64,000 bases of DNA from Bacteroidia bacterium (GTDB lineage Bacteria; Bacteroidota; Bacteroidia; UKL13-3). Positions 1 to 64,000 of the stretch are shown here, one piece after another. Position 1 is the first letter of the stretch, and each line of letters starts with the position of its first letter. A model generated the notes under the pieces. The model ran no database searches. It was not told the origin of the DNA and worked only from the letters and a program-made list of their open reading frames with translations. Made by a program: the position numbers and the translations under genes. Location: the NCBI GenBank assembly GCA_014376805.1, contig JACMQU010000012.1:1-64000 (forward strand), written 5' to 3'.

Positions 1-261
1 CAATTTCATGTTACAGAATTAGGGTAAATTTCTCCATTTCATGTCACAAAATTAAAGTAAATATTCAATTTCATGTCACAGAATTAGGGTAAATTTCTCC
101 ATTTCATGTCACAGAATTAGGGTAAATATTCCATTTCATGTCACATAATTAGGGTAAATTTTTCTCTTTCATGTCACAGAATTAGGGTAAATATTCAATT
201 TCATGTCACAGAATTAGGGTAAATTTTTCCATTTCATGTCACAGAATATAGGTAAATAGTT
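1..261. repeat. 32/33-bp tandem repeat array, open at the left edge
   Basis: About eight head-to-tail copies of a unit with the core TTTCATGTCACAGAATTAGG followed by GTAAAT. Copies begin at 1, 34, 66, 99, 131, 164, 196 and 229. Unit lengths alternate 33, 32, 33, 32, because the tail alternates between AAATTTCT or AAATTTTT and AAATATT, so the true period is a 65-bp dimer. The last copy is degenerate. Both strands carry frequent stops, so it is non-coding. There are no spacers, so it is not a CRISPR array. It probably continues left of the window. Confidence 0.9.
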
Positions 262-471
262 AATTTTTCTATACAGAATGAGGTTTTGTTAGTAACCGGA
301 TTTATAAATAAGAGTTAAATTGTATTTTCACAATTGGGAAGTACTATTTTATGGGAATAAAAAAAAATGGCAGATGTATCCTTTACCAAAAAGTAGAATA
401 CTAATTATTTTTGAACAAAAGGTGGTTTATCCAGAGGGAGATTCTTTCTTTTACTGCTTCATTAATTAGAT

Positions 472-480
472 TATCTTTGC
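472..480 (+). promoter_or_regulatory. -7 promoter element for the MATE gene
   Basis: TATCTTTGC matches the Bacteroidota -7 consensus TAnnTTTGY exactly. The predicted transcription start is about 15 nt before the TTG start codon. The -33 element is weak. Confidence 0.55.
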
Positions 481-496
481 CGTAAATTTTTTTACA

Positions 497-1870
497 TTGT
501 TAAAATTGTATTTTTTTTATAAGCCGTATTTTGTTCAGATTTTAAAGCTTAGTTATCCTATAATTATCGGTCAATTGGGTATTGTATTAATGGGGGTTGC
601 TGATATTGTGATGGTGGGTAAACTGGATGCGATTAACCTGGCCGCAGCATCTTTGGCCAATTCGGTTTATTTTTTAATTTGTATTCTTGGTATTGGCACT
701 TTAACAGCCGTATCCCCATTGGTGGCAAAGGCAAAAGGTGCCGGTCATCCTAATCAGTGTGCTATCTTATTCAGGCAGTCTATACTGGCCGCAATTCTAC
801 TCGCAGTTTTTATCTGTATAGTAATATTCATTCTGGCGGAGAATCTACATTGGTTCGGACAATCTGAAAGGGTTACCATTTTAACAAAAAGTTATTTACA
901 TATACTCAATGCCGGTACATTACCCTTATTGTTATTTCTTGCCATCAAACAGTATAGCGATGGTCTTTCTTACACAAAACCATCGGCTATTATTACTGTT
1001 ATTGCATTGGCATTAAATATTTTCCTTAATTATGTGCTGATTTACGGTCATTTTGGAATGCCACGCTGGGGGCTTTTTGGCACGGGGGTTGCCACTTCCT
1101 TGTCAAGAGTAGTAATGGCTGTTCTTATGTTCTGTTATGTTCGTTTTAATATTCTGTATAAACCTTACCTGCATTTAAAACAACACGAACACGATGGCGT
1201 TTTTTTGAAAGAAATATTTAGAGTTGGTTTGCCTTCTGGTCTTCAGTATTTTTTTGAGATAGGAGCGTTTGCATTTGCTGCCATTATGATCGGTTGGATT
1301 AGTGAGTTTGCAATGGCTGCGCACCAGATTGCTATAAATATCGCCTCTGTTACCTATATGATTGCAACAGGGATTTCTGCTGGTGGTTCCATTGCTGTGG
1401 GTGATGCATTAGGAAGAAGGAATAAAGCTGATATTATTCGTTCCGGTAATGCCGCATTAATAATGGGTGCTGTTTTTATGGGATTTTGTGCGTTGTTATT
1501 TACGCTCTTTAATAAACAAATTGTAGCATTTTATATTAATGATACGCAGGTATCTCAAATGGCTGTTTACCTGTTATGGATTGCGGCTATTTTCCAGCTT
1601 AGTGATGGCATACAATGTGTAGGTCTGGGTATATTACGTGGAATAGGTGATACTAAAATGCCCACACTTATTACTATCGTTGCCTACTGGGTAATTGGTA
1701 TTCCTGTCGGTTATTGGTTAGGTTTTAAACAAGGCTATAGCTTGTACGGAGTATGGTTTGCATTATTAATTGGTTTAACCTTTTCTGCTGTGTTACTTAG
1801 CCTCAGATTTATTAAGCTTAGCCGTAAGGTAGATGTTAATTATCACAATCATTTAATGGTTATCAATTAA
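497..1870 (+). CDS. MATE family efflux transporter
   Basis: A 457-residue polytopic inner-membrane protein with about twelve hydrophobic segments in two homologous halves. The N-terminal signature (SYPIIIGQLGIVLMGVADIVMVG) is typical of the NorM/MATE family, which exports cationic drugs or metabolites in exchange for Na+ or H+. The second half carries the equivalent stretch around residues 245-300 (GLPSGLQYFFEIGAFAF, then AAHQIAINIAS). The start is TTG; no ATG is available before the first conserved helix, and a good -7 element lies just upstream. It stands alone, with about 240 bases before the next gene on the same strand. The family assignment is firm; the substrate cannot be read from sequence. 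Confidence 0.93.
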   Translation: MLKLYFFYKPYFVQILKLSYPIIIGQLGIVLMGVADIVMVGKLDAINLAAASLANSVYFLICILGIGTLTAVSPLVAKAKGAGHPNQCAILFRQSILAAILLAVFICIVIFILAENLHWFGQSERVTILTKSYLHILNAGTLPLLLFLAIKQYSDGLSYTKPSAIITVIALALNIFLNYVLIYGHFGMPRWGLFGTGVATSLSRVVMAVLMFCYVRFNILYKPYLHLKQHEHDGVFLKEIFRVGLPSGLQYFFEIGAFAFAAIMIGWISEFAMAAHQIAINIASVTYMIATGISAGGSIAVGDALGRRNKADIIRSGNAALIMGAVFMGFCALLFTLFNKQIVAFYINDTQVSQMAVYLLWIAAIFQLSDGIQCVGLGILRGIGDTKMPTLITIVAYWVIGIPVGYWLGFKQGYSLYGVWFALLIGLTFSAVLLSLRFIKLSRKVDVNYHNHLMVIN

Positions 1871-2112
1871 TATATATTTAAATGGTGGGCACTTACTATA
1901 ACTATATAAATCATTATGGTTTAAAAGCCTTTTATAGTGCTTCAATTTTATCGGATTTAAGCCTTATCCAGAAGTCTTGCAGGAGGTCTGGATGATTAAT
2001 TAATACTAAAAGTTTTTACCTACAACGAATTCGCTATAAGGGGAAATTGGAATACTTTTTAATCAAATGAAATTAAAATTACGCTGGTACATCACATCAA
2101 GTATAGTTAAAT

Positions 2113-3003
2113 ATGAATGAACGTTTAAAGGTGCATCTGGCTTTATTATTTGTTTCTGTATTATATGGCGCAACATTTACTATTGCTAAGATAGTGATGC
2201 CTTTATATATTAAACCTTTTGGATTTATTCTGATGCGCGTTGGGGTAGCATGTGTGTGCATTTTTATCTTTCACAGATTACATGTAAAAGAAAAGATTAC
2301 TGATAGAAAGGATTTTATTCCTCTTGTAATCTCAGCTATTTTTGGGGTAGCTGCCAATATGTTGTTGTTCTTTAAAGGCCTGGCGATTACTACTCCTATT
2401 AATGCCGCAGTATTAATGCTGAACACACCCATTTTTGTTCTGATATTTGCGGTGATTTTGCTCAAAGAAAAATTAACTTTTTTAAAAGTCAGCGGAATTT
2501 TAATTGCAGCTGCAGGTGCGTTACTTTTAATCGGCGGTTCGCAATTTTCCTTTGATTCAACAACTGCAATCGGTGATTTGTATGTTGCAATTAATGCGGT
2601 AATTTATGCCTTTTATCTGGTATATGCTAAACGACTAATGGTAAAATATCATCCATTAACTGTTACTTTATACTCTTTTTTATTCGGGTTTTTTATGGTC
2701 TTGCCTTTCGGTTTGAACCAGGTTCTTGAAGTTGATTTTCTTCATCTCCCTTCGCTGATTTGGTTTTGTATTGCCTTTATAACAATCGGTTCAACTTTTT
2801 TAACCTATGTTTTAAACGCATATGCACTTAGTCATGCAAGCTCTAGCTTGGTAGGTTCCTATATTTATTTACAACCTGTATTTGCTGCGCTCATTGCTGT
2901 TTTAGCCGGGAAAGATTTGCTTACTACACAAAAAGTAGTGAGTATGATGATCGTTTTTTGCGGCGTTTACCTGGCTACTTTTAGAAAGAATGTTCATTAT
3001 TAA
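2113..3003 (+). CDS. EamA/DMT family transporter
   Basis: A 296-residue membrane protein with about ten transmembrane helices formed by two EamA repeats, residues 8-140 and 155-290. Typical DMT features are the N-terminal LYGATFTIAKI, the end of the first repeat (TPINAAVLMLNTPIFVLIFAVILLKEKLT) and the matching end of the second (ASSSLVGSYIYLQPVFAALIAVL). Members export amino acids, nucleosides or other metabolites. It follows the MATE gene on the same strand but the gap is too long to claim an operon. Substrate unknown. Confidence 0.92.
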   Translation: MNERLKVHLALLFVSVLYGATFTIAKIVMPLYIKPFGFILMRVGVACVCIFIFHRLHVKEKITDRKDFIPLVISAIFGVAANMLLFFKGLAITTPINAAVLMLNTPIFVLIFAVILLKEKLTFLKVSGILIAAAGALLLIGGSQFSFDSTTAIGDLYVAINAVIYAFYLVYAKRLMVKYHPLTVTLYSFLFGFFMVLPFGLNQVLEVDFLHLPSLIWFCIAFITIGSTFLTYVLNAYALSHASSSLVGSYIYLQPVFAALIAVLAGKDLLTTQKVVSMMIVFCGVYLATFRKNVHY

Positions 3004-3366
3004 CGCAAGTTTCGACGCTGATAAATTAATGCCAGTCAATTTATTAGGTAGATTACAAAAGAGTTGATGAATATTTATGATTAAATAAGAGAATACTGCT
3101 CGTAGGCTAAAAGAGCGGTTAGCAATAGCTTTGTAGCCTAATATGCAATGACCAATAGTTTCTGGAAATTGTATATGAAACTATTATTGAAAATTTATCA
3201 GACAAGAATTCTTCAGCTCAGATTATTGTATTTTTAAATGAAATAAAATGGATGATACCGATGTACCAACTAAAATTGCCAATTAATTTATTAGCTTAAT
3301 TTAAACCCAAAACTTCAGTTAAAAATATTTATATGTGGGGGGCTTTAGTAATGGACGGACATTTTG
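3004..3366. other. Intergenic region with a short inverted repeat
   Basis: About 360 bases with no supported gene. At 3103-3140 TAGGCTA and TAGCCTA form an inverted repeat extended by AAAG/CTTT around a 20-nt loop. It could be a weak terminator or a small structured RNA, but no U-tract follows. Nothing else was recognised. Confidence 0.4.
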
Positions 3367-3398
3367 TTTTGTCTTCTCTATGTATATTGCTACCTTCG
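3367..3398 (+). promoter_or_regulatory. Promoter of the yicC-gmk-nadD group
   Basis: TTTTG at 3367-3371 is followed after 19 bases by TACCTTCG at 3391-3398. This is the spacing expected for a Bacteroidota -33/-7 promoter, with a TTCG variant of the TAnnTTTG element. The leader to the yicC ATG would be about 17 nt. Confidence 0.6.
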
Positions 3399-3418
3399 AC
3401 CCCCTCTAATAAATTTGT

Positions 3419-4288
3419 ATGTTAAGATCTATGACAGGCTTTGGCCTTGCTGAATTTGATACGGAGAAGTTTAACGTTAAAGTAGAAATAAAATCTTTAA
3501 ACAGCAAATTTCTTGAATTGAACCTTCGTATGCCCCGGCAGTGGCAACACAAAGAACTGGAACTCCGGAAGGAACTCACGAAGTTAATAGAAAGGGGCAC
3601 GGCTCAAATAAATTTAAACATCAGCTATAAATTGGTGCAGGATAGAATTACACCTATTAACCAGGAAGTAGCTCTTTATTATTTGAATGAAGTAAAAAAA
3701 ATTTCAGAGATTTCGGGTTGGCCGGCGTCTCAATTACTTAATAATGTGTTCACCCTTCCAAATATTATTCAGCCAGGTGAAGAAACGCCCGCTGAAAATG
3801 ACTGGAAGGAGATTATGAAAGTGGTACAGACTGCATATAAGCAGTTTGATGAATTCAGAAAAGTGGAAGGAAACATGCTGGCTACTGAATTAAATAAAAT
3901 GTGCATTTCGGTTCAGCAAAAAATGAATGAGTTAACTCTTTTTGAAGAAGATAGAATTACACTGGTAAAAGAAAGAATATTAAAAGACCTGAACACCTTA
4001 AGCTTAGAACAGATTGACAAAAACAGATTTGAACAGGAGCTGATTTATTATATTGAAAAGCTTGATATTAGTGAAGAGAAAACCCGTCTGCAACAGCACT
4101 GTGATTATTTTACAGAAACCATATCAACTGTTTCGGCCGGAAAAAAATTAAACTTTATAGCTCAGGAAATGGGTCGTGAAATTAATACGATCGGCTCCAA
4201 ATCAAATCATCATTTAATGCAGCGGAGAGTTGTGGAAATGAAAGATGAATTAGAGAAAATTAAGGAACAAATTAATAATGTTTTATAA
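3419..4288 (+). CDS. yicC: YicC family endoribonuclease-like protein
   Basis: A 289-residue soluble protein that opens with the family signature MLRSMTGFG and closes with the DUF1732 region (residues about 205-289, containing EMGREINTIGSKS and a conserved RRVVEMKDELEKIKEQ helix). YicC/YloC proteins are cytoplasmic endoribonucleases linked to stress and small-RNA turnover in other bacteria. Length matches the family. It is 18 bases upstream of guanylate kinase, a yicC-gmk neighbourhood seen in many bacteria. The ATG used gives the canonical N-terminus; a second ATG four codons in would remove only MLRS. Confidence 0.95.
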   Translation: MLRSMTGFGLAEFDTEKFNVKVEIKSLNSKFLELNLRMPRQWQHKELELRKELTKLIERGTAQINLNISYKLVQDRITPINQEVALYYLNEVKKISEISGWPASQLLNNVFTLPNIIQPGEETPAENDWKEIMKVVQTAYKQFDEFRKVEGNMLATELNKMCISVQQKMNELTLFEEDRITLVKERILKDLNTLSLEQIDKNRFEQELIYYIEKLDISEEKTRLQQHCDYFTETISTVSAGKKLNFIAQEMGREINTIGSKSNHHLMQRRVVEMKDELEKIKEQINNVL

Positions 4289-4306
4289 GGAGTTGGATTT
4301 GTTACG

Positions 4307-4876
4307 ATGAATAAAAAAGTTGTTATTTTTTGCGCTCCTTCCGGTTCCGGAAAAACCACTATTGTAAAACATTTATTGTCGGTTAACCCTATGCTCGCAT
4401 TTTCTGTATCTGCATGTACCCGCAAACAACGGGCAGATGAGATAGATTGCAGCGATTATTATTTCTTGTCAGTTGCCGCTTTTAAACAGAAAATTGCGAA
4501 CAATGAATTTCTTGAATTTGAAGAGGTATATGGTGGAAATTTTTATGGCACCTTAAAATCGGAAGTGGAACGGATCTGGAATATGGGAAAAGTTGTTTTG
4601 TTTGATGTTGATGTGATAGGCGGATCTAATATAAAAGAATATTTTGGTGATCAGGCGCTTGGTGTATTTGTAAAGCCCCCTAGTGTAAAAGAGCTTGAAC
4701 AACGTTTGCGTTTTCGTTCAACCGAAACGGAAGCAACTTTGCAGATGCGTATCAGTAAAGCTATTCAGGAACTCACTTATGAAACTAAATTTGAAAAGAT
4801 AATTTTGAATGACAGGCTGGAATATGCCTTGCTTGAAGCCGAAGAAATAGTGTACGATTTTATAACTTCTATTTAG
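4307..4876 (+). CDS. gmk: Guanylate kinase
   Basis: This 189-residue enzyme phosphorylates GMP or dGMP with ATP, an essential step in purine nucleotide supply. The P-loop is CAPSGSGKTT at residues 9-18. The GMP-binding part follows (SACTRKQRADEIDCSDYYF, then FLEFEEVYGGNFYGT), then the core strand VVLFDVDVIGGSNIK and a lid with VKPPSVKELEQRLRFRSTET. All expected motifs are present. An AAGGAG sequence overlapping the yicC stop could serve as ribosome-binding site. It belongs to the yicC-gmk-nadD group. Confidence 0.96.
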   Translation: MNKKVVIFCAPSGSGKTTIVKHLLSVNPMLAFSVSACTRKQRADEIDCSDYYFLSVAAFKQKIANNEFLEFEEVYGGNFYGTLKSEVERIWNMGKVVLFDVDVIGGSNIKEYFGDQALGVFVKPPSVKELEQRLRFRSTETEATLQMRISKAIQELTYETKFEKIILNDRLEYALLEAEEIVYDFITSI

Positions 4877-4905
4877 TTTATTTTAGCACTACAATTATTA
4901 CAGTT

Positions 4906-5481
4906 ATGCAGATCGGTTTATTTTTTGGTTCCTTCAATCCTATTCATACGGGTCATCTGATTATTGCCAATTATATGGCAGATTATACTCGCCTTGATGA
5001 GATCTGGTTTGTTGTTTCACCGCAAAATCCATTCAAATCGAAAGACGAATTACTTGATGAATGCGAACGTTTGCATTTATTGGAAATGGCGATTGAAAAT
5101 GATTCACGTTTTAAAGTATGTGATATTGAATTTAACCTGCCCCGCCCTTCTTACACAGAAAACACTTTACTGCATTTAAGAACTAAGTTTAAACAGGATC
5201 AATTTACGTTAATTATAGGAGGGGATAATTATCAGAAGTTTCATAAGTGGAAGAATTATGAAGATATTCTTCAACACCATAAAGTAAATGTATATGCCAG
5301 GATAGGAATTGTTGAGAAGCCGTTATTGGCTAATCACCCCGGTATAAAATTATTTGAGGTGCCGTTGTTAAATATCTCGTCTACCTATATCCGTGAAACA
5401 ATACAAGCCTGCAAATCTATCAGGTATCTTGTGCCCGAAGCAGTAAGAATTGAGATAGAACGCCGCAGTTTTTATTTGTAG
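4906..5481 (+). CDS. nadD: Nicotinate-nucleotide adenylyltransferase
   Basis: A 191-residue enzyme that adenylates nicotinate mononucleotide with ATP in NAD biosynthesis. The N-terminus IGLFFGSFNPIHTGH carries the nucleotidyltransferase (T/H)xGH site, with IIGGDNYQKFHKWKNY in the middle and the ISSTYIRE motif near the C-terminus that binds ATP phosphates. Length is typical. It starts 29 bases after gmk, and a TATTTTAGCAC stretch in that gap could be a secondary promoter. Confidence 0.96.
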   Translation: MQIGLFFGSFNPIHTGHLIIANYMADYTRLDEIWFVVSPQNPFKSKDELLDECERLHLLEMAIENDSRFKVCDIEFNLPRPSYTENTLLHLRTKFKQDQFTLIIGGDNYQKFHKWKNYEDILQHHKVNVYARIGIVEKPLLANHPGIKLFEVPLLNISSTYIRETIQACKSIRYLVPEAVRIEIERRSFYL

Positions 5482-5604
5482 CACTCAAGTTATAATTGAC
5501 TCTAAAATTTTAAAGTGACAATGTATTTTGGATTGTTTATTTTTTCTTTCAGCAGATTATTTGTAACACTGAATTTCTTCCATGCCTGTTTACTCTTCAG
5601 CATC

Positions 5605-6981
5605 TCATCTTTTCTTTACCCATATTGATTTTGCATTGCAGAATGATTTCAATCCAAAGCTGCCAATTTCTCTGCCATACCCCGATTTTTTTATACCCCC
5701 GAATGGAAATCTTACATCGCTTTTAACAATCTGGTTGATGTAAACCATTCCCGCCTCAATCTGAGTGGCCATGGCGCGTGCCCTGTTAAGATCCTGACTG
5801 TATATGCTTGCACCCAAACCATACTTTGTGTCATTAGCAATCGCTATTGCTTCTTCATCCGTCTTAAAGGTGTATAAACTGATAACAGGTCCGAATAATT
5901 CTTCTTTATAGGCTCTGGAGGAAGGAGGAATATTAGTTAAAATTGTTGGTGGATAAAAAAAACCATGTGCTGGTCTTTGTTTTGATCTGTATAAAACTTT
6001 AGCACCTCTTTCAATAGTAAGATCCACCTGTTCTGTTAATAATTGTAAGAGATCAAGGCGGGCCAGTGGACCAATATTTGTTTCAGGTGATAATGGATCT
6101 CCCAATATTTGTTTATCACTTGCTGCTATTAATTTTTTAATGAACTCATCTGCTATTTCCTCTTGGATCAAAAAGCGTTTAGCTGCTACACAACTTTGTC
6201 CGTTGTTTTGAAAGCGTGCAAATACTGCCTGCTCAAGTGTGGTATTAATATTTGCATCATGTAATACAATTAGTGGATCACTACCTCCTAATTCAAGAAC
6301 ACTATGTTTAATATATTTGCCAGATTGTGCTCCTACGGCAGACCCGGCCACTTCGCTGCCAGTTAAAGTAGTTGCAGTAATGCGATCGTCTTTAATCAGT
6401 TCGCTGATTCTTTCTTCATCTGCAAAGATAGTCTGATATACTCCTTTGGGAAAACCACACTGGTTAATTAGAGCTTGCAATGCCAGACTGCACTGGGGTA
6501 CATTAGGCGCGGGCTTTACCAGCATTACATTGCCACTCATGAGCGTAGGAATAGCACTGCGCATGATTTGCCAGTAAGGGAAGTTCCAAGGGAAAATACC
6601 GAGCACTATACCCATTGGCTCAAAAGAAATTTTTATTTCCAGCGTTTCATCAACCTGAGTTGTTTCGGTTTTGAGGAGTTCTTCGGAATGTGTTGCATAA
6701 TACTCGCACAAGGTAACCGATTTTAATACTTCGGCTCTTGCATGCGAAAACAATTTGCCCATTTCTTCAGAAGCCAGATGCGCAAGAGAGTCCGCATTTG
6801 TCTTCAACAATTCTCCCAGTAATAAAACAGGCTCAGCCCGTTCTTTAAAACTTTTTTTACGCCATATCCGAAAAGCATCATTACCTGTTTCCAATGCTTG
6901 ATCTGCTTCTACACCACTAATAAATGGATATTCTTTTAATTGATTTTCTGTATATGGATTGATACTGATAAACGGCCTCAT
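5605..6981 (-). CDS. NAD(P)-dependent aldehyde dehydrogenase, succinate-semialdehyde dehydrogenase type
   Basis: This enzyme oxidises an aldehyde to the acid; the closest family is succinate-semialdehyde dehydrogenase. Seen are the cofactor-binding stretch GIFPWNFPYWQIMRSAIPTL, the catalytic glutamate in LELGG, the catalytic cysteine in NNGQSCVAAKRF, and the C-terminal FGGIKKSGYGREIG. The frame is open further upstream (to 7029), but MRPFISINPYT is the usual family start. A TATCTTTG element lies only 5 nt before this ATG, so the longer form would start upstream of the promoter. The gene is convergent with nadD. The substrate is inferred from family resemblance only. Confidence 0.92.
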   Translation of the reverse strand: MRPFISINPYTENQLKEYPFISGVEADQALETGNDAFRIWRKKSFKERAEPVLLLGELLKTNADSLAHLASEEMGKLFSHARAEVLKSVTLCEYYATHSEELLKTETTQVDETLEIKISFEPMGIVLGIFPWNFPYWQIMRSAIPTLMSGNVMLVKPAPNVPQCSLALQALINQCGFPKGVYQTIFADEERISELIKDDRITATTLTGSEVAGSAVGAQSGKYIKHSVLELGGSDPLIVLHDANINTTLEQAVFARFQNNGQSCVAAKRFLIQEEIADEFIKKLIAASDKQILGDPLSPETNIGPLARLDLLQLLTEQVDLTIERGAKVLYRSKQRPAHGFFYPPTILTNIPPSSRAYKEELFGPVISLYTFKTDEEAIAIANDTKYGLGASIYSQDLNRARAMATQIEAGMVYINQIVKSDVRFPFGGIKKSGYGREIGSFGLKSFCNAKSIWVKKR

Positions 6982-6985
6982 AAAA

Positions 6986-6993
6986 CAAAGATA
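6986..6993 (-). promoter_or_regulatory. -7 promoter element for the aldehyde dehydrogenase
   Basis: TATCTTTG on the minus strand matches TAnnTTTG exactly and ends 5 nt before the ATG, predicting a nearly leaderless transcript. No good -33 element is seen. Confidence 0.45.
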
Positions 6994-7151
6994 ATTGCAA
7001 AAAATGATTTTTGGATCAGGCATCTGCAACAGGAGTAAAATTAGTTGCTAAGGCGAGGTAATTATTTAGTTGTTTAATTTTAACAGTTTTAAATTTCTGT
7101 AATTAACTGATAATAATGAAATCTTTGAAGACAATTTTTTACTGTATATAT

Positions 7152-7189
7152 AAAAAAAAATCCGCATTAAATGTTTTCAATGCGGATTT
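7152..7189 (-). terminator. Rho-independent terminator after the enoyl-CoA hydratase gene
   Basis: AAATCCGCATT (7158-7168) pairs perfectly with AATGCGGATTT (7179-7189). On the minus strand a run of Ts follows the 11-bp stem. It sits 20 bases past the stop of the hydratase gene. Confidence 0.85.
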
Positions 7190-7208
7190 GGAGTTCTATA
7201 ATATTTAC

Positions 7209-8000
7209 TTAGTTACCTCTGAAATTAGCAGGTCTTTTTTCTAAGAAGGCTTTGGTTCCTTCAATAAAATCTTCTGAACCAAAGAAGTTGCCGAATTCAT
7301 TTATCTCCACATTATTTCCATCTGCACGTTTTTCATAGTAAGCATTTACACAACGAATAACACTTGCAATAGCCATAGGTGCTTTGTTTTTTATCTTGTT
7401 TAGAATCTCTTCGCACTTGGTGATGAGCTGATCTGCCGGCACAATATGATTTACCAGACCAAGCTGGTATGCTGTTTGTGCATCAATCATATCGCCCGTC
7501 ATTAAGAACTCAAGTGCCCGGCCTTTGCCTATTAGTTGGGCCAGGCGTTGTGTTCCTGCGTAACCCGGAGTAATACCGAGGTTAACTTCGGGCTGGCCGA
7601 AGCGTGCTTTTTCAACACAAACCCGAATATGGCAACTCATGGCAAGTTCGTTGCCTCCACCTAAAGCAAAACCATTAACGGCAGCTATAACAGGCTTTGG
7701 ACAATTATCAATGGCACGTAAAGTAGCATGTCCTTCTTCACTCATGCGGGTACCCTCTTCCACGTTAAAGTTTGCAAACTCAGCTATATCGGCTCCGGCT
7801 GCAAAAGCTTTGGTTCCTCTACCAGTAATAATAACTCCACGTACTTCGTGATCGTGGTAAATGCTTAAAACCGCATTCTTTATATCTGTCAAAGTCTGAA
7901 TGTTTAATGCGTTTAATTTATCTTCCCGGTCTATGGTAATATAAAAGATTTGATTTTTTGTTTCGGTCAATATGGTTTGATACATAATTTCTGCAATCAT
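7209..8000 (-). CDS. Enoyl-CoA hydratase/isomerase family protein (crotonase fold)
   Basis: A 263-residue enzyme of the crotonase family. Both glutamates used for hydration of an enoyl-CoA double bond are present: GGGNELAM at about residue 117 and FGQPEVNLG at about residue 139. The oxyanion-hole segment is KAFAAGADIAEF. The C-terminal half (GLVNHIVPADQLI, then EGTKAFLEKRPANF) is also standard, so it is probably a fatty-acid or short-chain acyl-CoA hydratase. The start could be five codons further in (MYQTILTETK); neither has a clear ribosome-binding site. It lies 101 bases after the B12-binding gene and has its own candidate promoter. Confidence 0.93.
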   Translation of the reverse strand: MIAEIMYQTILTETKNQIFYITIDREDKLNALNIQTLTDIKNAVLSIYHDHEVRGVIITGRGTKAFAAGADIAEFANFNVEEGTRMSEEGHATLRAIDNCPKPVIAAVNGFALGGGNELAMSCHIRVCVEKARFGQPEVNLGITPGYAGTQRLAQLIGKGRALEFLMTGDMIDAQTAYQLGLVNHIVPADQLITKCEEILNKIKNKAPMAIASVIRCVNAYYEKRADGNNVEINEFGNFFGSEDFIEGTKAFLEKRPANFRGN

Positions 8001-8008
8001 TTTTTTTG

Positions 8009-8033
8009 TTTTTTATTTGAGCGTGCAACTATA
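8009..8033 (-). promoter_or_regulatory. Promoter/leader element shared with lpd
   Basis: Minus-strand TATAGTTG (8033-8026) is one mismatch from TAnnTTTG. It runs straight into a leader TTGCACGCTCAAATAAAAA that recurs with one change in front of lpd (39008-39030). Confidence 0.5.
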
Positions 8034-8101
8034 AGGTTTATTTTAAAAATAATGCCTTTTATTTTACATTTACAAAACAGTAACTAACAGTACTATAATT
8101 T

Positions 8102-8509
8102 TTAAAAATTTCTGTTAAGCTGCACCCAGTTCTTAATGTAAGTGGCAATTTCATTTGTATGGGTGCCCGGGGTGAATAGTTTACCCAATCCCATCTCATT
8201 TAATTTTTCTATGTCTTCTTTAGGTATAATACCACCACCGGTAATTAAAATGTCGTTGATATTTTGTTGGGATAAAAGTTCTTTTAAACGGGTGAATACA
8301 CTCATGTGTGCACCTGATAAAATACTTACCCCGATTACATCCACATCTTCCTGTATGGCCGCCTGTACTACCATTTCAGGTGTTTGCCTTAAGCCTGTAT
8401 AGATCACTTCCATGCCGGCATCCCTCAGTGCTGTTGCTATAACTTTAGCACCCCTGTCATGTCCGTCTAATCCAATCTTAGCAACCAGAACTCTTATTGG
8501 CCGGTTCAT
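8102..8509 (-). CDS. Cobalamin (B12)-binding domain protein, methylmalonyl-CoA mutase small-subunit type
   Basis: This 135-residue protein is a stand-alone B12-binding domain. The cobalamin motif DxHxxG is present as DGHDRG at residues 15-20. The later SILSGAHM and [13 protein letters not shown] segments match the C-terminal domain of methylmalonyl-CoA mutase. In two-component mutases such a domain carries the cofactor for a separate catalytic subunit, which is not in this window. Its ATG overlaps the stop of the upstream lipoprotein gene by 4 nt, implying translational coupling with gltX and the lipoprotein. Confidence 0.9.
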
Positions 8510-9144
8510 TTCTTTTTGCCTTTTGGGTTTATTTTTTTAAGATAAATAAAATCTTTCCCTTGCAATTCTTTCTCAAAGTATTGTAAGAATTGCTCATCGT
8601 TCATCATAAAATATTTCAGCATATTTTGCCCCTTGCCATCTTCCATGGGGTTGGCAGAACCGTTCGGTACTGGTGCCGACATAATTTGTTCATGATTAAG
8701 CGGCGTTTCACGTTCTGGAAGATAGGGTGTAATGCGGGACAGTTTATTTGATTTCTTCTTTTTTTCATCAGAGATCACGTACACCCTTAATCCGTTCGGC
8801 ATGCTCTCTATTACCGCAAGATTCCAAAGTGAGCTGAAATTGGCATCAGGATAGCCCAGAACCCAATAGTTTTTCAATCTGAACATATAGAATTCCTGAT
8901 TAATCCTGTTTTCCTGAGTTTCGTTTTTATCAATCTGCGTAATGGCATTTGCGGTAAGTACTATAAAAAAAGAATCGCGTTTAGATGTTTTAAACAGATC
9001 CAATTGAATATCATAGGTGCCCTGAATTTCTTGTGGAACAGATTCTTGTTTTTCCCCCGGAATACGGTCGAATTTCGCTTGATTACAACTTGCCAGCAGG
9101 CAGGCTGCAAATACAAATACTACAATTTTTTTTAGTGTTTTCAT
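8506..9144 (-). CDS. Hypothetical lipoprotein
   Basis: A 212-residue protein with a lipoprotein signal: a basic start MKTLKK, a hydrophobic core and a lipobox LLASC with the acylated cysteine at residue 20. The mature part is hydrophilic and contains a lysine-rich stretch [10 protein letters not shown]. No family was recognised. It overlaps gltX upstream and the B12-binding gene downstream by 4 nt each, an arrangement that implies co-translation even though the three roles look unrelated. Confidence 0.85.
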
Positions 9145-10676
9145 ATGCTTATTTTTTCTGATGCTAATTTAATTCTGTTTATAGTAATTTGTTTTCCTAA
9201 TAATTCTGCAATTTCAAATAGCGGAGGGCCACCGGCAACACCGGTTAAACAAACCCTGAACAATTGCAGGAAATCTTTTCCTGTTATCCCATTTTTATTT
9301 AAGGCCACCTCATAGGCTGTTTCAATGTTTGGGTGATCAAAAGCAGGAAGGGCAGAGAATAATTGAACCAGATCATTTAATAAAGCCGGAATTTTTTCAT
9401 TCCATCGTTTTTTTATAACCCCTTCATCATAGTTTTTCGGATCAATAAAAAAGTATTGTCCATAATCCCAGATCTCTTTATTGAAAGTGATTTTCTCTTT
9501 CACCAGATGACAAACTTTTAACAGGTACTGATCATCAAAATGCAACTCCGGGCAGTTGGTTTGCAAAGCTGTGTGCAATGAAGGCAGGAGATCTGTATCA
9601 TCCATTTTGTGAATATATTGCTGGTTATACCAACGGGCTTTGTTCTGATCAAATTTTGCACCGCTTTTACTCACGCGTTCCAGGGTAAATTTTTCAATGA
9701 GTTCTGCCATGCTAAATATTTCCTGGTTGGTTCCGGGATTCCAGCCTAACATAGCCAACAGGTTAACAACAGCTTCAGGCAGGTAACCACTATCACGATA
9801 TCCAACAGAAGTTTCCTGTGTATTCGGATCAACCCATTTTAAAGGGAATACAGGAAAGCCTAAACGGTCTCCATCACGCTTACTGAGTTTACCATTTCCC
9901 TCAGGTTTTAGTAATAATGGAAGGTGAACAAACACGGGCATAACATCTTCCCATCCTAAACAGCGATATAGTAATACATGCAATGGTGCGGAGGGCAGCC
10001 ATTCTTCACCTCTGATAACATGAGAAATTTTCATCAGGTAATCATCTACCACATTTGCCAAATGGTAGGTAGGCATACCATCACTTTTAAAGAGTACTTT
10101 ATCATCCATCTGGCTGGTATTAAAACTTAACCAGCCGCGAATCTCATCATGGAACTTAACTTCTTCTTTTCGTGGTAATTTAAATCGGATAACAAATGCA
10201 TCTCCATTTTCCAGCCGTCGTGTAACTTCATCTTCAGGCATAGTTAAAGAATTCTTCATCGTGGTGCGCGTAATGGCATCATACTTGGCATCTACATTGC
10301 TCGCTTTAAGCCGCTCACGCATACCTTCCAGGTCTTCTAACGTATCAAAGGCATAATAGGCGTGTCCGGCTTCAAGTAATTGCATTACATAAGCCTTGTA
10401 CATAGGCTTACGTTCACTCTGGCGGTATGGCGCATAAGGGCCGTCGCCAAAACCAATTCCTTCATTGGCATTTATGCCTAACCACTTTAAAGATTCAATG
10501 ATATATTCTTCAGCACCTGGTACAAAGCGGCCCTGATCTGTATCTTCAATGCGGATCAAAAAATCCCCGTTATTTTTTTTTGCAAATAAATAATTATACA
10601 AAGCGGTGCGCACACCGCCTATATGCAAAGCACCTGTTGGACTGGGTGCAAAGCGAACTCTTACTCTTCTATCCAT
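9141..10676 (-). CDS. gltX: Glutamate--tRNA ligase
   Basis: About 511 residues. It charges tRNA-Glu with glutamate in the cytoplasm. The class I HIGH motif appears as PSPTGALHIGG near residue 18 and the KMSKS motif as KLSKRDGD in the middle. The glutamate-binding part (RIEDTDQGR) and the C-terminal anticodon-binding helical region are in place. The cysteines that bind zinc in some GluRS enzymes are not seen (AYYAFDTLEDLEG at that place), as in other zinc-free members. The second ATG (MDRRVRVRF) was preferred over the one two codons earlier because the conserved region begins immediately. First gene of a three-gene coupled operon. Confidence 0.96.
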   Translation of the reverse strand: MDRRVRVRFAPSPTGALHIGGVRTALYNYLFAKKNNGDFLIRIEDTDQGRFVPGAEEYIIESLKWLGINANEGIGFGDGPYAPYRQSERKPMYKAYVMQLLEAGHAYYAFDTLEDLEGMRERLKASNVDAKYDAITRTTMKNSLTMPEDEVTRRLENGDAFVIRFKLPRKEEVKFHDEIRGWLSFNTSQMDDKVLFKSDGMPTYHLANVVDDYLMKISHVIRGEEWLPSAPLHVLLYRCLGWEDVMPVFVHLPLLLKPEGNGKLSKRDGDRLGFPVFPLKWVDPNTQETSVGYRDSGYLPEAVVNLLAMLGWNPGTNQEIFSMAELIEKFTLERVSKSGAKFDQNKARWYNQQYIHKMDDTDLLPSLHTALQTNCPELHFDDQYLLKVCHLVKEKITFNKEIWDYGQYFFIDPKNYDEGVIKKRWNEKIPALLNDLVQLFSALPAFDHPNIETAYEVALNKNGITGKDFLQLFRVCLTGVAGGPPLFEIAELLGKQITINRIKLASEKISI

Positions 10677-10688
10677 AATCAAAGTTCA

Positions 10689-10696
10689 CAAAGATA
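10689..10696 (-). promoter_or_regulatory. -7 promoter element for the gltX operon
   Basis: Minus-strand TATCTTTG is an exact TAnnTTTG match, ending 12 nt before the gltX ATG. Confidence 0.55.
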
Positions 10697-10811
10697 TGGA
10701 TAAGCGGGTTTTTACCTACTAAACAAAAGTTGGATTAACTGTTTTTTAAAAATATTTCTGAAAATTAGTTAACTCGTAGTATTTTGCGCCCGTCAGTTTA
10801 ACAATTATTTT

Positions 10812-11378
10812 ATGAGTGACCCTAGATTAAAACCATTATTTGATTCATTAAAAGAGTCAATGGATAATGCCATTGACCATGCTGCATCTGAGTTTACAAA
10901 GATTCGTGCAGGTAAAGCGCATCCTTCCATGCTGGATGCTGTTAAAGTAGATTATTACGGGCAACTGGTGCCTATAAGTCAGGTGGCCAATATCAATACA
11001 CCCGATGCCCGCTCTATAACCGTTCAGCCTTGGGAAAAAAGTATGCTGCAAACCATTGAAAAAGGAATTGTTATTGCAAACCTTGGGTTCAATCCTACCA
11101 ATGATGGGCTGATGATAAGGATTTCTTTACCACCACTAACGGAGGATCGCAGAAAAGAGATTGTGAAGAAAGTGAAAATAGAATCTGAAAATGCCAAAAT
11201 AGCTATTCGTAATATTCGTAAGGATATAAATGAGGCTGTTAAAAAAGCACAAAAAGAGGGTGTTCCCGAAGATGATGCCAAGACGGCGGAACAACAGGTT
11301 CAGAAAACAACCGATACCTACATTAAAAAAATTGATGATTTGACTGCGGCAAAAGAAGCAGATCTTATGCATGTGTGA
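10812..11378 (+). CDS. frr: Ribosome recycling factor
   Basis: A 188-residue two-domain factor that, with EF-G, splits post-termination ribosomes. The usual features are AASEFTKIRAGKAHPSMLD near the N-terminus, VDYYGQLVPISQVANI, the PWEKSMLQTIEKGI helix joint and EDRRKEIVKKVKIESENAKIAIRNIRKD in the long helical domain. Length is standard. A TATTTTGCGC stretch about 25 nt upstream of the ATG is a likely promoter core. It is followed 21 bases later by a peptidoglycan glycosyltransferase. Confidence 0.97.
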   Translation: MSDPRLKPLFDSLKESMDNAIDHAASEFTKIRAGKAHPSMLDAVKVDYYGQLVPISQVANINTPDARSITVQPWEKSMLQTIEKGIVIANLGFNPTNDGLMIRISLPPLTEDRRKEIVKKVKIESENAKIAIRNIRKDINEAVKKAQKEGVPEDDAKTAEQQVQKTTDTYIKKIDDLTAAKEADLMHV

Positions 11379-11399
11379 TTAGGCGAAGGAACTGCAATT

Positions 11400-13412
11400 A
11401 TGCAACAACTTAACCTCAGAGATAAAAGATTAATAACACTGGTGATTAAAGTTACCAGTGTTTTTTTATTAGTAATGGTTATCATTTTCTTTTCATTACG
11501 TGGTTATCTGTTAAATAAGGCTATTGAAAAAGTGCAAACCAGATTAGCCACAAATTATGCTACACGCTTAACCGTTCAGCAAGCAGGATTTAGTGGACTG
11601 GCCACTGTGAATCTGAAAGGCCTGGAAATAATCCCCGAAGGAAAAGACACGTTGTTTAAGGCAAGTGAATTTTCTCTAAGTATAAAATTCTGGTACGCAT
11701 TAATTGCAGATATAAGAGTTGAAAACATAAATCTGGATAATGGTTATTTACAACTTGTAAAACGCGGTGGACTAAATAACTTTGATCAGTTTTACAAAAA
11801 GCAGGGCGATAGCAATTTGGTAAATGTTGAACCAGGTGAAGCAAATGAGAAAACGAATTATGCCAAAGTTGTATATAAACTCATTGTTAGTATATTAAAT
11901 AAAGTTCCAAATAGAGTTTCTGTTCATAGTTTTGCATTGAAAGGAGTTGACGAAGATAATTACTGTAATTTTAATGTTCAACAGCTTTTATTCGATCAGG
12001 GTAAAGTTAACTCGGTTATACTTGTTCAGTCGAATGAACTCACCCAGCAATGGCAATTAAGTGGCATTGCAAATCCTTCAGACCGCAAAGCAGATATCAC
12101 TTTCAGTAGGGTGGATACAGGAAAAGTAATTATACCTTATCTGCTTGAAAAGTTTCATATTAAAGCAGGATTCAACTCTGTAAGAATGCAATTGAATAAT
12201 ATAAGTTTTAATAAGGATGAATTACGGATTGATGGGTTGGCATCCATACAGTCATTTATGGTTAATCATCCAAAGATTTCGAAAAAGGATGTGATCATTG
12301 ATAAAGCTGAATTTACTTATGCCTGCAAGATCGGAGGTAATTACATTTCATTAGACAGTTCGTCTGCATTTGTGTTTAATGATGTGGTATTGCATCCTTT
12401 TATCAGGTTTCAAAATGCACCTGATACCATTTATTATTTAAGTGTTCGAACAGAAAATACCGAAGCGCAGAAATTTATTAGTGCATTGCCGGAAGGTTTG
12501 TTTTCGCATGTAAAGGGGATGGAAGCTTCCGGTAAATTTACCTACCGACTTGATTTTGTATACAACGAAAATAAACCGGATGATATGATTTTTGAAAGTG
12601 TATTAATAAAGGATCAGTTTAAAATAATAAAATATGGTGAGGCCAACCTTGCTAAATTGAACGGTGAATTTTCTTATGTACCAATGGAAAATGGACATGC
12701 TATGCGCGCTGTTATAGTTGGAGCGGACAACCCGAATTACACACCACTTGCTGACATTTCTCCTTATTTAAAAAGAGCAGTTCTTACTACTGAAGATCCT
12801 TCTTTTTACTGGCACCGTGGATTTGTTACTGAGGCATTTCGCCAATCTATTGTTAAAAACATACGTACGGGTAAATTTAAAAGAGGTGCAAGCACACTGA
12901 GTATGCAATTGGTTAAAAATGTTTTTTTAACGCGGGAAAAAACTATGGCCCGGAAACTTGAGGAAATCTTGTTGGTTTACATTCTCGAAAACAATAACCT
13001 CTGCAGTAAAGACCGGATGTTTGAAGTTTACCTGAATATTATAGAATGGGGACCAAATGTGTATGGTGTAGGGGAAGCTTCACGTTTTTATTTTGAGAAA
13101 AAACCATTTGATCTTACACTTAGTGAAAGCCTTTTTCTCGCAACTATTATACCGGCCCCCAAACATTTTATGTGGCGCTTTAATAATGAAGGCAATCCTA
13201 AACCATATCTTGAAAGGACCTATCGCTTTCTTTCTAACCTGATGATTGCACGTAATGTAATCTTAGCTGAAGATACACTCGGGCTAACACATGAGATACA
13301 AATTAAAGGTGCTGCTCGCAAATTCATTATTAAAAATGATTCGTTGGTTAATGATACACTGATTGATAAAGAGTTTGAACTGATCCAACATCCTGATGAT
13401 ATGGAGGAATAA
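11400..13412 (+). CDS. Monofunctional peptidoglycan glycosyltransferase (GT51) with a long N-terminal extension
   Basis: A 670-residue protein with one N-terminal transmembrane helix (residues 15-35), a region of about 400 residues resembling AsmA-type repeats, and a C-terminal GT51 domain from about residue 440. GT51 motifs are TTEDPSFYWHRGF with the catalytic glutamate, GASTLSMQLVKN, RKLEEILL, NIIEWGPNVYGVGEAS and LATIIPAPK. The enzyme polymerises lipid II glycan strands outside the inner membrane. No penicillin-binding transpeptidase domain follows; the protein ends about 80 residues past GT51. The last 17 bases overlap the next gene. The AsmA-like reading of the middle is tentative. Confidence 0.9.
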   Translation: MQQLNLRDKRLITLVIKVTSVFLLVMVIIFFSLRGYLLNKAIEKVQTRLATNYATRLTVQQAGFSGLATVNLKGLEIIPEGKDTLFKASEFSLSIKFWYALIADIRVENINLDNGYLQLVKRGGLNNFDQFYKKQGDSNLVNVEPGEANEKTNYAKVVYKLIVSILNKVPNRVSVHSFALKGVDEDNYCNFNVQQLLFDQGKVNSVILVQSNELTQQWQLSGIANPSDRKADITFSRVDTGKVIIPYLLEKFHIKAGFNSVRMQLNNISFNKDELRIDGLASIQSFMVNHPKISKKDVIIDKAEFTYACKIGGNYISLDSSSAFVFNDVVLHPFIRFQNAPDTIYYLSVRTENTEAQKFISALPEGLFSHVKGMEASGKFTYRLDFVYNENKPDDMIFESVLIKDQFKIIKYGEANLAKLNGEFSYVPMENGHAMRAVIVGADNPNYTPLADISPYLKRAVLTTEDPSFYWHRGFVTEAFRQSIVKNIRTGKFKRGASTLSMQLVKNVFLTREKTMARKLEEILLVYILENNNLCSKDRMFEVYLNIIEWGPNVYGVGEASRFYFEKKPFDLTLSESLFLATIIPAPKHFMWRFNNEGNPKPYLERTYRFLSNLMIARNVILAEDTLGLTHEIQIKGAARKFIIKNDSLVNDTLIDKEFELIQHPDDMEE

Positions 13413-14685
13413 TAAAAAGATCAACTATCTGTTTGTGGCTTTTGTTGCAGAACTATTGCTCATGTTTTATCTGCGCAATGATGTAGGTTATATATTAAGC
13501 CCGTTGCTAATTACAACATCCGGAATTTTCTTAGCAGTATATCCTTATTTTATCATTTTAAAGGCTGAACCAAAAGTAACTTGCAATAAGGAGCCGATCG
13601 CTTACTTGTACTGCATAAAAAGATGGTCCTGGATTGGTTTTGTGTGCTTATCCGTTATATTTATTTTTTCCTCATATCTGCTGTTCCAGGCGCAACCCGT
13701 TAATATTGCCCAGTCTGATATTATTCCATTTATTAGAGATGTGATGGTTAAAAGGTTTATAAATGGTGAGGCTGTTTATGCACCTGTAAAGTTTAATGAT
13801 TACCCTGTAATGTTTACCCCAAATTATTTACCGTTTCAATGGTTGCCTTTTGCATTAGCAGTGTTGGCAAATGTAGATATGAGATGGATTTCCGTATTAG
13901 CTTTTATAAGTTCAACTGCCTTTTATATATATAACAATAATAAAAGTGACGTGCAAAACAAAAACAAATTGTGGCATGCGTTTTTACCTTTTGCAGTGCT
14001 TTTTTCAATTTACATAAAACAACCCCGTGATGCCGCACATACCATCGAAATTCTGATTATGGCTTATTACCTTTTTTTATCATCTGCATTGTTTGTAAAA
14101 GGCAGTTTTATTAAAGGACTTTCTTTAACTTTACCCTTATTATCGCGCTTCTCCCTTTTATTTTGGCTCCCTGTATATTTTTACGACTTATTAAGTACAA
14201 GTTTTAAAACTTTTCTCTTAAGTGGCCTGATGTTACTTTGTTTTATTTTGGTGTTTTTTATCATGCCATTTGTATTGCCGGATCCCGCATTTTTAAAAAC
14301 TTTTAATGATATTTATTTAGATGGTGCAATTGGCGAATGGAACGGACAGGCATGGCAACAGCCCGGCGATAGACCTTTCCAGTTGTTCCAGGGGTTTGGT
14401 TTTGCAAGTTGGTTTTATATGTTTTTTGATGGATCATTAAAAGAGAAAATACTTGCTTTAAAAATGACGTTAATGATTGTGTGTGTTATCAGTTTATTAA
14501 TACCAATCTTTACCTATAAAAAAGCAAGAAATGTAGTTTCATCAGAATTGTTTTCATTAATGGCCTTAAAGTTTTGTCTTACATTTTTTTATGCGTTCAT
14601 ACTTGTACCCTATATTTATTTATTTTGGGTCCCATTAATGGTGAGTGTAGTTATTTTGTCACGGGTTGCAAAGGAGAAAATATGA
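13396..14685 (+). CDS. Polytopic membrane glycosyltransferase, GT87/DUF2029-like
   Basis: A 429-residue membrane protein with about ten hydrophobic segments. A large extracytoplasmic loop between helices 3 and 4 holds DIIPFIRDVMVKRFINGEAV, as in GT-C folds, where an acidic residue after an early helix acts in catalysis. A second loop carries GEWNGQAWQQPGDRPFQ, similar to GT87 (DUF2029) polyprenyl-phosphate-dependent mannosyltransferases. The start lies inside the end of the glycosyltransferase upstream, so the two are probably translated together. The acceptor is unknown. Confidence 0.75.
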   Translation: MIWRNNKKINYLFVAFVAELLLMFYLRNDVGYILSPLLITTSGIFLAVYPYFIILKAEPKVTCNKEPIAYLYCIKRWSWIGFVCLSVIFIFSSYLLFQAQPVNIAQSDIIPFIRDVMVKRFINGEAVYAPVKFNDYPVMFTPNYLPFQWLPFALAVLANVDMRWISVLAFISSTAFYIYNNNKSDVQNKNKLWHAFLPFAVLFSIYIKQPRDAAHTIEILIMAYYLFLSSALFVKGSFIKGLSLTLPLLSRFSLLFWLPVYFYDLLSTSFKTFLLSGLMLLCFILVFFIMPFVLPDPAFLKTFNDIYLDGAIGEWNGQAWQQPGDRPFQLFQGFGFASWFYMFFDGSLKEKILALKMTLMIVCVISLLIPIFTYKKARNVVSSELFSLMALKFCLTFFYAFILVPYIYLFWVPLMVSVVILSRVAKEKI

Positions 14686-14830
14686 ATATAAATCTGATTC
14701 CATACCCTTCCGTTCAAAGCAAAATTTAGTCAGCTTTAGGGAGATGTATTTTGCTACTTTTTTCAACGGATAAATAAATATTACCCTCTATGTTTAAAAA
14801 TTAATCGGCATTCAATTTGTGACAGTTTGC

Positions 14831-15544
14831 CTAATTAGACGCTTCAATAAAAACCGATTGGCTCACAGAGCGAATCAAAGGGATTTTTTCAAGTACATCT
14901 CCAATAATTACCGAAGGCTTAATGAGCGCGTCAGGTATGCCGGGCAGTAAGAAATCCTTAAAAGAAACTTTTATTTGCGTAAAGCCTGCTTCTTTCAGTT
15001 TCTTTTCAATAAAGGGTTTAGTGAAGGCCATTTCATCGGGTTCTAGATGGGCTTTTTTTCTTAAGGCAGGATAGGTGAAGATTAAATAAATGTATGGATT
15101 GTATAAGTTGGGTTCCCAGAAAATAATTTTGCCTTTTGGTTTAAGAAGTTGTTTTAAATTTATCAAAGCATCATCCAGGTGATAATATAAATGATGCAAT
15201 ATTCCATTTCCCACTATATAATCAAAACGATGTTCTTTAAAGGTTTCTATTTTATTAAAATCAAGCACATCATAAGTTAAGCCGGGATGTGTAAAATTCT
15301 TACGTGCTTCCTCTATAAAAGGCACACATAGATCGGTGCCTAATACCTGCATATTTGTTTTTTGTGCTAGCATAAATGAAATATCTCCGGTGCCGCATCC
15401 TATTTCCAGAATGTTTCGTCCAGGTTCAATCTGCATACTTTCTATCAGGGCATTGCATCTGCGTTCTGCCCTTATGCGCGTGCTTGTGCTGTCTGCCCAT
15501 CCCTGGTTATATCCTCTGTCGTCTTTTTTATTATTGTCGTGCAT
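14831..15544 (-). CDS. Class I SAM-dependent methyltransferase
   Basis: A 237-residue soluble protein with a Rossmann-type methyltransferase domain. Motif I is ILEIGCGTGDISF (about residues 40-52), motif II is LGTDLCVPFIEEARK, and the post-motif region is FDYIVGNGILHHLYY with LLKPKGKIIFWEPN. The C-terminal 70 residues are family-specific and hydrophobic. It is the last gene of the minus-strand sugar operon, separated from the fusion gene by a 7-bp repeat array, so it may modify a sugar or lipid carrier made there. The substrate is inference. Confidence 0.88.
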   Translation of the reverse strand: MHDNNKKDDRGYNQGWADSTSTRIRAERRCNALIESMQIEPGRNILEIGCGTGDISFMLAQKTNMQVLGTDLCVPFIEEARKNFTHPGLTYDVLDFNKIETFKEHRFDYIVGNGILHHLYYHLDDALINLKQLLKPKGKIIFWEPNLYNPYIYLIFTYPALRKKAHLEPDEMAFTKPFIEKKLKEAGFTQIKVSFKDFLLPGIPDALIKPSVIIGDVLEKIPLIRSVSQSVFIEASN

Positions 15545-15561
15545 AATTAGTTTGTATGAAA

Positions 15562-15722
15562 GTCGATAGTCAATAGTCCATGGTCAATAGTCCATGGTCC
15601 ATGGTCAATAGTCCATGGTCCATGGTCCATGGTCCATGGTCCATGGTCGATAGTCTATCGTCCATGGTCTATCGTCCATGGTCTATCGTCTATATTCTAT
15701 GGTCTATATTCTATGGTCTATC
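15562..15722. repeat. 7-bp tandem repeat array, 23 units
   Basis: The sequence reads as 23 consecutive heptamers of the form GTCnATn (mostly GTCCATG, GTCAATA, GTCTATC, GTCTATA; two units begin TTC). The period of 7 bp is never broken over 161 bases. Many junctions create the palindrome CCATGG. It lies between the stop of the epimerase-GT2 fusion and the start of the methyltransferase, so it would be in the transcript of that operon. Confidence 0.93.
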
Positions 15723-15730
15723 GATTCTTA

Positions 15731-17659
15731 TTATTGTATTTTTTTAAGGATGTTGCGGCGGATAAATTTGGGGCGGCGTTTTGTTTCTTCCAGGATTTTG
15801 GCCTGATATTCTCCTATGATTGATATGCCAAGCATCTGCAAACCTCCAAAGAAAAGGATCAATACAATAATGGTGGTGATGCCATGTGGGTTTCCGGGGA
15901 ACATAAAATAAAAAATTATCTGTATGATTATAGCGAGGAAAGAAAAAATGGTTAATGACCAACCCAAATAAGTTAATAATTCTAAGGGAACAAAGCTAAA
16001 ACTAAAAATAGCTTTACGCGCCCAGGCAATGTTTTTTCGCCAGTTGTTTGTTGTTACTCCAAACATTCTTTCCGGTCTTATATAATCAACTCCAGTTTGT
16101 TTAAACCCAACCCAGGCTCGCAATCCTCTTAAAAACTGATCTGTCTCTGGTAACTTAATTAATTCATTCACCACTTTTCTATCCATCAATGCGAAGTCTC
16201 CGGCATCTAATGGGATAGGAACATAGCTGACTTTACGGAACAAACGATAAAAGATGCGATAAAAAAACACCAGGCCCTGATTGCCTTCTCTTCTTATCCT
16301 GCGGCCATAAATTACATCAAAACCATTGAGATATTGTTCATAAAATTTTTCAATAAGTTCTGGCGGATCCTGAAGATCTCCATCTAATAAAATTACACCA
16401 TCACCTGTAGATATCTCCATGCCCGATAAGAACGCACTTTGTGAGCCAAAGTTTCTTGAGTGTTCAATGGCAATTACATGATCATCCACATCAACCAGTT
16501 TCTGAAGTACTTCTATTGTATGATCCGGGGAGCAATCGTTTACAAAAATGATCTCATAATCAACACTTAAGTTCTGAAATGTTTTGGTCAGTCGTTCATA
16601 CATAAATGGAATAGCCTGCTCATCTTTATAACAGGCTATCACCGCAGATAATTTATGTTTGATTTTATCCTGCACTAACTTTTTTTCATATAAAGGGCGT
16701 GCATAATTTCGCTGCCATTCGTAAGTTTGTATAAGCCCTTCTTTTAAATTTGTTTCACTGTGCCATCCTAATAATTCTTTTGCCAGAGAAGCATTGCCGT
16801 ACCATTCTTTAAGATCCCATTTTCTGTTGGGCATATCACCCCAGTGTGGCAATTCATTTATATTAAATAATTCTTTTACTAGGCTTGCAATTTCCCTTAT
16901 GGTAGTCTTTTTATTACTTGCAATGTTTAATGATTTACCTTTTATTTTATTTATGTTAGTAGCTGCAAGTAAAGTGGCTAATACTGCATCATCAATATAT
17001 ACAAAATCTCTGGAAATGTCTGGTTGAACCAATGGCGGAAAATTACCTTCCATACCAGCATCAATCAACTTTGGGATCAAACGGTCGGGCTCTTCATACG
17101 GACCATAAATTGAATAATACCTTAAATTGGTTACAGGCATTTCTTTAATGATTCCATAAAATTTAATCATATGTGCAGCACTAACTTTTGTAACGGCATA
17201 ATGTGAGTTAGGCATAAACGGATCATCTTCTTTTGGTGCTGATGCATTAAGGCCATATTCTGATGAACTCCCTGCATGCACATACGCATTAATTGAAAAC
17301 TTTGATGCCGTTTCAAGTATGTTCAGAAAACCTAGTATATTGGTTTCATAGGTGAGGTCTATATTATCTTGTTTGCTGTATGCTCCATAGGCTACCAGAT
17401 CAAAGATTGTTCTGAACCGGTTATTTTCGAAAAGTTTATTTACCTGATCTTTCTTGTTGATATTGCCATGTAAAATATGCTTCGGTGAAATATCATCCAG
17501 ACGCCAGGGTATAAATGGTTTACTGGTTACTGCATAAATATCATTCCGGTATGTTAAAATAGTCCTTACAAGATTTGCACCGATAAATCCTCCTGCCCCA
17601 AAAACAACAATAGGTCCCTGCAGGTTTAATACTTCTGATTTAATTTTTTCTGTAAGCAT
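15731..17659 (-). CDS. NAD-dependent epimerase/dehydratase fused to a family 2 glycosyltransferase
   Basis: A 642-residue two-enzyme fusion. Residues about 15-320 form a short-chain epimerase domain with the NAD motif GAGGFIGANL and the YAVTK catalytic pair. From about residue 345 there is a GT2 domain of the bactoprenol/dolichol-phosphate sugar transferase type (AVIACYKDEQ, NDCSPDHT, LDGDLQDPPE with the metal-binding aspartates), followed by two C-terminal transmembrane helices. It likely makes a modified nucleotide sugar and moves it to a polyprenyl phosphate on the cytoplasmic membrane face. The frame is open further upstream, but this ATG lies 10 nt after the stop of the transketolase gene. 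Confidence 0.88.
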   Translation of the reverse strand: MLTEKIKSEVLNLQGPIVVFGAGGFIGANLVRTILTYRNDIYAVTSKPFIPWRLDDISPKHILHGNINKKDQVNKLFENNRFRTIFDLVAYGAYSKQDNIDLTYETNILGFLNILETASKFSINAYVHAGSSSEYGLNASAPKEDDPFMPNSHYAVTKVSAAHMIKFYGIIKEMPVTNLRYYSIYGPYEEPDRLIPKLIDAGMEGNFPPLVQPDISRDFVYIDDAVLATLLAATNINKIKGKSLNIASNKKTTIREIASLVKELFNINELPHWGDMPNRKWDLKEWYGNASLAKELLGWHSETNLKEGLIQTYEWQRNYARPLYEKKLVQDKIKHKLSAVIACYKDEQAIPFMYERLTKTFQNLSVDYEIIFVNDCSPDHTIEVLQKLVDVDDHVIAIEHSRNFGSQSAFLSGMEISTGDGVILLDGDLQDPPELIEKFYEQYLNGFDVIYGRRIRREGNQGLVFFYRIFYRLFRKVSYVPIPLDAGDFALMDRKVVNELIKLPETDQFLRGLRAWVGFKQTGVDYIRPERMFGVTTNNWRKNIAWARKAIFSFSFVPLELLTYLGWSLTIFSFLAIIIQIIFYFMFPGNPHGITTIIVLILFFGGLQMLGISIIGEYQAKILEETKRRPKFIRRNILKKIQ

Positions 17660-17669
17660 GCCTGTTAAC

Positions 17670-18584
17670 TTAAAAATTAATAAATTGTTGCAAAGCCTTT
17701 TCAAGAGACTTTCCTCCAAGGCTATTTTCTTCCTGATGCCATTGCTGATCACCATAATTGCCGGATGGATAACCTTGTGCTGACAAGGATTCGAAATGGA
17801 TATTTTTATTCAAAATGCCGGGATGTTTCAGGAGTTGCATTGCCATCATTTCTCCAAGGCCGCCGGCAGCGAAATGTTCTTCAATAATGAGAACCCTGCC
17901 TGTTTGGTTTATCTGCTCCATACAAGCTTCAGGAATGGCATCAAATGGCAGAATGCCGATGGCCCAGATCGCTAAATTTAATTGTAATGTTTCATTGAAC
18001 ACAACGGTGTTTAAAACAACAGGACCGATCCCGATGATTACCCCTGCATCACCATCAGCAAGTTTCCTCCATGCCCCAAAGGAGGCTATAGATGCGGGTC
18101 TTGCCACACTGTTGTTTAGTCTTAGGTAATTTGGTCTGATATCATTTACCATCATTTGGATTACCTCTTCAATATCGTTGTTGTAAGCAGGCACATAAAT
18201 GCACATGTTCTGAACCGAACGCATCAGGGCAAGGTCTTCAAGGCAATGATGTGTTGATCCCATAATGCCGTATCCATAGCCGCCACCATTGCCAACCAGT
18301 TTAACAGACATATGGTGCATGCCTATTTCATTTCTGATTTGTTCAAAGGGGCGTGTTATTACAAAAGGTGCGATGCTGTATACAAAAGGAATAAATTTAT
18401 CGTGCGCCAGAGATGCGGCCACCGAGATCATGTTTTGTTCCGAGATGCCCATATTAACGAAACGTTTTCCTAATGCCGCTTCCAGTTTTTCAAACGCCAT
18501 AAACCCAAGGTCGCCAGTTAAAAATACAAACGATGAATTTGAATGTGCTAATTTTAAAAGAGATTCAGAAAGTTCTTTTCTCAT
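17670..18584 (-). CDS. Transketolase, C-terminal subunit
   Basis: A 304-residue protein covering the pyrimidine-binding and C-terminal domains of a split transketolase. The conserved FVNMGISEQNMISVAASLA (its glutamate activates thiamine diphosphate) lies near residue 45, and LIIEEHFAAGGLGE marks the C-terminal domain. Its start ATG overlaps the TGA of the N-terminal subunit gene by 4 nt. Being inside a sugar and glycosyltransferase operon, it more likely builds or rearranges a special sugar precursor than serves central metabolism. That role is inference. Confidence 0.9.
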   Translation of the reverse strand: MRKELSESLLKLAHSNSSFVFLTGDLGFMAFEKLEAALGKRFVNMGISEQNMISVAASLAHDKFIPFVYSIAPFVITRPFEQIRNEIGMHHMSVKLVGNGGGYGYGIMGSTHHCLEDLALMRSVQNMCIYVPAYNNDIEEVIQMMVNDIRPNYLRLNNSVARPASIASFGAWRKLADGDAGVIIGIGPVVLNTVVFNETLQLNLAIWAIGILPFDAIPEACMEQINQTGRVLIIEEHFAAGGLGEMMAMQLLKHPGILNKNIHFESLSAQGYPSGNYGDQQWHQEENSLGGKSLEKALQQFINF

Positions 18585-19381
18585 GAATGATCTGTACTTA
18601 AATGAGCGTGTAATAAATCGTAATCTTCTATCCCGATAGGCAGGTAATGACAATCTAATTTGTTCTGCATGCTTTTCCATCCATTACCCTTAATGGTATT
18701 TGCAATTATGGCAAGGGGTCTTTCTGTATTATCAAACCTCTCTTTTAGGTCTGCCAATGCTTTTATATTATGTCCGTCTACCATAAAAACATCAAACCCA
18801 AAACTTTTTAGTTTATCATCAAGCGGTTCAAGTTCCATTACTTCATCTGTCTTACCATAACCTTGCAACCTGTTTCTGTCAATAATCCAAATTACATTTT
18901 TTAATTTATGCTGACTGATAAACAATGCGGCCTCCCATGTACTACCTTCATTTAATTCACCATCAGAGGTGATACAATATGTCATTCTATCAGATTCCAT
19001 TAATTGCGATGAAAAACCAAAGCCTGCTGCAATAGATAAGCCATGTCCCAAACTTCCTGTTGCAAACGGAATTGCAGGGTATTTATTAACCGGTGGATGG
19101 GCAGGAAGTGTAGTATTGTTTTTGTAAAAAGTTGCAATCTCTTCATCCGTAATCTGCTTATCTTCCGCTAAAACACTATATAAGCAGGCAGCAGCATGTC
19201 CTTTAGACAGGATCATTTTATCTGCCTCTTTCATCCAACAAAATTTTGTAACCGTTAAAATTTCGGCACAGGAAAGACTAGATCCAAGATGACCAGCATT
19301 TACACTGTTATACATATTTAAAAATCGCCGTTTAATACTTATTAAACGGGTTTGGATATTTTTGTAATCTCCTTCGTTCAT
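18581..19381 (-). CDS. Transketolase, N-terminal (thiamine diphosphate-binding) subunit
   Basis: A 266-residue protein equal to the first domain of transketolase. Seen are NAGHLGSSLSCAEIL, LSKGHAAACLYSVL, the GSLGHGLSIAAG loop and the thiamine-diphosphate motif SDGELNEGSTWEAALF ending at the metal-binding asparagine region (DRNRLQGYG). It pairs with the following gene to give one active site. It is the first gene of the minus-strand operon; no perfect -7 element was found in the 60 bases upstream. Confidence 0.92.
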   Translation of the reverse strand: MNEGDYKNIQTRLISIKRRFLNMYNSVNAGHLGSSLSCAEILTVTKFCWMKEADKMILSKGHAAACLYSVLAEDKQITDEEIATFYKNNTTLPAHPPVNKYPAIPFATGSLGHGLSIAAGFGFSSQLMESDRMTYCITSDGELNEGSTWEAALFISQHKLKNVIWIIDRNRLQGYGKTDEVMELEPLDDKLKSFGFDVFMVDGHNIKALADLKERFDNTERPLAIIANTIKGNGWKSMQNKLDCHYLPIGIEDYDLLHAHLSTDHS

Positions 19382-20021
19382 TTTTTTTACTTATTTAAAT
19401 AGAATCCAATATTTCTCTTAAGGACTTATTTAATTTCTTAATGCCATAGTTCAAAACCCTTTCAACATACCTCTCCCTTTTATTAACTATGTTCAACAAA
19501 ATAATACCGGCTGCTAATTTATCATATACAACCGGATTTACAATTAAGCGGAAGCTATGTTTTGGCCTCGATATTGGAAAAATGAGGTTTAACTATAAAA
19601 AAAACCAGGATAATAGTTGTTTTGAGAAGTTTTACATTGCCTCCTTCCTACCAATTAATTTGAAAATCAAATGCACTCGGAAAGCATAAAAACCTTAAGT
19701 GTAGGTTAGTACACTGTTTATATGGAAGTTTATCACTTCATGGATTTTTTTTAATTGGTAAAATCTGAACTTGCTAATAAAAATAAAAACAGTTTCATTT
19801 ATATTATTCTCTTTATTAAATAAGTAAGTGAAAATACTAATTATATTTATTTGATTCATTATTTAAAAAATTCTACAAAGGAACATTCTAGCTTGAAGCA
19901 GCATATCTGAAATTTATTTGATGTAAGATATCAAGATATGAATGATGGATGGACAAACTGCAAAGAGTAGGTTAATTCTGATATAATTCATTTCTTCGCA
20001 AACTGCAAAGGAATATTAACA
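19382..20021. other. 640-base intergenic region between divergent genes
   Basis: It separates the minus-strand transketolase operon from a plus-strand membrane glycosyltransferase and should hold both promoters. A 12-bp direct repeat CAAACTGCAAAG occurs at 19954 and 19999. An open frame of 66 codons (19489-19689) has no recognisable features. Nothing else stands out. Confidence 0.5.
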
Positions 20022-21602
20022 ATGAACAGGAATGCGTTGCTTTTGATTTTGGCCGGGTTCACCTATGTTGCCATTTGTTTGTTGCCCATTTTAAAGAGCG
20101 GGCTGTATTCTGATGACTTGCCCAATTTTCAACTCAAAACAATCAGGGCTGATCACAATGAAAATGCGATTGAACTTGCGTTGCCTGGCATAGAAGAATG
20201 GAAAGCGAAAGGCCGTTATACACCCATTTCATTTATACTAATGGAATTTGCATTTAAATATTTTCACTCAGTATTTGCTTATAAAACATATATCTACCTA
20301 TTAAATCTTCTGGCTGTAGCTGTTTTTTTGGTTTACCTGTCTGCCATAAAATTTAATGTTAACAAAGGTATTTGGCTGGTCTGCTTTGGATCAGTAATGC
20401 AATTTCGGGTTGAGTATCATGATGCATATACAACCTTTAATGGAATGTATCAGATGCTATTCATTTTTGTGTTTGGTTCCCTCATATTTTATAGCTATTA
20501 CCTGGCTAACCGGAAACATTTTTTTTTAGGGGTATCAGCTATTTTTTTTATTATCAGTATATTAATTTCTGAAGTGGGTCTGCTAACAATTTTATTGTTT
20601 CCCGGCAGTGGTTTGCTCTTAAAAATACCTTACAGAAAATATCTTTTAAGTTTTATCCCTTACTTTTTTATTTCACTAATTTACCTGAGTTATGTTGTTT
20701 GGTTAAAAAGTCATGTACTGGATCAGAATGTTTACACGGGGCTTAAAACAAACATTGATTTATTAGCTATGACTGAATTACTTTTTAAACAATTATATGC
20801 CACTATCCCATTAACAAATCTTCAGAATACTTCAGCTATCCCCATTAAAATTTTCCATCAAATAACTGATCTCAAAAACCTGTTAAGTATTATATTTATT
20901 TTTTTTATTGGGTATCTGATTTTTCAAAGATCGAAGGCGGATCAAGAAAACCGACTTAAAAATTTCGAGTTAAATTATGTATTGTTAGCAGTTGCTTTAA
21001 TGATACTACCTGCATTTTTTATTCTGCCATCATCTAAGTATCAACTTGAAATTGGATGGGGAAGAGGCTACTTACCAGTGTATATTCAAAATTTTGGAAC
21101 CGCAACCTTATTGGCTTATTTTTTTGAGTATAGTTTCAGAAATCAGAGAATTGCAAATGCCAGATATGCAATTAGTTTTTTTATTTTCATTTTAGTAAGT
21201 ACAGCGATCACGTTTCTTTTTAATAATGCATTAATAAATTCCAGATCATACAGAATCAGTTTTCCGGCAGATGTATTATATAAGGAAGTTCAAAACGGAA
21301 TTTTACAAAATTGCAGGGAAGGAAGTACGATAGTACTAGGCAATGATTTCTATTGGAAATCTCCAGACACCTATCAGGCTTTATTTAAAAAAATAACCAG
21401 AAAGAATTTTAAAGTTTATGATATAGGTACAAACATATTGTTTACCGACTCTTCTGAATGTTATTTATTAGAATGTAAGCCCGGAAAAATGGTAATTGTA
21501 TCACTTTTTAAAATGGATTGTTCTCAAAATGAAATAAAAATTTTAATCAAACAAAAAGAAACCCCATGTGATATTGATGTGATAAAAGAGGATGGTATTT
21601 AG
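20022..21602 (+). CDS. Polytopic membrane protein, GT-C glycosyltransferase-like
   Basis: A 526-residue protein with about ten or eleven hydrophobic helices. Directly after the first helix comes LKSGLYSDDLPNFQ; an acidic pair at this place is typical of GT-C enzymes that use lipid-linked sugars on the outer face of the inner membrane. A soluble C-terminal tail of about 120 residues follows the last helix. There is an AAGGAA ribosome-binding site before the ATG. It sits between two sugar-related minus-strand groups, which supports a role in surface polysaccharide or glycoprotein assembly. The exact family was not identified. Confidence 0.7.
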   Translation: MNRNALLLILAGFTYVAICLLPILKSGLYSDDLPNFQLKTIRADHNENAIELALPGIEEWKAKGRYTPISFILMEFAFKYFHSVFAYKTYIYLLNLLAVAVFLVYLSAIKFNVNKGIWLVCFGSVMQFRVEYHDAYTTFNGMYQMLFIFVFGSLIFYSYYLANRKHFFLGVSAIFFIISILISEVGLLTILLFPGSGLLLKIPYRKYLLSFIPYFFISLIYLSYVVWLKSHVLDQNVYTGLKTNIDLLAMTELLFKQLYATIPLTNLQNTSAIPIKIFHQITDLKNLLSIIFIFFIGYLIFQRSKADQENRLKNFELNYVLLAVALMILPAFFILPSSKYQLEIGWGRGYLPVYIQNFGTATLLAYFFEYSFRNQRIANARYAISFFIFILVSTAITFLFNNALINSRSYRISFPADVLYKEVQNGILQNCREGSTIVLGNDFYWKSPDTYQALFKKITRKNFKVYDIGTNILFTDSSECYLLECKPGKMVIVSLFKMDCSQNEIKILIKQKETPCDIDVIKEDGI

Positions 21603-21656
21603 ATTTTGTTTATTAGTAAATTAAAAGACAAAAATGCAGAATCCCTGCAATTTATA

Positions 21657-22367
21657 TTACAACTTAAATAAGCCATATTTAAGAATGCAATAAATAGCCC
21701 TGAACCCATCTTTCCAGTTTATTTTTTTCCCTTCAGCATAGGTTCGTCCATAATAAGAAATGCCCACTTCATATATTCTTATTTCTGGTACTCTGCTTAT
21801 TTTGGCTGTTACTTCGGGTTCAAATCCAAATCTGTTTTCTTTTAGGTCTATGTTTTTGATGAATTCGGATTTAAACAACTTATAGCAGGTTTCCATATCT
21901 GTTAAGTTTAAATTGGTAAACAGATTGGAAGCGAAAGTTAGAATGTTATTTCCAATGGAATGCCAGAAAAACAAAATGCGATGAGCATTGCCTCCAATAA
22001 ACCGCGAACCGTAAACCACATCTGCAAAACCGTCTAATATAGGTTTTAATAAAATATTTATCTCATTCGGATCATATTCAAGATCTGCATCCTGAACAAT
22101 AATATAATCTCCAGTTGCGTGTTTTATACCTGTTCGGATAGCAGCGCCCTTACCCTTATTTACATCGTGTTCAATATAGATTATATAAGGTTTAGTTAAC
22201 ATGTATGCATTTACAACACGGGCAGTTTCATCTGTTGAAAAATCATTTACGATAATCACTTCCTTTTCTATATTTCCGGTTAAAATCAATGTATCAATCT
22301 TATTCAAAATAAGATGAATAGTGCGTGCTTCATTAAAGGCGGGAATAATGATAGAAAGTTTACTCAT
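21657..22367 (-). CDS. Family 2 glycosyltransferase, polyprenyl-phosphate sugar transferase type
   Basis: This 236-residue soluble GT2 enzyme resembles dolichyl-phosphate mannosyltransferase. Seen are the nucleotide-binding [14 protein letters not shown], the VNDFSTDET turn, the metal-binding DxD in QDADLEYDP, and the conserved ending [12 protein letters not shown]. It has no transmembrane tail, unlike the GT2 half of the fusion protein. It would supply a polyprenyl-phosphate sugar to GT-C enzymes such as the neighbouring convergent membrane protein; that link is inference. Confidence 0.9.
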
Positions 22368-22406
22368 TTTTAGATTATTTAGAAGGATTATTATAATACT
22401 GTTAAT

Positions 22407-23468
22407 TTAAGAAATAATAAATAAACCAGCTATGCCAACAATATAAATTATCAGAACAATAAATGAATCAACACCCATTCTTAAGATCTGATATTGCGGG
22501 CGAAATAATAAGCCCCAGATATAAATGATTGTCATGAACATGGCTATACCCGTTAAATACAAATCAGTTTTTTGCGCTGCAGGCAATACGGCTTCCCCAG
22601 AAAGCAATGTGGCAAATAAAAACAGGACAGGCAGAAATGCATTACCTCCAAAAATATCACTTACGGCCATCTGATAGTCTTTAAGTTTTATAGATGCGAG
22701 CCCAGTAGATATTTCGGGCAATGCAGTAGCCGCTGCCAGAAATGTTGCGCCAAATACAACACCCTGTATACCCAAGTGTGTTGAGAGGCTTTCACCGGTT
22801 ATTTCAAGTGCAACACCTGCAACTAAAGTTATAACAGAGCAAAACATAAAAATCAGTAATGTTTTTGAAGTACTCGAATAATTTTTTTTTGTGCCCGTTT
22901 CATTTTTAGCATTGTTTATAATTTCATTTTGTTCCTGTGGGTTATTAAAGCTGGCCACCCATGGCATTGTTTTCCTTGCTTTAGATACCAGAAATATTCC
23001 GATAACCCACACTACAAAAATTAATAATGCAGGTGGAGTTACTCTTAAAAAAATAAGTGAATTTGGTAGTTCATGTCCTACAACTACCAAAGATAATACA
23101 GCCAGAACCAAAGTGCCTTCCAGAATTAATATGATAGAGGAAGCTTTAAAAGTTAAACTTTCTGATTTGCCTATCCCAAAAATATCTAACACAACTAATA
23201 CTACTGTTTGTATAGCAACTCCTCCTAAAATATTACCAATGGCAATTCCCATATTATGCTGTATGGAAGCACTGAATACGATAGCAATTTCAGGTAGATT
23301 TGTAACAATTGCTAAAATAATCATTCCTGCTAATTCTTCTCCAAATCCAAAACGATTAGCTAGTTTATCTGTTGTATAAGATAAGTGAATACCTGCAATC
23401 CATATAACTATCGCCGCAACTATAAAGGTAGCAATCAATAACGGAAAAGAGAGGGCATCTGCATTCAT
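22407..23468 (-). CDS. Calcium/cation antiporter (CaCA family)
   Basis: A 353-residue membrane protein with about eleven helices and both alpha-repeats of the Ca2+/cation antiporter family. The first repeat has TNLPEIAIVFSAS and GIAIGNILGGVAIQT; the second has AAATALPEISTGLAS and MAVSDIFGGNAFLPVLF. These hold the ion-binding acidic residues, and the glutamate of each PE pair is intact. It exchanges Ca2+ or another cation for H+ or Na+. It is followed by a GT2 gene 39 bases away on the same strand, but a shared function is not obvious. Confidence 0.9.
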   Translation of the reverse strand: MNADALSFPLLIATFIVAAIVIWIAGIHLSYTTDKLANRFGFGEELAGMIILAIVTNLPEIAIVFSASIQHNMGIAIGNILGGVAIQTVVLVVLDIFGIGKSESLTFKASSIILILEGTLVLAVLSLVVVGHELPNSLIFLRVTPPALLIFVVWVIGIFLVSKARKTMPWVASFNNPQEQNEIINNAKNETGTKKNYSSTSKTLLIFMFCSVITLVAGVALEITGESLSTHLGIQGVVFGATFLAAATALPEISTGLASIKLKDYQMAVSDIFGGNAFLPVLFLFATLLSGEAVLPAAQKTDLYLTGIAMFMTIIYIWGLLFRPQYQILRMGVDSFIVLIIYIVGIAGLFIIS

Positions 23469-23628
23469 TGGTGAGCCTTTAGCGTTTGTTTTTATAAATC
23501 AGGTAATTCTGTAATGTTTAAAATCGGGTAAGTAAATCTTTACTCCTTAAAATTAGTAAACCAATGCTTTAATAGGATGAAGAATTTATAAGGAAAAGCC
23601 AATGTCAGGAATAGTTTAATGGAAAGAA

Positions 23629-24996
23629 TTATTCTTTCTTTTTGGCATCAAACAATTCTTCCTTACTTACCTTCTTTACAAGATCTCCATGTTTTAGTGT
23701 TTTGGATATAGTACTATAAGGACCAGAAATAATTTCTTCTCCATCATTTACTCCTTCTATAATCTGAATAACCTTATCATCCTGAATTCCTGTTTTTACT
23801 TTGCGGATACTTGCTTTGTTATTCACATTTACAAACAGCACTTCAATATCATTTTTGTTGTTTTCGAGTGAAACAGTTTTTTTCTTTTCTTTATCTTTAT
23901 TATCTTCTAAAGTATCAAGTGCACTTAAGCCCCTTACGGTAACCGATTCGATAGGTACTGCCAAAATGTTTTTAACGCGCTCTGTCTGTACCTCAACACT
24001 GGCACTCATTCCCGGACGGAATACTGATTTGCGCTTACCGAATTTTTTTGTGAGATCCTCATAACTGCTGCGCAGTATTCTTATCTTAACAATAAAATTT
24101 GTAACCTGATCACTTGTGGTTAAAGCTGATGTTGTTGCACTGTTAGCGATCTCTGTTACCTGACCTTTAAATTTTCTGTTAGGATACGCATCAACTTCAA
24201 TTTCAGTAGTATCACCAAGCCCAACTTTAATGATATCATTTTCATTCACATCTACACTAACTTCCATATCATTAAGGTTAGCAATACGCATCATTTCTGT
24301 ACCTGCCATTTGAGAAGTACCAACAACACGTTCACCTTTTTCTACATTGAGTTTGGAAACGATGCCGCTAACCGGAGCAAATATTTCGGTACGGGTTAAG
24401 TTTTTACGTGATTCTTTTAAGGTGGCTTCAAAACTTTTCACATTATACTCAGCCGCACTTATGCCTTGTTTGCTGGCATCCACTTCAGCTTTTGCATTCA
24501 GGTATGCACTTTTTGCGGCATCAAATTCTGCATCTGAAATTAACTTTTCTGCATAAAGTTTCTCGTTACGTTCAAAAGCCTTTGATAATTCATAATACCT
24601 GGCTTCTGATTGTGTAAGTCTTGCTTTGGTACTGGCAAGGTTTGCCTTAATGTTATTTAAGGAAGCTTCAGACCGGTCTAATGCCGACTGATATAATTCG
24701 GGATCAATACGCGCCAATAATTTTCCTGCTACTACAGAGTCCCCTTCTTTTACGTATAATTCACGGATTTCACCCGATACATCCGAACTGATTTTTACTT
24801 CTTTTTCAGGTTGAATCCTGCCGTTGGCAGATACCGTTTCAATGATTGTTTTGCGTTCAACCTTTGCCATCGTAACTTGTATGCCTTCTTGTTTACCAAT
24901 CCATCCTGCCTGCTTGCCAATTATAGCTATAAGGAGGAGTACACCTACACCTATCCCAAGATATAAGAGGGTATTATTTTTTTTCTTTGCGGCCAT
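23629..24996 (-). CDS. Efflux periplasmic adaptor (membrane fusion) protein
   Basis: A 455-residue HlyD/MacA-type adaptor. It has an N-terminal anchor helix (residues 8-25), a split lipoyl domain (IRELYVKEGDSVVAGKLLARID and IFAPVSGIVSKLNVEKGERVVG), a long coiled coil between them, and a beta-barrel domain (ANLNDMEVSVDVNENDIIKV). Such proteins bridge an inner-membrane pump and an outer-membrane TolC channel. TolC is encoded 20 bases upstream; no pump gene follows, the next downstream gene being a cation antiporter. Confidence 0.93.
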   Translation of the reverse strand: MAAKKKNNTLLYLGIGVGVLLLIAIIGKQAGWIGKQEGIQVTMAKVERKTIIETVSANGRIQPEKEVKISSDVSGEIRELYVKEGDSVVAGKLLARIDPELYQSALDRSEASLNNIKANLASTKARLTQSEARYYELSKAFERNEKLYAEKLISDAEFDAAKSAYLNAKAEVDASKQGISAAEYNVKSFEATLKESRKNLTRTEIFAPVSGIVSKLNVEKGERVVGTSQMAGTEMMRIANLNDMEVSVDVNENDIIKVGLGDTTEIEVDAYPNRKFKGQVTEIANSATTSALTTSDQVTNFIVKIRILRSSYEDLTKKFGKRKSVFRPGMSASVEVQTERVKNILAVPIESVTVRGLSALDTLEDNKDKEKKKTVSLENNKNDIEVLFVNVNNKASIRKVKTGIQDDKVIQIIEGVNDGEEIISGPYSTISKTLKHGDLVKKVSKEELFDAKKKE

Positions 24997-25016
24997 TTTT
25001 TTATAGTTTTATTTAT

Positions 25017-26465
25017 TTAATAAAGGGATTTACCTAAATAAAAATCCAGTACTTTACGTCTGAATACCAATTCATATTTAGCCTGTGTAAAATCGGCCTG
25101 GGCGCGAATGTAACTGTTTTTAGTGTTTAAATAATCAGCCAGGTTCATTGCGCCTAATTCAAATTGTTTATCAGCCACATCAAATGCTTCTTTATTGGCA
25201 TCAATGTTTTCTTTATTAGCATCATATTTTTTATAAGCAGATTTAAATTCAACATAAGATTGTGCAACACTCCTATACAGATTATTCCGGGTAAGTTTTT
25301 CAGTGAGTTTACTGCTTTGTTTATTAATGTTGCTTTTTTGAATGTTGGTATTTACATTCCATGTATTAAAAACAGGAACTATCAGGTTTAATGAAATGCT
25401 GGTTCCAAGATTTCTGTTAAACTGATCTTTAAAGGCGGTTGTTCTGTAATTGGAATAAGAGGGAACAAAAGTATAAATTGGAATATTGTCGCCATTATAC
25501 TGACCAGCACCAATAGGAACTGGCGTATTTGTAATATTACCAATACCCGTAGTGCTTTGTGTTGAATAGAAAGAAGAAATATTGCCTGACAATGTTAGAC
25601 GTGGGGAACGTGCCCCTAACGCCACATGACGTTGCAGATCCGCACTTCGTTTTCGTTGTTCAGCAGCAAGTACATCCGGACTCCTTTTACTGAACTCATC
25701 AAAAATGGCGTCAATACTTCGTGGTTCATCCTCAACACGCATATCATTGGTTTCGGGCATTACAACTCTCATTGACGAATCAGGTTTCACTTCTATCAGT
25801 AGCCATAATTCAAGATAAGCCTGCATTAAGGTATTATCAGCGTTAACAAATAGAAGTTCTTCACTTGAAAGCTGTGCTTTTAATTGCAGGTAGCGGCTTT
25901 TGTTGCTACTACCCAGTTCAAACATTTTCTGCTGTCGCTGCACTTGCGCCCTTGTTGAAGCAGTGCGTGTGAGAGATGAATTTCTTAACTCTATGCTCTG
26001 TAATACCCTTAAATAAGCATTACAAACATTTAAGGTAACTGTGTTTTTGGTTTGCTCCAGATCTTTTTCACTGGCTACTGCATTTGACTTTTGTAAACGC
26101 ATATTGTTTACCGTTTGAAAGCCGTTGAATAAAGGCATATTTCCAGACAATCCAAATGAATTGGTTCTGAATGAAACCCCTTTTTGAGCAGCATTGGTGG
26201 CCGGATTTATGGCAAAACCTGTTTGCCAGTTGTTTGATGCATTTCCATTAATAGTTGGTAATGCGGCCATTTTACTCTGAAAATAATCAGCGTTTATGCT
26301 TTGTGTTGCTAAATGTTGCTGTTGAATAGTTATGTTCTTACTTAGGGCCTGTTCCACACAACCTTGTAAAGTCCATACAGTTGTACTTTGAGCAGACAAC
26401 CCAAATATGCCTAAAAAACTAACATATAAAAGGGACGTAATTTTTTTTAATATTTGAACCTTCAT
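25017..26465 (-). CDS. TolC family outer membrane channel protein
   Basis: A 482-residue outer-membrane efflux protein with a signal peptide (hydrophobic to about residue 25, cleaved after SAQS or nearby). It contains two OEP repeats dominated by long amphipathic helices; the conserved ends are LSKNITIQQQHLATQ and QFELGAMNLADYLNTKNSYIRAQADFTQAKYELVFRR (two parts of the C-terminal repeat). It forms the trans-periplasmic channel for the adaptor encoded next. It is transcribed divergently from the polysaccharide deacetylase gene. Confidence 0.92.
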   Translation of the reverse strand: MKVQILKKITSLLYVSFLGIFGLSAQSTTVWTLQGCVEQALSKNITIQQQHLATQSINADYFQSKMAALPTINGNASNNWQTGFAINPATNAAQKGVSFRTNSFGLSGNMPLFNGFQTVNNMRLQKSNAVASEKDLEQTKNTVTLNVCNAYLRVLQSIELRNSSLTRTASTRAQVQRQQKMFELGSSNKSRYLQLKAQLSSEELLFVNADNTLMQAYLELWLLIEVKPDSSMRVVMPETNDMRVEDEPRSIDAIFDEFSKRSPDVLAAEQRKRSADLQRHVALGARSPRLTLSGNISSFYSTQSTTGIGNITNTPVPIGAGQYNGDNIPIYTFVPSYSNYRTTAFKDQFNRNLGTSISLNLIVPVFNTWNVNTNIQKSNINKQSSKLTEKLTRNNLYRSVAQSYVEFKSAYKKYDANKENIDANKEAFDVADKQFELGAMNLADYLNTKNSYIRAQADFTQAKYELVFRRKVLDFYLGKSLY

Positions 26466-26489
26466 TTGTAAACAAGTTTTTAAATTTTA

Positions 26490-27122
26490 ATGGCGACAAA
26501 TATAATGTTCAGTTACACAATACCGTATTTTCTTCAAAGACTTGCAAAAAGCTATACATGGAAGGTTAAAACAAATGATAAAAAGCTATATTTAACCTTT
26601 GATGATGGGCCGCATCCACTTATCACTCCATGGGTTTTAAATCAACTTGCAATTTATAATGCCGGGGCAACTTTTTTCTGTGTGGGCGATAATGTGAGAA
26701 AATTTCCGGAAACATACCGGGAAGTTTTAGCCGGAAAACATGCAGTGGGTAATCATACTTATCACCATGTGAGCGGCTGGAAATGTTCTTTAGCTGATTA
26801 CAGGAAGGAAATAAAAGAAGCAGCACTATTGATCCATAGTCCCTTATTCAGGCCGCCTTATGGGCAAATAAAGCCCTGCCATGGCAGGTTTTTGAAGTCG
26901 GAATACCAAATTATAATGTGGAATTACCTAAGTGGGGATTTTGATAAGAACTTAAAACGTAATGAAAGTCTGGAAGCTATGAAAAAAGCTGGTCCGGGGA
27001 GCATCATGGTTTTTCATGATAATGAGAAAGCATTTGAAAATCTCCAAATTTTATTACCTGAAATATTACGCTATTTTAGTTTAAAAGGTTATACTTTTGA
27101 TACAATTCCCTATTTAAAATAA
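26490..27122 (+). CDS. Polysaccharide deacetylase family protein
   Basis: This 210-residue NodB-domain protein has the metal-dependent deacetylase motifs in order: TFDDGP (residues about 36-41), HTYHH with the two metal-binding histidines, RPPYGQ, and a late VFHDN histidine. The family removes N- or O-acetyl groups from peptidoglycan, chitin-like or exopolysaccharide chains. No signal peptide is clear. A second ATG five codons downstream is possible. The stop is one base before the next ATG, a glycosyltransferase, suggesting the pair acts on the same glycan. Confidence 0.92.
   Translation: MATNIMFSYTIPYFLQRLAKSYTWKVKTNDKKLYLTFDDGPHPLITPWVLNQLAIYNAGATFFCVGDNVRKFPETYREVLAGKHAVGNHTYHHVSGWKCSLADYRKEIKEAALLIHSPLFRPPYGQIKPCHGRFLKSEYQIIMWNYLSGDFDKNLKRNESLEAMKKAGPGSIMVFHDNEKAFENLQILLPEILRYFSLKGYTFDTIPYLK
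26497..26504 (-). promoter_or_regulatory. -7 promoter element for the tolC-adaptor pair
   Basis: Minus-strand TATATTTG matches TAnnTTTG exactly, 31 nt before the tolC ATG. It lies within the first codons of the divergent deacetylase gene if that gene starts at 26490, which argues mildly for the deacetylase start at 26505. Confidence 0.45.
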
Positions 27123-27123
27123 G

Positions 27124-28218
27124 ATGATTGAAGTCGTTCTCCTGTTTATTCTATGGGCACATTTGCTGGTGCAACTCATTATTATTGCGGGCATACTTGC
27201 TGAACCCAAAGTAGTCACAAAAAAAACTAATTTCCCTTTCGTGAGTATTTTTGTTCCGGCCAGAAATGAAGAAGATAATATAGAAGCCTGTTTAAAAAGT
27301 CTGCTTTTGCTGGATTATCCATCAGAACAGGTTGAAATTATTGTTGGTAATGATAGTTCAACCGATCGCACAGCAGAAATTATTCAAAGCTTATCCGGTC
27401 AGTACCCCAGAATCAAATTATATAATGTGGTGGGAAAGGCTGGTAATGCGAGAGCCAAAGCCAATGTACTTGCTCAATTGATAGGACAGTGTAAGGGAGA
27501 AATTATCTTTGTTACCGATGCAGATATTACCGTTCCGGAATCATGGATCAAAAATTTATTGCCTTTTTTACTTGAACCTCATATTGGCATTGTAAGTGGA
27601 ACTACACTGGTTGATGGAAAAAGTTTTTTTGAAAAGATGCAAGGCCTCGAATGGCTCCTTGCCAATGGTAACTTATTAGGTCTTGATGGTGTGGGAATGA
27701 AAAGCACTGCGGTAGGAAATAATATGGCATTCCCTAAAGAAGCTTATTTAAAAACAGGAGGTTATGAAAAAATGCCTTTCTCGGTAACAGAAGATTTTCA
27801 ATTGTTTAAACATATACGGAAACTGGGTTATAAAACCTATAATCTGGCACATATTGATTCGCTCAATATTTCAAAGGCACAACCAAAACTGATTAAATTA
27901 CTGCATCAGCGTAAACGATGGATGATTGGTGCCCGTGGATTGCCTTGGTATTGGTTTCCTGTTTTTTTAATCAGTGCATTTTATGTTCCTGCTTTGATAG
28001 TTTTAATGTTTATAAATATTAAATCGGCTATCCTCATTGCGGCACTTAAATTTATTTTTCAAACCCTGTTTTTATTATATCTGCAGAATAAGTTCCGGCG
28101 CAAAACAAACTGGCTTTATCTTCTTGTTTTTGAACCGTACTATTATATAATAAATACCTTGATGATCATATTTTATTTATTACCTGTAAAGATGGATTGG
28201 AAGGGAAGAAAATATTAA
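27124..28218 (+). CDS. Family 2 glycosyltransferase, membrane-bound processive type
   Basis: A 364-residue GT2 enzyme with an N-terminal helix (residues 3-25), the catalytic domain (VSIFVPARNEEDNIEACL, NDSSTDRT, the DxD in VTDADITV, then TEDFQLFKHI) and a QxxRW-type motif HQRKRWMIG that precedes three C-terminal helices. These are features of processive synthases such as hyaluronan, chitin or poly-GlcNAc synthases and of related lipid glycosyltransferases. It starts directly after the deacetylase gene, and synthase plus deacetylase is a common pairing for amino-sugar polymers. The product is not determined. Confidence 0.9.
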   Translation: MIEVVLLFILWAHLLVQLIIIAGILAEPKVVTKKTNFPFVSIFVPARNEEDNIEACLKSLLLLDYPSEQVEIIVGNDSSTDRTAEIIQSLSGQYPRIKLYNVVGKAGNARAKANVLAQLIGQCKGEIIFVTDADITVPESWIKNLLPFLLEPHIGIVSGTTLVDGKSFFEKMQGLEWLLANGNLLGLDGVGMKSTAVGNNMAFPKEAYLKTGGYEKMPFSVTEDFQLFKHIRKLGYKTYNLAHIDSLNISKAQPKLIKLLHQRKRWMIGARGLPWYWFPVFLISAFYVPALIVLMFINIKSAILIAALKFIFQTLFLLYLQNKFRRKTNWLYLLVFEPYYYIINTLMIIFYLLPVKMDWKGRKY

Positions 28219-28381
28219 AACCCGGCAAACTCCTAATATGATTTTATCAATATTATGTTCGTTTAATAAATAGACGGTTAAACACCAAAATTTTCTGGTT
28301 TTGCGGGTAATTTTTTAATAAAGAAGGTATTGTTAATACTTATCGGGCAAACATTTTATAAATTGATAATTTCTTCTGCTT

Positions 28382-28389
28382 TATATTCG
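28382..28389 (+). promoter_or_regulatory. -7 promoter element for tatD
   Basis: TATATTCG, the TTCG variant of the -7 element, ends 7 nt before the chosen ATG. This places transcription start almost at the codon and rules out the longer upstream reading. Confidence 0.45.
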
Positions 28390-28395
28390 CAAATA

Positions 28396-29187
28396 ATGAA
28401 TTTTGTAGATACGCATACACATTTATATGCTGAAGAATTTGATGCAGATAGAAAAGAAATAGTTGAAAAAGCTATTAAGAACGGGGTGAACCAAATGTTC
28501 CTTCCAAACATTGATGTTAATTCCATACAGCCCATGCTGAACCTCGCGTGGGATTTTCCTGAACATTGCTTTCCAATGATGGGTTTGCATCCATGTTCGG
28601 TAGATCAGCATGTAGAAGCACATTTATTTCAAATACGTAAATGGTTTAAGAAGCGCAAATTCTGGGCAGTGGGGGAGATAGGATTAGATTTTTACTGGAG
28701 TGTTGAGTTTAAAGAGCAACAAATATCTGCGTTTAAAAAACAAATCTTATGGGCTATTCAGGATAATCTCCCTATCGTAATTCATTCAAGGAATAGTACT
28801 GACGAAGTAATTGCGATTATACAGGAAATGAAGCATCCTTTATTACGAGGTATCTTTCATTGTTTTAGTGGCAATGCACAACAGGCCCAACAAATTATTG
28901 ACCTGGGTTTCTATCTAGGAATTGGTGGTGTACTTACTTATAAAAACAGTGGGCTGGATCTTGCTATTGCTGGCATTGATCTGAAACACATGGTGCTTGA
29001 AACAGATGCCCCATATCTTGCTCCAGTACCTTTTAGAGGTAAGCGTAATGAGAGTTTTTATATACTTGAAATTGCGAAAAAATTAGCAATTATTAAACAA
29101 GCAGGAGTTCAACAGGTGGCGAATATTACTACAGCTAATGCATATAAAGTTTTTGGGTTTCACGATATAGAAAACGGGAGCCAGTAA
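28396..29187 (+). CDS. tatD: TatD family metal-dependent hydrolase
   Basis: A 263-residue TIM-barrel metallohydrolase (3'-5' exonuclease or deoxyribonuclease family). Metal ligands are visible in FVDTHTHLY at the N-terminus, GEIGLDFYW, PIVIHSRN, GIFHCFSG, and ETDAPYLAP near the C-terminus. The frame is open 22 codons further upstream, but the family normally begins with this MNFVDTHTH. Confidence 0.94.
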   Translation: MNFVDTHTHLYAEEFDADRKEIVEKAIKNGVNQMFLPNIDVNSIQPMLNLAWDFPEHCFPMMGLHPCSVDQHVEAHLFQIRKWFKKRKFWAVGEIGLDFYWSVEFKEQQISAFKKQILWAIQDNLPIVIHSRNSTDEVIAIIQEMKHPLLRGIFHCFSGNAQQAQQIIDLGFYLGIGGVLTYKNSGLDLAIAGIDLKHMVLETDAPYLAPVPFRGKRNESFYILEIAKKLAIIKQAGVQQVANITTANAYKVFGFHDIENGSQ

Positions 29188-29271
29188 TACCTAAGTGTCT
29201 TTCTGTATCATTGATTTATGAAACCGACCTAAGATGACCTTAACGATCATTCAACCTGCTGCTATTGTGTC

Positions 29272-31482
29272 TTATTCCTTTACCCATTTCTTCATTACCT
29301 TTTTGCCATCGCTTTCTATAACAACTATATAAACTGATGGCGGTAATGCTCCAGTTTGTAAAATGATTTCATTGTTAAATGTAGTATGCCCGATTAACAA
29401 CTGTCCCTGTAAATTAAATAGTGTTATACGCTTTTCTCCTGAACCGGCATCATTAAAAGAAACATTCAACTGCGTTGAGCCTGGATTTGGATATATGCTT
29501 ATCTGTTGTGCAAACTCTTTTTCATCAACAGCTAAGGGAGAACCTGCCATAAAGTTAAATCGTAAACTGCTTCCAAAATCGCCATTAAATGATCTCAGAA
29601 TCCCATAAGGTGAAAGTCTGGTAAGCCTGAATATTCCGGTACCTACTGTACTACTGTTTGCCCACCAGCTCAGTCCGTCATCCCCGGAGTCCGATAATAT
29701 CAGGTTATAACAGCCATATCCAAGTACTAACGTATCGCGGTACCAGGTGCTTGTTAAGGGATAGCTTTTTTGAATAATAACTTTACCTTCTGTATTAGTA
29801 ATTTTAAGAGAATTTTCTGCTACTTTGTTGGTGTATGTTTCAACAATAAAAGTTAGTGGAAGCTGAACGGGTAAATTAAAACGGGTGCTTCGGCTATTGT
29901 TATAAAGTACTTCATCAGTTTTGCCATTTACTTCATTTATATTTAATAGAAAAACTGCATTTGTTTTTGCACCTGACCAATTTACATAAGGCATTGTTAT
30001 CATTGCCACTTCATCAAAGCCAAGTTTACCGTACCAGTTATAATTAACAGGTGTCCCATTGTCGATTGTATAAGTAAACATTATTTTTTTTATGGTATCT
30101 GTTCCCATATTCTTTACCTTAAACATGGCATTGTTACAGGAAGGATTTTGCCTTGTATAAGCCAGGCCGTTGTTAGGTGAAATGATCTCTTCAAGTGCTG
30201 CATCTGTCTTGTATAAATTTGTTTTATAAGATACCAGTTGAGAGCTTATGGTATAGGAAGGGGACCCAGGACTTACCAGCGCATAACTTTCAAAGTCGAT
30301 ATCTAACAAGAAATTCTTTTTTCCTTTTCTGTACCTGTTCATCTCCATTTCATATGCACTTACATAAGAGCCGGGGCACCAGTTGGCGCGGTTATAAATC
30401 CAAGTTCCCGTTTGGGGATATAATGCGTTTTCACCACATTTCGCATTCCAGATTTGTTGGGTGTATACGGTATTGTTATCTAATTTCAGATAATAAAACT
30501 TGGGACAAAACTCTGCACAGTTATCGCCATTATCACTCCCATGGCCGGTAGGCGTAAACCTTAGTTTGACGGTGGAGGCGGTATCATCAATTACAATGTT
30601 CTTGTTTACAATGGCAGTATTAATCGGATTAGCAGCATTGCCATATCCATAACTTCCATTCCAGAGATTTTCTATTTTATATGCTTCACGGGCAGGATTA
30701 CCTTCAATAAAAATAAAATCAAGCGTTATTGAAAATCCATCGGAATAGCCACTGTAGAAAGAACGGATTTCAGTACTGTCATGTAAGAGAGATGAAAAGT
30801 CAGTTATATCGGCCCAGTATTCATAATTCCATTTATCATTTTTATCGCTTGCGTAAGGCGTAATGATCCGCATTATTTCAAATGGATCTATTACATCATA
30901 TAAGCTATAATAGGCCGTTTTAATAAGGTGTATGGTAGTATCTGGTTGAACCCAGAAACTGTCTGTTTTTTGCCCGGATGTATCGAATGAAAATTTATAA
31001 TATGCTGCTTTATATACCAGTAAAGTATCTGTTGGAACTAATGGCTTAACGGTATTCATGAACCGCACAATTTTAATTACGGGGTTAACAATAGAGTCTG
31101 TCTTTTTGCTTGTTGAATTAAACTGAAAAAAATACGTTGGCTGGTATTTAAACTGAATGGAATCTTTTTGTGAACCATTTACTGTAAAAGATGGGGCTTG
31201 TCTTAAAGTTGAATCAATTGCGCCAGTTCTTTTTTGTAAAAAAATCTGGTTGGTATAATCCCAGCCACTGCATTTTTGCCCGTCAGGGCAACTTAAAGTA
31301 TATTTCAGCCAGATACGTTCAGACTTGATATTTGCAGGAGGGAATACTGCCCAACGATCAAAAGAACCGTAATAATTCATATGTACACGGTTATGACTTC
31401 TTACTATAATACTATCTCCGGGGCTGGCAAATAAAAATGTAGTGGCAGAAAAAATGAAAAGGAATGTTAAGATAGAACGCAT
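29272..31482 (-). CDS. Secreted PNGase F-like glycoprotein-processing protein with T9SS type A tail
   Basis: About 736 residues. A signal peptide (MRSILTFLFIFSATTFLFA) is followed by two eight-stranded domains like peptide-N-glycosidase F. Matching stretches are KYTLSCPDGQKCSGWDY, ITPYASDKNDKWNYEYWADI, GHGSDNGDNCAEFCPKFY and GTWIYNRANWCPG. A central beta-rich region follows, then a C-terminal sorting domain (ISIYPNPGSTQLNVSF to MKKWVKE). PNGase F removes N-glycans from asparagine; whether this homologue keeps that activity cannot be decided by eye. It would be exported to the surface or medium by the type IX system. The inner ATG was chosen for the signal peptide. Confidence 0.85.
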   Translation of the reverse strand: MRSILTFLFIFSATTFLFASPGDSIIVRSHNRVHMNYYGSFDRWAVFPPANIKSERIWLKYTLSCPDGQKCSGWDYTNQIFLQKRTGAIDSTLRQAPSFTVNGSQKDSIQFKYQPTYFFQFNSTSKKTDSIVNPVIKIVRFMNTVKPLVPTDTLLVYKAAYYKFSFDTSGQKTDSFWVQPDTTIHLIKTAYYSLYDVIDPFEIMRIITPYASDKNDKWNYEYWADITDFSSLLHDSTEIRSFYSGYSDGFSITLDFIFIEGNPAREAYKIENLWNGSYGYGNAANPINTAIVNKNIVIDDTASTVKLRFTPTGHGSDNGDNCAEFCPKFYYLKLDNNTVYTQQIWNAKCGENALYPQTGTWIYNRANWCPGSYVSAYEMEMNRYRKGKKNFLLDIDFESYALVSPGSPSYTISSQLVSYKTNLYKTDAALEEIISPNNGLAYTRQNPSCNNAMFKVKNMGTDTIKKIMFTYTIDNGTPVNYNWYGKLGFDEVAMITMPYVNWSGAKTNAVFLLNINEVNGKTDEVLYNNSRSTRFNLPVQLPLTFIVETYTNKVAENSLKITNTEGKVIIQKSYPLTSTWYRDTLVLGYGCYNLILSDSGDDGLSWWANSSTVGTGIFRLTRLSPYGILRSFNGDFGSSLRFNFMAGSPLAVDEKEFAQQISIYPNPGSTQLNVSFNDAGSGEKRITLFNLQGQLLIGHTTFNNEIILQTGALPPSVYIVVIESDGKKVMKKWVKE

Positions 31483-31781
31483 ATTGTATTTGTTAAAACG
31501 GTACAAATTAATGCAGTTTACTTTAAAATATGGTAAGTTCTTTTGTTATAATCAGTTTTTTATATCAGAGGGCATTTATGCATCTAACCTTAAAAACGCA
31601 GAATTTTTGTTATAGGTGAACAGAACTTTTTTCTTAAAAGTTTAAAGAGCAGTAAATATTGATAATTAATAATAACGGCAAATTTATTATAGAGCTGTTT
31701 AGAATTTTTTAATTGAATAGTGCAAACCATGTTTGTAATTTATAATTATTAGTTATCATTGAAATAAATAAATTAAACATA

Positions 31782-34553
31782 TTGAAAAAACAACTTTTGA
31801 TATTGTTGGTGATTCTAATCTGTGGATATACTCCTTTGTTATGCCAGACCATACTGTCATTAAGAGGTATTGTAAAAGATGCAAAAACAAGTGAGTTACT
31901 TATAGGTGCTACCATTGGTATAAAGGGAACCGGACAAGGTGTATCAACAGATTATGAAGGAGCTTTTCTTTTAAAAATAAATCTCCTTTTGCCACAAACC
32001 ATTGTAGTATCTTATGTTGGTTACCAGCAAATGGAATTAACAATAACTGAAATAGCTAAACCATTATTGATTCGTTTACATGAGAATAGTAAACAGTTAA
32101 AAGAGGTGAGCATAAAAGATTCACGCGTTACCGCCAAACAAAAACAAGCGCCATTAACCATTGAAACAATGGATGCGATAGCCATCAAAGAAACCCCTGC
32201 CGCTAATTTTTATGAAGGCCTTGCGCACTTAAAAGGCGTTGACATTACCAGTGCAAGCATGGGCTTTAAAATAATTAATACACGCGGGTTCAACAGTACT
32301 TCGCCTGTAAGAAGTTTGCAGTTAATTGATGGCGTCGATAACCAGGCACCGGGCTTAAATTTTTCTTTGGGAAACTTCCTCGGCTCATCAGAACTTGATG
32401 TTAAAAATGTAGACATTATTTTTGGCGCAAGTGGCGCATATTTTGGTCCGAATGCATTTAACGGCGTTATTAATATGCAAACCAAAAGCCCGTTTTTGTA
32501 TCAGGGATTAACAGTTCAGTTACGCTTTGGTGAACGAAATTTAACAGAAACTGCCATCAGGTATGCCGAGGCTTTTAAGAATAAAAAAGGAGAAGCACGC
32601 CTTGCATATAAAATAAATATTTTTACAATGAGCGCGCGTGATTGGGAGGCTACAAATTATAATGCAACCAGCCAATCGCCGGTTAACAAAAAAAATCCGG
32701 GTGGTTATGACGCTGTAAATGTATATGGAGATGAATTTTCTTCACCGAGGTTTAGGCAAACGGGTAACTTATACCTTGGCTATGGTACTGCTGTAAGAAG
32801 TGGTTATAAAGAATTAGACCTGGTTGATTACAACACGCGCAATCTTAAATTGAATGCTGCTATACACTACAAAATTCATAAAGAAAACGAATTGATTTTA
32901 AGTAGTAATATGGGTAATGGTACAACAGTTTACCAGGGTGATAACCGTTTTAGTCTGAAGGATATTTTATTTTTTCAAAATCGAATTGAGCTGCGTAAAG
33001 AAGGAAAATATTTTGTTCGCTTATACAATACCAGTGAAGACGGCGGTAAAAGTTTTGATGCTTATGCCACGGCTTTATTGCTTCAAAATTATGCCAAGCC
33101 TGATAATGTCTGGGCCAAGCAATATGGAGAGAACTGGAACACTTACGGCTATAATAGAATTCTGCCCATTAGCCCGAGTCCATATTCTATACCACCGGGT
33201 ATAGATTATAATACCTTCGGGAGCTATTTTTTAAATCGCTATTATTATGATACCTTAGTAAGCATACATAACCAGGTTAGACATGCTACCGATACATTGA
33301 TCACAAACCAGGGCGGTTATAGAAGGTTTGAGCCCGGTACCGAACGTTTCGATTCGGCATACAGAAGCATAATCTCCCGCACAAACCGCGATGGTGGGTC
33401 AAGGTTTTTCGATCAATCAGCATTATACCATGTGGCTGCCGAATACCAGTTTAGTTTTTTAAATACGGATTTCAGAACCGGGGGTAATTTCAGGCTGTAT
33501 GCCCCTTATTCAAGAGGAACAATATTTTTAGATACCCTTGATCAGCAAAGAATCTATAATAGAGAAGGTGGCGTTTACTTGGGTGTAGAAAAAAAATTAA
33601 TGAATAACCATGTTAAAATAAGTGTAACTAACAGGCTTGATAAAAATGAGAATTTTAATTTGTTATGGTCGCCGGCTGCTTTTATGGTTTATACAAAAAA
33701 AGAACATGTTTTCAGGATTTCGGCAGGGAGTTCAATACGCAACCCAACCTTGTCAGATCAGTATATCAACCTAAATGTAGGCCGTGCAACATTGCTCGGT
33801 AATTTAAAAGGTTTTGACAGTTTGGTTTCAATTGCAAGTTTATTTGACGCCTTCAATTATGGCCGGCAACGACTATCATATTTTAATGTGGCACCTATTA
33901 AGCCCGAGCGTGTAAGAACCATTGAAGTAGGTTACAGAGGCAATCTTGGCGAAAAGTTTTTTGTTGATGCAAGCTATTATTTTAGTTGGTATCATGATTT
34001 TATCGGCTATAAGATTGGTGCAAAGGCCGACTGGCCGCCTTCAGCTATTTTTGTTAATTCGGTTACCGTTTACAGGATCTCTACCAATGCGGTAGACATG
34101 GTGACTACTCAGGGTTTTAGTGTAGGGGTTAATTATTTTTATAGTAAGCCCATTGGCTTATCAGCAAATTATTCATGGAACAAATTAGACAGGCGTGGTT
34201 CGCTCGACCCGTTAATTCCGGCTTATAATACACCCGAGCACAAATATAACCTGGGAATAAATGGAAGGGATATTACTTCAACCATTGGTTCAACTACAAT
34301 AACCGGATGGGGATATGGGGTGAACTGGAAATGGCAGTCGGGATTTAAATTTGAAGGATCACCGCAATTTACAGGTGAAGTTCCGGCTTATGGTATGATC
34401 GACGCACAGGTTAACAAAGCATTTGCCGAGCAAAAACTTGTAGTAAAAATTGGTGGCAGTAATTTATTAAATAACAAAGTTATACAGGTATATGGAGGCC
34501 CGCGTGTAGGCAGGCTTATCTATGTTTCCTTGCTGTTTGATTTTGGAAAATGA
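31782..34553 (+). CDS. TonB-dependent outer membrane receptor
   Basis: This 923-residue protein has a TTG start, a signal peptide to about residue 22, a carboxypeptidase regulatory-like domain (LRGIVKDAKTSELLIGATIGI, residues about 28-105), a plug domain (INTRGFNSTSPVRSLQLIDGV, then VDIIFGASGAYFGPNAFNGVI), and a 22-strand barrel ending in LLFDFGK with the usual aromatic-rich last strand. It imports a ligand through the outer membrane using TonB energy. No SusD-type partner is adjacent. Downstream, 89 bases away, is a secreted esterase-like protein that may serve the same substrate. Confidence 0.93.
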   Translation: MKKQLLILLVILICGYTPLLCQTILSLRGIVKDAKTSELLIGATIGIKGTGQGVSTDYEGAFLLKINLLLPQTIVVSYVGYQQMELTITEIAKPLLIRLHENSKQLKEVSIKDSRVTAKQKQAPLTIETMDAIAIKETPAANFYEGLAHLKGVDITSASMGFKIINTRGFNSTSPVRSLQLIDGVDNQAPGLNFSLGNFLGSSELDVKNVDIIFGASGAYFGPNAFNGVINMQTKSPFLYQGLTVQLRFGERNLTETAIRYAEAFKNKKGEARLAYKINIFTMSARDWEATNYNATSQSPVNKKNPGGYDAVNVYGDEFSSPRFRQTGNLYLGYGTAVRSGYKELDLVDYNTRNLKLNAAIHYKIHKENELILSSNMGNGTTVYQGDNRFSLKDILFFQNRIELRKEGKYFVRLYNTSEDGGKSFDAYATALLLQNYAKPDNVWAKQYGENWNTYGYNRILPISPSPYSIPPGIDYNTFGSYFLNRYYYDTLVSIHNQVRHATDTLITNQGGYRRFEPGTERFDSAYRSIISRTNRDGGSRFFDQSALYHVAAEYQFSFLNTDFRTGGNFRLYAPYSRGTIFLDTLDQQRIYNREGGVYLGVEKKLMNNHVKISVTNRLDKNENFNLLWSPAAFMVYTKKEHVFRISAGSSIRNPTLSDQYINLNVGRATLLGNLKGFDSLVSIASLFDAFNYGRQRLSYFNVAPIKPERVRTIEVGYRGNLGEKFFVDASYYFSWYHDFIGYKIGAKADWPPSAIFVNSVTVYRISTNAVDMVTTQGFSVGVNYFYSKPIGLSANYSWNKLDRRGSLDPLIPAYNTPEHKYNLGINGRDITSTIGSTTITGWGYGVNWKWQSGFKFEGSPQFTGEVPAYGMIDAQVNKAFAEQKLVVKIGGSNLLNNKVIQVYGGPRVGRLIYVSLLFDFGK

Positions 34554-34642
34554 CAATGGATGTTATTAAATTGTTTTGTAGTATGAAGTTTATTATTTTA
34601 ATTAGCATTCTCGAACCTAAAAAAAACCAAACCAATAAAATC

Positions 34643-36586
34643 ATGAAAAAAAACCTCCTAAATCTAATGATGCTTGCCGTGGCAAGTATGCTTACCTCAC
34701 AAGCCTTTTCCCAAATGCGCTACATCGATAAAATGTTCGCTTCGGTTCAAAAAACAACCAATGTTGAATACGATTCAAACATTTCTGTTAATTTGTTGTA
34801 CGGGCAAACCTTACCTGGTCCGTTTGCGGCCTTAACTACTTCACCTCTGTATACTGCAAAATTACTTTGTGATATATATCAGCCAACGGGCGATGTAGCC
34901 ACTGCCCGTCCGTTAATTATCCTACTTCATACAGGCAGTTATCTGCCTACCATTCTTAATCAGCAAACAACAGGTTCCAAAAACGACAGTGCTACTGTTG
35001 AGATGGCTAATCAGTTCGCGCTTAGAGGTTATGTTGTTGCTGCCATTAATTACCGTTTAGGCTGGAACCCACAAACTTTAGTGCAGGAGCAGGCTACACA
35101 GCAATTATTGCAGGCAACCTACAGAGGTCTTCAGGATGCGAGAAACGCTGTACGTTTTTTTCGCATGAATGCCTCAACTTATAAAATAGATACGTCAAAA
35201 ATTATTGTAGGCGGACAAGGTACCGGCGGTTATATTTCACTTGGACTTGGTTCAGTAAGTACAATAGCTGATATAGAAACCAATCCTAAATTTTTACTGA
35301 CAGATCGTATAACTCCAATGGTTCCTACCGCTGCTTTTGGGAACTGGTTAGGCATAGGTGGTTCTCCTACTTTAAATATACAAAACAATGCATCCGTTTC
35401 ATCCAATGTACACATGACGTTTAATTTTGGCGGTGCTATGGGCGATACAACCTGGATGAAACCTACCAGTTTACCAGTTGTTTCTTTACAGACGACCAAA
35501 GATCCCTTTGCTCCTTATAATGTAGGAAATGTAATTGTTCCAACAACGGGTACTATTGTTATTCCAAATGCAGCCGGTGCTTCCAAAGTTATTCGCATTG
35601 CTAATCAAATGGGCATCAATGCAAAATTAAATTCTATGCTTTATGTTGATCCGGTTAGTGCAAGAGCATTAATGGTTAACCCAGGTGTAAATAATATTTT
35701 TGGTTTCGAATCTTCTTTCCCTTTCGAAAGTGCTCCATGGGAATTTTGGGACAGGCCTTCAGTACGTGCAATTACTGCAATCAACTACCGTGGTTTTCCA
35801 TTCCTACCTGCAAACGGACGTAACGCCGATTCTTTATCTATGTTAACAAATCCATTTATGGCCCAGGCACGCGGTACTGCTTATTGCGATACCATTGCCA
35901 GGTATATTGCTCCGCGCATTGCGGTTCAAATGGATTTAACCGGAAATGTTATGCTTAATGCATTTAGTATAATATCACCAACTCCTGGAGCCAATATCAA
36001 TATCCGTGATACTGCAGGTCCGGTTGTTATTTCATGGGGGGCTGCAAAAGTTACTGGAGCACAACCTGGCTCTACCACCTATTATGTTTCTTTAGATACC
36101 ATTACAGGTAATTTTAATACACCTTTATATGGTCCGGTTGCTGTTGTTGATACCACTGCTCTTGTATTAACACAAAAATTCCTTTTCGATCATTTCTCAA
36201 ATGTTGCAGTTGGACAAAGCATCTTCTTAAAGTTGAGAATATCAGTTAAAAACGGATACTATGGCAAGAACTCAAATACGGATCATCCTGTTATTTTATC
36301 TAAAAAAGGTACCACTACCAGTTTAGGAGATGTGGATTTCAGTTCATCACTTACTGTATATCCTAATCCGGCCACTGCCAATATTAAGGTAAGCATGGAC
36401 CCAGGCAAATCCGCCATAAACCAGTTAATCATTATGGACATCACAGGCCGTGAAGTTGGTCGTATGGATGACCTGAATACACATAGCCAGAACATTTCAT
36501 TATCAGGATTAGGTTCAGGCATATATTTTATGAATGTAAAAACCGTTAGCGGAGCATTTGCCACCAAACGTTTTATTGTACAATAA
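34643..36586 (+). CDS. Secreted alpha/beta-hydrolase-like protein lacking its nucleophile, with T9SS type A tail
   Basis: A 647-residue secreted protein: signal peptide MKKNLLNLMMLAVASMLTSQAFS, an alpha/beta-hydrolase fold (PLIILLHTGSY, AAINYRLGW, LQDARNAVRFFRMNASTYKID), a beta-rich domain from about residue 450, and a T9SS tail (LTVYPNPATANIKVSMD to KRFIVQ). Where carboxylesterases have GxSxG (usually GDSAGG) this protein reads GGQGTGG, so glycine replaces the catalytic serine; the HGGG oxyanion loop reads HTGS. It is probably a non-catalytic binding or structural protein. An upstream in-frame start overlapping the receptor stop is rejected because the signal peptide would be buried. Confidence 0.8.
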   Translation: MKKNLLNLMMLAVASMLTSQAFSQMRYIDKMFASVQKTTNVEYDSNISVNLLYGQTLPGPFAALTTSPLYTAKLLCDIYQPTGDVATARPLIILLHTGSYLPTILNQQTTGSKNDSATVEMANQFALRGYVVAAINYRLGWNPQTLVQEQATQQLLQATYRGLQDARNAVRFFRMNASTYKIDTSKIIVGGQGTGGYISLGLGSVSTIADIETNPKFLLTDRITPMVPTAAFGNWLGIGGSPTLNIQNNASVSSNVHMTFNFGGAMGDTTWMKPTSLPVVSLQTTKDPFAPYNVGNVIVPTTGTIVIPNAAGASKVIRIANQMGINAKLNSMLYVDPVSARALMVNPGVNNIFGFESSFPFESAPWEFWDRPSVRAITAINYRGFPFLPANGRNADSLSMLTNPFMAQARGTAYCDTIARYIAPRIAVQMDLTGNVMLNAFSIISPTPGANINIRDTAGPVVISWGAAKVTGAQPGSTTYYVSLDTITGNFNTPLYGPVAVVDTTALVLTQKFLFDHFSNVAVGQSIFLKLRISVKNGYYGKNSNTDHPVILSKKGTTTSLGDVDFSSSLTVYPNPATANIKVSMDPGKSAINQLIIMDITGREVGRMDDLNTHSQNISLSGLGSGIYFMNVKTVSGAFATKRFIVQ

Positions 36587-36605
36587 TTAAATTAATAAGT
36601 TTTAC

Positions 36606-36646
36606 CAAATGGCTGTCTTTGATTTCAAAGACAGCCATTTGTTTTT
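36606..36646 (+). terminator. Rho-independent terminator of the receptor/esterase-like pair
   Basis: CAAATGGCTGTCTTTG (36606-36621) pairs perfectly over 16 bp with CAAAGACAGCCATTTG (36626-36641) around a four-base loop, followed by TTTTT. It lies 19 bases past the stop. Confidence 0.92.
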
Positions 36647-36837
36647 ATGATGGTTTTTACACCAATGCACATTTATAAATATTCCAAAGGCCTTTTAAAA
36701 ATGTTACAGTGGTGAATACAGATATATATTCGGTATTGTAAATGGGTTCATTAATTAAAAAACAAATAAACATACAACATAAATCATAAATTTATAGCAT
36801 TTCAAATCGTAGATTGTACCTCTAATTTATAAATAAT

Positions 36838-37068
36838 ATGAGCTGGATTAACACCGGGAACAATTTAAAGAAGACCTTTACATTTAAAGATTTTCCAGAA
36901 GCTTTAGCCTGGATGGTAAAGGCCGCATTCATCATCGAAAAAATGAACCACCATCCCGAATGGACTAATGTGTACAATAAAATTCACGTAAGTTTAAGCA
37001 CGCATGATGCCGGCAATACCGTTACCGATAAAGATCATAAGCTGGCAGAGGAGTTGGATAAACTATAA
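36838..37068 (+). CDS. 4a-hydroxytetrahydrobiopterin dehydratase
   Basis: A 76-residue pterin-4a-carbinolamine dehydratase that recycles the pterin cofactor of aromatic amino-acid hydroxylases. The active-site signature is complete: EKMNHHPEWTNVYNKIHVSLSTHD, in which two adjacent histidines and one later histidine act in catalysis. It is somewhat shorter at the N-terminus than the roughly 95-residue bacterial family. No hydroxylase gene lies next to it. Confidence 0.93.
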   Translation: MSWINTGNNLKKTFTFKDFPEALAWMVKAAFIIEKMNHHPEWTNVYNKIHVSLSTHDAGNTVTDKDHKLAEELDKL

Positions 37069-37334
37069 CTATTTTTCCCGCTCCATAACTTCAGATAGAC
37101 TTATGTTGTTTTAGATGATCCACTTCCTTTTTAAACGTAAATTTATAATTTATAAGATTCCACCCTTTGGCAATTAAAACCTACTCACATTTTAAACCTA
37201 AATGTGTTTCTTTATCGCTGTAATTTTCATCTTTTGCAGCTTTCATAAAACAAGTTTTTACAAGGCAATGTTGGAGTCCTTGTGTTTGGACAAGTTTATG
37301 TAGTTTAAAATAACAGATTAAACAGATTAATTTT

Positions 37335-37604
37335 TTAAAAGCCGGAATGTAAAATTACGAAGGACGCTCCCGGGTGATAACCTAGACCCATTATGCCATA
37401 GTTTTTTTTATGACCTTTGGTATGTCTGATGTCATTAGTTGGGAATTTAAAAGTAACATGCCCTGCTGGTGTTTCTGCAATTAGAAACTGTAATAAAGAA
37501 TCAGCCCTGTAAAGCTTTCTATCAGCATAAAAAGCAGCCTTCAGTAGCCTTTTAGACTTATTGATTACTATGTTTGGATATTTTTTTTCAATTTGGTAAA
37601 CCAT
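37335..37604 (-). CDS. Small hypothetical protein following lpd
   Basis: An 89-residue basic protein (start MVYQIEKKYPNIVINKSK) of unrecognised family, with a possible beta-rich core (LLQFLIAETPAGHVTFKFP, then NYGIMGLGYHPGASFVIL). The ATG at 37604 begins 4 nt after the lpd stop, spacing that fits re-initiation after lpd. The last third (GYHPGASFVILHSGF) faintly recalls L,D-transpeptidase endings but lacks the catalytic cysteine region. It may be real; the evidence is the coupling position and length only. Confidence 0.45.
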   Translation of the reverse strand: MVYQIEKKYPNIVINKSKRLLKAAFYADRKLYRADSLLQFLIAETPAGHVTFKFPTNDIRHTKGHKKNYGIMGLGYHPGASFVILHSGF

Positions 37605-37608
37605 ATAC

Positions 37609-38997
37609 CTATAAATGGATACATTCACCATACGCTTGCGCAGCAGCTTCCATTATTGCCTCGCTCATGGTGGGGTGCGGGTGAACCGATTTAATGATCT
37701 CCATGCCCGTTGTTTCGAGCTTGCGGGCTACAACTACCTCGGCTATCATTTCGGTTACGTTAGCGCCTACAAAATGGGCTCCAAGGAACTCTCCGTACTT
37801 CGCATCAAAGATTAGTTTTACAAATCCTTCTTTGGCACCTGCTGCACTTGCCATGCCACTTGCACTAAAAGGAAATTTACCTATTTTCAGTTCATAACCG
37901 GCTTCCTTCGCCGCTTTCTCTGTATAACCAACAGAAGCAACCTCTGGTGAGCAATACGTACAGCCCGGTATGTTATTATAGTTTAACGGTTCAGGATGAT
38001 GACCCGCAATTTTCTCTACGCAAATAATCCCTTCGGCACTCGCTACATGTGCCAGTGCCTGACCTTTTACAATATCACCGATTGCATAAATGCCTTTGAT
38101 ATTGGTGTTGTAAAAATCATCAACCAATACTTTGCCTTTATCTGTTTTAACACCCACTGTTTCAAGTCCAAGATTCTCGAGGTTGGTTTGTGTACCTACT
38201 GCTGATAATACAATATCTGCTTCAAGCTCTTTAAACCCATCCGCTGTTTTTACTTTTATTTTACAGGTTGAACCACTTGTATTCACACTTTCAACAGAGG
38301 CATTCGTTAGCATTTCTATACCCGATTTTTTAAATGATTTAGCCACTTCTTTACTAACCTCTTCATCTTCAACAGGCAATATATTTGGCATAAATTCAAC
38401 GATGGTAACCTTTGTTCCCATTGCATGATAAAAATAAGCAAACTCGCAGCCTATAGCACCGCTTCCCATAACTACAAGGCTTTTAGGCTGGGCAGGTAAA
38501 ACCATTGCTTCCCGGTAACCTATAATTTTTTTTCCGTCAATTTTTACATTAGGCAACTCGCGGCAACGAGCACCCGTTGCAAGAATAATATGTTTAGCCT
38601 CATGTGTGGCTTTAGCATTATCATTGCCTGTCACTTCAACTATGCCGGCACTTAATACTTTACCATGACCAACAATTACATCTATCTTGTTTTTTTTCAT
38701 CAGAAATGCAATGCCTTTGCTCATGCCATTGGCAACATCGCGGCTGCGTTTAATAACAGCACCAAAGTCACTTTCGGCTGAACCAACATTTATTCCATAG
38801 TCTTTTGCATGTTTGATGTATTCGAATACCTGTGCCGATTTTAACAGGGCTTTGGTAGGAATACAACCCCAATTTAAACAAACCCCGCCTAGTTCTGACT
38901 TTTCTACAACGGCTGTTTTTAATCCTAACTGGCTGGCACGAATGGCCGCAACATAACCACCGGGGCCGCTGCCAATAACTATTACATCATATTGCAT
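37609..38997 (-). CDS. lpdA: Dihydrolipoyl dehydrogenase
   Basis: A 462-residue flavoprotein that reoxidises the lipoyl groups of 2-oxoacid dehydrogenase complexes or the glycine cleavage system. Seen are the FAD motif VIGSGPGGYVAAIRAS, the redox disulfide GGVCLNWGCIPTK, the NAD motif VVMGSGAIGCEFAYFY, a second FAD contact YAIGDIV, and the C-terminal catalytic HPHPTMSEAIMEA (His-Glu pair). The full family length is present. The leader is shared with the enoyl-CoA hydratase gene at 8 kb. Confidence 0.97.
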   Translation of the reverse strand: MQYDVIVIGSGPGGYVAAIRASQLGLKTAVVEKSELGGVCLNWGCIPTKALLKSAQVFEYIKHAKDYGINVGSAESDFGAVIKRSRDVANGMSKGIAFLMKKNKIDVIVGHGKVLSAGIVEVTGNDNAKATHEAKHIILATGARCRELPNVKIDGKKIIGYREAMVLPAQPKSLVVMGSGAIGCEFAYFYHAMGTKVTIVEFMPNILPVEDEEVSKEVAKSFKKSGIEMLTNASVESVNTSGSTCKIKVKTADGFKELEADIVLSAVGTQTNLENLGLETVGVKTDKGKVLVDDFYNTNIKGIYAIGDIVKGQALAHVASAEGIICVEKIAGHHPEPLNYNNIPGCTYCSPEVASVGYTEKAAKEAGYELKIGKFPFSASGMASAAGAKEGFVKLIFDAKYGEFLGAHFVGANVTEMIAEVVVARKLETTGMEIIKSVHPHPTMSEAIMEAAAQAYGECIHL

Positions 38998-39007
38998 GTT
39001 CTGTAAA

Positions 39008-39030
39008 TTTTTATTTGAGCGCGCAAAATA
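39008..39030 (-). promoter_or_regulatory. lpd promoter/leader, copy of the hydratase leader
   Basis: Minus-strand TATTTTGC (39030-39023) is a -7-like element and continues as GCGCTCAAATAAAAATT. From TTGC onward it matches the leader before the enoyl-CoA hydratase gene at 18 of 19 positions. Confidence 0.5.
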
Positions 39031-39275
39031 GGGGATAATTTTTAATTGTGGAAATTGAGAGGAAAGTAAGGAAGGGATGAGGAAAATAAGATGGTATAAA
39101 TTTTTTAATTATATAAAAGTATGGACGTTAAAATTGTTTAATTTTTTTGAGGCAGACAATTTGATTTTTGTACTTTAAATATGATATCTTTATTGAATTT
39201 ATATTTGCAGAAGAGTCATAAAAAAAAAGGGTATTCCGTAATTATAGATATTTGAAATAATTCTACTATTTCAAA

Positions 39276-40385
39276 TCATTTAGCTGTAAATGTCCAATCC
39301 CTCGAAAAGCCCATATTTGCTGCTATTTGCATTAATGGCCTGAGGTTGTTTGATAATGTATCACCAAATTGAACCGCTGTTAGATTAACAATATTTGTAA
39401 GGCTGTCTTTAAATAAAACAGTATAATCTTCGAGTGCATTAATTTTTATTTTTTGATTCTGTGTTACGGTTTGTATCGCATCAAATTGTAGGGTTACAAA
39501 TTTATTAAGGTATATTTCAGAAGGTAGGTGATCGCTTTTTGATGAATTTATTTTTTGTGGAGTTGGTAAGATGTTCCACAAACGGTCATGTGCAGTGAAA
39601 CTCCATGGCAGGTAATGATCGAGGCTGTAATTGCCCTTAAATAAAGAAATATCGGAATAAATACATTTTGCCTGAAGTTTTATCTCAAAATATGCTTGCC
39701 AGAATTTTTTTGCAACAGACAAATCTCTAACTCCTGGTGGGAAAAGTTTCTCTTGAATATTAGGCACATTAGGATTATTTTTTTGGAGATAAAGGGATAA
39801 ATTCCAATAAGTAAATCCATGTAAAATATTTAAATTATTGAACAGGTAATCACGCCAAACGGGATTAATAATAATACTGTTTTTGCTGGTAAATTTATAC
39901 AAACCCCCATTAACTTCATTTTCGAAATTTTGGGATGATAATTTTATAATCATTTCATTTTTACGGGCATCAATTACGCCGCGTAATTCGCTTAGGTAAA
40001 AAGAAGATAAAAAGCGGTAGGGAACATATCTTGAAAATTCAATGATCAACTCCTTAACTATCACGTTTTTTTTATCTTTTATCAATATCAATTTCAACGC
40101 TTCTTTTTTTAAGTGTTTGGGATAATTCAGATAGTTTAAAAGATCTTTTATTAGCCGGGCAAACTGATCTTGTTTACCAAATGAAAGTTTAAAACAATTT
40201 ACAGGGAACCATACTTCACTGATCATTTCAATGATAATGTCTTCCAACAAAATTTCTCCGGTATTATTAGTTTTAATATTTTCGAGCAGTGATAGAAACC
40301 AATAATATTTATAAGAGTTGGTTGTATTATTAAAAATGGCTGCCAGTTTGTGAACTGGTAAATTGTTTGCGTAAGGAAGGATCAT
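39276..40385 (-). CDS. HNH endonuclease domain protein
   Basis: A 369-residue protein with a helical N-terminal region (about 240 residues, beginning LPYANNLPVHKLAAIFNNTTNSYKYYWFL) and a C-terminal HNH nuclease core from about residue 240: KCIYSDISLF, then SLDHYLPWSF and WNILPTPQKINSSKSDHLPS. The His of LDH, the Asn of WNI and the later Asn/Lys match HNH enzymes of restriction or defence type. The first zinc knuckle keeps only one cysteine (CIYS). It is divergent from the SNF2 helicase. An exact TATATTTG element lies 17 nt before the start. No methyltransferase or other restriction partner is adjacent. Confidence 0.78.
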   Translation of the reverse strand: MILPYANNLPVHKLAAIFNNTTNSYKYYWFLSLLENIKTNNTGEILLEDIIIEMISEVWFPVNCFKLSFGKQDQFARLIKDLLNYLNYPKHLKKEALKLILIKDKKNVIVKELIIEFSRYVPYRFLSSFYLSELRGVIDARKNEMIIKLSSQNFENEVNGGLYKFTSKNSIIINPVWRDYLFNNLNILHGFTYWNLSLYLQKNNPNVPNIQEKLFPPGVRDLSVAKKFWQAYFEIKLQAKCIYSDISLFKGNYSLDHYLPWSFTAHDRLWNILPTPQKINSSKSDHLPSEIYLNKFVTLQFDAIQTVTQNQKIKINALEDYTVLFKDSLTNIVNLTAVQFGDTLSNNLRPLMQIAANMGFSRDWTFTAK

Positions 40386-40519
40386 TTCATTTGGGTGAGA
40401 TCAAATATAACAAATATTAATATTTGAGTGTTAATCAACACTTATATAAACAGTTTTAATATGTTAGATTGATGTTGCGTGAATAGGATTTTTTATCAAA
40501 TTTGCATCTCCAATTTCCA

Positions 40520-40527
40520 TATCCTTG
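40520..40527 (+). promoter_or_regulatory. -7-like element for the SNF2 helicase
   Basis: TATCCTTG differs from TAnnTTTG at one base and ends 8 nt before the ATG at 40535. Confidence 0.35.
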
Positions 40528-40534
40528 TACACCA

Positions 40535-43500
40535 ATGCGCATTCATCCCCATCAATACATCATTCAAAATTTCGTTATAGGCGAATTAAATTCGTTATTG
40601 TTGTTAAAACATGGGGCCGATATTGTAAAGAGCGACAAAAAAACTTACCTCGAATTAATACCACAGCATATTGCTGTTAATTTTGTTTCATTTATCACAG
40701 ATAATGAGGAAGTTTCGATAAGCCTGGCCGAGCAGGCTCTTGTGCTGAATTGCACATGCGCTTTACCTAAAAATAAATTATGCGCACACCAGGTTCAGGC
40801 ATTATATAACATTAAAGACAGGCTGCAAATAAAAATCTATTTTGACCCTATTTTAAGACAGGATCAAATTAAAAAAGTTGCGAAAGATTACGGGTTTGAA
40901 AATGAAAGCAACTTGGAGGATTTCTTTGAACTTGAATATAATGCAAGAGAAGTTGGAATCAAGTTGACGGTAAAAGAATTATATGCTGTTAATGCCGCAA
41001 CAAAGCTTTATATAAATGAACAGGTGTTGCCTGAATCAAATAAATTTACTTTGCCTTTAGACACGAATGATTTAGGTTCAAAATTGATTGTGGTGTTTAG
41101 TGAAAACAGGTTTTATAAACTTTTTACGATCAGTTTATTTGAAGCACTAACAGGTAATGATGGCAAAATAAAAAATTTATTGACACAGGTAAATCCGCTC
41201 GATTTAATATGGAAATTGGAGCAGACAGATGAGCTGAAATTCTTTGGTGGCATTGCTAAGTTTCAAAACAACTATGAAGCGGATAGAAAGGAAAATGACC
41301 TGGAAGCCTTAAGGGTACTGGTTAAAAACCCACTTGATATTAAATTTTTCATGCATGATCCAAAAGTATCAGACAAAATTACAAAAGGATCTGTTAAACC
41401 TTTTCAGCTAGAATTTTTAAAAATTGATCTGCGTTTAAATGTTGATCTTAAAGGAAGTTTATATGAGTTAAGTGGTGTTGTAGTATTAAATGATAAGAGG
41501 TATTCATTGAAAATGTTGCAGCTTGTATTTGATTATTTTATTAGGATTTCTGATACTTTATACCTCATTGATAATATTGATTTTATTAAGGTGATTAGTT
41601 TCTTTAAAAAGCACAACGACACTATTATCATACATCCTTCAAAGTTCGATGATTTTCAACGTGATATATTAAGTAAACTCGAAAACCGGGTACAAATCAC
41701 TTATTCGTACATGCGTCCCGCAACTCAACAACAAATTGAAGAAGGCGATTTGGATCAACAGGTACAGAAAATAATTTACCTTTCGGCTTCCGGTAACTAT
41801 ATCCTTATTACACCGGTTATAAAATATACATCGGTTGAAGTTCCGGTGTTATCCCGCAAACAAATATATAATTCAGACAAGCATGGCAATGTATTTACGT
41901 TGCAAAGAAATGAGGAGCTGGAAATTGATTTTACCGCTCATATTTTAAAGCAGCATCCGCACTTTCAGGATCAACTTCAAAACGAATCTTTTTACCTGCA
42001 TAAGCAACGATTTTTAGATGAAGACTGGTTTTTAAATGCATTTGAAGAATGGCGGGAGAAGGACATTATTATTTTGGGTTTTAATGAACTGGCAAAAAAT
42101 AATATTAACCCATATAAGGCAAAAGTTACGGTACATGTTAGTAGTGGAATTAATTGGTTCAATACGTCGTTACAGGTACAATTCGGCCGTCAAAAAGTGA
42201 TGCTAAAACACTTGCATAAATCAATAAGAGATAAGAGCCGATTTGTACAATTGGACGATGGAACACTTGGTGTATTACCAAAAGAATGGATAGAAAAATT
42301 TAATAACTATTTTAAAACCGGAGTTGTATTTGAAGAGCAACTTAGAACCCCAACTATTAACTATTCAGCAATAGAAAAATATTACGATAACGAAGCGTTA
42401 AGTAAAGAAGCAAAGGCATCAATTAAAAAATACCGGAGCGCACTTTCTACTTTTGAGAGAATAGAAAATACAGAGGTATCACAGGCTTTCCGGGGTGTGC
42501 TTCGGCCTTACCAGAAGCAGGGTTTAAACTGGCTTAATTTTTTGGATGAGTTCAATTTTGGCGGATGCCTGGCCGACGATATGGGTCTTGGCAAAACAAT
42601 ACAGATTATTGCGTTTATTTTATCGCAACGTGAAAAACATAAACACAACGTTAACCTTATTGTGGTACCAACCTCGCTTATCTTTAACTGGCAGGAAGAA
42701 GTTGCGCGTTTTGCTCCTTCCATTAAAATACATACGTTGCACGGTACTAATCGCGTTAAGTTTACAAATGCATTTAATAATTACGAAATTGTTCTCACTA
42801 CGTATGGTATGTTATTGTCTGATATTAATTTTTTAAAGGACTATCATTTTAATTATATTTTTCTTGATGAATCGCAAGCGATAAAAAATCCGGAGTCGCA
42901 ACGGTATAAAGCTGTGCGTATGTTGCAATCAAAAAATAAAATTGTTTTAACAGGCACTCCGTTTGAGAATAATACAATGGATATTTACGGGCAAATGTCT
43001 TTTGCCTGTCCAGGTTTATTAGGAAGCAAACAGTATTTTAACGAACAATATGCAATACCTATAGATCAATTTAAAGACAGTAAAAATGCGATTGAATTAC
43101 AACAAAAAATTCATCCATTTTTATTGAGGCGTACCAAACAACAGGTTGCAACAGAACTTCCGGCCAAAACAGAAATGATCATCTATTGTGAGATGAACCC
43201 TAAGCAACGTAAAATTTATGATACGTATGAACAAGAAGTGAGGTCATACATTGCTGCAACCCACGATGAGGAATTACCCAAAAGCAGTATGTATGTATTA
43301 AAATCACTCACCAAATTAAGACAGTTATGCAACTCACCTGCACTGGTTAGCGAAGTGGATTATGCCGGAGAAACCGCAGCTAAAATTGAGGTAATTGTTG
43401 AAGCAGTGGAGAACAAATCAGCGGAACATAAAATACTTATATTTTCGCAGTTTGTAACCATGCTCGACCTTATTAAAAATGAACTGGATGCAAAAAATAT

Positions 43501-43879
43501 TAATTATGAATACCTTACAGGAAATACAAAAAACCGCTCAGCAAAAGTAAAATCTTTTCAGAACAACGAATCGGTACGGGTATTTCTTGTAAGTTTAAAG
43601 GCAGGAGGCACGGGGCTTAACTTAACAGAAGCGGATTATGTTTACCTTGTTGATCCATGGTGGAATCCCGCTGCCGAAAACCAGGCCATTGACCGTTGTT
43701 ATCGCATTGGACAAAAGAAAAATGTAGTAGCTGTCAGATTAATTTGTCCGCATACGATTGAAGAAAGAATTATGCAAATGCAGAAATTAAAAAGAGAACT
43801 GGAAGGCGAATTGATAAAGACAGACACAGCAATATTAAAGTCGTTAAATAAAAAAGATTTGCTTGCGTTATTTAGCTGA
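40535..43879 (+). CDS. SNF2 family DEAD/DEAH-box helicase with SWIM zinc finger
   Basis: About 1114 residues. An N-terminal SWIM-type zinc finger (LNCTCALPKNKLCAHQVQAL, residues about 70-90; CxC then CxH) is followed by a long linker region and the Snf2 ATPase. Motifs: Walker A DDMGLGKTIQII, motif II FLDESQAIKN, VLTGTPFENN, the second lobe LIFSQFVTMLDLI, and motif VI QAIDRCYRIGQKK. It is a double-stranded DNA translocase; bacterial members act in transcription or nucleic-acid remodelling. The frame opens 11 codons earlier with TTG, but a -7-like element falls between, so the ATG was chosen. Confidence 0.93.
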   Translation: MRIHPHQYIIQNFVIGELNSLLLLKHGADIVKSDKKTYLELIPQHIAVNFVSFITDNEEVSISLAEQALVLNCTCALPKNKLCAHQVQALYNIKDRLQIKIYFDPILRQDQIKKVAKDYGFENESNLEDFFELEYNAREVGIKLTVKELYAVNAATKLYINEQVLPESNKFTLPLDTNDLGSKLIVVFSENRFYKLFTISLFEALTGNDGKIKNLLTQVNPLDLIWKLEQTDELKFFGGIAKFQNNYEADRKENDLEALRVLVKNPLDIKFFMHDPKVSDKITKGSVKPFQLEFLKIDLRLNVDLKGSLYELSGVVVLNDKRYSLKMLQLVFDYFIRISDTLYLIDNIDFIKVISFFKKHNDTIIIHPSKFDDFQRDILSKLENRVQITYSYMRPATQQQIEEGDLDQQVQKIIYLSASGNYILITPVIKYTSVEVPVLSRKQIYNSDKHGNVFTLQRNEELEIDFTAHILKQHPHFQDQLQNESFYLHKQRFLDEDWFLNAFEEWREKDIIILGFNELAKNNINPYKAKVTVHVSSGINWFNTSLQVQFGRQKVMLKHLHKSIRDKSRFVQLDDGTLGVLPKEWIEKFNNYFKTGVVFEEQLRTPTINYSAIEKYYDNEALSKEAKASIKKYRSALSTFERIENTEVSQAFRGVLRPYQKQGLNWLNFLDEFNFGGCLADDMGLGKTIQIIAFILSQREKHKHNVNLIVVPTSLIFNWQEEVARFAPSIKIHTLHGTNRVKFTNAFNNYEIVLTTYGMLLSDINFLKDYHFNYIFLDESQAIKNPESQRYKAVRMLQSKNKIVLTGTPFENNTMDIYGQMSFACPGLLGSKQYFNEQYAIPIDQFKDSKNAIELQQKIHPFLLRRTKQQVATELPAKTEMIIYCEMNPKQRKIYDTYEQEVRSYIAATHDEELPKSSMYVLKSLTKLRQLCNSPALVSEVDYAGETAAKIEVIVEAVENKSAEHKILIFSQFVTMLDLIKNELDAKNINYEYLTGNTKNRSAKVKSFQNNESVRVFLVSLKAGGTGLNLTEADYVYLVDPWWNPAAENQAIDRCYRIGQKKNVVAVRLICPHTIEERIMQMQKLKRELEGELIKTDTAILKSLNKKDLLALFS

Positions 43880-43906
43880 GTAAAAATTTGATCTCTTTTA
43901 AATTTG

Positions 43907-45997
43907 TTATTTTTTAATGCCTTCCAGTTTAAACAAAAACGCATAATTTAAAGCCACATCTTTTAAATAATCAAACCTTCCTGATGCACCGCCATGACCG
44001 AATTCCATATTGGTGTGTAGCAATAAAACATTCTTATCTGTTTTGTTTGCCCTTAATTTTGCTACCCATTTGGCCGGTTCAAAATACTGCACCTGGCTAT
44101 CATGAAGCCCTGTTGTTACCAGCAGGTGCGGATAATTTTTTTTCTCTACATTTTCATAAGGCGAATAACTTTTCATATATTGGTATGCTTCCTTATTTTT
44201 AGGATTACCCCACTCATCAAATTCATTAGTTGTTAGCGGGATGCTTTCATCAAGCATCGTATTCACTACATCCACAAATGGTACCTGGGCAATTACACCA
44301 TTCCAAAATCCTGGTGCCATGTTTATAACTGCACCCATTAATAATCCTCCTGCACTGCCTCCCATGGCATACAAATGTCCCTTACTTGTGTACTTTTCTT
44401 TAATTAAAAATTCACCACAATTAATAAAGTCGGTAAACGTATTTTTCTTTTTCATCATTTTCCCATCATCATACCATTGTCTACCCATTTCCTGTCCACC
44501 ACGTATATGAGCAATAGCATATACAAAGCCCCGGTTCAATAAAGTTAAACGGTTGCTGTTAAAAGAGGCATCCATGCTTGCACCATACGCACCATATGCA
44601 TAAAGTAATAAAGGGGCATTTCCATTTTTCTGAAATCCCTTTTTATATACCAGTGAGATGGGTATTGATATCCCATCTTCTGACTTAGCATATAAACGTT
44701 CAGTTACATAATCATTGTTATTATATCCACCAATAACTTCAGTTTGCTTCATCAGTTTCTGAACTTTAGTTGACATCTGATAATCATAAACCGAGGAAGG
44801 AGTTGTCATTGATGAATAGCCATACCTGAGTGTTTCAGATTTATACTCGGGGTTATTACCAATATAAGCCGAATAGGCTTGTTCATCAAAATGAATATGA
44901 TGTTCGTTACCGGCTTTCAGATTTCTTATGCAAATTTGAACCAACCCGTTTTTACGTTCTTCTATAGCTATAAAGTTTTCAAATTCTTCTACCCCTTGCA
45001 ATAGTAGATCAGTGCGATGAGGAATAACTTCCTTCCAGTATTTAATTTCTGTCAGGGTCAAAGGACATTCCATTAGTCTAAAATTCTTCGCATCAAGATT
45101 TGTGTGGATTAGAAATTTATCTGCTAATGGAATTACTGAATAGCGTAAATCTTTGTTTCTTGGCTGAAATATTTTAAAGGGTGAATCAGGTTGATTAGTT
45201 TCAATAAATCTTATTTCTGAAGTTAGTGTAGCATTTGACCTAATCAGGATAAACTTACCGTTTTTGCTTTTATAAACATCAATATAATTGCTCTTATCTT
45301 TTTCTATATACACTACAACATCTTCTGATTCAACTGTGTCTAAAATATGTCGTTTGATCTTTTCAGAAAGGAGCGTTTCCGGATGATTAGCAGTATAGAA
45401 AATTGTTTTATTATCGTTAGCCCACACAGGATCTCCACCTGTTGCTTTTATTTCATCCGCATAGGTTTCTCCGGTTTCCAGATTTTTTATATAGATTGTA
45501 TATTGTCTCCTTGCAACTTCATCAACACCAAAAGCAATTAGCTTATTATTTGTACTTACTTCAAAGCCGGTAATAGCAAAGTAGGATTTACCTTCCGCCA
45601 TTTTATCTACATCAAGAAGTATTTCTTCAACAGCATCAAGGCTACCTTTTTTGCGACAATATTTAAAATATTGTTTGCCTTCATCAGACCGGGTGTAATA
45701 ATAATAACCGTTTTTAAATACCGGCACACTTTCATCTTTTTCTTTGATCCGATCCTTCATTTCTTCAAACAAGTCCTGTTGAATTTTTTTTGTACTGCTC
45801 ATCATAGTATCCAAATATGTGTTTTCCGCATGCAGGTAATCGACCACATTATTGCTATCCTTACCCTTTTTAAAGTAGTCAATCATCCAGTAATAGTTGT
45901 CGGTTACGGTATCTCCGTGTAAGGTTCTGTTTACCGGATGTATGGCTGCTACCGGAGCCATTATATCCTTTGGCCATTGGTTGTTGTCTTTTTGCAT
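43907..45997 (-). CDS. Prolyl oligopeptidase family serine peptidase (oligopeptidase B type)
   Basis: A 696-residue enzyme with an N-terminal beta-propeller (residues about 15-430) and an alpha/beta hydrolase peptidase domain. The catalytic serine is in GGSAGGLLMG, the aspartate in LLVTTGLHDSQVQYFEPAKW and the histidine in FGHGGASGRF. Oligopeptidase B cleaves peptides after Arg or Lys; the acidic residues for that specificity were not checked. No signal peptide is seen, so it is probably cytoplasmic or periplasmic without a typical leader. Convergent with the helicase gene. Confidence 0.94.
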   Translation of the reverse strand: MQKDNNQWPKDIMAPVAAIHPVNRTLHGDTVTDNYYWMIDYFKKGKDSNNVVDYLHAENTYLDTMMSSTKKIQQDLFEEMKDRIKEKDESVPVFKNGYYYYTRSDEGKQYFKYCRKKGSLDAVEEILLDVDKMAEGKSYFAITGFEVSTNNKLIAFGVDEVARRQYTIYIKNLETGETYADEIKATGGDPVWANDNKTIFYTANHPETLLSEKIKRHILDTVESEDVVVYIEKDKSNYIDVYKSKNGKFILIRSNATLTSEIRFIETNQPDSPFKIFQPRNKDLRYSVIPLADKFLIHTNLDAKNFRLMECPLTLTEIKYWKEVIPHRTDLLLQGVEEFENFIAIEERKNGLVQICIRNLKAGNEHHIHFDEQAYSAYIGNNPEYKSETLRYGYSSMTTPSSVYDYQMSTKVQKLMKQTEVIGGYNNNDYVTERLYAKSEDGISIPISLVYKKGFQKNGNAPLLLYAYGAYGASMDASFNSNRLTLLNRGFVYAIAHIRGGQEMGRQWYDDGKMMKKKNTFTDFINCGEFLIKEKYTSKGHLYAMGGSAGGLLMGAVINMAPGFWNGVIAQVPFVDVVNTMLDESIPLTTNEFDEWGNPKNKEAYQYMKSYSPYENVEKKNYPHLLVTTGLHDSQVQYFEPAKWVAKLRANKTDKNVLLLHTNMEFGHGGASGRFDYLKDVALNYAFLFKLEGIKK

Positions 45998-46307
45998 ATT
46001 GGGAGTATTTTTGCAGGTACTGCTAAATTATTATAACTAAAAGAGGTTAAATGATTTCCATGATAGATTGAGAAGGTAAATGCAATCTTTAGGAATTCCT
46101 GTGATTAAAAAATAATAATATTGGAAAGCAGCGTTAAACGCATTAGATTGTTGGAATAACTCCTGATAAAATTTGGAAGAAATGTTATTGTAAATTACTG
46201 GCAATTGCGCCAGATATGGTGAATATTGAATTATTCTTTTTGGAAATTAAGCATGAAAGTAAAAACATGTTTAAAGAAATTGATTAAAGCTTAAGAAAAT
46301 AAAAACA
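45998..46307. other. Intergenic region upstream of oligopeptidase B
   Basis: About 310 AT-rich bases with no supported gene. It should carry the minus-strand promoter of the peptidase; TACCTGCA about 25 nt upstream of the ATG is the best, but poor, match. Nothing else was recognised. Confidence 0.4.
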
Positions 46308-46339
46308 CGAGGTAAAGCATTTCAGAATGCTTTACCTCG
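46308..46339 (-). terminator. Probable terminator with 14-bp perfect stem
   Basis: CGAGGTAAAGCATT (46308-46321) pairs with AATGCTTTACCTCG (46326-46339) around TCAG. On the minus strand a T-rich stretch TGTTTTTATTTTC follows, so it likely ends the transcript of the gene at 46498-46932. Confidence 0.8.
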
Positions 46340-46401
46340 TTCTACATATTTTAATTAAGTTATAAAATATTGTTACTGTAACAGTAAATTGAGGGTAAAG
46401 C

Positions 46402-46470
46402 AAAAGGTTATTGAATGGAAAAATTTAACTTGCATGTGAAGTCAGATTTTTTATCAGACAATAACCTTTT
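46402..46470 (-). repeat. 12-bp inverted repeat in a 3' untranslated region
   Basis: AAAAGGTTATTG (46402-46413) and CAATAACCTTTT (46459-46470) are perfect complements 45 bases apart. It lies between the stop of the small gene and the terminator, and would fold into a long stem-loop in that transcript. Confidence 0.7.
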
Positions 46471-46497
46471 AAATAAATATGATGCCGATTACAAAAA

Positions 46498-46932
46498 TTA
46501 AACGATTTCAATCTGCGCATTCTGTTCAACAGGTTCTGTATCTGCTAATGGTTGAGTTTGATTGGAGTTTTCTAATTCTGTTTCTGCTTCAACTTTTGCA
46601 GGAGGATTTAACAAACGAATCTTTAACAAATAATCTTTACCCATACTAATCTTATAATCATTGGCCATTAAAAGACTTTTAATATTCATGTCTTCAACAA
46701 GTTTTTCATAAAGATCGCGTGCAACCGGTATTCCTTTTACATTATTGGACACCTTTCCTCTAACCATTTCAAGGTTAAAAGAATAATTAGCAATTTTTCT
46801 ACTGCTAAATACATCAAATTCGTTTTTATAAAGCGCTATTTCGCGTTCCCCTTTTATTGCATTTTTCATTTGCAATGCAATAATTCTTAAATACTTTGCC
46901 CATAATGGGTAGTATGCGTTTTTTTCACTCAT
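46498..46932 (-). CDS. Hypothetical protein with acidic tail
   Basis: A 144-residue soluble protein of unrecognised family. Residues 1-110 are mixed charge (YYPLWAKYLRIIALQMKNAI, then SMGKDYLLKIRLLNPP). The last 30 residues are acidic and rich in Glu, Gln and Asn. An AAAGGAAA ribosome-binding site precedes the ATG by about 8 nt, rare strength for this window. It is isolated, with its own terminator, which together support it being a real single-gene transcript. Function unknown. Confidence 0.7.
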   Translation of the reverse strand: MSEKNAYYPLWAKYLRIIALQMKNAIKGEREIALYKNEFDVFSSRKIANYSFNLEMVRGKVSNNVKGIPVARDLYEKLVEDMNIKSLLMANDYKISMGKDYLLKIRLLNPPAKVEAETELENSNQTQPLADTEPVEQNAQIEIV

Positions 46933-47652
46933 ATTAATTTCCTTTCAATACTTTGTTTAACATCGCTATATACAAATTCTCTAAATGCCGGAGTTTAGGA
47001 TAATCATGTTGCAATTAATACTCTTGATTTAATTTTTATATCTTTTCTTAACTTATTTCAAGGGTTTTTAGGTAGAAATCTTTAACTTTTAACTGCACCT
47101 GATCCATATTTACAATCACTAACTTGCAATCACTTAAATACTTAAACCAAATTGTTGCAATTTAGTTTTAGAATTAATAAGATTTGAACTGTAAGGAAAT
47201 GAGAATGCGATATTACAATTTTTGTTGTATGAAACAGGTGCTTTTTTTAAATATTCTTATTATTTATGTTTTTTGAGGGGGCAATTAAAGGATAATTTTT
47301 TTTAGTTTACAGTATTTAATACTGAATATCAGGTTTAAAAATGGTAGTAATTAACTATTTATAAACTGAAGAAAGATGGCATTCGTCTTTTTGTTGTTTT
47401 GAAGATGTTCTAATTAAAGAGAAGGTTGGCTATAATAAAATTAGGGCGTTGGGCAGTTATTTTCAGCAATATAAATAGTATAATGACAAAATGCCCCAAT
47501 TAAATTATCTTTGATTCTTTCTTTTTAGAAAAAAAATTTTTTTAATCAAAATTTAAGTTAGGCTCAAGCCAATCTGATAATTCATTAAAAAAGTGGAAGT
47601 TGAGTGAATTGAAGAATAATAACAATATATTTTAAATATTGATAGAAAATAG
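46933..47652. other. 720-base intergenic region
   Basis: AT-rich, no supported gene on either strand. It includes a perfect TATCTTTG (-7) element at 47506-47513, about 140 nt before the next plus-strand gene, and long T-rich runs. No repeats or RNA genes were recognised. Confidence 0.5.
47506..47513 (+). promoter_or_regulatory. -7 promoter element for the glycosyltransferase gene
   Basis: TATCTTTG is an exact -7 match. If used, it gives a leader of about 137 nt, unusually long for this window. Confidence 0.4.
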
Positions 47653-48867
47653 ATGCAGACAGATTATGATGTAATTATATTAGGGCTTTCCAGGTGGGAT
47701 AATTCATTAAATTCTTCAACGTTTTGTATTGCCAAAGAGTTTGCAAAAAAACAAAGAGTATTTTACATTGACCGACCTTTTTCATTAAAAGATTATCTTC
47801 AAGAGAAACAATTTAATCCAATTTCAATAAGGCGAAATGCTATATTAACTGGAAAAAATATATATAAAGAAGTGGAAATGGATGGAATTAAATTTACATG
47901 CATAACTCCACGTATGAGCATTCCGGTTAATATTTTCGCCGACAGTCTTGTTTATGATCTGCTTTCACTTTATAATCTTCAACTTGTTTCCAAAGTTATT
48001 AAAAGAACAATCCTGGATTTTAATATTAAAAAATATGTGTACTTAAATTCTTTCTTGCCAACCTATTTTGATGTAATTCCCAAAGATACTGTGCAGCCAT
48101 TAGTTAAAATTTATCGCTCTTGCGATGATATTAGTCAGGAAAAGTACATTGCCAAACATGGAATTAGGAAAGAAATTGAAGCAGTAGAAGATGCAGACCT
48201 TGTGATAGCGAGCTCTTTTGAGTTATGCCATAAACTGGGCAAGTTTGGGAAAAAAGTTCATAGGGTTTCCAATGCCGCCGATACTAATATGTTTAATTCC
48301 ATATTTGAAGATGGAATTCAGAAGCCTGATGAATTGCTTGATGCCAAAGGAAAGATTATTATGTATACCGGCAGATTAAGTCTTTTGCGGATAGATTATG
48401 AGCTTCTTGTTAAAATTGCGGTTTCACGCCCTAATGATACCCTTGTTATTATTGGACCGTATGAAGAAAAAGATATTGCTCAATTTAAACTTGATAAATT
48501 TTCAAATGTTATTTTAACTGGTCGAAAACCTATGAATCAGTTATACAAATATTTAAAATTTGCAGACTGTACCATAATTCCCTTCTTGAATAATACACTT
48601 ACCAAAAGTATTTATCCTTTAAAAATTAATGAATACCTGGCTTGCGGTTTGCCGGTTGTTTCAACAAATTTCTCTGAAGATATTCGTAGTTTTGGTGATT
48701 TTATTGCAGTAAAAGATACGCATGATGAATTTATTCAGGCAATAGAAGAGAGAATGATTTTACATGATGGAGATACTGCAAAAAGAAATATTGCCCTGAG
48801 TTTAAAAAACACATGGGTGCAGAGAGTTGAACTTTTAAGAGATCTAATTGCTGATTTTAATAATTAA
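47653..48867 (+). CDS. Glycosyltransferase, GT-B fold (GT4-like)
   Basis: A 404-residue soluble enzyme with two Rossmann-like halves. The C-terminal half carries the donor-binding region: GKIIMYTGRLSLLRIDYELL, DTLVIIGPYE, NVILTGRKPMNQLYKYLKFADCTIIPF and the GT4-type ending LKINEYLACGLPVVSTNFSED, whose glutamate binds the sugar ring. The N-terminal half opens with DVIILGLSRWDNSLNSSTFC. It probably transfers a sugar from a nucleotide donor to a surface glycan. It is a lone gene. Confidence 0.88.
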   Translation: MQTDYDVIILGLSRWDNSLNSSTFCIAKEFAKKQRVFYIDRPFSLKDYLQEKQFNPISIRRNAILTGKNIYKEVEMDGIKFTCITPRMSIPVNIFADSLVYDLLSLYNLQLVSKVIKRTILDFNIKKYVYLNSFLPTYFDVIPKDTVQPLVKIYRSCDDISQEKYIAKHGIRKEIEAVEDADLVIASSFELCHKLGKFGKKVHRVSNAADTNMFNSIFEDGIQKPDELLDAKGKIIMYTGRLSLLRIDYELLVKIAVSRPNDTLVIIGPYEEKDIAQFKLDKFSNVILTGRKPMNQLYKYLKFADCTIIPFLNNTLTKSIYPLKINEYLACGLPVVSTNFSEDIRSFGDFIAVKDTHDEFIQAIEERMILHDGDTAKRNIALSLKNTWVQRVELLRDLIADFNN

Positions 48868-49023
48868 TTTTACAAATGATAGAGAGAAGAATATGAGGGA
48901 AGTTTAAACGTAAATTAACTGATTGATGGAAGCCAAAAACAATAAATAATCGTTGAGAAGGCTTAATAAATATGAATTTCAAAAAAAAAAGCAGATTAAA
49001 ATCGTATTATTCAAAGCTTATGT

Positions 49024-49031
49024 TATCTTTG
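49024..49031 (+). promoter_or_regulatory. -7 promoter element of the cold-shock gene
   Basis: TATCTTTG is an exact match, giving a leader of about 40 nt. The leader contains TAATTC/GAATTA, able to form a small hairpin before the start codon. Confidence 0.55.
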
Positions 49032-49072
49032 TATTATAATTCTAAATTGGAATTAAATTAAACAATTTTTTT

Positions 49073-49267
49073 ATGCCAACTGGTTCAGTAAAATTTTTCA
49101 ACGAAAGCAAAGGCTTTGGTTTTATCAAAAGTGATGACAACGGAAATGAACTTTTCGTACATGTAACAGATACTTTGGACAAAATTCAGGAGAATGACCT
49201 TGTAACTTTCGAAATTGGTGAGGGCAAAAAAGGTCCTACAGCTATTAACGTAAAGTTAAAAGATTAG
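49073..49267 (+). CDS. Cold-shock domain protein
   Basis: A 64-residue single cold-shock domain. The two RNA-binding motifs are present: KGFGFIKS (RNP1, residues 13-20) and LFVHV (RNP2, residues 28-32). Proteins of this size bind single-stranded RNA and melt structure, acting as RNA chaperones. It has its own promoter and terminator. Short length and AT-rich leader are typical for the phylum. Confidence 0.95.
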   Translation: MPTGSVKFFNESKGFGFIKSDDNGNELFVHVTDTLDKIQENDLVTFEIGEGKKGPTAINVKLKD

Positions 49268-49374
49268 TACTTCTCTCTCCAGGCTTCTTGGCGTTTGATA
49301 ATGATTTGATAATTTCTTTATTGCAAAATAAGATAAGCCCGAACATCAGGCTTACGCTAACGAACAAAAAAAAC

Positions 49375-49410
49375 AGGCTGATTCATTTAATTGAATCAGC
49401 CTTTTTTTTG
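49375..49410. terminator. Bidirectional terminator between cold-shock and PorP genes
   Basis: AGGCTGATTCA (49375-49385) pairs with TGAATCAGCCT (49392-49402) around TTTAAT. Plus strand is followed by TTTTTTT and minus strand by a T run as well, so it can end transcription from both convergent genes. Confidence 0.92.
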
Positions 49411-49430
49411 CCAGTCATTTTTTTGCCATA

Positions 49431-50510
49431 TTAAAATGGAGCTATAATTTTTACTTTATTAAAAACCGGGCAGGGCATTAATCTGGCTTTAGTTTTACAC
49501 TTTAACTGGAATGAATTGCTAATACTTCTGAACGAAGTGAAGGATGCATGCGGAATAAAAATTATACCGAGTTCGAAACAGTTTCCTCCTCCTAAAAGAT
49601 TGATCCCGCCGAAGCTCGCCTCATATCCGGAAATAATCTTTATGTTTTCTGTGGGCTGAAATGATACATTAAAAAGAATGTTCTGTGTATTTTTAAATAT
49701 CTCACCTCTATAAAAGCATGTCCTTAGTCCTGTTCCTGCTGATATTTTATCATTTAGGTACCAGTTAAAATTAAAAATTGAGATAACTGCATTATCTTGT
49801 TTATCTACCCTTATCTGTATTTCTTTCGCGTTATCTGGGATTTTGGGATTGGGTTTATAAAAGAAACCATAATGTAAGCTGATCCTAACCGGTATCTGAT
49901 AATTCGACAGAAAACCTACCTTTGTTCTGCTTGGCCCGTGATTGAAGGTTAATCCAAATGTATTTACACGTTTCCAATCCCACCATTTTATGAGACCTCC
50001 TATACTCATGTCTTTTTGACTTGAGAACTGCCTGTTGCTATTTTGATTGCCTGAACTTTGAGCAATCCCATACACCGGATCAAGCTGGTCTGAGAAAATA
50101 AACTGATTCCAGTCTATCGTTTGTGAGAAGTAAGATAACTGAAATCCGAGTGTACTATAACAAGATCTGCCCAACTCTTTTCTGATACTCATTATTCCTC
50201 CTAAATAGTTTGAATTCAGAAGTCCATCGCCCTGTGTTTCATTGCTGGCTAAAAATCCTATACCAATATTGGTATTACTTACTCCGTAATCGCTCCCAAA
50301 AGTGGTGGCATTTAATGGTCCTTTAACTGAACGGTATATATTTCTGTATTGTGAAGAAATTCGTAATTTACCCTGACCGTCATCACCCGCAAATGCAGGA
50401 TTCACCGATAGGCGGTTTGCGAAAAAATTTGAAAAAAGTGGATCCTGAGCCATGCAGTATTTGTAAGACAATAACAATGATAGAATTGAAATGTAAAGGT
50501 GTTTTCCCAT
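49431..50510 (-). CDS. PorP/SprF family type IX secretion-associated membrane protein
   Basis: A 359-residue outer-membrane beta-barrel protein with a signal peptide ending near MAQ (residue 21). The mature start DPLFSNFFANRLSVNPAFAG is the PorP/SprF hallmark. Such proteins bind cargo carrying type B C-terminal signals and anchor it at the cell surface. The gene starts one base after the stop of the giant PKD protein gene, the classic partner arrangement. The last strand ends in KVKIIAPF. Confidence 0.93.
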   Translation of the reverse strand: MGKHLYISILSLLLSYKYCMAQDPLFSNFFANRLSVNPAFAGDDGQGKLRISSQYRNIYRSVKGPLNATTFGSDYGVSNTNIGIGFLASNETQGDGLLNSNYLGGIMSIRKELGRSCYSTLGFQLSYFSQTIDWNQFIFSDQLDPVYGIAQSSGNQNSNRQFSSQKDMSIGGLIKWWDWKRVNTFGLTFNHGPSRTKVGFLSNYQIPVRISLHYGFFYKPNPKIPDNAKEIQIRVDKQDNAVISIFNFNWYLNDKISAGTGLRTCFYRGEIFKNTQNILFNVSFQPTENIKIISGYEASFGGINLLGGGNCFELGIIFIPHASFTSFRSISNSFQLKCKTKARLMPCPVFNKVKIIAPF

Positions 50511-50511
50511 A

Positions 50512-53500
50512 TTATTTTATCAGTGTTACGTTGGCACGGGTATTTTTTTTGCCCCTGTATTCCATTCCTTCCCATGTGGTGCCATCTGTAAACACTGCTT
50601 CTATAGCCCACACATAAGTACCCTGCATGCATGGATTTCCGTTCAAATCATAGCCATCCCAAGCTGTTACAGGCTCGCCATTTAGCAGGTCTGCTGTTTC
50701 CCATAATAATTCACCCCATTTATTAAATATTCTGAGGTGATAGGACTTTAATTCCTTACCAACAGGCCTAAATACTCTTACGGCATCGCTTCCATATTCA
50801 GGAGTAAAGGCATTAGGTACGAACAAACCTTTCCAGTAACCGGGTATATAGACGCTATCCACATAATAAGACTCGCATAGCATATCGGAATAAACTTTTA
50901 ACTGTACTACCTGCCATCCCGAATCGGTTTCGCCATAACGATGATATGTGGCTTCACCTCCATTTATCCAACCACTACCTAAATTCCATTGATAATATTT
51001 GCCAAGGATTGACTGACTTGTAAGTTTAACCATCCGGTATGGTTTTGCTGAATTGTCTACTTCCGCAATAAATTTCGGTTTGGGTTTTGGGTATACAGTT
51101 ATTTTATTAGTGCCTGTTAAACTATCCAAACAATTTATACCTGCATAACCTAACAACTTTACATGGAAATCGCCGTCTTTTAAATAGGTATGTACCGGTT
51201 CTTCCGCTGTAGAAGTATCTCCATCTCCAAAGTACCATAAATATTTTTTTATAAACTTACTTTTATTACTAAACTTAACTGTATGTGGTGAACAACCAGA
51301 TGACAGATCAAAGTTAAAATCAGGCAATGGCTTACTAAAAATAGTAAAGTCGTGTTCAATGGTATCAGTACAATAGTATGCGTTCTTACTTATGAGTTGT
51401 ATCCAATATTTTCCAACAACTGAATACATTTGTGAAACATGGGTTTGATTGGTTGAATTGCCATTGCTAAAGTTCCATGTATATGCTTCTGCATCAGACG
51501 AACGGTTGGTAAATTTTACGAGAGCCGGCCCGTTACAGGTATCCTGCGGAGTGTATTCAAATGCAGCTTTAGGAACAGGCCAGGTATGAAGAATTCCGAT
51601 GACAGAATCTGCACATCCATTTACCGAAGTTGCCTGAAGTTTTAAAGTGTAAGTTCCCGGCTTATCAAATTTATGATTTACCTGTTGTCCAACTGCCAGA
51701 TTACTGTCGCCAAAACTCCAGGCATAATAATAGTTTCCATCACTGCGGGCCGTTAAATTAAAGGCATGATACAGGCAATCTTTCCAGGTGTCTGTTTGTA
51801 TTGATACTACAGGTAACGGATATACTTGAACGGAGTCTGTGAGGGTAGCTGAACAATTATTTAAACCGGATATTATAGTGGCAGTAATAAATTTTTTACC
51901 TGCATCTGTATAAACATGTAATGGATTATAAAATGCTGATCCTACACCATCGCCAAATTGCCATATTATGGAGCCACTATCCAAAAGAATCGAAGAGAAT
52001 TTAAAAGGAGTATTTACGCAGTTATTTCCACTTCCTTTTTGTATAATAAAAATGGGTTTTGCGTGCACGGTTATCTTTATACAACTGGTATCATAACTGC
52101 AATTATTATTTACATATTGATAGGCAGTAAAGTTGCCGGACCGGGTATAAGTATGCACCGGGTTTTTTGCCGCCGATGTGCCATTATCTCCAAAATTCCA
52201 GCTCACATTGTTTCCCCCAATCGACTTATCTGAAAAACTTACTGTTAAATTCTGACAACCATTATTAACAGAAGTTGTTATAAAAGAATGAACGGTATTT
52301 GGTAAGATGGTAATATATTTAACTGCTGTATCTAAGCCGCATTTATTATCTGCAATTAGTGTTATTTTATAAATCACCGTTGTATCAACTGTTGTATATC
52401 TTAAAGGATTTTGCAGAGGTGAAAAAAGCGCACTGCTATCTCCGTTTCCAAAATCCCATTTTATATTTTGTGGCTTGCCTGTGGTTTGATTTTGCAAACG
52501 AATGAGAATTGGGGAGCACCCGGAATCTATATCTGTAATAAATGCCGCAGTTGGTTCTGGAAATACACTTATAGAATCTTTTTTTATAGAAGTTCCGCAA
52601 TAATTCGTGATCATTAACTGCACATAATATGTGGTATCTGTGTTTGTACTTTGGAAATAAGTGATGCGGGAAGGATTGAATGAAGTGCTTGTTTGTCCAT
52701 CCCCAAATGTCCAGGTAAGCGTAGTATTGGAGGTGTGTAAAGATTGATTAGAAAAACGCACCATTAGTGGACTGCAACCTGCTGTATCAGATTTAGTAAA
52801 GTTTACAACCGGAGGTAATTGAATGGTAAAATAAGCGGTATCAAAACTAACACCACAAGCATTCATTGCTTTCATAACTATCCTGTAATTTCCGGCCGTA
52901 TTATAAGTATGATACATGGTGGTATCTTTATCTGTTATCAAAAAACTACCATCCCCAAAATTCCAGAAATAGGCATCTGCCTGTCCGGTGGATTGGTTCG
53001 CAATTTTAACTTGTGTTGGACTTAATAGATTTGCACATATTAAAGTGTCCTCGAGTTCAATTATTGCGGATACAATTTTATTTGTATGAATAGGTTTAAC
53101 CAATGTGTCTCTGCACCCATTTGCAGAAGTAGCGATCAGTCTTATTAAATAAGTAGTGTCAGAATTTGAAGCTCCGGAAAATGTTCTGTTAAATTGGGAA
53201 ACATTATTAACCAGCGAAATGCCATTGCCAAATACCCATAAATAGGTGCCTGGATTTTTTATTTGAGTAGTATTCTGAAATTGAATATTTAAGGGTGCAC
53301 ATCCTGTATCCTTATCCGTTATAAAGGAGGCTACAGGTTTAGGGAAAGTTCTAAAAGTTTTGTTAAGGGTATCTCTGCAACTTTCCATGCTTACAGCAAT
53401 TAATCTAATAGGATAAAGAGAATCAATCATACCTTTATGTTCTGGAAATAAAATGGATGTATGTGTGTTTGTGGAATTAGTAATAGCCGGCCCCACTTTC

Positions 53501-56500
53501 GGGCTGAACCAATTATAATTATATCCAAACAATGTGGTGTTGGAAACATTTATCAAAACATTTCCACATGCACTATCGGAACCGAAATTGAAACCTGAAA
53601 TTGGCCTGGAAGGTATTCTTAATGTTTTCTGAACGCTGTCTTTGCATCCATATGCCGATCGGTTCACCAACTTTATGTTGTATATTTTAGCCATTCCAGA
53701 ACGGTTATCACTAAAACTTATCAGTGCCTGTGTATTGGTCGTATCATTATTAATAATTGCCCCGTTTTGTATTACCGACCATTTAAAAGAGATCGGATTA
53801 ACTATTGGTATTAATCCTGAATTATTAACTACAGTTAATTTTGATGGCCAGCATAAGATAGAGTCGCTTAAGTTAAAATCAGGCTTAGGCAAAGGTTTGA
53901 TCACTATGCTTTTTGAAATCGAATCAGTGCATCCATTACCCGTGGCCTGTATAATTAATTTGATTATAATTAAAGTATCATTTATACCTTGATTATAAAA
54001 GCTGTAAACAGGATTTTTATTATTAGAAACCATTAATGAATTGCCAAATTGCCAATGATAGCTGAGTCCGGCAGACGGGGTTGACGTATTATTAAAACTT
54101 ACCGTATTCCCACTACAGGCAATACTATCAACCGCTGTAAAATCAGCGCTTATGTTACTTACGGTTCTAAACAAATGTAGCAGCGTATCGGGTTTACATC
54201 CTTTGTTGTTAGAGGTGATTAGCCGATAATAAACGGTGTCATTTGGAAGGATAAGAGTATGAGCAGGGGCTATAATGCCAGTTGTTGTATTCAGTGCCAT
54301 TTGCAGACTGTTTAAAATTTGCCAGATATAGGTACTATTAGCAATCGCATATTGCTGCAGACTGATTACAGAGGAGTTGATGGTAAAAGGTGCACAGGCA
54401 GAAAAACAGACAGATGTAAAATCAGACTTAGGAAAAGGAAAAACTTTGGCCTGTGTTTGAAAAGTGTCTTTGCATCCCCATTGAGTACAAGCAATCAACC
54501 TTATATTTGTAATGCTATCTATGAAACCCGAATTGGTAAACCTTTCTGTTATGTTTTTTAAACTGTCATCGGGGAGACCTGTAATTGACCACAAGAATTT
54601 CATACTATTTAAAGATTCACCATTTTTAGGATCAGAAGTATTGATATAATTTACAGTTAGTGGTGAACAACCACTGTCTGAAGGAGTACGTGTAAATGCA
54701 GCCTGCGGTTTTGGATAAGAGCTAACTTCAAAGTTAACGGGAATTCCTGCACAGTTGGCAATACTGGTGCCTACAGGGGTTATTCTATACCTGATAACAG
54801 AGGCAATATTACCATTGTTCACAATACGTTGCAAGATATTATTGTTTCCATTTACAAAGCCACTGGCATAACCTGATAGCAGGGAAGATGTATAACTGAT
54901 ACTTGCAGTACTTATATTATAGGCAGGTATAAAACGAGCAGTATCTCCCGCACACAACCTCTGTGTAAGTATGGTGTTAGTAATAGCCGGAACCGGTTCA
55001 ATAGTTACATATATAATACTATCTGTTGAGTAACAGGTATTGCTTCTCGCTTTAATTGCATACCTGACTATTGCAGGCAGCATTGTAGTATTATATACCA
55101 CCTGATTTAAAGGCCCGTTAACAGTTGTAAACTGGCTGCTGTATCCGGTAGCGGTGCCGCTATACAAAGAAGCAGCCCAAGTATAAACGGCATTATTTAC
55201 ATTACTGCTTAAACTGATATTAGTTCCATTTCCACTACAAACAATTGCGTTGGCCGCATGCACTTTAACTACAGGATAAATGTTTACTACTACTGTTTGT
55301 GAATCACTGGTGCAGCCCGTGTATGATTGTAGGGCAATTATTTTGTAGGTTACTCTTGCAATGTTGTTGCCAGTATTGTAAATGGTTTGTTGCCATGGTG
55401 AAGCTATGCCCGTTAACTGGTTGCTGAAACCACTCACTGTTGTATCACTTGCATATGACCTCCATGTATAACTTATGCCTGATGGCATGTTAGAAGAGAC
55501 CATAATCTGAGTCGTATCACCTGAACAAAATGTAGTAGCAGAAGAAAACACATTGATTAAAGGTTTAGGTTTAATAGTGATGAGTTGCGTATCAGCTATA
55601 GATATGCCACAACCATTTGTTGCGCGTAAGATCACTGTATATGTTACTGGAACTATGCCAATGCCCGGAAATATAACTGTTGGATACCTGCTAGCATTAT
55701 TGCCTTTACTGTAGATAACGGTGCCGGGTATAATAGCCCAGTTAAAGCCTGTAAAAATCCCATAGCTGCTATCAAGCAATAGGGTATGATTGGTATTCTG
55801 ATCAAATGCTATAAGCTGCGTGTCGCAATAAATTCTGTCAGCAGGGAAGTGCACCACAGGTTTGTCTTTAATAATTATAAGGGTATCTTTAAAATAAATT
55901 CCAGCACAGTTATTGCTTATCTGTAACCTGATCCTGTATAGTCCTTTTTGTAAAAATGTAATAACAGGATGAATGCTGTTTGAATCTGTATTGGAAGTAT
56001 AAACAAAACGCGCTCCTGATAACAGCAATGCTGGTGCAGTTTGTGAAGTATCAAATATCATCCATTTATAATTAGTTACACCACAACTCTGTAATGTATT
56101 TGATGTGTTTGTAATGCCAATAGAATTTGATACACATCCATTTAAAGGAGTTTGTACAAAAGCAAATGAAGGTATGGGTGTGGGTTGAATGCAAATATTT
56201 TTCTCTACCGAATCTTCCTTGCAACGTGAGGCCGGAGGTAATGAACCCGGCTTAGAGATTTTTAATTTTACAGTATAAATTCCGGGTGTGGTAAAAGTAA
56301 CATTAATATTATTGCTTCCGTAAACACTGGTGCCACCGGGTGCCAGGGTGCCACTTATAATTAAAAAGCCGGTAGTAGGTTTTATATTCCAGTTTTTATT
56401 AAAAATAGTAACACAAATGGGACCGTTAAAATAATTGCCTGAAGAGATATTTGAAATAGTTATACTGTTATTAGAACACACTATTGAATCTGAACTAAAG

Positions 56501-57525
56501 GATATGGCAGCAATAGGTTTTTGTGCAGGCCTGACTATACCTGGACTGGTAGGGTTGGTGCCACAGGGGTTGGTTACATCGAGGTTTATTGTAAAAGAAT
56601 TTGCAGTTGGAAAGTTGCATGAAGATCGCGTGAAATGATGCGTAATAAAAGCAGGTAAAGTACTTTGTGTAAATATCTGTACGGCGGAGCTATCATTTAC
56701 ATAAAAGCGGTACCGTGTACCAGGAGTATTTTGATTTGTGTTAAAAGTATCAACCGGCCAGTTTAGTGTATAAGGGATGCAATCACTTGTACCGGCAATA
56801 GTTGAAAGGCTTCCGGCGGGTGTATTGCCATTAAAAAAATTATAACTTTTTTGTGTTGAACAGCCGGCATTAAATGCGTTAATTATTATTGTATAATGTC
56901 CCATACCGGCATAAGGATGGTTGGTTGAGCTAAATGAAGAGGCCAACACGGTATTATTGCCATCTCCCCAATTAATACTATAACCGGTGTTAACCGAAGC
57001 GGTACTGCTTGCATTAGCGATATAAAAGTTGAAAGCAGGACTTAGACGTGAAGCCCCACAATTTCTGAAGATATGTTGTGTAGGATCAAAATTAGCAGAA
57101 GAGGTGGCATTAAGGGTATCTAAAGATGCATCAGGTTTCTGTATTACCTCAATTATGAAATAACAAGTATGATTTGATAAACCATTGGCCGTTAAAAAAA
57201 CAGTATCTGTTCCGCAAGAATCAAATAAAACAGCTACTAAACGTGCTACAGATGTAATTGGAAAACCTGATTTAAAAATCCAGTTACGACTTGTTGAAGA
57301 TAACGAGGTATCAATAAAAATAAGTGATGAATTTTTGCAGATATGAATTTTTGCACCATTGGGTTGTATAATACCCTGCGCAAAGATGCGTGCCGTTTGT
57401 GCCTGTAAGTTTGCTGAGTGCAATAAAATAAATGAAAGAAGCAATAAAATGCAAATTGATAATTTATTATAGTATGGCTTTGCACAAAACAGTTTGCGAA
57501 TATTAAAAGTAAGGCGTGCTAACAT
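50512..57525 (-). CDS. Giant PKD-repeat surface protein with type B T9SS C-terminus
   Basis: A 2337-residue secreted protein. A signal peptide ends near NLQAQ (residue 43). The body is a string of PKD and PKD-like immunoglobulin folds; ten W-x-F-G/S-type cores such as YFWNFGDGSF, LTWTFGDGQT and YLWYFGDGDT are readable, plus PKD-like segments with SGY motifs in the N-terminal third. The end is the gliding/CHU domain (NAFTPEYGSDAVRVFRP, HLRIFNKWGELLWET, GTYVWAIEAVFTDG). It likely works as an adhesin or motility filament, displayed through its neighbour PorP/SprF protein. No frameshift is seen along its length. Confidence 0.93.
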   Translation of the reverse strand: MLARLTFNIRKLFCAKPYYNKLSICILLLLSFILLHSANLQAQTARIFAQGIIQPNGAKIHICKNSSLIFIDTSLSSTSRNWIFKSGFPITSVARLVAVLFDSCGTDTVFLTANGLSNHTCYFIIEVIQKPDASLDTLNATSSANFDPTQHIFRNCGASRLSPAFNFYIANASSTASVNTGYSINWGDGNNTVLASSFSSTNHPYAGMGHYTIIINAFNAGCSTQKSYNFFNGNTPAGSLSTIAGTSDCIPYTLNWPVDTFNTNQNTPGTRYRFYVNDSSAVQIFTQSTLPAFITHHFTRSSCNFPTANSFTINLDVTNPCGTNPTSPGIVRPAQKPIAAISFSSDSIVCSNNSITISNISSGNYFNGPICVTIFNKNWNIKPTTGFLIISGTLAPGGTSVYGSNNINVTFTTPGIYTVKLKISKPGSLPPASRCKEDSVEKNICIQPTPIPSFAFVQTPLNGCVSNSIGITNTSNTLQSCGVTNYKWMIFDTSQTAPALLLSGARFVYTSNTDSNSIHPVITFLQKGLYRIRLQISNNCAGIYFKDTLIIIKDKPVVHFPADRIYCDTQLIAFDQNTNHTLLLDSSYGIFTGFNWAIIPGTVIYSKGNNASRYPTVIFPGIGIVPVTYTVILRATNGCGISIADTQLITIKPKPLINVFSSATTFCSGDTTQIMVSSNMPSGISYTWRSYASDTTVSGFSNQLTGIASPWQQTIYNTGNNIARVTYKIIALQSYTGCTSDSQTVVVNIYPVVKVHAANAIVCSGNGTNISLSSNVNNAVYTWAASLYSGTATGYSSQFTTVNGPLNQVVYNTTMLPAIVRYAIKARSNTCYSTDSIIYVTIEPVPAITNTILTQRLCAGDTARFIPAYNISTASISYTSSLLSGYASGFVNGNNNILQRIVNNGNIASVIRYRITPVGTSIANCAGIPVNFEVSSYPKPQAAFTRTPSDSGCSPLTVNYINTSDPKNGESLNSMKFLWSITGLPDDSLKNITERFTNSGFIDSITNIRLIACTQWGCKDTFQTQAKVFPFPKSDFTSVCFSACAPFTINSSVISLQQYAIANSTYIWQILNSLQMALNTTTGIIAPAHTLILPNDTVYYRLITSNNKGCKPDTLLHLFRTVSNISADFTAVDSIACSGNTVSFNNTSTPSAGLSYHWQFGNSLMVSNNKNPVYSFYNQGINDTLIIIKLIIQATGNGCTDSISKSIVIKPLPKPDFNLSDSILCWPSKLTVVNNSGLIPIVNPISFKWSVIQNGAIINNDTTNTQALISFSDNRSGMAKIYNIKLVNRSAYGCKDSVQKTLRIPSRPISGFNFGSDSACGNVLINVSNTTLFGYNYNWFSPKVGPAITNSTNTHTSILFPEHKGMIDSLYPIRLIAVSMESCRDTLNKTFRTFPKPVASFITDKDTGCAPLNIQFQNTTQIKNPGTYLWVFGNGISLVNNVSQFNRTFSGASNSDTTYLIRLIATSANGCRDTLVKPIHTNKIVSAIIELEDTLICANLLSPTQVKIANQSTGQADAYFWNFGDGSFLITDKDTTMYHTYNTAGNYRIVMKAMNACGVSFDTAYFTIQLPPVVNFTKSDTAGCSPLMVRFSNQSLHTSNTTLTWTFGDGQTSTSFNPSRITYFQSTNTDTTYYVQLMITNYCGTSIKKDSISVFPEPTAAFITDIDSGCSPILIRLQNQTTGKPQNIKWDFGNGDSSALFSPLQNPLRYTTVDTTVIYKITLIADNKCGLDTAVKYITILPNTVHSFITTSVNNGCQNLTVSFSDKSIGGNNVSWNFGDNGTSAAKNPVHTYTRSGNFTAYQYVNNNCSYDTSCIKITVHAKPIFIIQKGSGNNCVNTPFKFSSILLDSGSIIWQFGDGVGSAFYNPLHVYTDAGKKFITATIISGLNNCSATLTDSVQVYPLPVVSIQTDTWKDCLYHAFNLTARSDGNYYYAWSFGDSNLAVGQQVNHKFDKPGTYTLKLQATSVNGCADSVIGILHTWPVPKAAFEYTPQDTCNGPALVKFTNRSSDAEAYTWNFSNGNSTNQTHVSQMYSVVGKYWIQLISKNAYYCTDTIEHDFTIFSKPLPDFNFDLSSGCSPHTVKFSNKSKFIKKYLWYFGDGDTSTAEEPVHTYLKDGDFHVKLLGYAGINCLDSLTGTNKITVYPKPKPKFIAEVDNSAKPYRMVKLTSQSILGKYYQWNLGSGWINGGEATYHRYGETDSGWQVVQLKVYSDMLCESYYVDSVYIPGYWKGLFVPNAFTPEYGSDAVRVFRPVGKELKSYHLRIFNKWGELLWETADLLNGEPVTAWDGYDLNGNPCMQGTYVWAIEAVFTDGTTWEGMEYRGKKNTRANVTLIK

Positions 57526-57581
57526 GTTTAAGGGTTGTTTAATTATAATAACAAAATGCTTTAATTCCTATTTTGAAGTGT

Positions 57582-57610
57582 CGAAGATATTAAACAAAGT
57601 TAAGAAGCAA
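57582..57610 (-). promoter_or_regulatory. Promoter of the giant PKD/PorP operon
   Basis: Minus-strand TTG (57610-57608) is followed after 18 bases by TATCTTCG (57589-57582), a TTCG-type -7 element like that before yicC. It gives a leader of about 55 nt. Confidence 0.45.
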
Positions 57611-57612
57611 CA

Positions 57613-57912
57613 GGGTGTAAAACGTTTGTAAATCAATAAATTACAACTGCAAAATAAATGACTAAAATTTATATTAGAACAATCCTGTAAACTATTGATA
57701 AATAAGGTGTTGACAACGATCATGTAAATAGAATCAACACATATTTTCTCTTCAAATTTTATCTTACTTATAGGATAAAATTGTAATGCCTGTGGAATTA
57801 TAATAAGCGAGTTTGTTATGATTTATTTCACACTTTAAATTTGAATGCAAGAGATTGTTTTTTATCTAAAAAATTGGTTCTATAATATGCATGCTATTAT
57901 ACTGTTGATTAA
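57613..57912. other. Intergenic region between divergent operons
   Basis: About 300 AT-rich bases with no supported gene; it separates the giant adhesin operon from the signalling operon and carries their promoters at its two ends. Confidence 0.5.
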
Positions 57913-57913
57913 A

Positions 57914-57929
57914 TACCTATGTGTAGGTA
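57914..57929. promoter_or_regulatory. Candidate NarL-type 7-2-7 operator
   Basis: TACCTAT (57914-57920), two bases, then GTAGGTA (57923-57929), the inverse complement of TACCTAC. Both heptamers fit the NarL/LuxR-type consensus TACYYMT (second with one mismatch) in the 7-2-7 spacing. The centre is about 42 bases before the predicted start from the nearby -7 element AATCTTTG (57953-57960). Confidence 0.4.
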
Positions 57930-57990
57930 TGGTTTTATGAATTGATTAGTTTAATCTTTGTGATATTATAAACCCTAAACCCAACTTCTT

Positions 57991-58548
57991 ATGAAAACAA
58001 TTTCCTTCTTTACATGTGCATCACTTTTAATATTATCATTAGCTTTTGTTTCTTTTAAGGGAGCCACTCATGAATCGCAATTGGCTTTAAAGATAGATTC
58101 GTTAGAAAACCTTTTAAAAGCACAAGAAATGGTATCAGATGGAAAGTGCTTTAAAAATAAAGAAAGATGGCTGAAACTTCAAGGCCCATCAAAATCATTT
58201 TTTAGCGATGTAATAGGATTAGCAACCGCCGAGCAACATGCCTCAAATTTTAGAATTGCTTCGCAAATCTCTATCCCCGTTGCCTGGGAATTTGAGCTAA
58301 AACACTTAGCTGAACTATTAAATGGTGCTGATGGTGTAAGATTTTACGCAGCCATGAATGATACAATTTATGACCCAAATTATACACTTTCCTTAGTAGC
58401 AGTGAGATATAAAATAGACAATTATGGTTTTAAAAATGATATAACTACTTCCAAAATTTATAATTTTTCAAAAATCTGTCCAACTGAGTGTGATCATGCT
58501 CAAAGCACCTTAAACGTAAGTGGTTTTTTAGGCAGAGAATGCAATTAA
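57991..58548 (+). CDS. Small secreted protein of unknown function
   Basis: A 185-residue protein with a signal peptide (MKTISFFTCASLLILSLAF, cleaved near SFKGA). The mature part has a short coiled segment (LALKIDSLENLLKAQEM), an even spread of charged residues and several cysteines (GKCF, ICPTECDH, RECN) that could form disulfides in the periplasm or outside. No family recognised. It opens a four-gene unit with a seven-helix protein, a histidine kinase and a response regulator, so it may be the sensed or secreted partner. That role is inference. Confidence 0.75.
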   Translation: MKTISFFTCASLLILSLAFVSFKGATHESQLALKIDSLENLLKAQEMVSDGKCFKNKERWLKLQGPSKSFFSDVIGLATAEQHASNFRIASQISIPVAWEFELKHLAELLNGADGVRFYAAMNDTIYDPNYTLSLVAVRYKIDNYGFKNDITTSKIYNFSKICPTECDHAQSTLNVSGFLGRECN

Positions 58549-58552
58549 TCTA

Positions 58553-59203
58553 ATGATGGGGATTTCCTTAATAAATTTATCGGAGATTAGTGTTTTAATG
58601 CCTGTTATCGCTGGTTTCATTTATTACAAAAACCTGCCCCGATCCTTCTTTATTTTACTGTGTTTTTTTTGTTGCAGTATATTTGTTGAGTTGGGTTCAG
58701 AACTAATGGCCCATATTTACCATAATACGATGCCGTTATTACATGCCTTTACGGTAATTGAATTTATAATCTTTACAAGTGTTTTTTATAGCTATTTTGA
58801 ACGCAATTTAAGAGTCAGGGTATTTTTAATTATTAGCATATTGTTGCTTGTTTTTTTTGAATTGTCAGAGATTTTTTTATTTAAAGGTTTGTGGAGTTTT
58901 AATGCAGCCACCCGTTATTATGAAAGTGCGGTTTTGGTGCTATTGGCATTAATGTTTTATTATAAGTTTTTTAAAGAAAGTGTTGAACCCATAACTTTGC
59001 AACAGCCTATGTTCTGGTTTTCCACGGCTATTTTTGTTTATTTTTCTTTAAATCAATTTTTCTTTATGCTCATAAACTATTTTAAAACACATGATGTTTA
59101 CATAGTAGCCACCGGAATAAAAATTCATGCTGTAATCAATATTTTTGCCAACTTGCTTTTTGCTATATCATTCAGATGTTACCGAACAATGAAAACATAT
59201 TAA
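58553..59203 (+). CDS. Seven-helix membrane protein, candidate sensor
   Basis: A 216-residue protein almost entirely made of hydrophobic helices (about seven). No enzymatic motif is visible. Its end overlaps the start of the histidine kinase gene by 28 bases, so they are co-translated; the kinase has only one short membrane helix and no sensory domain, which makes this the likely signal-receiving partner. The start is five bases after the stop of the secreted protein gene. Confidence 0.8.
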   Translation: MMGISLINLSEISVLMPVIAGFIYYKNLPRSFFILLCFFCCSIFVELGSELMAHIYHNTMPLLHAFTVIEFIIFTSVFYSYFERNLRVRVFLIISILLLVFFELSEIFLFKGLWSFNAATRYYESAVLVLLALMFYYKFFKESVEPITLQQPMFWFSTAIFVYFSLNQFFFMLINYFKTHDVYIVATGIKIHAVINIFANLLFAISFRCYRTMKTY

Positions 59204-59967
59204 TTATTTATGTGGCTGGTTCGGTTTTTACCTTTGTTCTGGTCGCATTCATTATAATTTATGTTTACCTGCATCAGGCCAAAGTAAACAGATTTAATAT
59301 TCACATCAGAGAGCAGGAACTTAAAAAACAACAGGAGTTATTTATTGCACTGCAAAATGGCGAGGAAAAGGAACGCAAACGATTAGCCGAAGAACTGCAT
59401 GATGGCATAGGTGCCCGCTTATCGGGGTTAAACATGAGCATTGAATACCTTAAAATGAATCCGGATCAGCATCAAGCCTTACTGGAAAAGATTTCAACAG
59501 GCATGAATGAGACCATTAATGAACTGCGTGAAATTTCACAGAACTTACAACCCTCATTTCTTCTGTCAAAAGGGCTGGAAACAGCTTTAGCTGAATTGAT
59601 TTCACATTTAAATAACAAAGAGTGTTGTTATTATCAGCTATTTGTTGAGACCAATTGGGAAGTTTTTAATACTCATATTCAGATCAACATTTATCGGATT
59701 ATATCTGAATTGTTGCATAATGTTAAAAAGCACGCTGCTGCATCGCAGGCCTCTGCTCAGGTAATTGGCGGCGACGGAATGGTTCAGATAATAGTAGAAG
59801 ACAATGGAACAGGGTTTGCTAATAAAGAGACCGGAATGGGCATAGGTTTACTAAATATAAAGAACAGAGTAGATTTGTGCAAGGGTAAACTGTTAATTGA
59901 TACATCTGTTAAAGGAACTGTTATTATTGTTGAATTACCTGTAAATAATTTTACCGGAGAGTGCTGA
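59176..59967 (+). CDS. Sensor histidine kinase, NarL-partner (HisKA_3) type
   Basis: A 263-residue kinase with one N-terminal transmembrane helix (residues 8-32), a coiled coil (REQELKKQQELFIALQN), a HisKA_3 dimerisation domain with the phosphorylated histidine in RKRLAEELHDGIGARLSGL, and a HATPase domain (ELLHNVKKHAAASQ, VEDNGTGF, GMGIGLLNIKNRV). It lacks any periplasmic or PAS sensor. The response regulator lies 61 bases downstream. The TM protein encoded upstream is the probable sensor. Confidence 0.94.
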   Translation: MLPNNENILIIYVAGSVFTFVLVAFIIIYVYLHQAKVNRFNIHIREQELKKQQELFIALQNGEEKERKRLAEELHDGIGARLSGLNMSIEYLKMNPDQHQALLEKISTGMNETINELREISQNLQPSFLLSKGLETALAELISHLNNKECCYYQLFVETNWEVFNTHIQINIYRIISELLHNVKKHAAASQASAQVIGGDGMVQIIVEDNGTGFANKETGMGIGLLNIKNRVDLCKGKLLIDTSVKGTVIIVELPVNNFTGEC

Positions 59968-60028
59968 TCACTAAATATTGCTAATGAATTTAAACATTCG
60001 TAAAATGGGTTCAAACACATAAAATTAG

Positions 60029-60646
60029 ATGAAAGAAAGTATTAACATATACCTGGCAGATGATCATCAGATTGTTATTGACGGTTTGATTCTGTTGTTA
60101 AAAAATGAGCCTGATATTTTCATCACAGGTTATGCTAATGATGGACTAACTGCTCTTAAAGAGATACAGAATATTAAACCTGATATAGCATTAATTGATT
60201 TGAGAATGCCCGGTAAAGACGGCTTACAAATAATACAGAGTTTAAGAATTAAATTGCCCGTTAAGTTTATCATTCTTTCCATGCACCACGATAAAAGATT
60301 TATTACAGATGCAAAAAATTATGGAGCTGATGCTTACCTGTTCAAAAATACCGGACGAGTAGAATTACTGGAAACCATAAGGAAAGTAATGGATGGGAAG
60401 AAGTGTTTTCCTGCTTCAGAGACACAACCGGATCAAAATAAAAAGATATTTTTAACTCCCCGGGAAATGGATGTATTTAAACTTGTTATTAATGGATATA
60501 CAACTTTTCAGATTGCAGATAAACTATCACTAAGCGAGTACACAATTGATACACACCGTAAAAGCATTGGCAGAAAAACAGGTGCAAGAAACGTAATTGC
60601 TTTGTTAAAATATGCAATTGCAAATAATGTTAGTTTTGATGAATAA
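60029..60646 (+). CDS. Response regulator, NarL/LuxR type
   Basis: A 205-residue regulator. The receiver domain has the acidic pair YLADDHQIVIDG, the phosphorylated aspartate in DIALIDLRMPGKDG and the lysine in AYLFKNTGRVEL. The LuxR-type helix-turn-helix follows (LTPREMDVFKLVINGYTTFQIADKLSLSEYTIDTHRKSI). It is the cognate partner of the kinase and may bind the inverted heptamers ahead of the operon. Confidence 0.95.
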   Translation: MKESINIYLADDHQIVIDGLILLLKNEPDIFITGYANDGLTALKEIQNIKPDIALIDLRMPGKDGLQIIQSLRIKLPVKFIILSMHHDKRFITDAKNYGADAYLFKNTGRVELLETIRKVMDGKKCFPASETQPDQNKKIFLTPREMDVFKLVINGYTTFQIADKLSLSEYTIDTHRKSIGRKTGARNVIALLKYAIANNVSFDE

Positions 60647-60708
60647 CTGGATGTAAGTTTTGTGTATCTGATGTTTTTAATTTTACCATAGATTATACAT
60701 CCTTACTG

Positions 60709-61905
60709 TTAAACATTTTCCTTTTGAAACAAAGCAGGTACCGTTTTTAAAATAATTATGATATCATTCCAGAACGAATAGTTTTTAGCATATTCATTAT
60801 CAAGCTCCATTCGTTCTGCTTCACTCATCGGACCTCCCTTACCACGTTTGGTTACTTGCCATAAACCGGTTATTCCTGCCGGTGCAAGAAAGCGTTGTGC
60901 AAACTGATCGGTCGTTAATTTTTCTGCTTCATATAAAGGCAAAGGTCTGTTACCTACAATGCTCATGTCTCCTTTAAACACGTTAAATAATTGCGGTAAT
61001 TCATCGATGCTGGTATTCCGCATTATTTTTCCGAATCGGGTAATGCGCGGATCATTTTCAATCTTGATGAATTTAGAACCTTCTTTAATCCGTTTTACCT
61101 CGCCAAAAACTTTTTCACAGATCATATCACCATCCATATATAGTTTTGATCTGCACGTTACATTTGCAGCAGTGCATTCCGCACAGAGATAATTTTTATA
61201 ATCTTCAATACTTTCAGTTTCCTGGGTAGCGTTGTACTGATTTAAGTGTTTTAAATTCTTGAGCATAGCATCAGCACCCTGGCGCATAGATCTGAATTTA
61301 TAGAAATCAAATAAGGTATAGCCTGACCCAACTCTTTTGGCCGCATAGAAAACAGGGCCTTTGGATTCAAACATGATGATGATGGCAAATAGTAAAAAGA
61401 AAGGTGATAAAAAAAGTAAAGCAAAACAGGCTACAGTTAAATCGAAAATCCTTTTAGCAATCGGAATAGAGTACTTTGGGAAAATTGCTTTTGAATCTAA
61501 TATGGATTTATGATATCGCGGGGGGTTAGCAATAAGGTAAAGGGTTCTGGCGAGAAAAATTTCACGGTTCACAGGCCTTTCAAATATGTCGGCAAACTGT
61601 TCAATTAAAGCAATGTTTCGGTTTGCATCTGTTATTCTATCAACGATTAAACAAAAGGGTACATTAGCCGTTTTAGGAACATTCTTGCAATTCTTGCGCA
61701 AGGTAATGCCATTGGCCCCTAATAAATCAGAATATGTTATGATGAGTTTCACTGCATCATTTATATTGGTCCATTGTATAAACTGAAAAATATTATCAAA
61801 GTGAAAGATCTCAAAATCTTCCCTGAACAAATGCGAAAATTCCACAATCGAATCGGCATCAGTAGAAATAAAAGCGACTCTGTGCTTATTTAAGTTTTGC
61901 TCCAT
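60709..61905 (-). CDS. Sugar-phosphate transferase (phosphoglycosyltransferase) with N-terminal pseudo-receiver domain
   Basis: A 398-residue protein. Residues 1-130 resemble a receiver domain, but the aspartate site reads LIITYSDLLGANG (Tyr where Asp is expected in the ungapped alignment) and the lysine site DIFERPVN, so phosphorylation is unlikely. From about residue 150 comes the monotopic PglC/WbaP-type domain: RIFDLTVACFALLFLSPFFLLF membrane hairpin, FYKFRSMR, DPRITRFGKIMRNTSIDELPQLFNVFKGDMSIVGNRP. This transfers a sugar phosphate to undecaprenyl phosphate to start a surface polysaccharide. A four-cysteine insertion (CAECTAANVTC then DGDMIC) lies between the motifs. Confidence 0.9.
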   Translation of the reverse strand: MEQNLNKHRVAFISTDADSIVEFSHLFREDFEIFHFDNIFQFIQWTNINDAVKLIITYSDLLGANGITLRKNCKNVPKTANVPFCLIVDRITDANRNIALIEQFADIFERPVNREIFLARTLYLIANPPRYHKSILDSKAIFPKYSIPIAKRIFDLTVACFALLFLSPFFLLFAIIIMFESKGPVFYAAKRVGSGYTLFDFYKFRSMRQGADAMLKNLKHLNQYNATQETESIEDYKNYLCAECTAANVTCRSKLYMDGDMICEKVFGEVKRIKEGSKFIKIENDPRITRFGKIMRNTSIDELPQLFNVFKGDMSIVGNRPLPLYEAEKLTTDQFAQRFLAPAGITGLWQVTKRGKGGPMSEAERMELDNEYAKNYSFWNDIIIILKTVPALFQKENV

Positions 61906-61908
61906 GAA

Positions 61909-62289
61909 TTATACTTTTTTAAGTCTGCGAAAAATATTGTCAATTCTGGCTTCCAGTTCTTCCGGATTAAAAGGTTTAATCAGATAATCATCGGCACCTG
62001 CTTTTAAACATCTGATTTTATCACTGGTACCTTCATTGCCCGAAAGCATAATTAAGGGAACATCTTTAAAGAAACCGCTGGATCTGATTTGTTTAATAAA
62101 TTCAAGTCCGTTAATTTCGGGCATGTTCACATCTGCAATAATCACATCCGGAATCACACCTTGTTGCATCCATTCTAATGCTTCTTTTCCATTCTGTTTG
62201 GCCACAACATTATAATTCTTATTAAAATAGAAATCAAGGATTTTTAAAATACTTATTTCGTCATCGAGTGCAAGTAGTGTTTTTTTCAT
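61909..62289 (-). CDS. Single-domain response regulator
   Basis: A 126-residue receiver domain alone. The acidic pair is ALDDEISI, the phosphorylation site IIADVNMPEINGLEF, the switch and lysine in GADDYLIKPFNPEEL. It has no output domain. It is only 3 bases upstream of the sugar transferase start, so it may act on that protein directly. The longer in-frame start (14 codons) is not supported by any signal; MKKTLLALDDE is a canonical receiver start. Confidence 0.93.
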   Translation of the reverse strand: MKKTLLALDDEISILKILDFYFNKNYNVVAKQNGKEALEWMQQGVIPDVIIADVNMPEINGLEFIKQIRSSGFFKDVPLIMLSGNEGTSDKIRCLKAGADDYLIKPFNPEELEARIDNIFRRLKKV

Positions 62290-62353
62290 GTGTTCAAAAT
62301 AAAAAAGGTAGTTCAAAGAACAGCCTGTCAAGTTATCTTATATTTAAGTAGGA

Positions 62354-63727
62354 TTATTTATTGTAAATTTTTTGAAACGATTCAGTTTTCATGATCCGGT
62401 ATATGGTTGATTTACCAATATCAAGTTTTTTAGCAACCGTTATAACATTCTCATCGTAACGGTCTAAATATACTTTAATGATGAGGTTGGTATAATCATC
62501 AAAACTCATTTCCTGAGCCAGGATATTATTAATAGATTTATCTGAACTATAAGTTATGTCTTTGGCTTCAATAGCAGCTTCATCGCATAAAACACAGGCA
62601 AGTTCTATAATGGCTTTAAGTTCTCTTATATTACCGGGATAATTATAATCAAGTAATTTTTTTTGTGCTTCATTATTTAAAGATATTTTACCGGATTTAT
62701 TTTCTGAACAATATTCATCAATAAAATATTTTGCCAGGTGAATAATATCATTTCCTCTATCCCTTAACGGTGGCAATTGAATGGGCAACCCAAGTAAACG
62801 ATAGTATAAATCTTCTCTGAAACGACCTTCTTTTACTTCTTGTGCCAAATTTTTATGAGTAGCTACAATAATCCGCACATCAATGGGTATGGTTTGATTT
62901 CCTCCAATACGCGTTACTTCTCTTTCCTGCAGCACTCTTAATAATTTAGCCTGCACATTCAGATCCAGTTCTCCTATTTCGTCGAGGAAAATAGTACCTT
63001 TAATGGCCTGTTCAAACTTGCCTATTCTGCGCGCATCGGCCCCTGTAAAAGCACCTTTTTCATGGCCGAATAATTCACTTTCAATGAGTTCTTTTGGAAT
63101 GGCTGCAACGTTAACAGGTACAAATGCAAATTTCTTTCTTTCACTATGGTAGTGAATTGCCTTGGCTACCAACTCTTTTCCTGTGCCCGTTTCACCTGTT
63201 ATCGACACTGTAATTTTACTGCTTGCCGCCTTTTCCACCAGCGAAAAAGACTTTTTTAAAGCATCACTGTTTCCAATAATGGTTTTGCTGAAATCATACT
63301 TTTTCCCTAAATCTTCCCGAAGCTCTGTAATAGTGGATTGTAAAGTAGTATTAAGTAAGGCATTGTGAATGGAGTTGAGCAACCGCGGTTTTGTGTCTTC
63401 ATTTTTAATCAAGTAATCAAATACACCTAGTTTCAATAATTCAACTGCTGTTGCCACATCATCCTGACCAGAAATTACAATAAGTTGTATAGAGTCATCT
63501 ACCTCTTTAATCCTTTTTATCAATTCTGCTCCATTCATCCCCGGTAATGAATAATCAATTGTTATCAGATCAGGCTTCAGGTGAAGGTTGTTTAAACAAT
63601 CTTTTCCATTTTCAAAAACCCTTACTTCGTAATCCGGATTAAGTTGAATGGAATAACTTAAGAAGTTACGATACCAGGTATCATCTTCAACAACAAAAAT
63701 TTTATAATTGTTTTTTCCGTTTGTCAT
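62354..63727 (-). CDS. Sigma-54-dependent response regulator, NtrC family
   Basis: A 457-residue three-domain activator: receiver (VVEDDTWYR, LITIDYSLPGMNGAE, FDYLIKNEDTKPR), AAA+ central domain (Walker A GETGTGKELVAK, sigma-54 contact loop EKGAFTGADARR, Walker B GTIFLDEIGEL) and a short C-terminal Fis-type helix-turn-helix (VAKKLDIGKSTIYRIMKTES). It activates transcription by RNA polymerase with sigma-54. It precedes the single receiver by 64 bases on the same strand. No -24/-12 promoter was recognised in the window. Confidence 0.95.
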   Translation of the reverse strand: MTNGKNNYKIFVVEDDTWYRNFLSYSIQLNPDYEVRVFENGKDCLNNLHLKPDLITIDYSLPGMNGAELIKRIKEVDDSIQLIVISGQDDVATAVELLKLGVFDYLIKNEDTKPRLLNSIHNALLNTTLQSTITELREDLGKKYDFSKTIIGNSDALKKSFSLVEKAASSKITVSITGETGTGKELVAKAIHYHSERKKFAFVPVNVAAIPKELIESELFGHEKGAFTGADARRIGKFEQAIKGTIFLDEIGELDLNVQAKLLRVLQEREVTRIGGNQTIPIDVRIIVATHKNLAQEVKEGRFREDLYYRLLGLPIQLPPLRDRGNDIIHLAKYFIDEYCSENKSGKISLNNEAQKKLLDYNYPGNIRELKAIIELACVLCDEAAIEAKDITYSSDKSINNILAQEMSFDDYTNLIIKVYLDRYDENVITVAKKLDIGKSTIYRIMKTESFQKIYNK

Positions 63728-63951
63728 TTTAGTTTAAGGTAGTTAATACAATAATGAGCAAAAAGTTGCAAAATGGGAAATTATCTTTTGGCTATGTGTT
63801 GTTAATAGTTGAGATTTTTTGAAATTGATTGTATATCAGTAATTAATGGATTTTTTTATTTTCCATCCAATCAAAATCAAAAGTCATTAAAAGGAGAAAT
63901 TAAATTTATTTAATAGAAACCGCCATAAAACTTGTTAAAATTTGTGGCTTA

Positions 63952-64000
63952 TTAGTTTTTCTCCAGTTTCTTCCTGTAAATTTCAACCATTTCTTTTTTA
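63952..64000 (-). CDS. 3' end of a gene running off the right edge
   Basis: The last 15 codons before a TAA on the minus strand read KKEMVEIYRKKLEKN, a helical, lysine-rich tail. It would be a gene transcribed in the same direction as the NtrC-type regulator and lying upstream of it. Too short to identify; it may be a chance open frame. Confidence 0.3.
   Translation of the reverse strand, partial: KKEMVEIYRKKLEKN

Follow-up and report, generated by a model that had tools for sequence, protein, structure and literature searches.

Within the 64,000-nucleotide stretch of Bacteroidia DNA analyzed here (the window), four adjacent open reading frames on the plus strand encode, in order, an exported-looking protein (SEC), a membrane protein (MEM), a histidine kinase (HK) and a response regulator (RR), and an inverted repeat resembling a NarL site lies upstream of the first of them (Table 1). 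The locus raises the question of how a kinase that lacks a sensor domain is informed of a signal, and whether the regulator acts on its own operon through the repeat, as had been proposed in a preliminary description of this DNA.

Table 1. Predicted features of the unit (positions in the window) and of a further gene preceded by the operator (positions in the loci named)
Feature	Position	Strand	Description
Operator (predicted RR site)	57913..57930	+	ATACCTA and TAGGTAT around TGTG, ATACCTAtgtgTAGGTAT; NarL-like 7-2-7, core 6-4-6
-7 box	57953..57960	+	AATCTTTG; Bacteroidota TAnnTTTG with one mismatch; predicted +1 near 57965
SEC	57991..58548	+	185 aa, exported-looking, conserved CPxxC (CPTEC), no known family
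MEM	58553..59203	+	216 aa, membrane protein with seven predicted helices; predicted to serve as a separate sensor/receptor; no known family
HK	59176..59967	+	263 aa, one N-terminal TM helix, HisKA_3 and HATPase_c, without sensor domain
RR	60029..60646	+	205 aa, receiver and GerE (LuxR/NarL) DNA-binding regulator
GAF-PAS gene	L057:3548-5224	+	Preceded by the same operator
GAF-PAS gene	L064:1695-3374	-	Preceded by the same operator
GAF-PAS gene	L073:1766-3451	-	Preceded by the same operator

Gene order and its conservation

The unit is flanked on its 5′ side by a divergent gene for a giant PKD-type protein, across a 465-base gap, and on its 3′ side by a convergent sugar transferase gene; the four genes thus stand alone. 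Comparison of 44 loci collected through MEM (L091 and L141 being near-duplicates) with local profiles indicated that HK adjoins MEM in 41, that HK and RR are both present in 40, and that a SEC homologue precedes MEM in 34. The kinase has no nearby copy in the remaining three (L099, L104 and L158). The contiguity of the four genes noted earlier is therefore a conserved gene order across many Bacteroidia, and co-conservation of MEM with the kinase, which the preliminary description had chosen as a test of its proposal, is found in 41 of the 44 loci. In most loci the end of the MEM frame overlaps the start of HK; this overlap, typically 13–43 bases and 28 nt in the window, points to coupled production of the two proteins.

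MEM genes also occur in tandem, in two or three copies, at L158, G245:C1:2383813-2386101, G332:C67 and G325:C151. The convergent sugar transferase (60709-61905, minus strand; Bac_transf, 3e-58) carries an extra N-terminal region of ~150 residues that looks by eye like a degenerate receiver, and its gene adjoins those of a receiver-only protein and a sigma-54 activator.

The kinase and the regulator

Both HK (HisKA_3, 2e-13; HATPase_c, 2e-9) and RR (Response_reg, 1e-19; GerE, 2e-13) match Pfam models above the cut-off, and together they are a two-component system that pairs a HisKA_3 (HPK7-type) kinase with a NarL/FixJ-type regulator. These domains bear out the sensorless kinase and the LuxR-type regulator of the preliminary description. 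HK and RR themselves are ordinary parts.

The candidate operator and its link to the regulator

Read as a NarL site, the palindrome consists of the heptamers TACCTAT and GTAGGTA separated by GT, and agrees with the consensus TACYYMT-N2-AKRRGTA at 13 of 14 positions. The inverted pair with two-base spacing reported earlier is thus present, and the candidate site has the features of a NarL-type operator, namely the heptamers, the 2-bp spacing and a place beside the core promoter. The window contains 10 matches to this consensus with up to two mismatches, not above chance (8.3 expected). Consensus alone is therefore insufficient, and the significance of the palindrome derives from its conservation in related promoters. 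The form TACC[ACT]A-N4-T[AGT]GGTA is found within 200 nt upstream of 10 of 10 related units, where shuffled sequences predict 0.0027. The operators of these relatives are ATACCCAttatTGGGTAT (L013), TACCTAatatTAGGTA (L014), two copies of TACCAAgaaaTAGGTA (L015), TACCTAgaaaTAGGTA (L019), TACCTAaaaaTAGGTA (L020), ATACCCAtaagTGGGTAT (L030/L061), ATACCCAttttTGGGTAT (L033/L059), TACCAAgaaaTTGGTA (L141) and TACCTAtagaTAGGTA (L143). Their two arms change together, including a TACCAA/TTGGTA pair in L141 and L091, and the heptamers thus passed the conservation test set for them, being present in all 10 promoters and showing compensatory arm changes. We relied on this strict form alone, since a looser motif (any 8-base centre with a -7 box) is near background outside genomes G005 and G008. 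Upstream of SEC in units outside the clade of operator-bearing regulators (L103, L146 and L148 among them), other short palindromes are seen, such as GGTAtttaTACC or CCCTA/TAGGG repeats, which are perhaps the own operators of those clades.

The palindrome keeps a fixed distance from the promoter. Comparison of 96 site-orientations placed an exact TAnnTTTG box at an offset of 22 bases after the 16-base palindrome six times and at 23 bases sixteen times, with a total of 5 occurrences at the other 68 offsets; the offset in the window is 23. As the sigma-A TAnnTTTG box of F. psychrophilum spans -12 to -5 (PMC9723704), the palindromes would be centred at -42.5 to -43.5, and that of the window at about -43.5 relative to the predicted +1, close to the -42 given in the preliminary description. 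NarL works as an activator at ogt, through a 7-2-7 site at -44.5, and at yeaR, through a 7-2-7 site beside the -35 element (PMC7419079). By analogy with the site at -44.5, the position of the operator favours activation over repression.

In a tree of the 44 regulators, comparison with the upstream regions placed all operator-bearing units in one clade (98% SH-aLRT): the operator accompanies 11 of 11 units inside this clade and 0 of 33 outside it. Genomes G005, G008 and G016 each carry a second unit that lies outside the clade and is without the operator. Because the operator-bearing regulators form a single clade, the association counts as one evolutionary change; as judged from these comparisons, the link between RR and operator is strong. 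The recognition helix TIDTHRKSI is common to the clade, and the signature [TV]HR[KR] within it differs from the [GN][HY]R of most other regulators; we take it to resemble the NarL contact helix, TVKVHVK.

Two observations support control of the operon by its own regulator: the operator tracks the clade of RR itself, and its spacing to the -7 box is constant. The preliminary description had predicted positive autoregulation; autoregulation is the part that stands, while its sign is suggested by the position of the site. Repressors too can bind a site at about -43, and another LuxR/NarL-type regulator might recognize the palindrome, so that the unit would be a target rather than a positive autoregulator. 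Phased sites, one each, in G015, G006, G068 and G069, all without an operator-clade module, agree with this, as do four unphased palindromes in G007. However, presence of the operator follows the encoded RR clade and not the genome, and within the genus phased sites occur in 6 of 7 genomes with an operator-clade module compared to 2 of 12 without (p ∼ 0.006, calculated by hand and ignoring relatedness). We consider repression, or binding by another regulator, unlikely but the most serious of the alternatives.

Sites beyond the unit promoter

The host genome has 5 copies of the 18-mer ATACCYA-N4-TRGGTAT, G005 has 14, G008 has 11 and G010 has 6, compared to 0 for the reversed control. Palindromes with a phased -7 box number 30 in 64 genomes (control 0), 26 of them in genomes with an operator-clade unit, and in G008 the 16-mer of the module operator is identical to five other sites. 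Besides the module promoter, the host sites lead to a lipoprotein, an outer-membrane-like protein, a short lipoprotein and an IS-rich stretch; no clear common function was evident among these targets, and restriction or anti-phage-like genes were not seen among them.

Restriction or anti-phage-like genes (SIR2-like, Mrr, NACHT-Mrr, PDC-S18-like, PDC-S61-like and PLD-like) lie behind several of the sites in G005, G008 and G010; this enrichment is tentative, since the targets scanned first were picked by eye. Many such genes share a stereotyped promoter consisting of ATACCCAnnnnTGGGTAT, 22–23 bases that often end in ggattggg, and then TATGTTTG, which is repeated before several consecutive genes of one island. 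This promoter is found at L054:3521-10044, L050, L052, L055, L060, L062, L063, L067 and L074 in these three genomes. In all three sister genomes the operator also precedes a gene, divergent from tyrS, for a GAF-PAS protein that matches HisKA weakly; this gene may belong to the core targets of the regulator.

MEM, a candidate receptor

An AlphaFold model of MEM (mean pLDDT 78, pTM 0.78) contains seven long membrane helices, as the preliminary description had predicted, and the loop charges read from the sequence place the N-terminus outside and the C-terminus inside. MEM has no match in Pfam (E≤1) or NCBIfam, its relatives likewise have none in Pfam, and its profile matched no solved structure below E 0.2. 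In structure comparisons GPCRs and rhodopsins, whose bundles also have seven helices, rank at the top, but their scores lie within the range of unrelated helical bundles: superposition onto the class T GPCR 7xp6 gives a VIA-align Z of 12.0 with an rmsd of 3.8 for 205 residues, compared to a Z of ∼13 attained by unrelated bundles, and the best Foldseek E is 0.1. Within helix 7, alignment A1 has an invariant His192 and a nearly invariant Asn196. The same helix lacks a conserved lysine, so MEM is not a microbial rhodopsin or other retinal protein.

SEC, the CPxxC protein

SEC has no match in Pfam (E≤1) or NCBIfam, and its profile found nothing below E 0.2 among solved structures; its structure model is poor (pLDDT 44, four sequences). 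The protein represents a conserved domain of some 100 residues, and 32 of the 34 homologues that precede MEM have a C-terminal CPxxC motif. The window protein has a signal-like N-terminus without a lipobox cysteine. Of the homologues, eight are lipoprotein-like and one carries a different signal or anchor; the other 25 lack a signal peptide, as do most relatives outside the window's clade. The description of SEC as secreted thus fits the clade of the window and does not extend to the family, and the roles of a simple extracellular ligand or a periplasmic sensor partner are ill-suited to it, because most relatives are without a signal peptide. In G016, a divergent lipoprotein gene beside the unit (L139:4445-5023:-) encodes a protein with a CPxxC-type end (CPPMC) and the look of a second SEC homologue.

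From the constant association of MEM and SEC with a kinase devoid of a sensor domain, we infer that MEM is a separate receptor and SEC its partner. The presence of a gene for a small cysteine protein beside those for a kinase, a regulator and a membrane protein of many helices is also reminiscent of peptide signalling of the Agr/Com kind, in which SEC would be a secreted signal precursor, MEM would export or process it and HK would be its receptor, and SEC is indeed exported or lipoprotein-like in the window's clade. However, the domain with its fixed CPxxC is not a short variable peptide, 25 of its 34 homologues are without a signal peptide, HK contains a single TM helix and lacks a receptor domain, and MEM matches no processing protein in Pfam. 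This makes peptide signalling improbable, more so than control by another regulator.

Proposed mechanism

We favour, with a probability of roughly 0.7, a two-component system with a split seven-helix sensor in which RR activates its own operon through the palindrome. MEM, probably with SEC, would detect a signal and switch HK through contacts with the single membrane helix of the kinase. HK would then phosphorylate RR, dimers of which would bind TACCNA-N4-TNGGTA centred at about -43.5, beside the -7 box, and would activate the operon and, in some relatives, other genes. That the operon is real and the palindrome a chance match to a degenerate consensus, as the near-expected number of NarL-like matches in the window might suggest, can be dismissed given the 10/10 conservation with compensatory changes, the promoter phasing and the tracking of the RR clade.

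Relation to known systems

The closest parallels are partial. Like the unit, the hexose phosphate sensing system UhpC-UhpB-UhpA of E. coli combines a separate membrane receptor, a HisKA_3 kinase and a LuxR-type regulator, and HK matches the UhpB model over the kinase part. UhpC is a 12-helix transporter homologue. Unlike this MFS protein, MEM has seven predicted helices and matches no transporter; the kinases differ too, with many TM helices in UhpB and one in HK, and UhpABC lacks a counterpart of SEC. The unit is thus not a UhpABC system, as its predicted receptor is not, by Pfam match or helix number, a transporter homologue. The 7TMR-DISM proteins (PF07695) are, like MEM, seven-helix bacterial signalling membrane proteins and are common in the same genomes, but they are large multidomain proteins whereas MEM stands alone. 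MEM was rejected as a member of that family: it has no Pfam match, and hhalign against local members gave a probability of 3.4%, compared to 1.2% for the reversed control. The unit would therefore work like UhpABC or a 7TMR system, yet it belongs to neither. NarL/NarP share with it a GerE-type regulator, inverted TACC heptamers and a site at about -44 beside the core promoter (PMC7419079); the unit differs in its Bacteroidota promoter (TAnnTTTG), in its sensor and in a core better written as TACCNA-N4-TNGGTA.

No such module or motif was found in a literature search, which misses most subscription papers. Together with the empty Pfam and NCBIfam searches for SEC and MEM, this agrees with the suggestion that the module is possibly undescribed. 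What appears to be new is the predicted split seven-helix sensor with its CPxxC partner, neither of which has a family in Pfam or NCBIfam. A broader and more tentative reading, which we regard as doubtful, is that MEM founds a new family of GPCR-like free-standing receptors that relay their signal to a distinct kinase, SEC being the ligand or a redox or metal partner, and that in some lineages RR controls dispersed restriction and anti-phage genes through one stereotyped promoter.

Distribution and significance

When MEM alone served as the query, 10 of 60 relatives contained it, and the neighbourhoods read showed the same four-gene order; a search of related loci with a closer MEM alignment gave three loci. 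With a profile of 13 MEM sequences, MEM was detected in 23 of 64 genomes of the family. The same profile detected it in 86 of the 395 genomes sampled from the class (55 of 196 genera), a single genome holding as many as seven copies. The cultured Spirosoma oryzicola RHs26 also carries the order, on a plasmid (L206, NZ_CP089539.1) where the genes are annotated as hypothetical, hypothetical, histidine kinase and response regulator. After the unit, this plasmid carries genes annotated as tail fiber proteins.

Some one-fifth of the genomes sampled from the class thus hold at least one copy, often several, and two of the four genes of the unit are “hypothetical protein” in public annotation. Sites in front of defence-like genes raise the possibility that some of these bacteria turn such genes on in response to a sensed signal, and the operator would provide a ready reporter for finding the signal of the unit.
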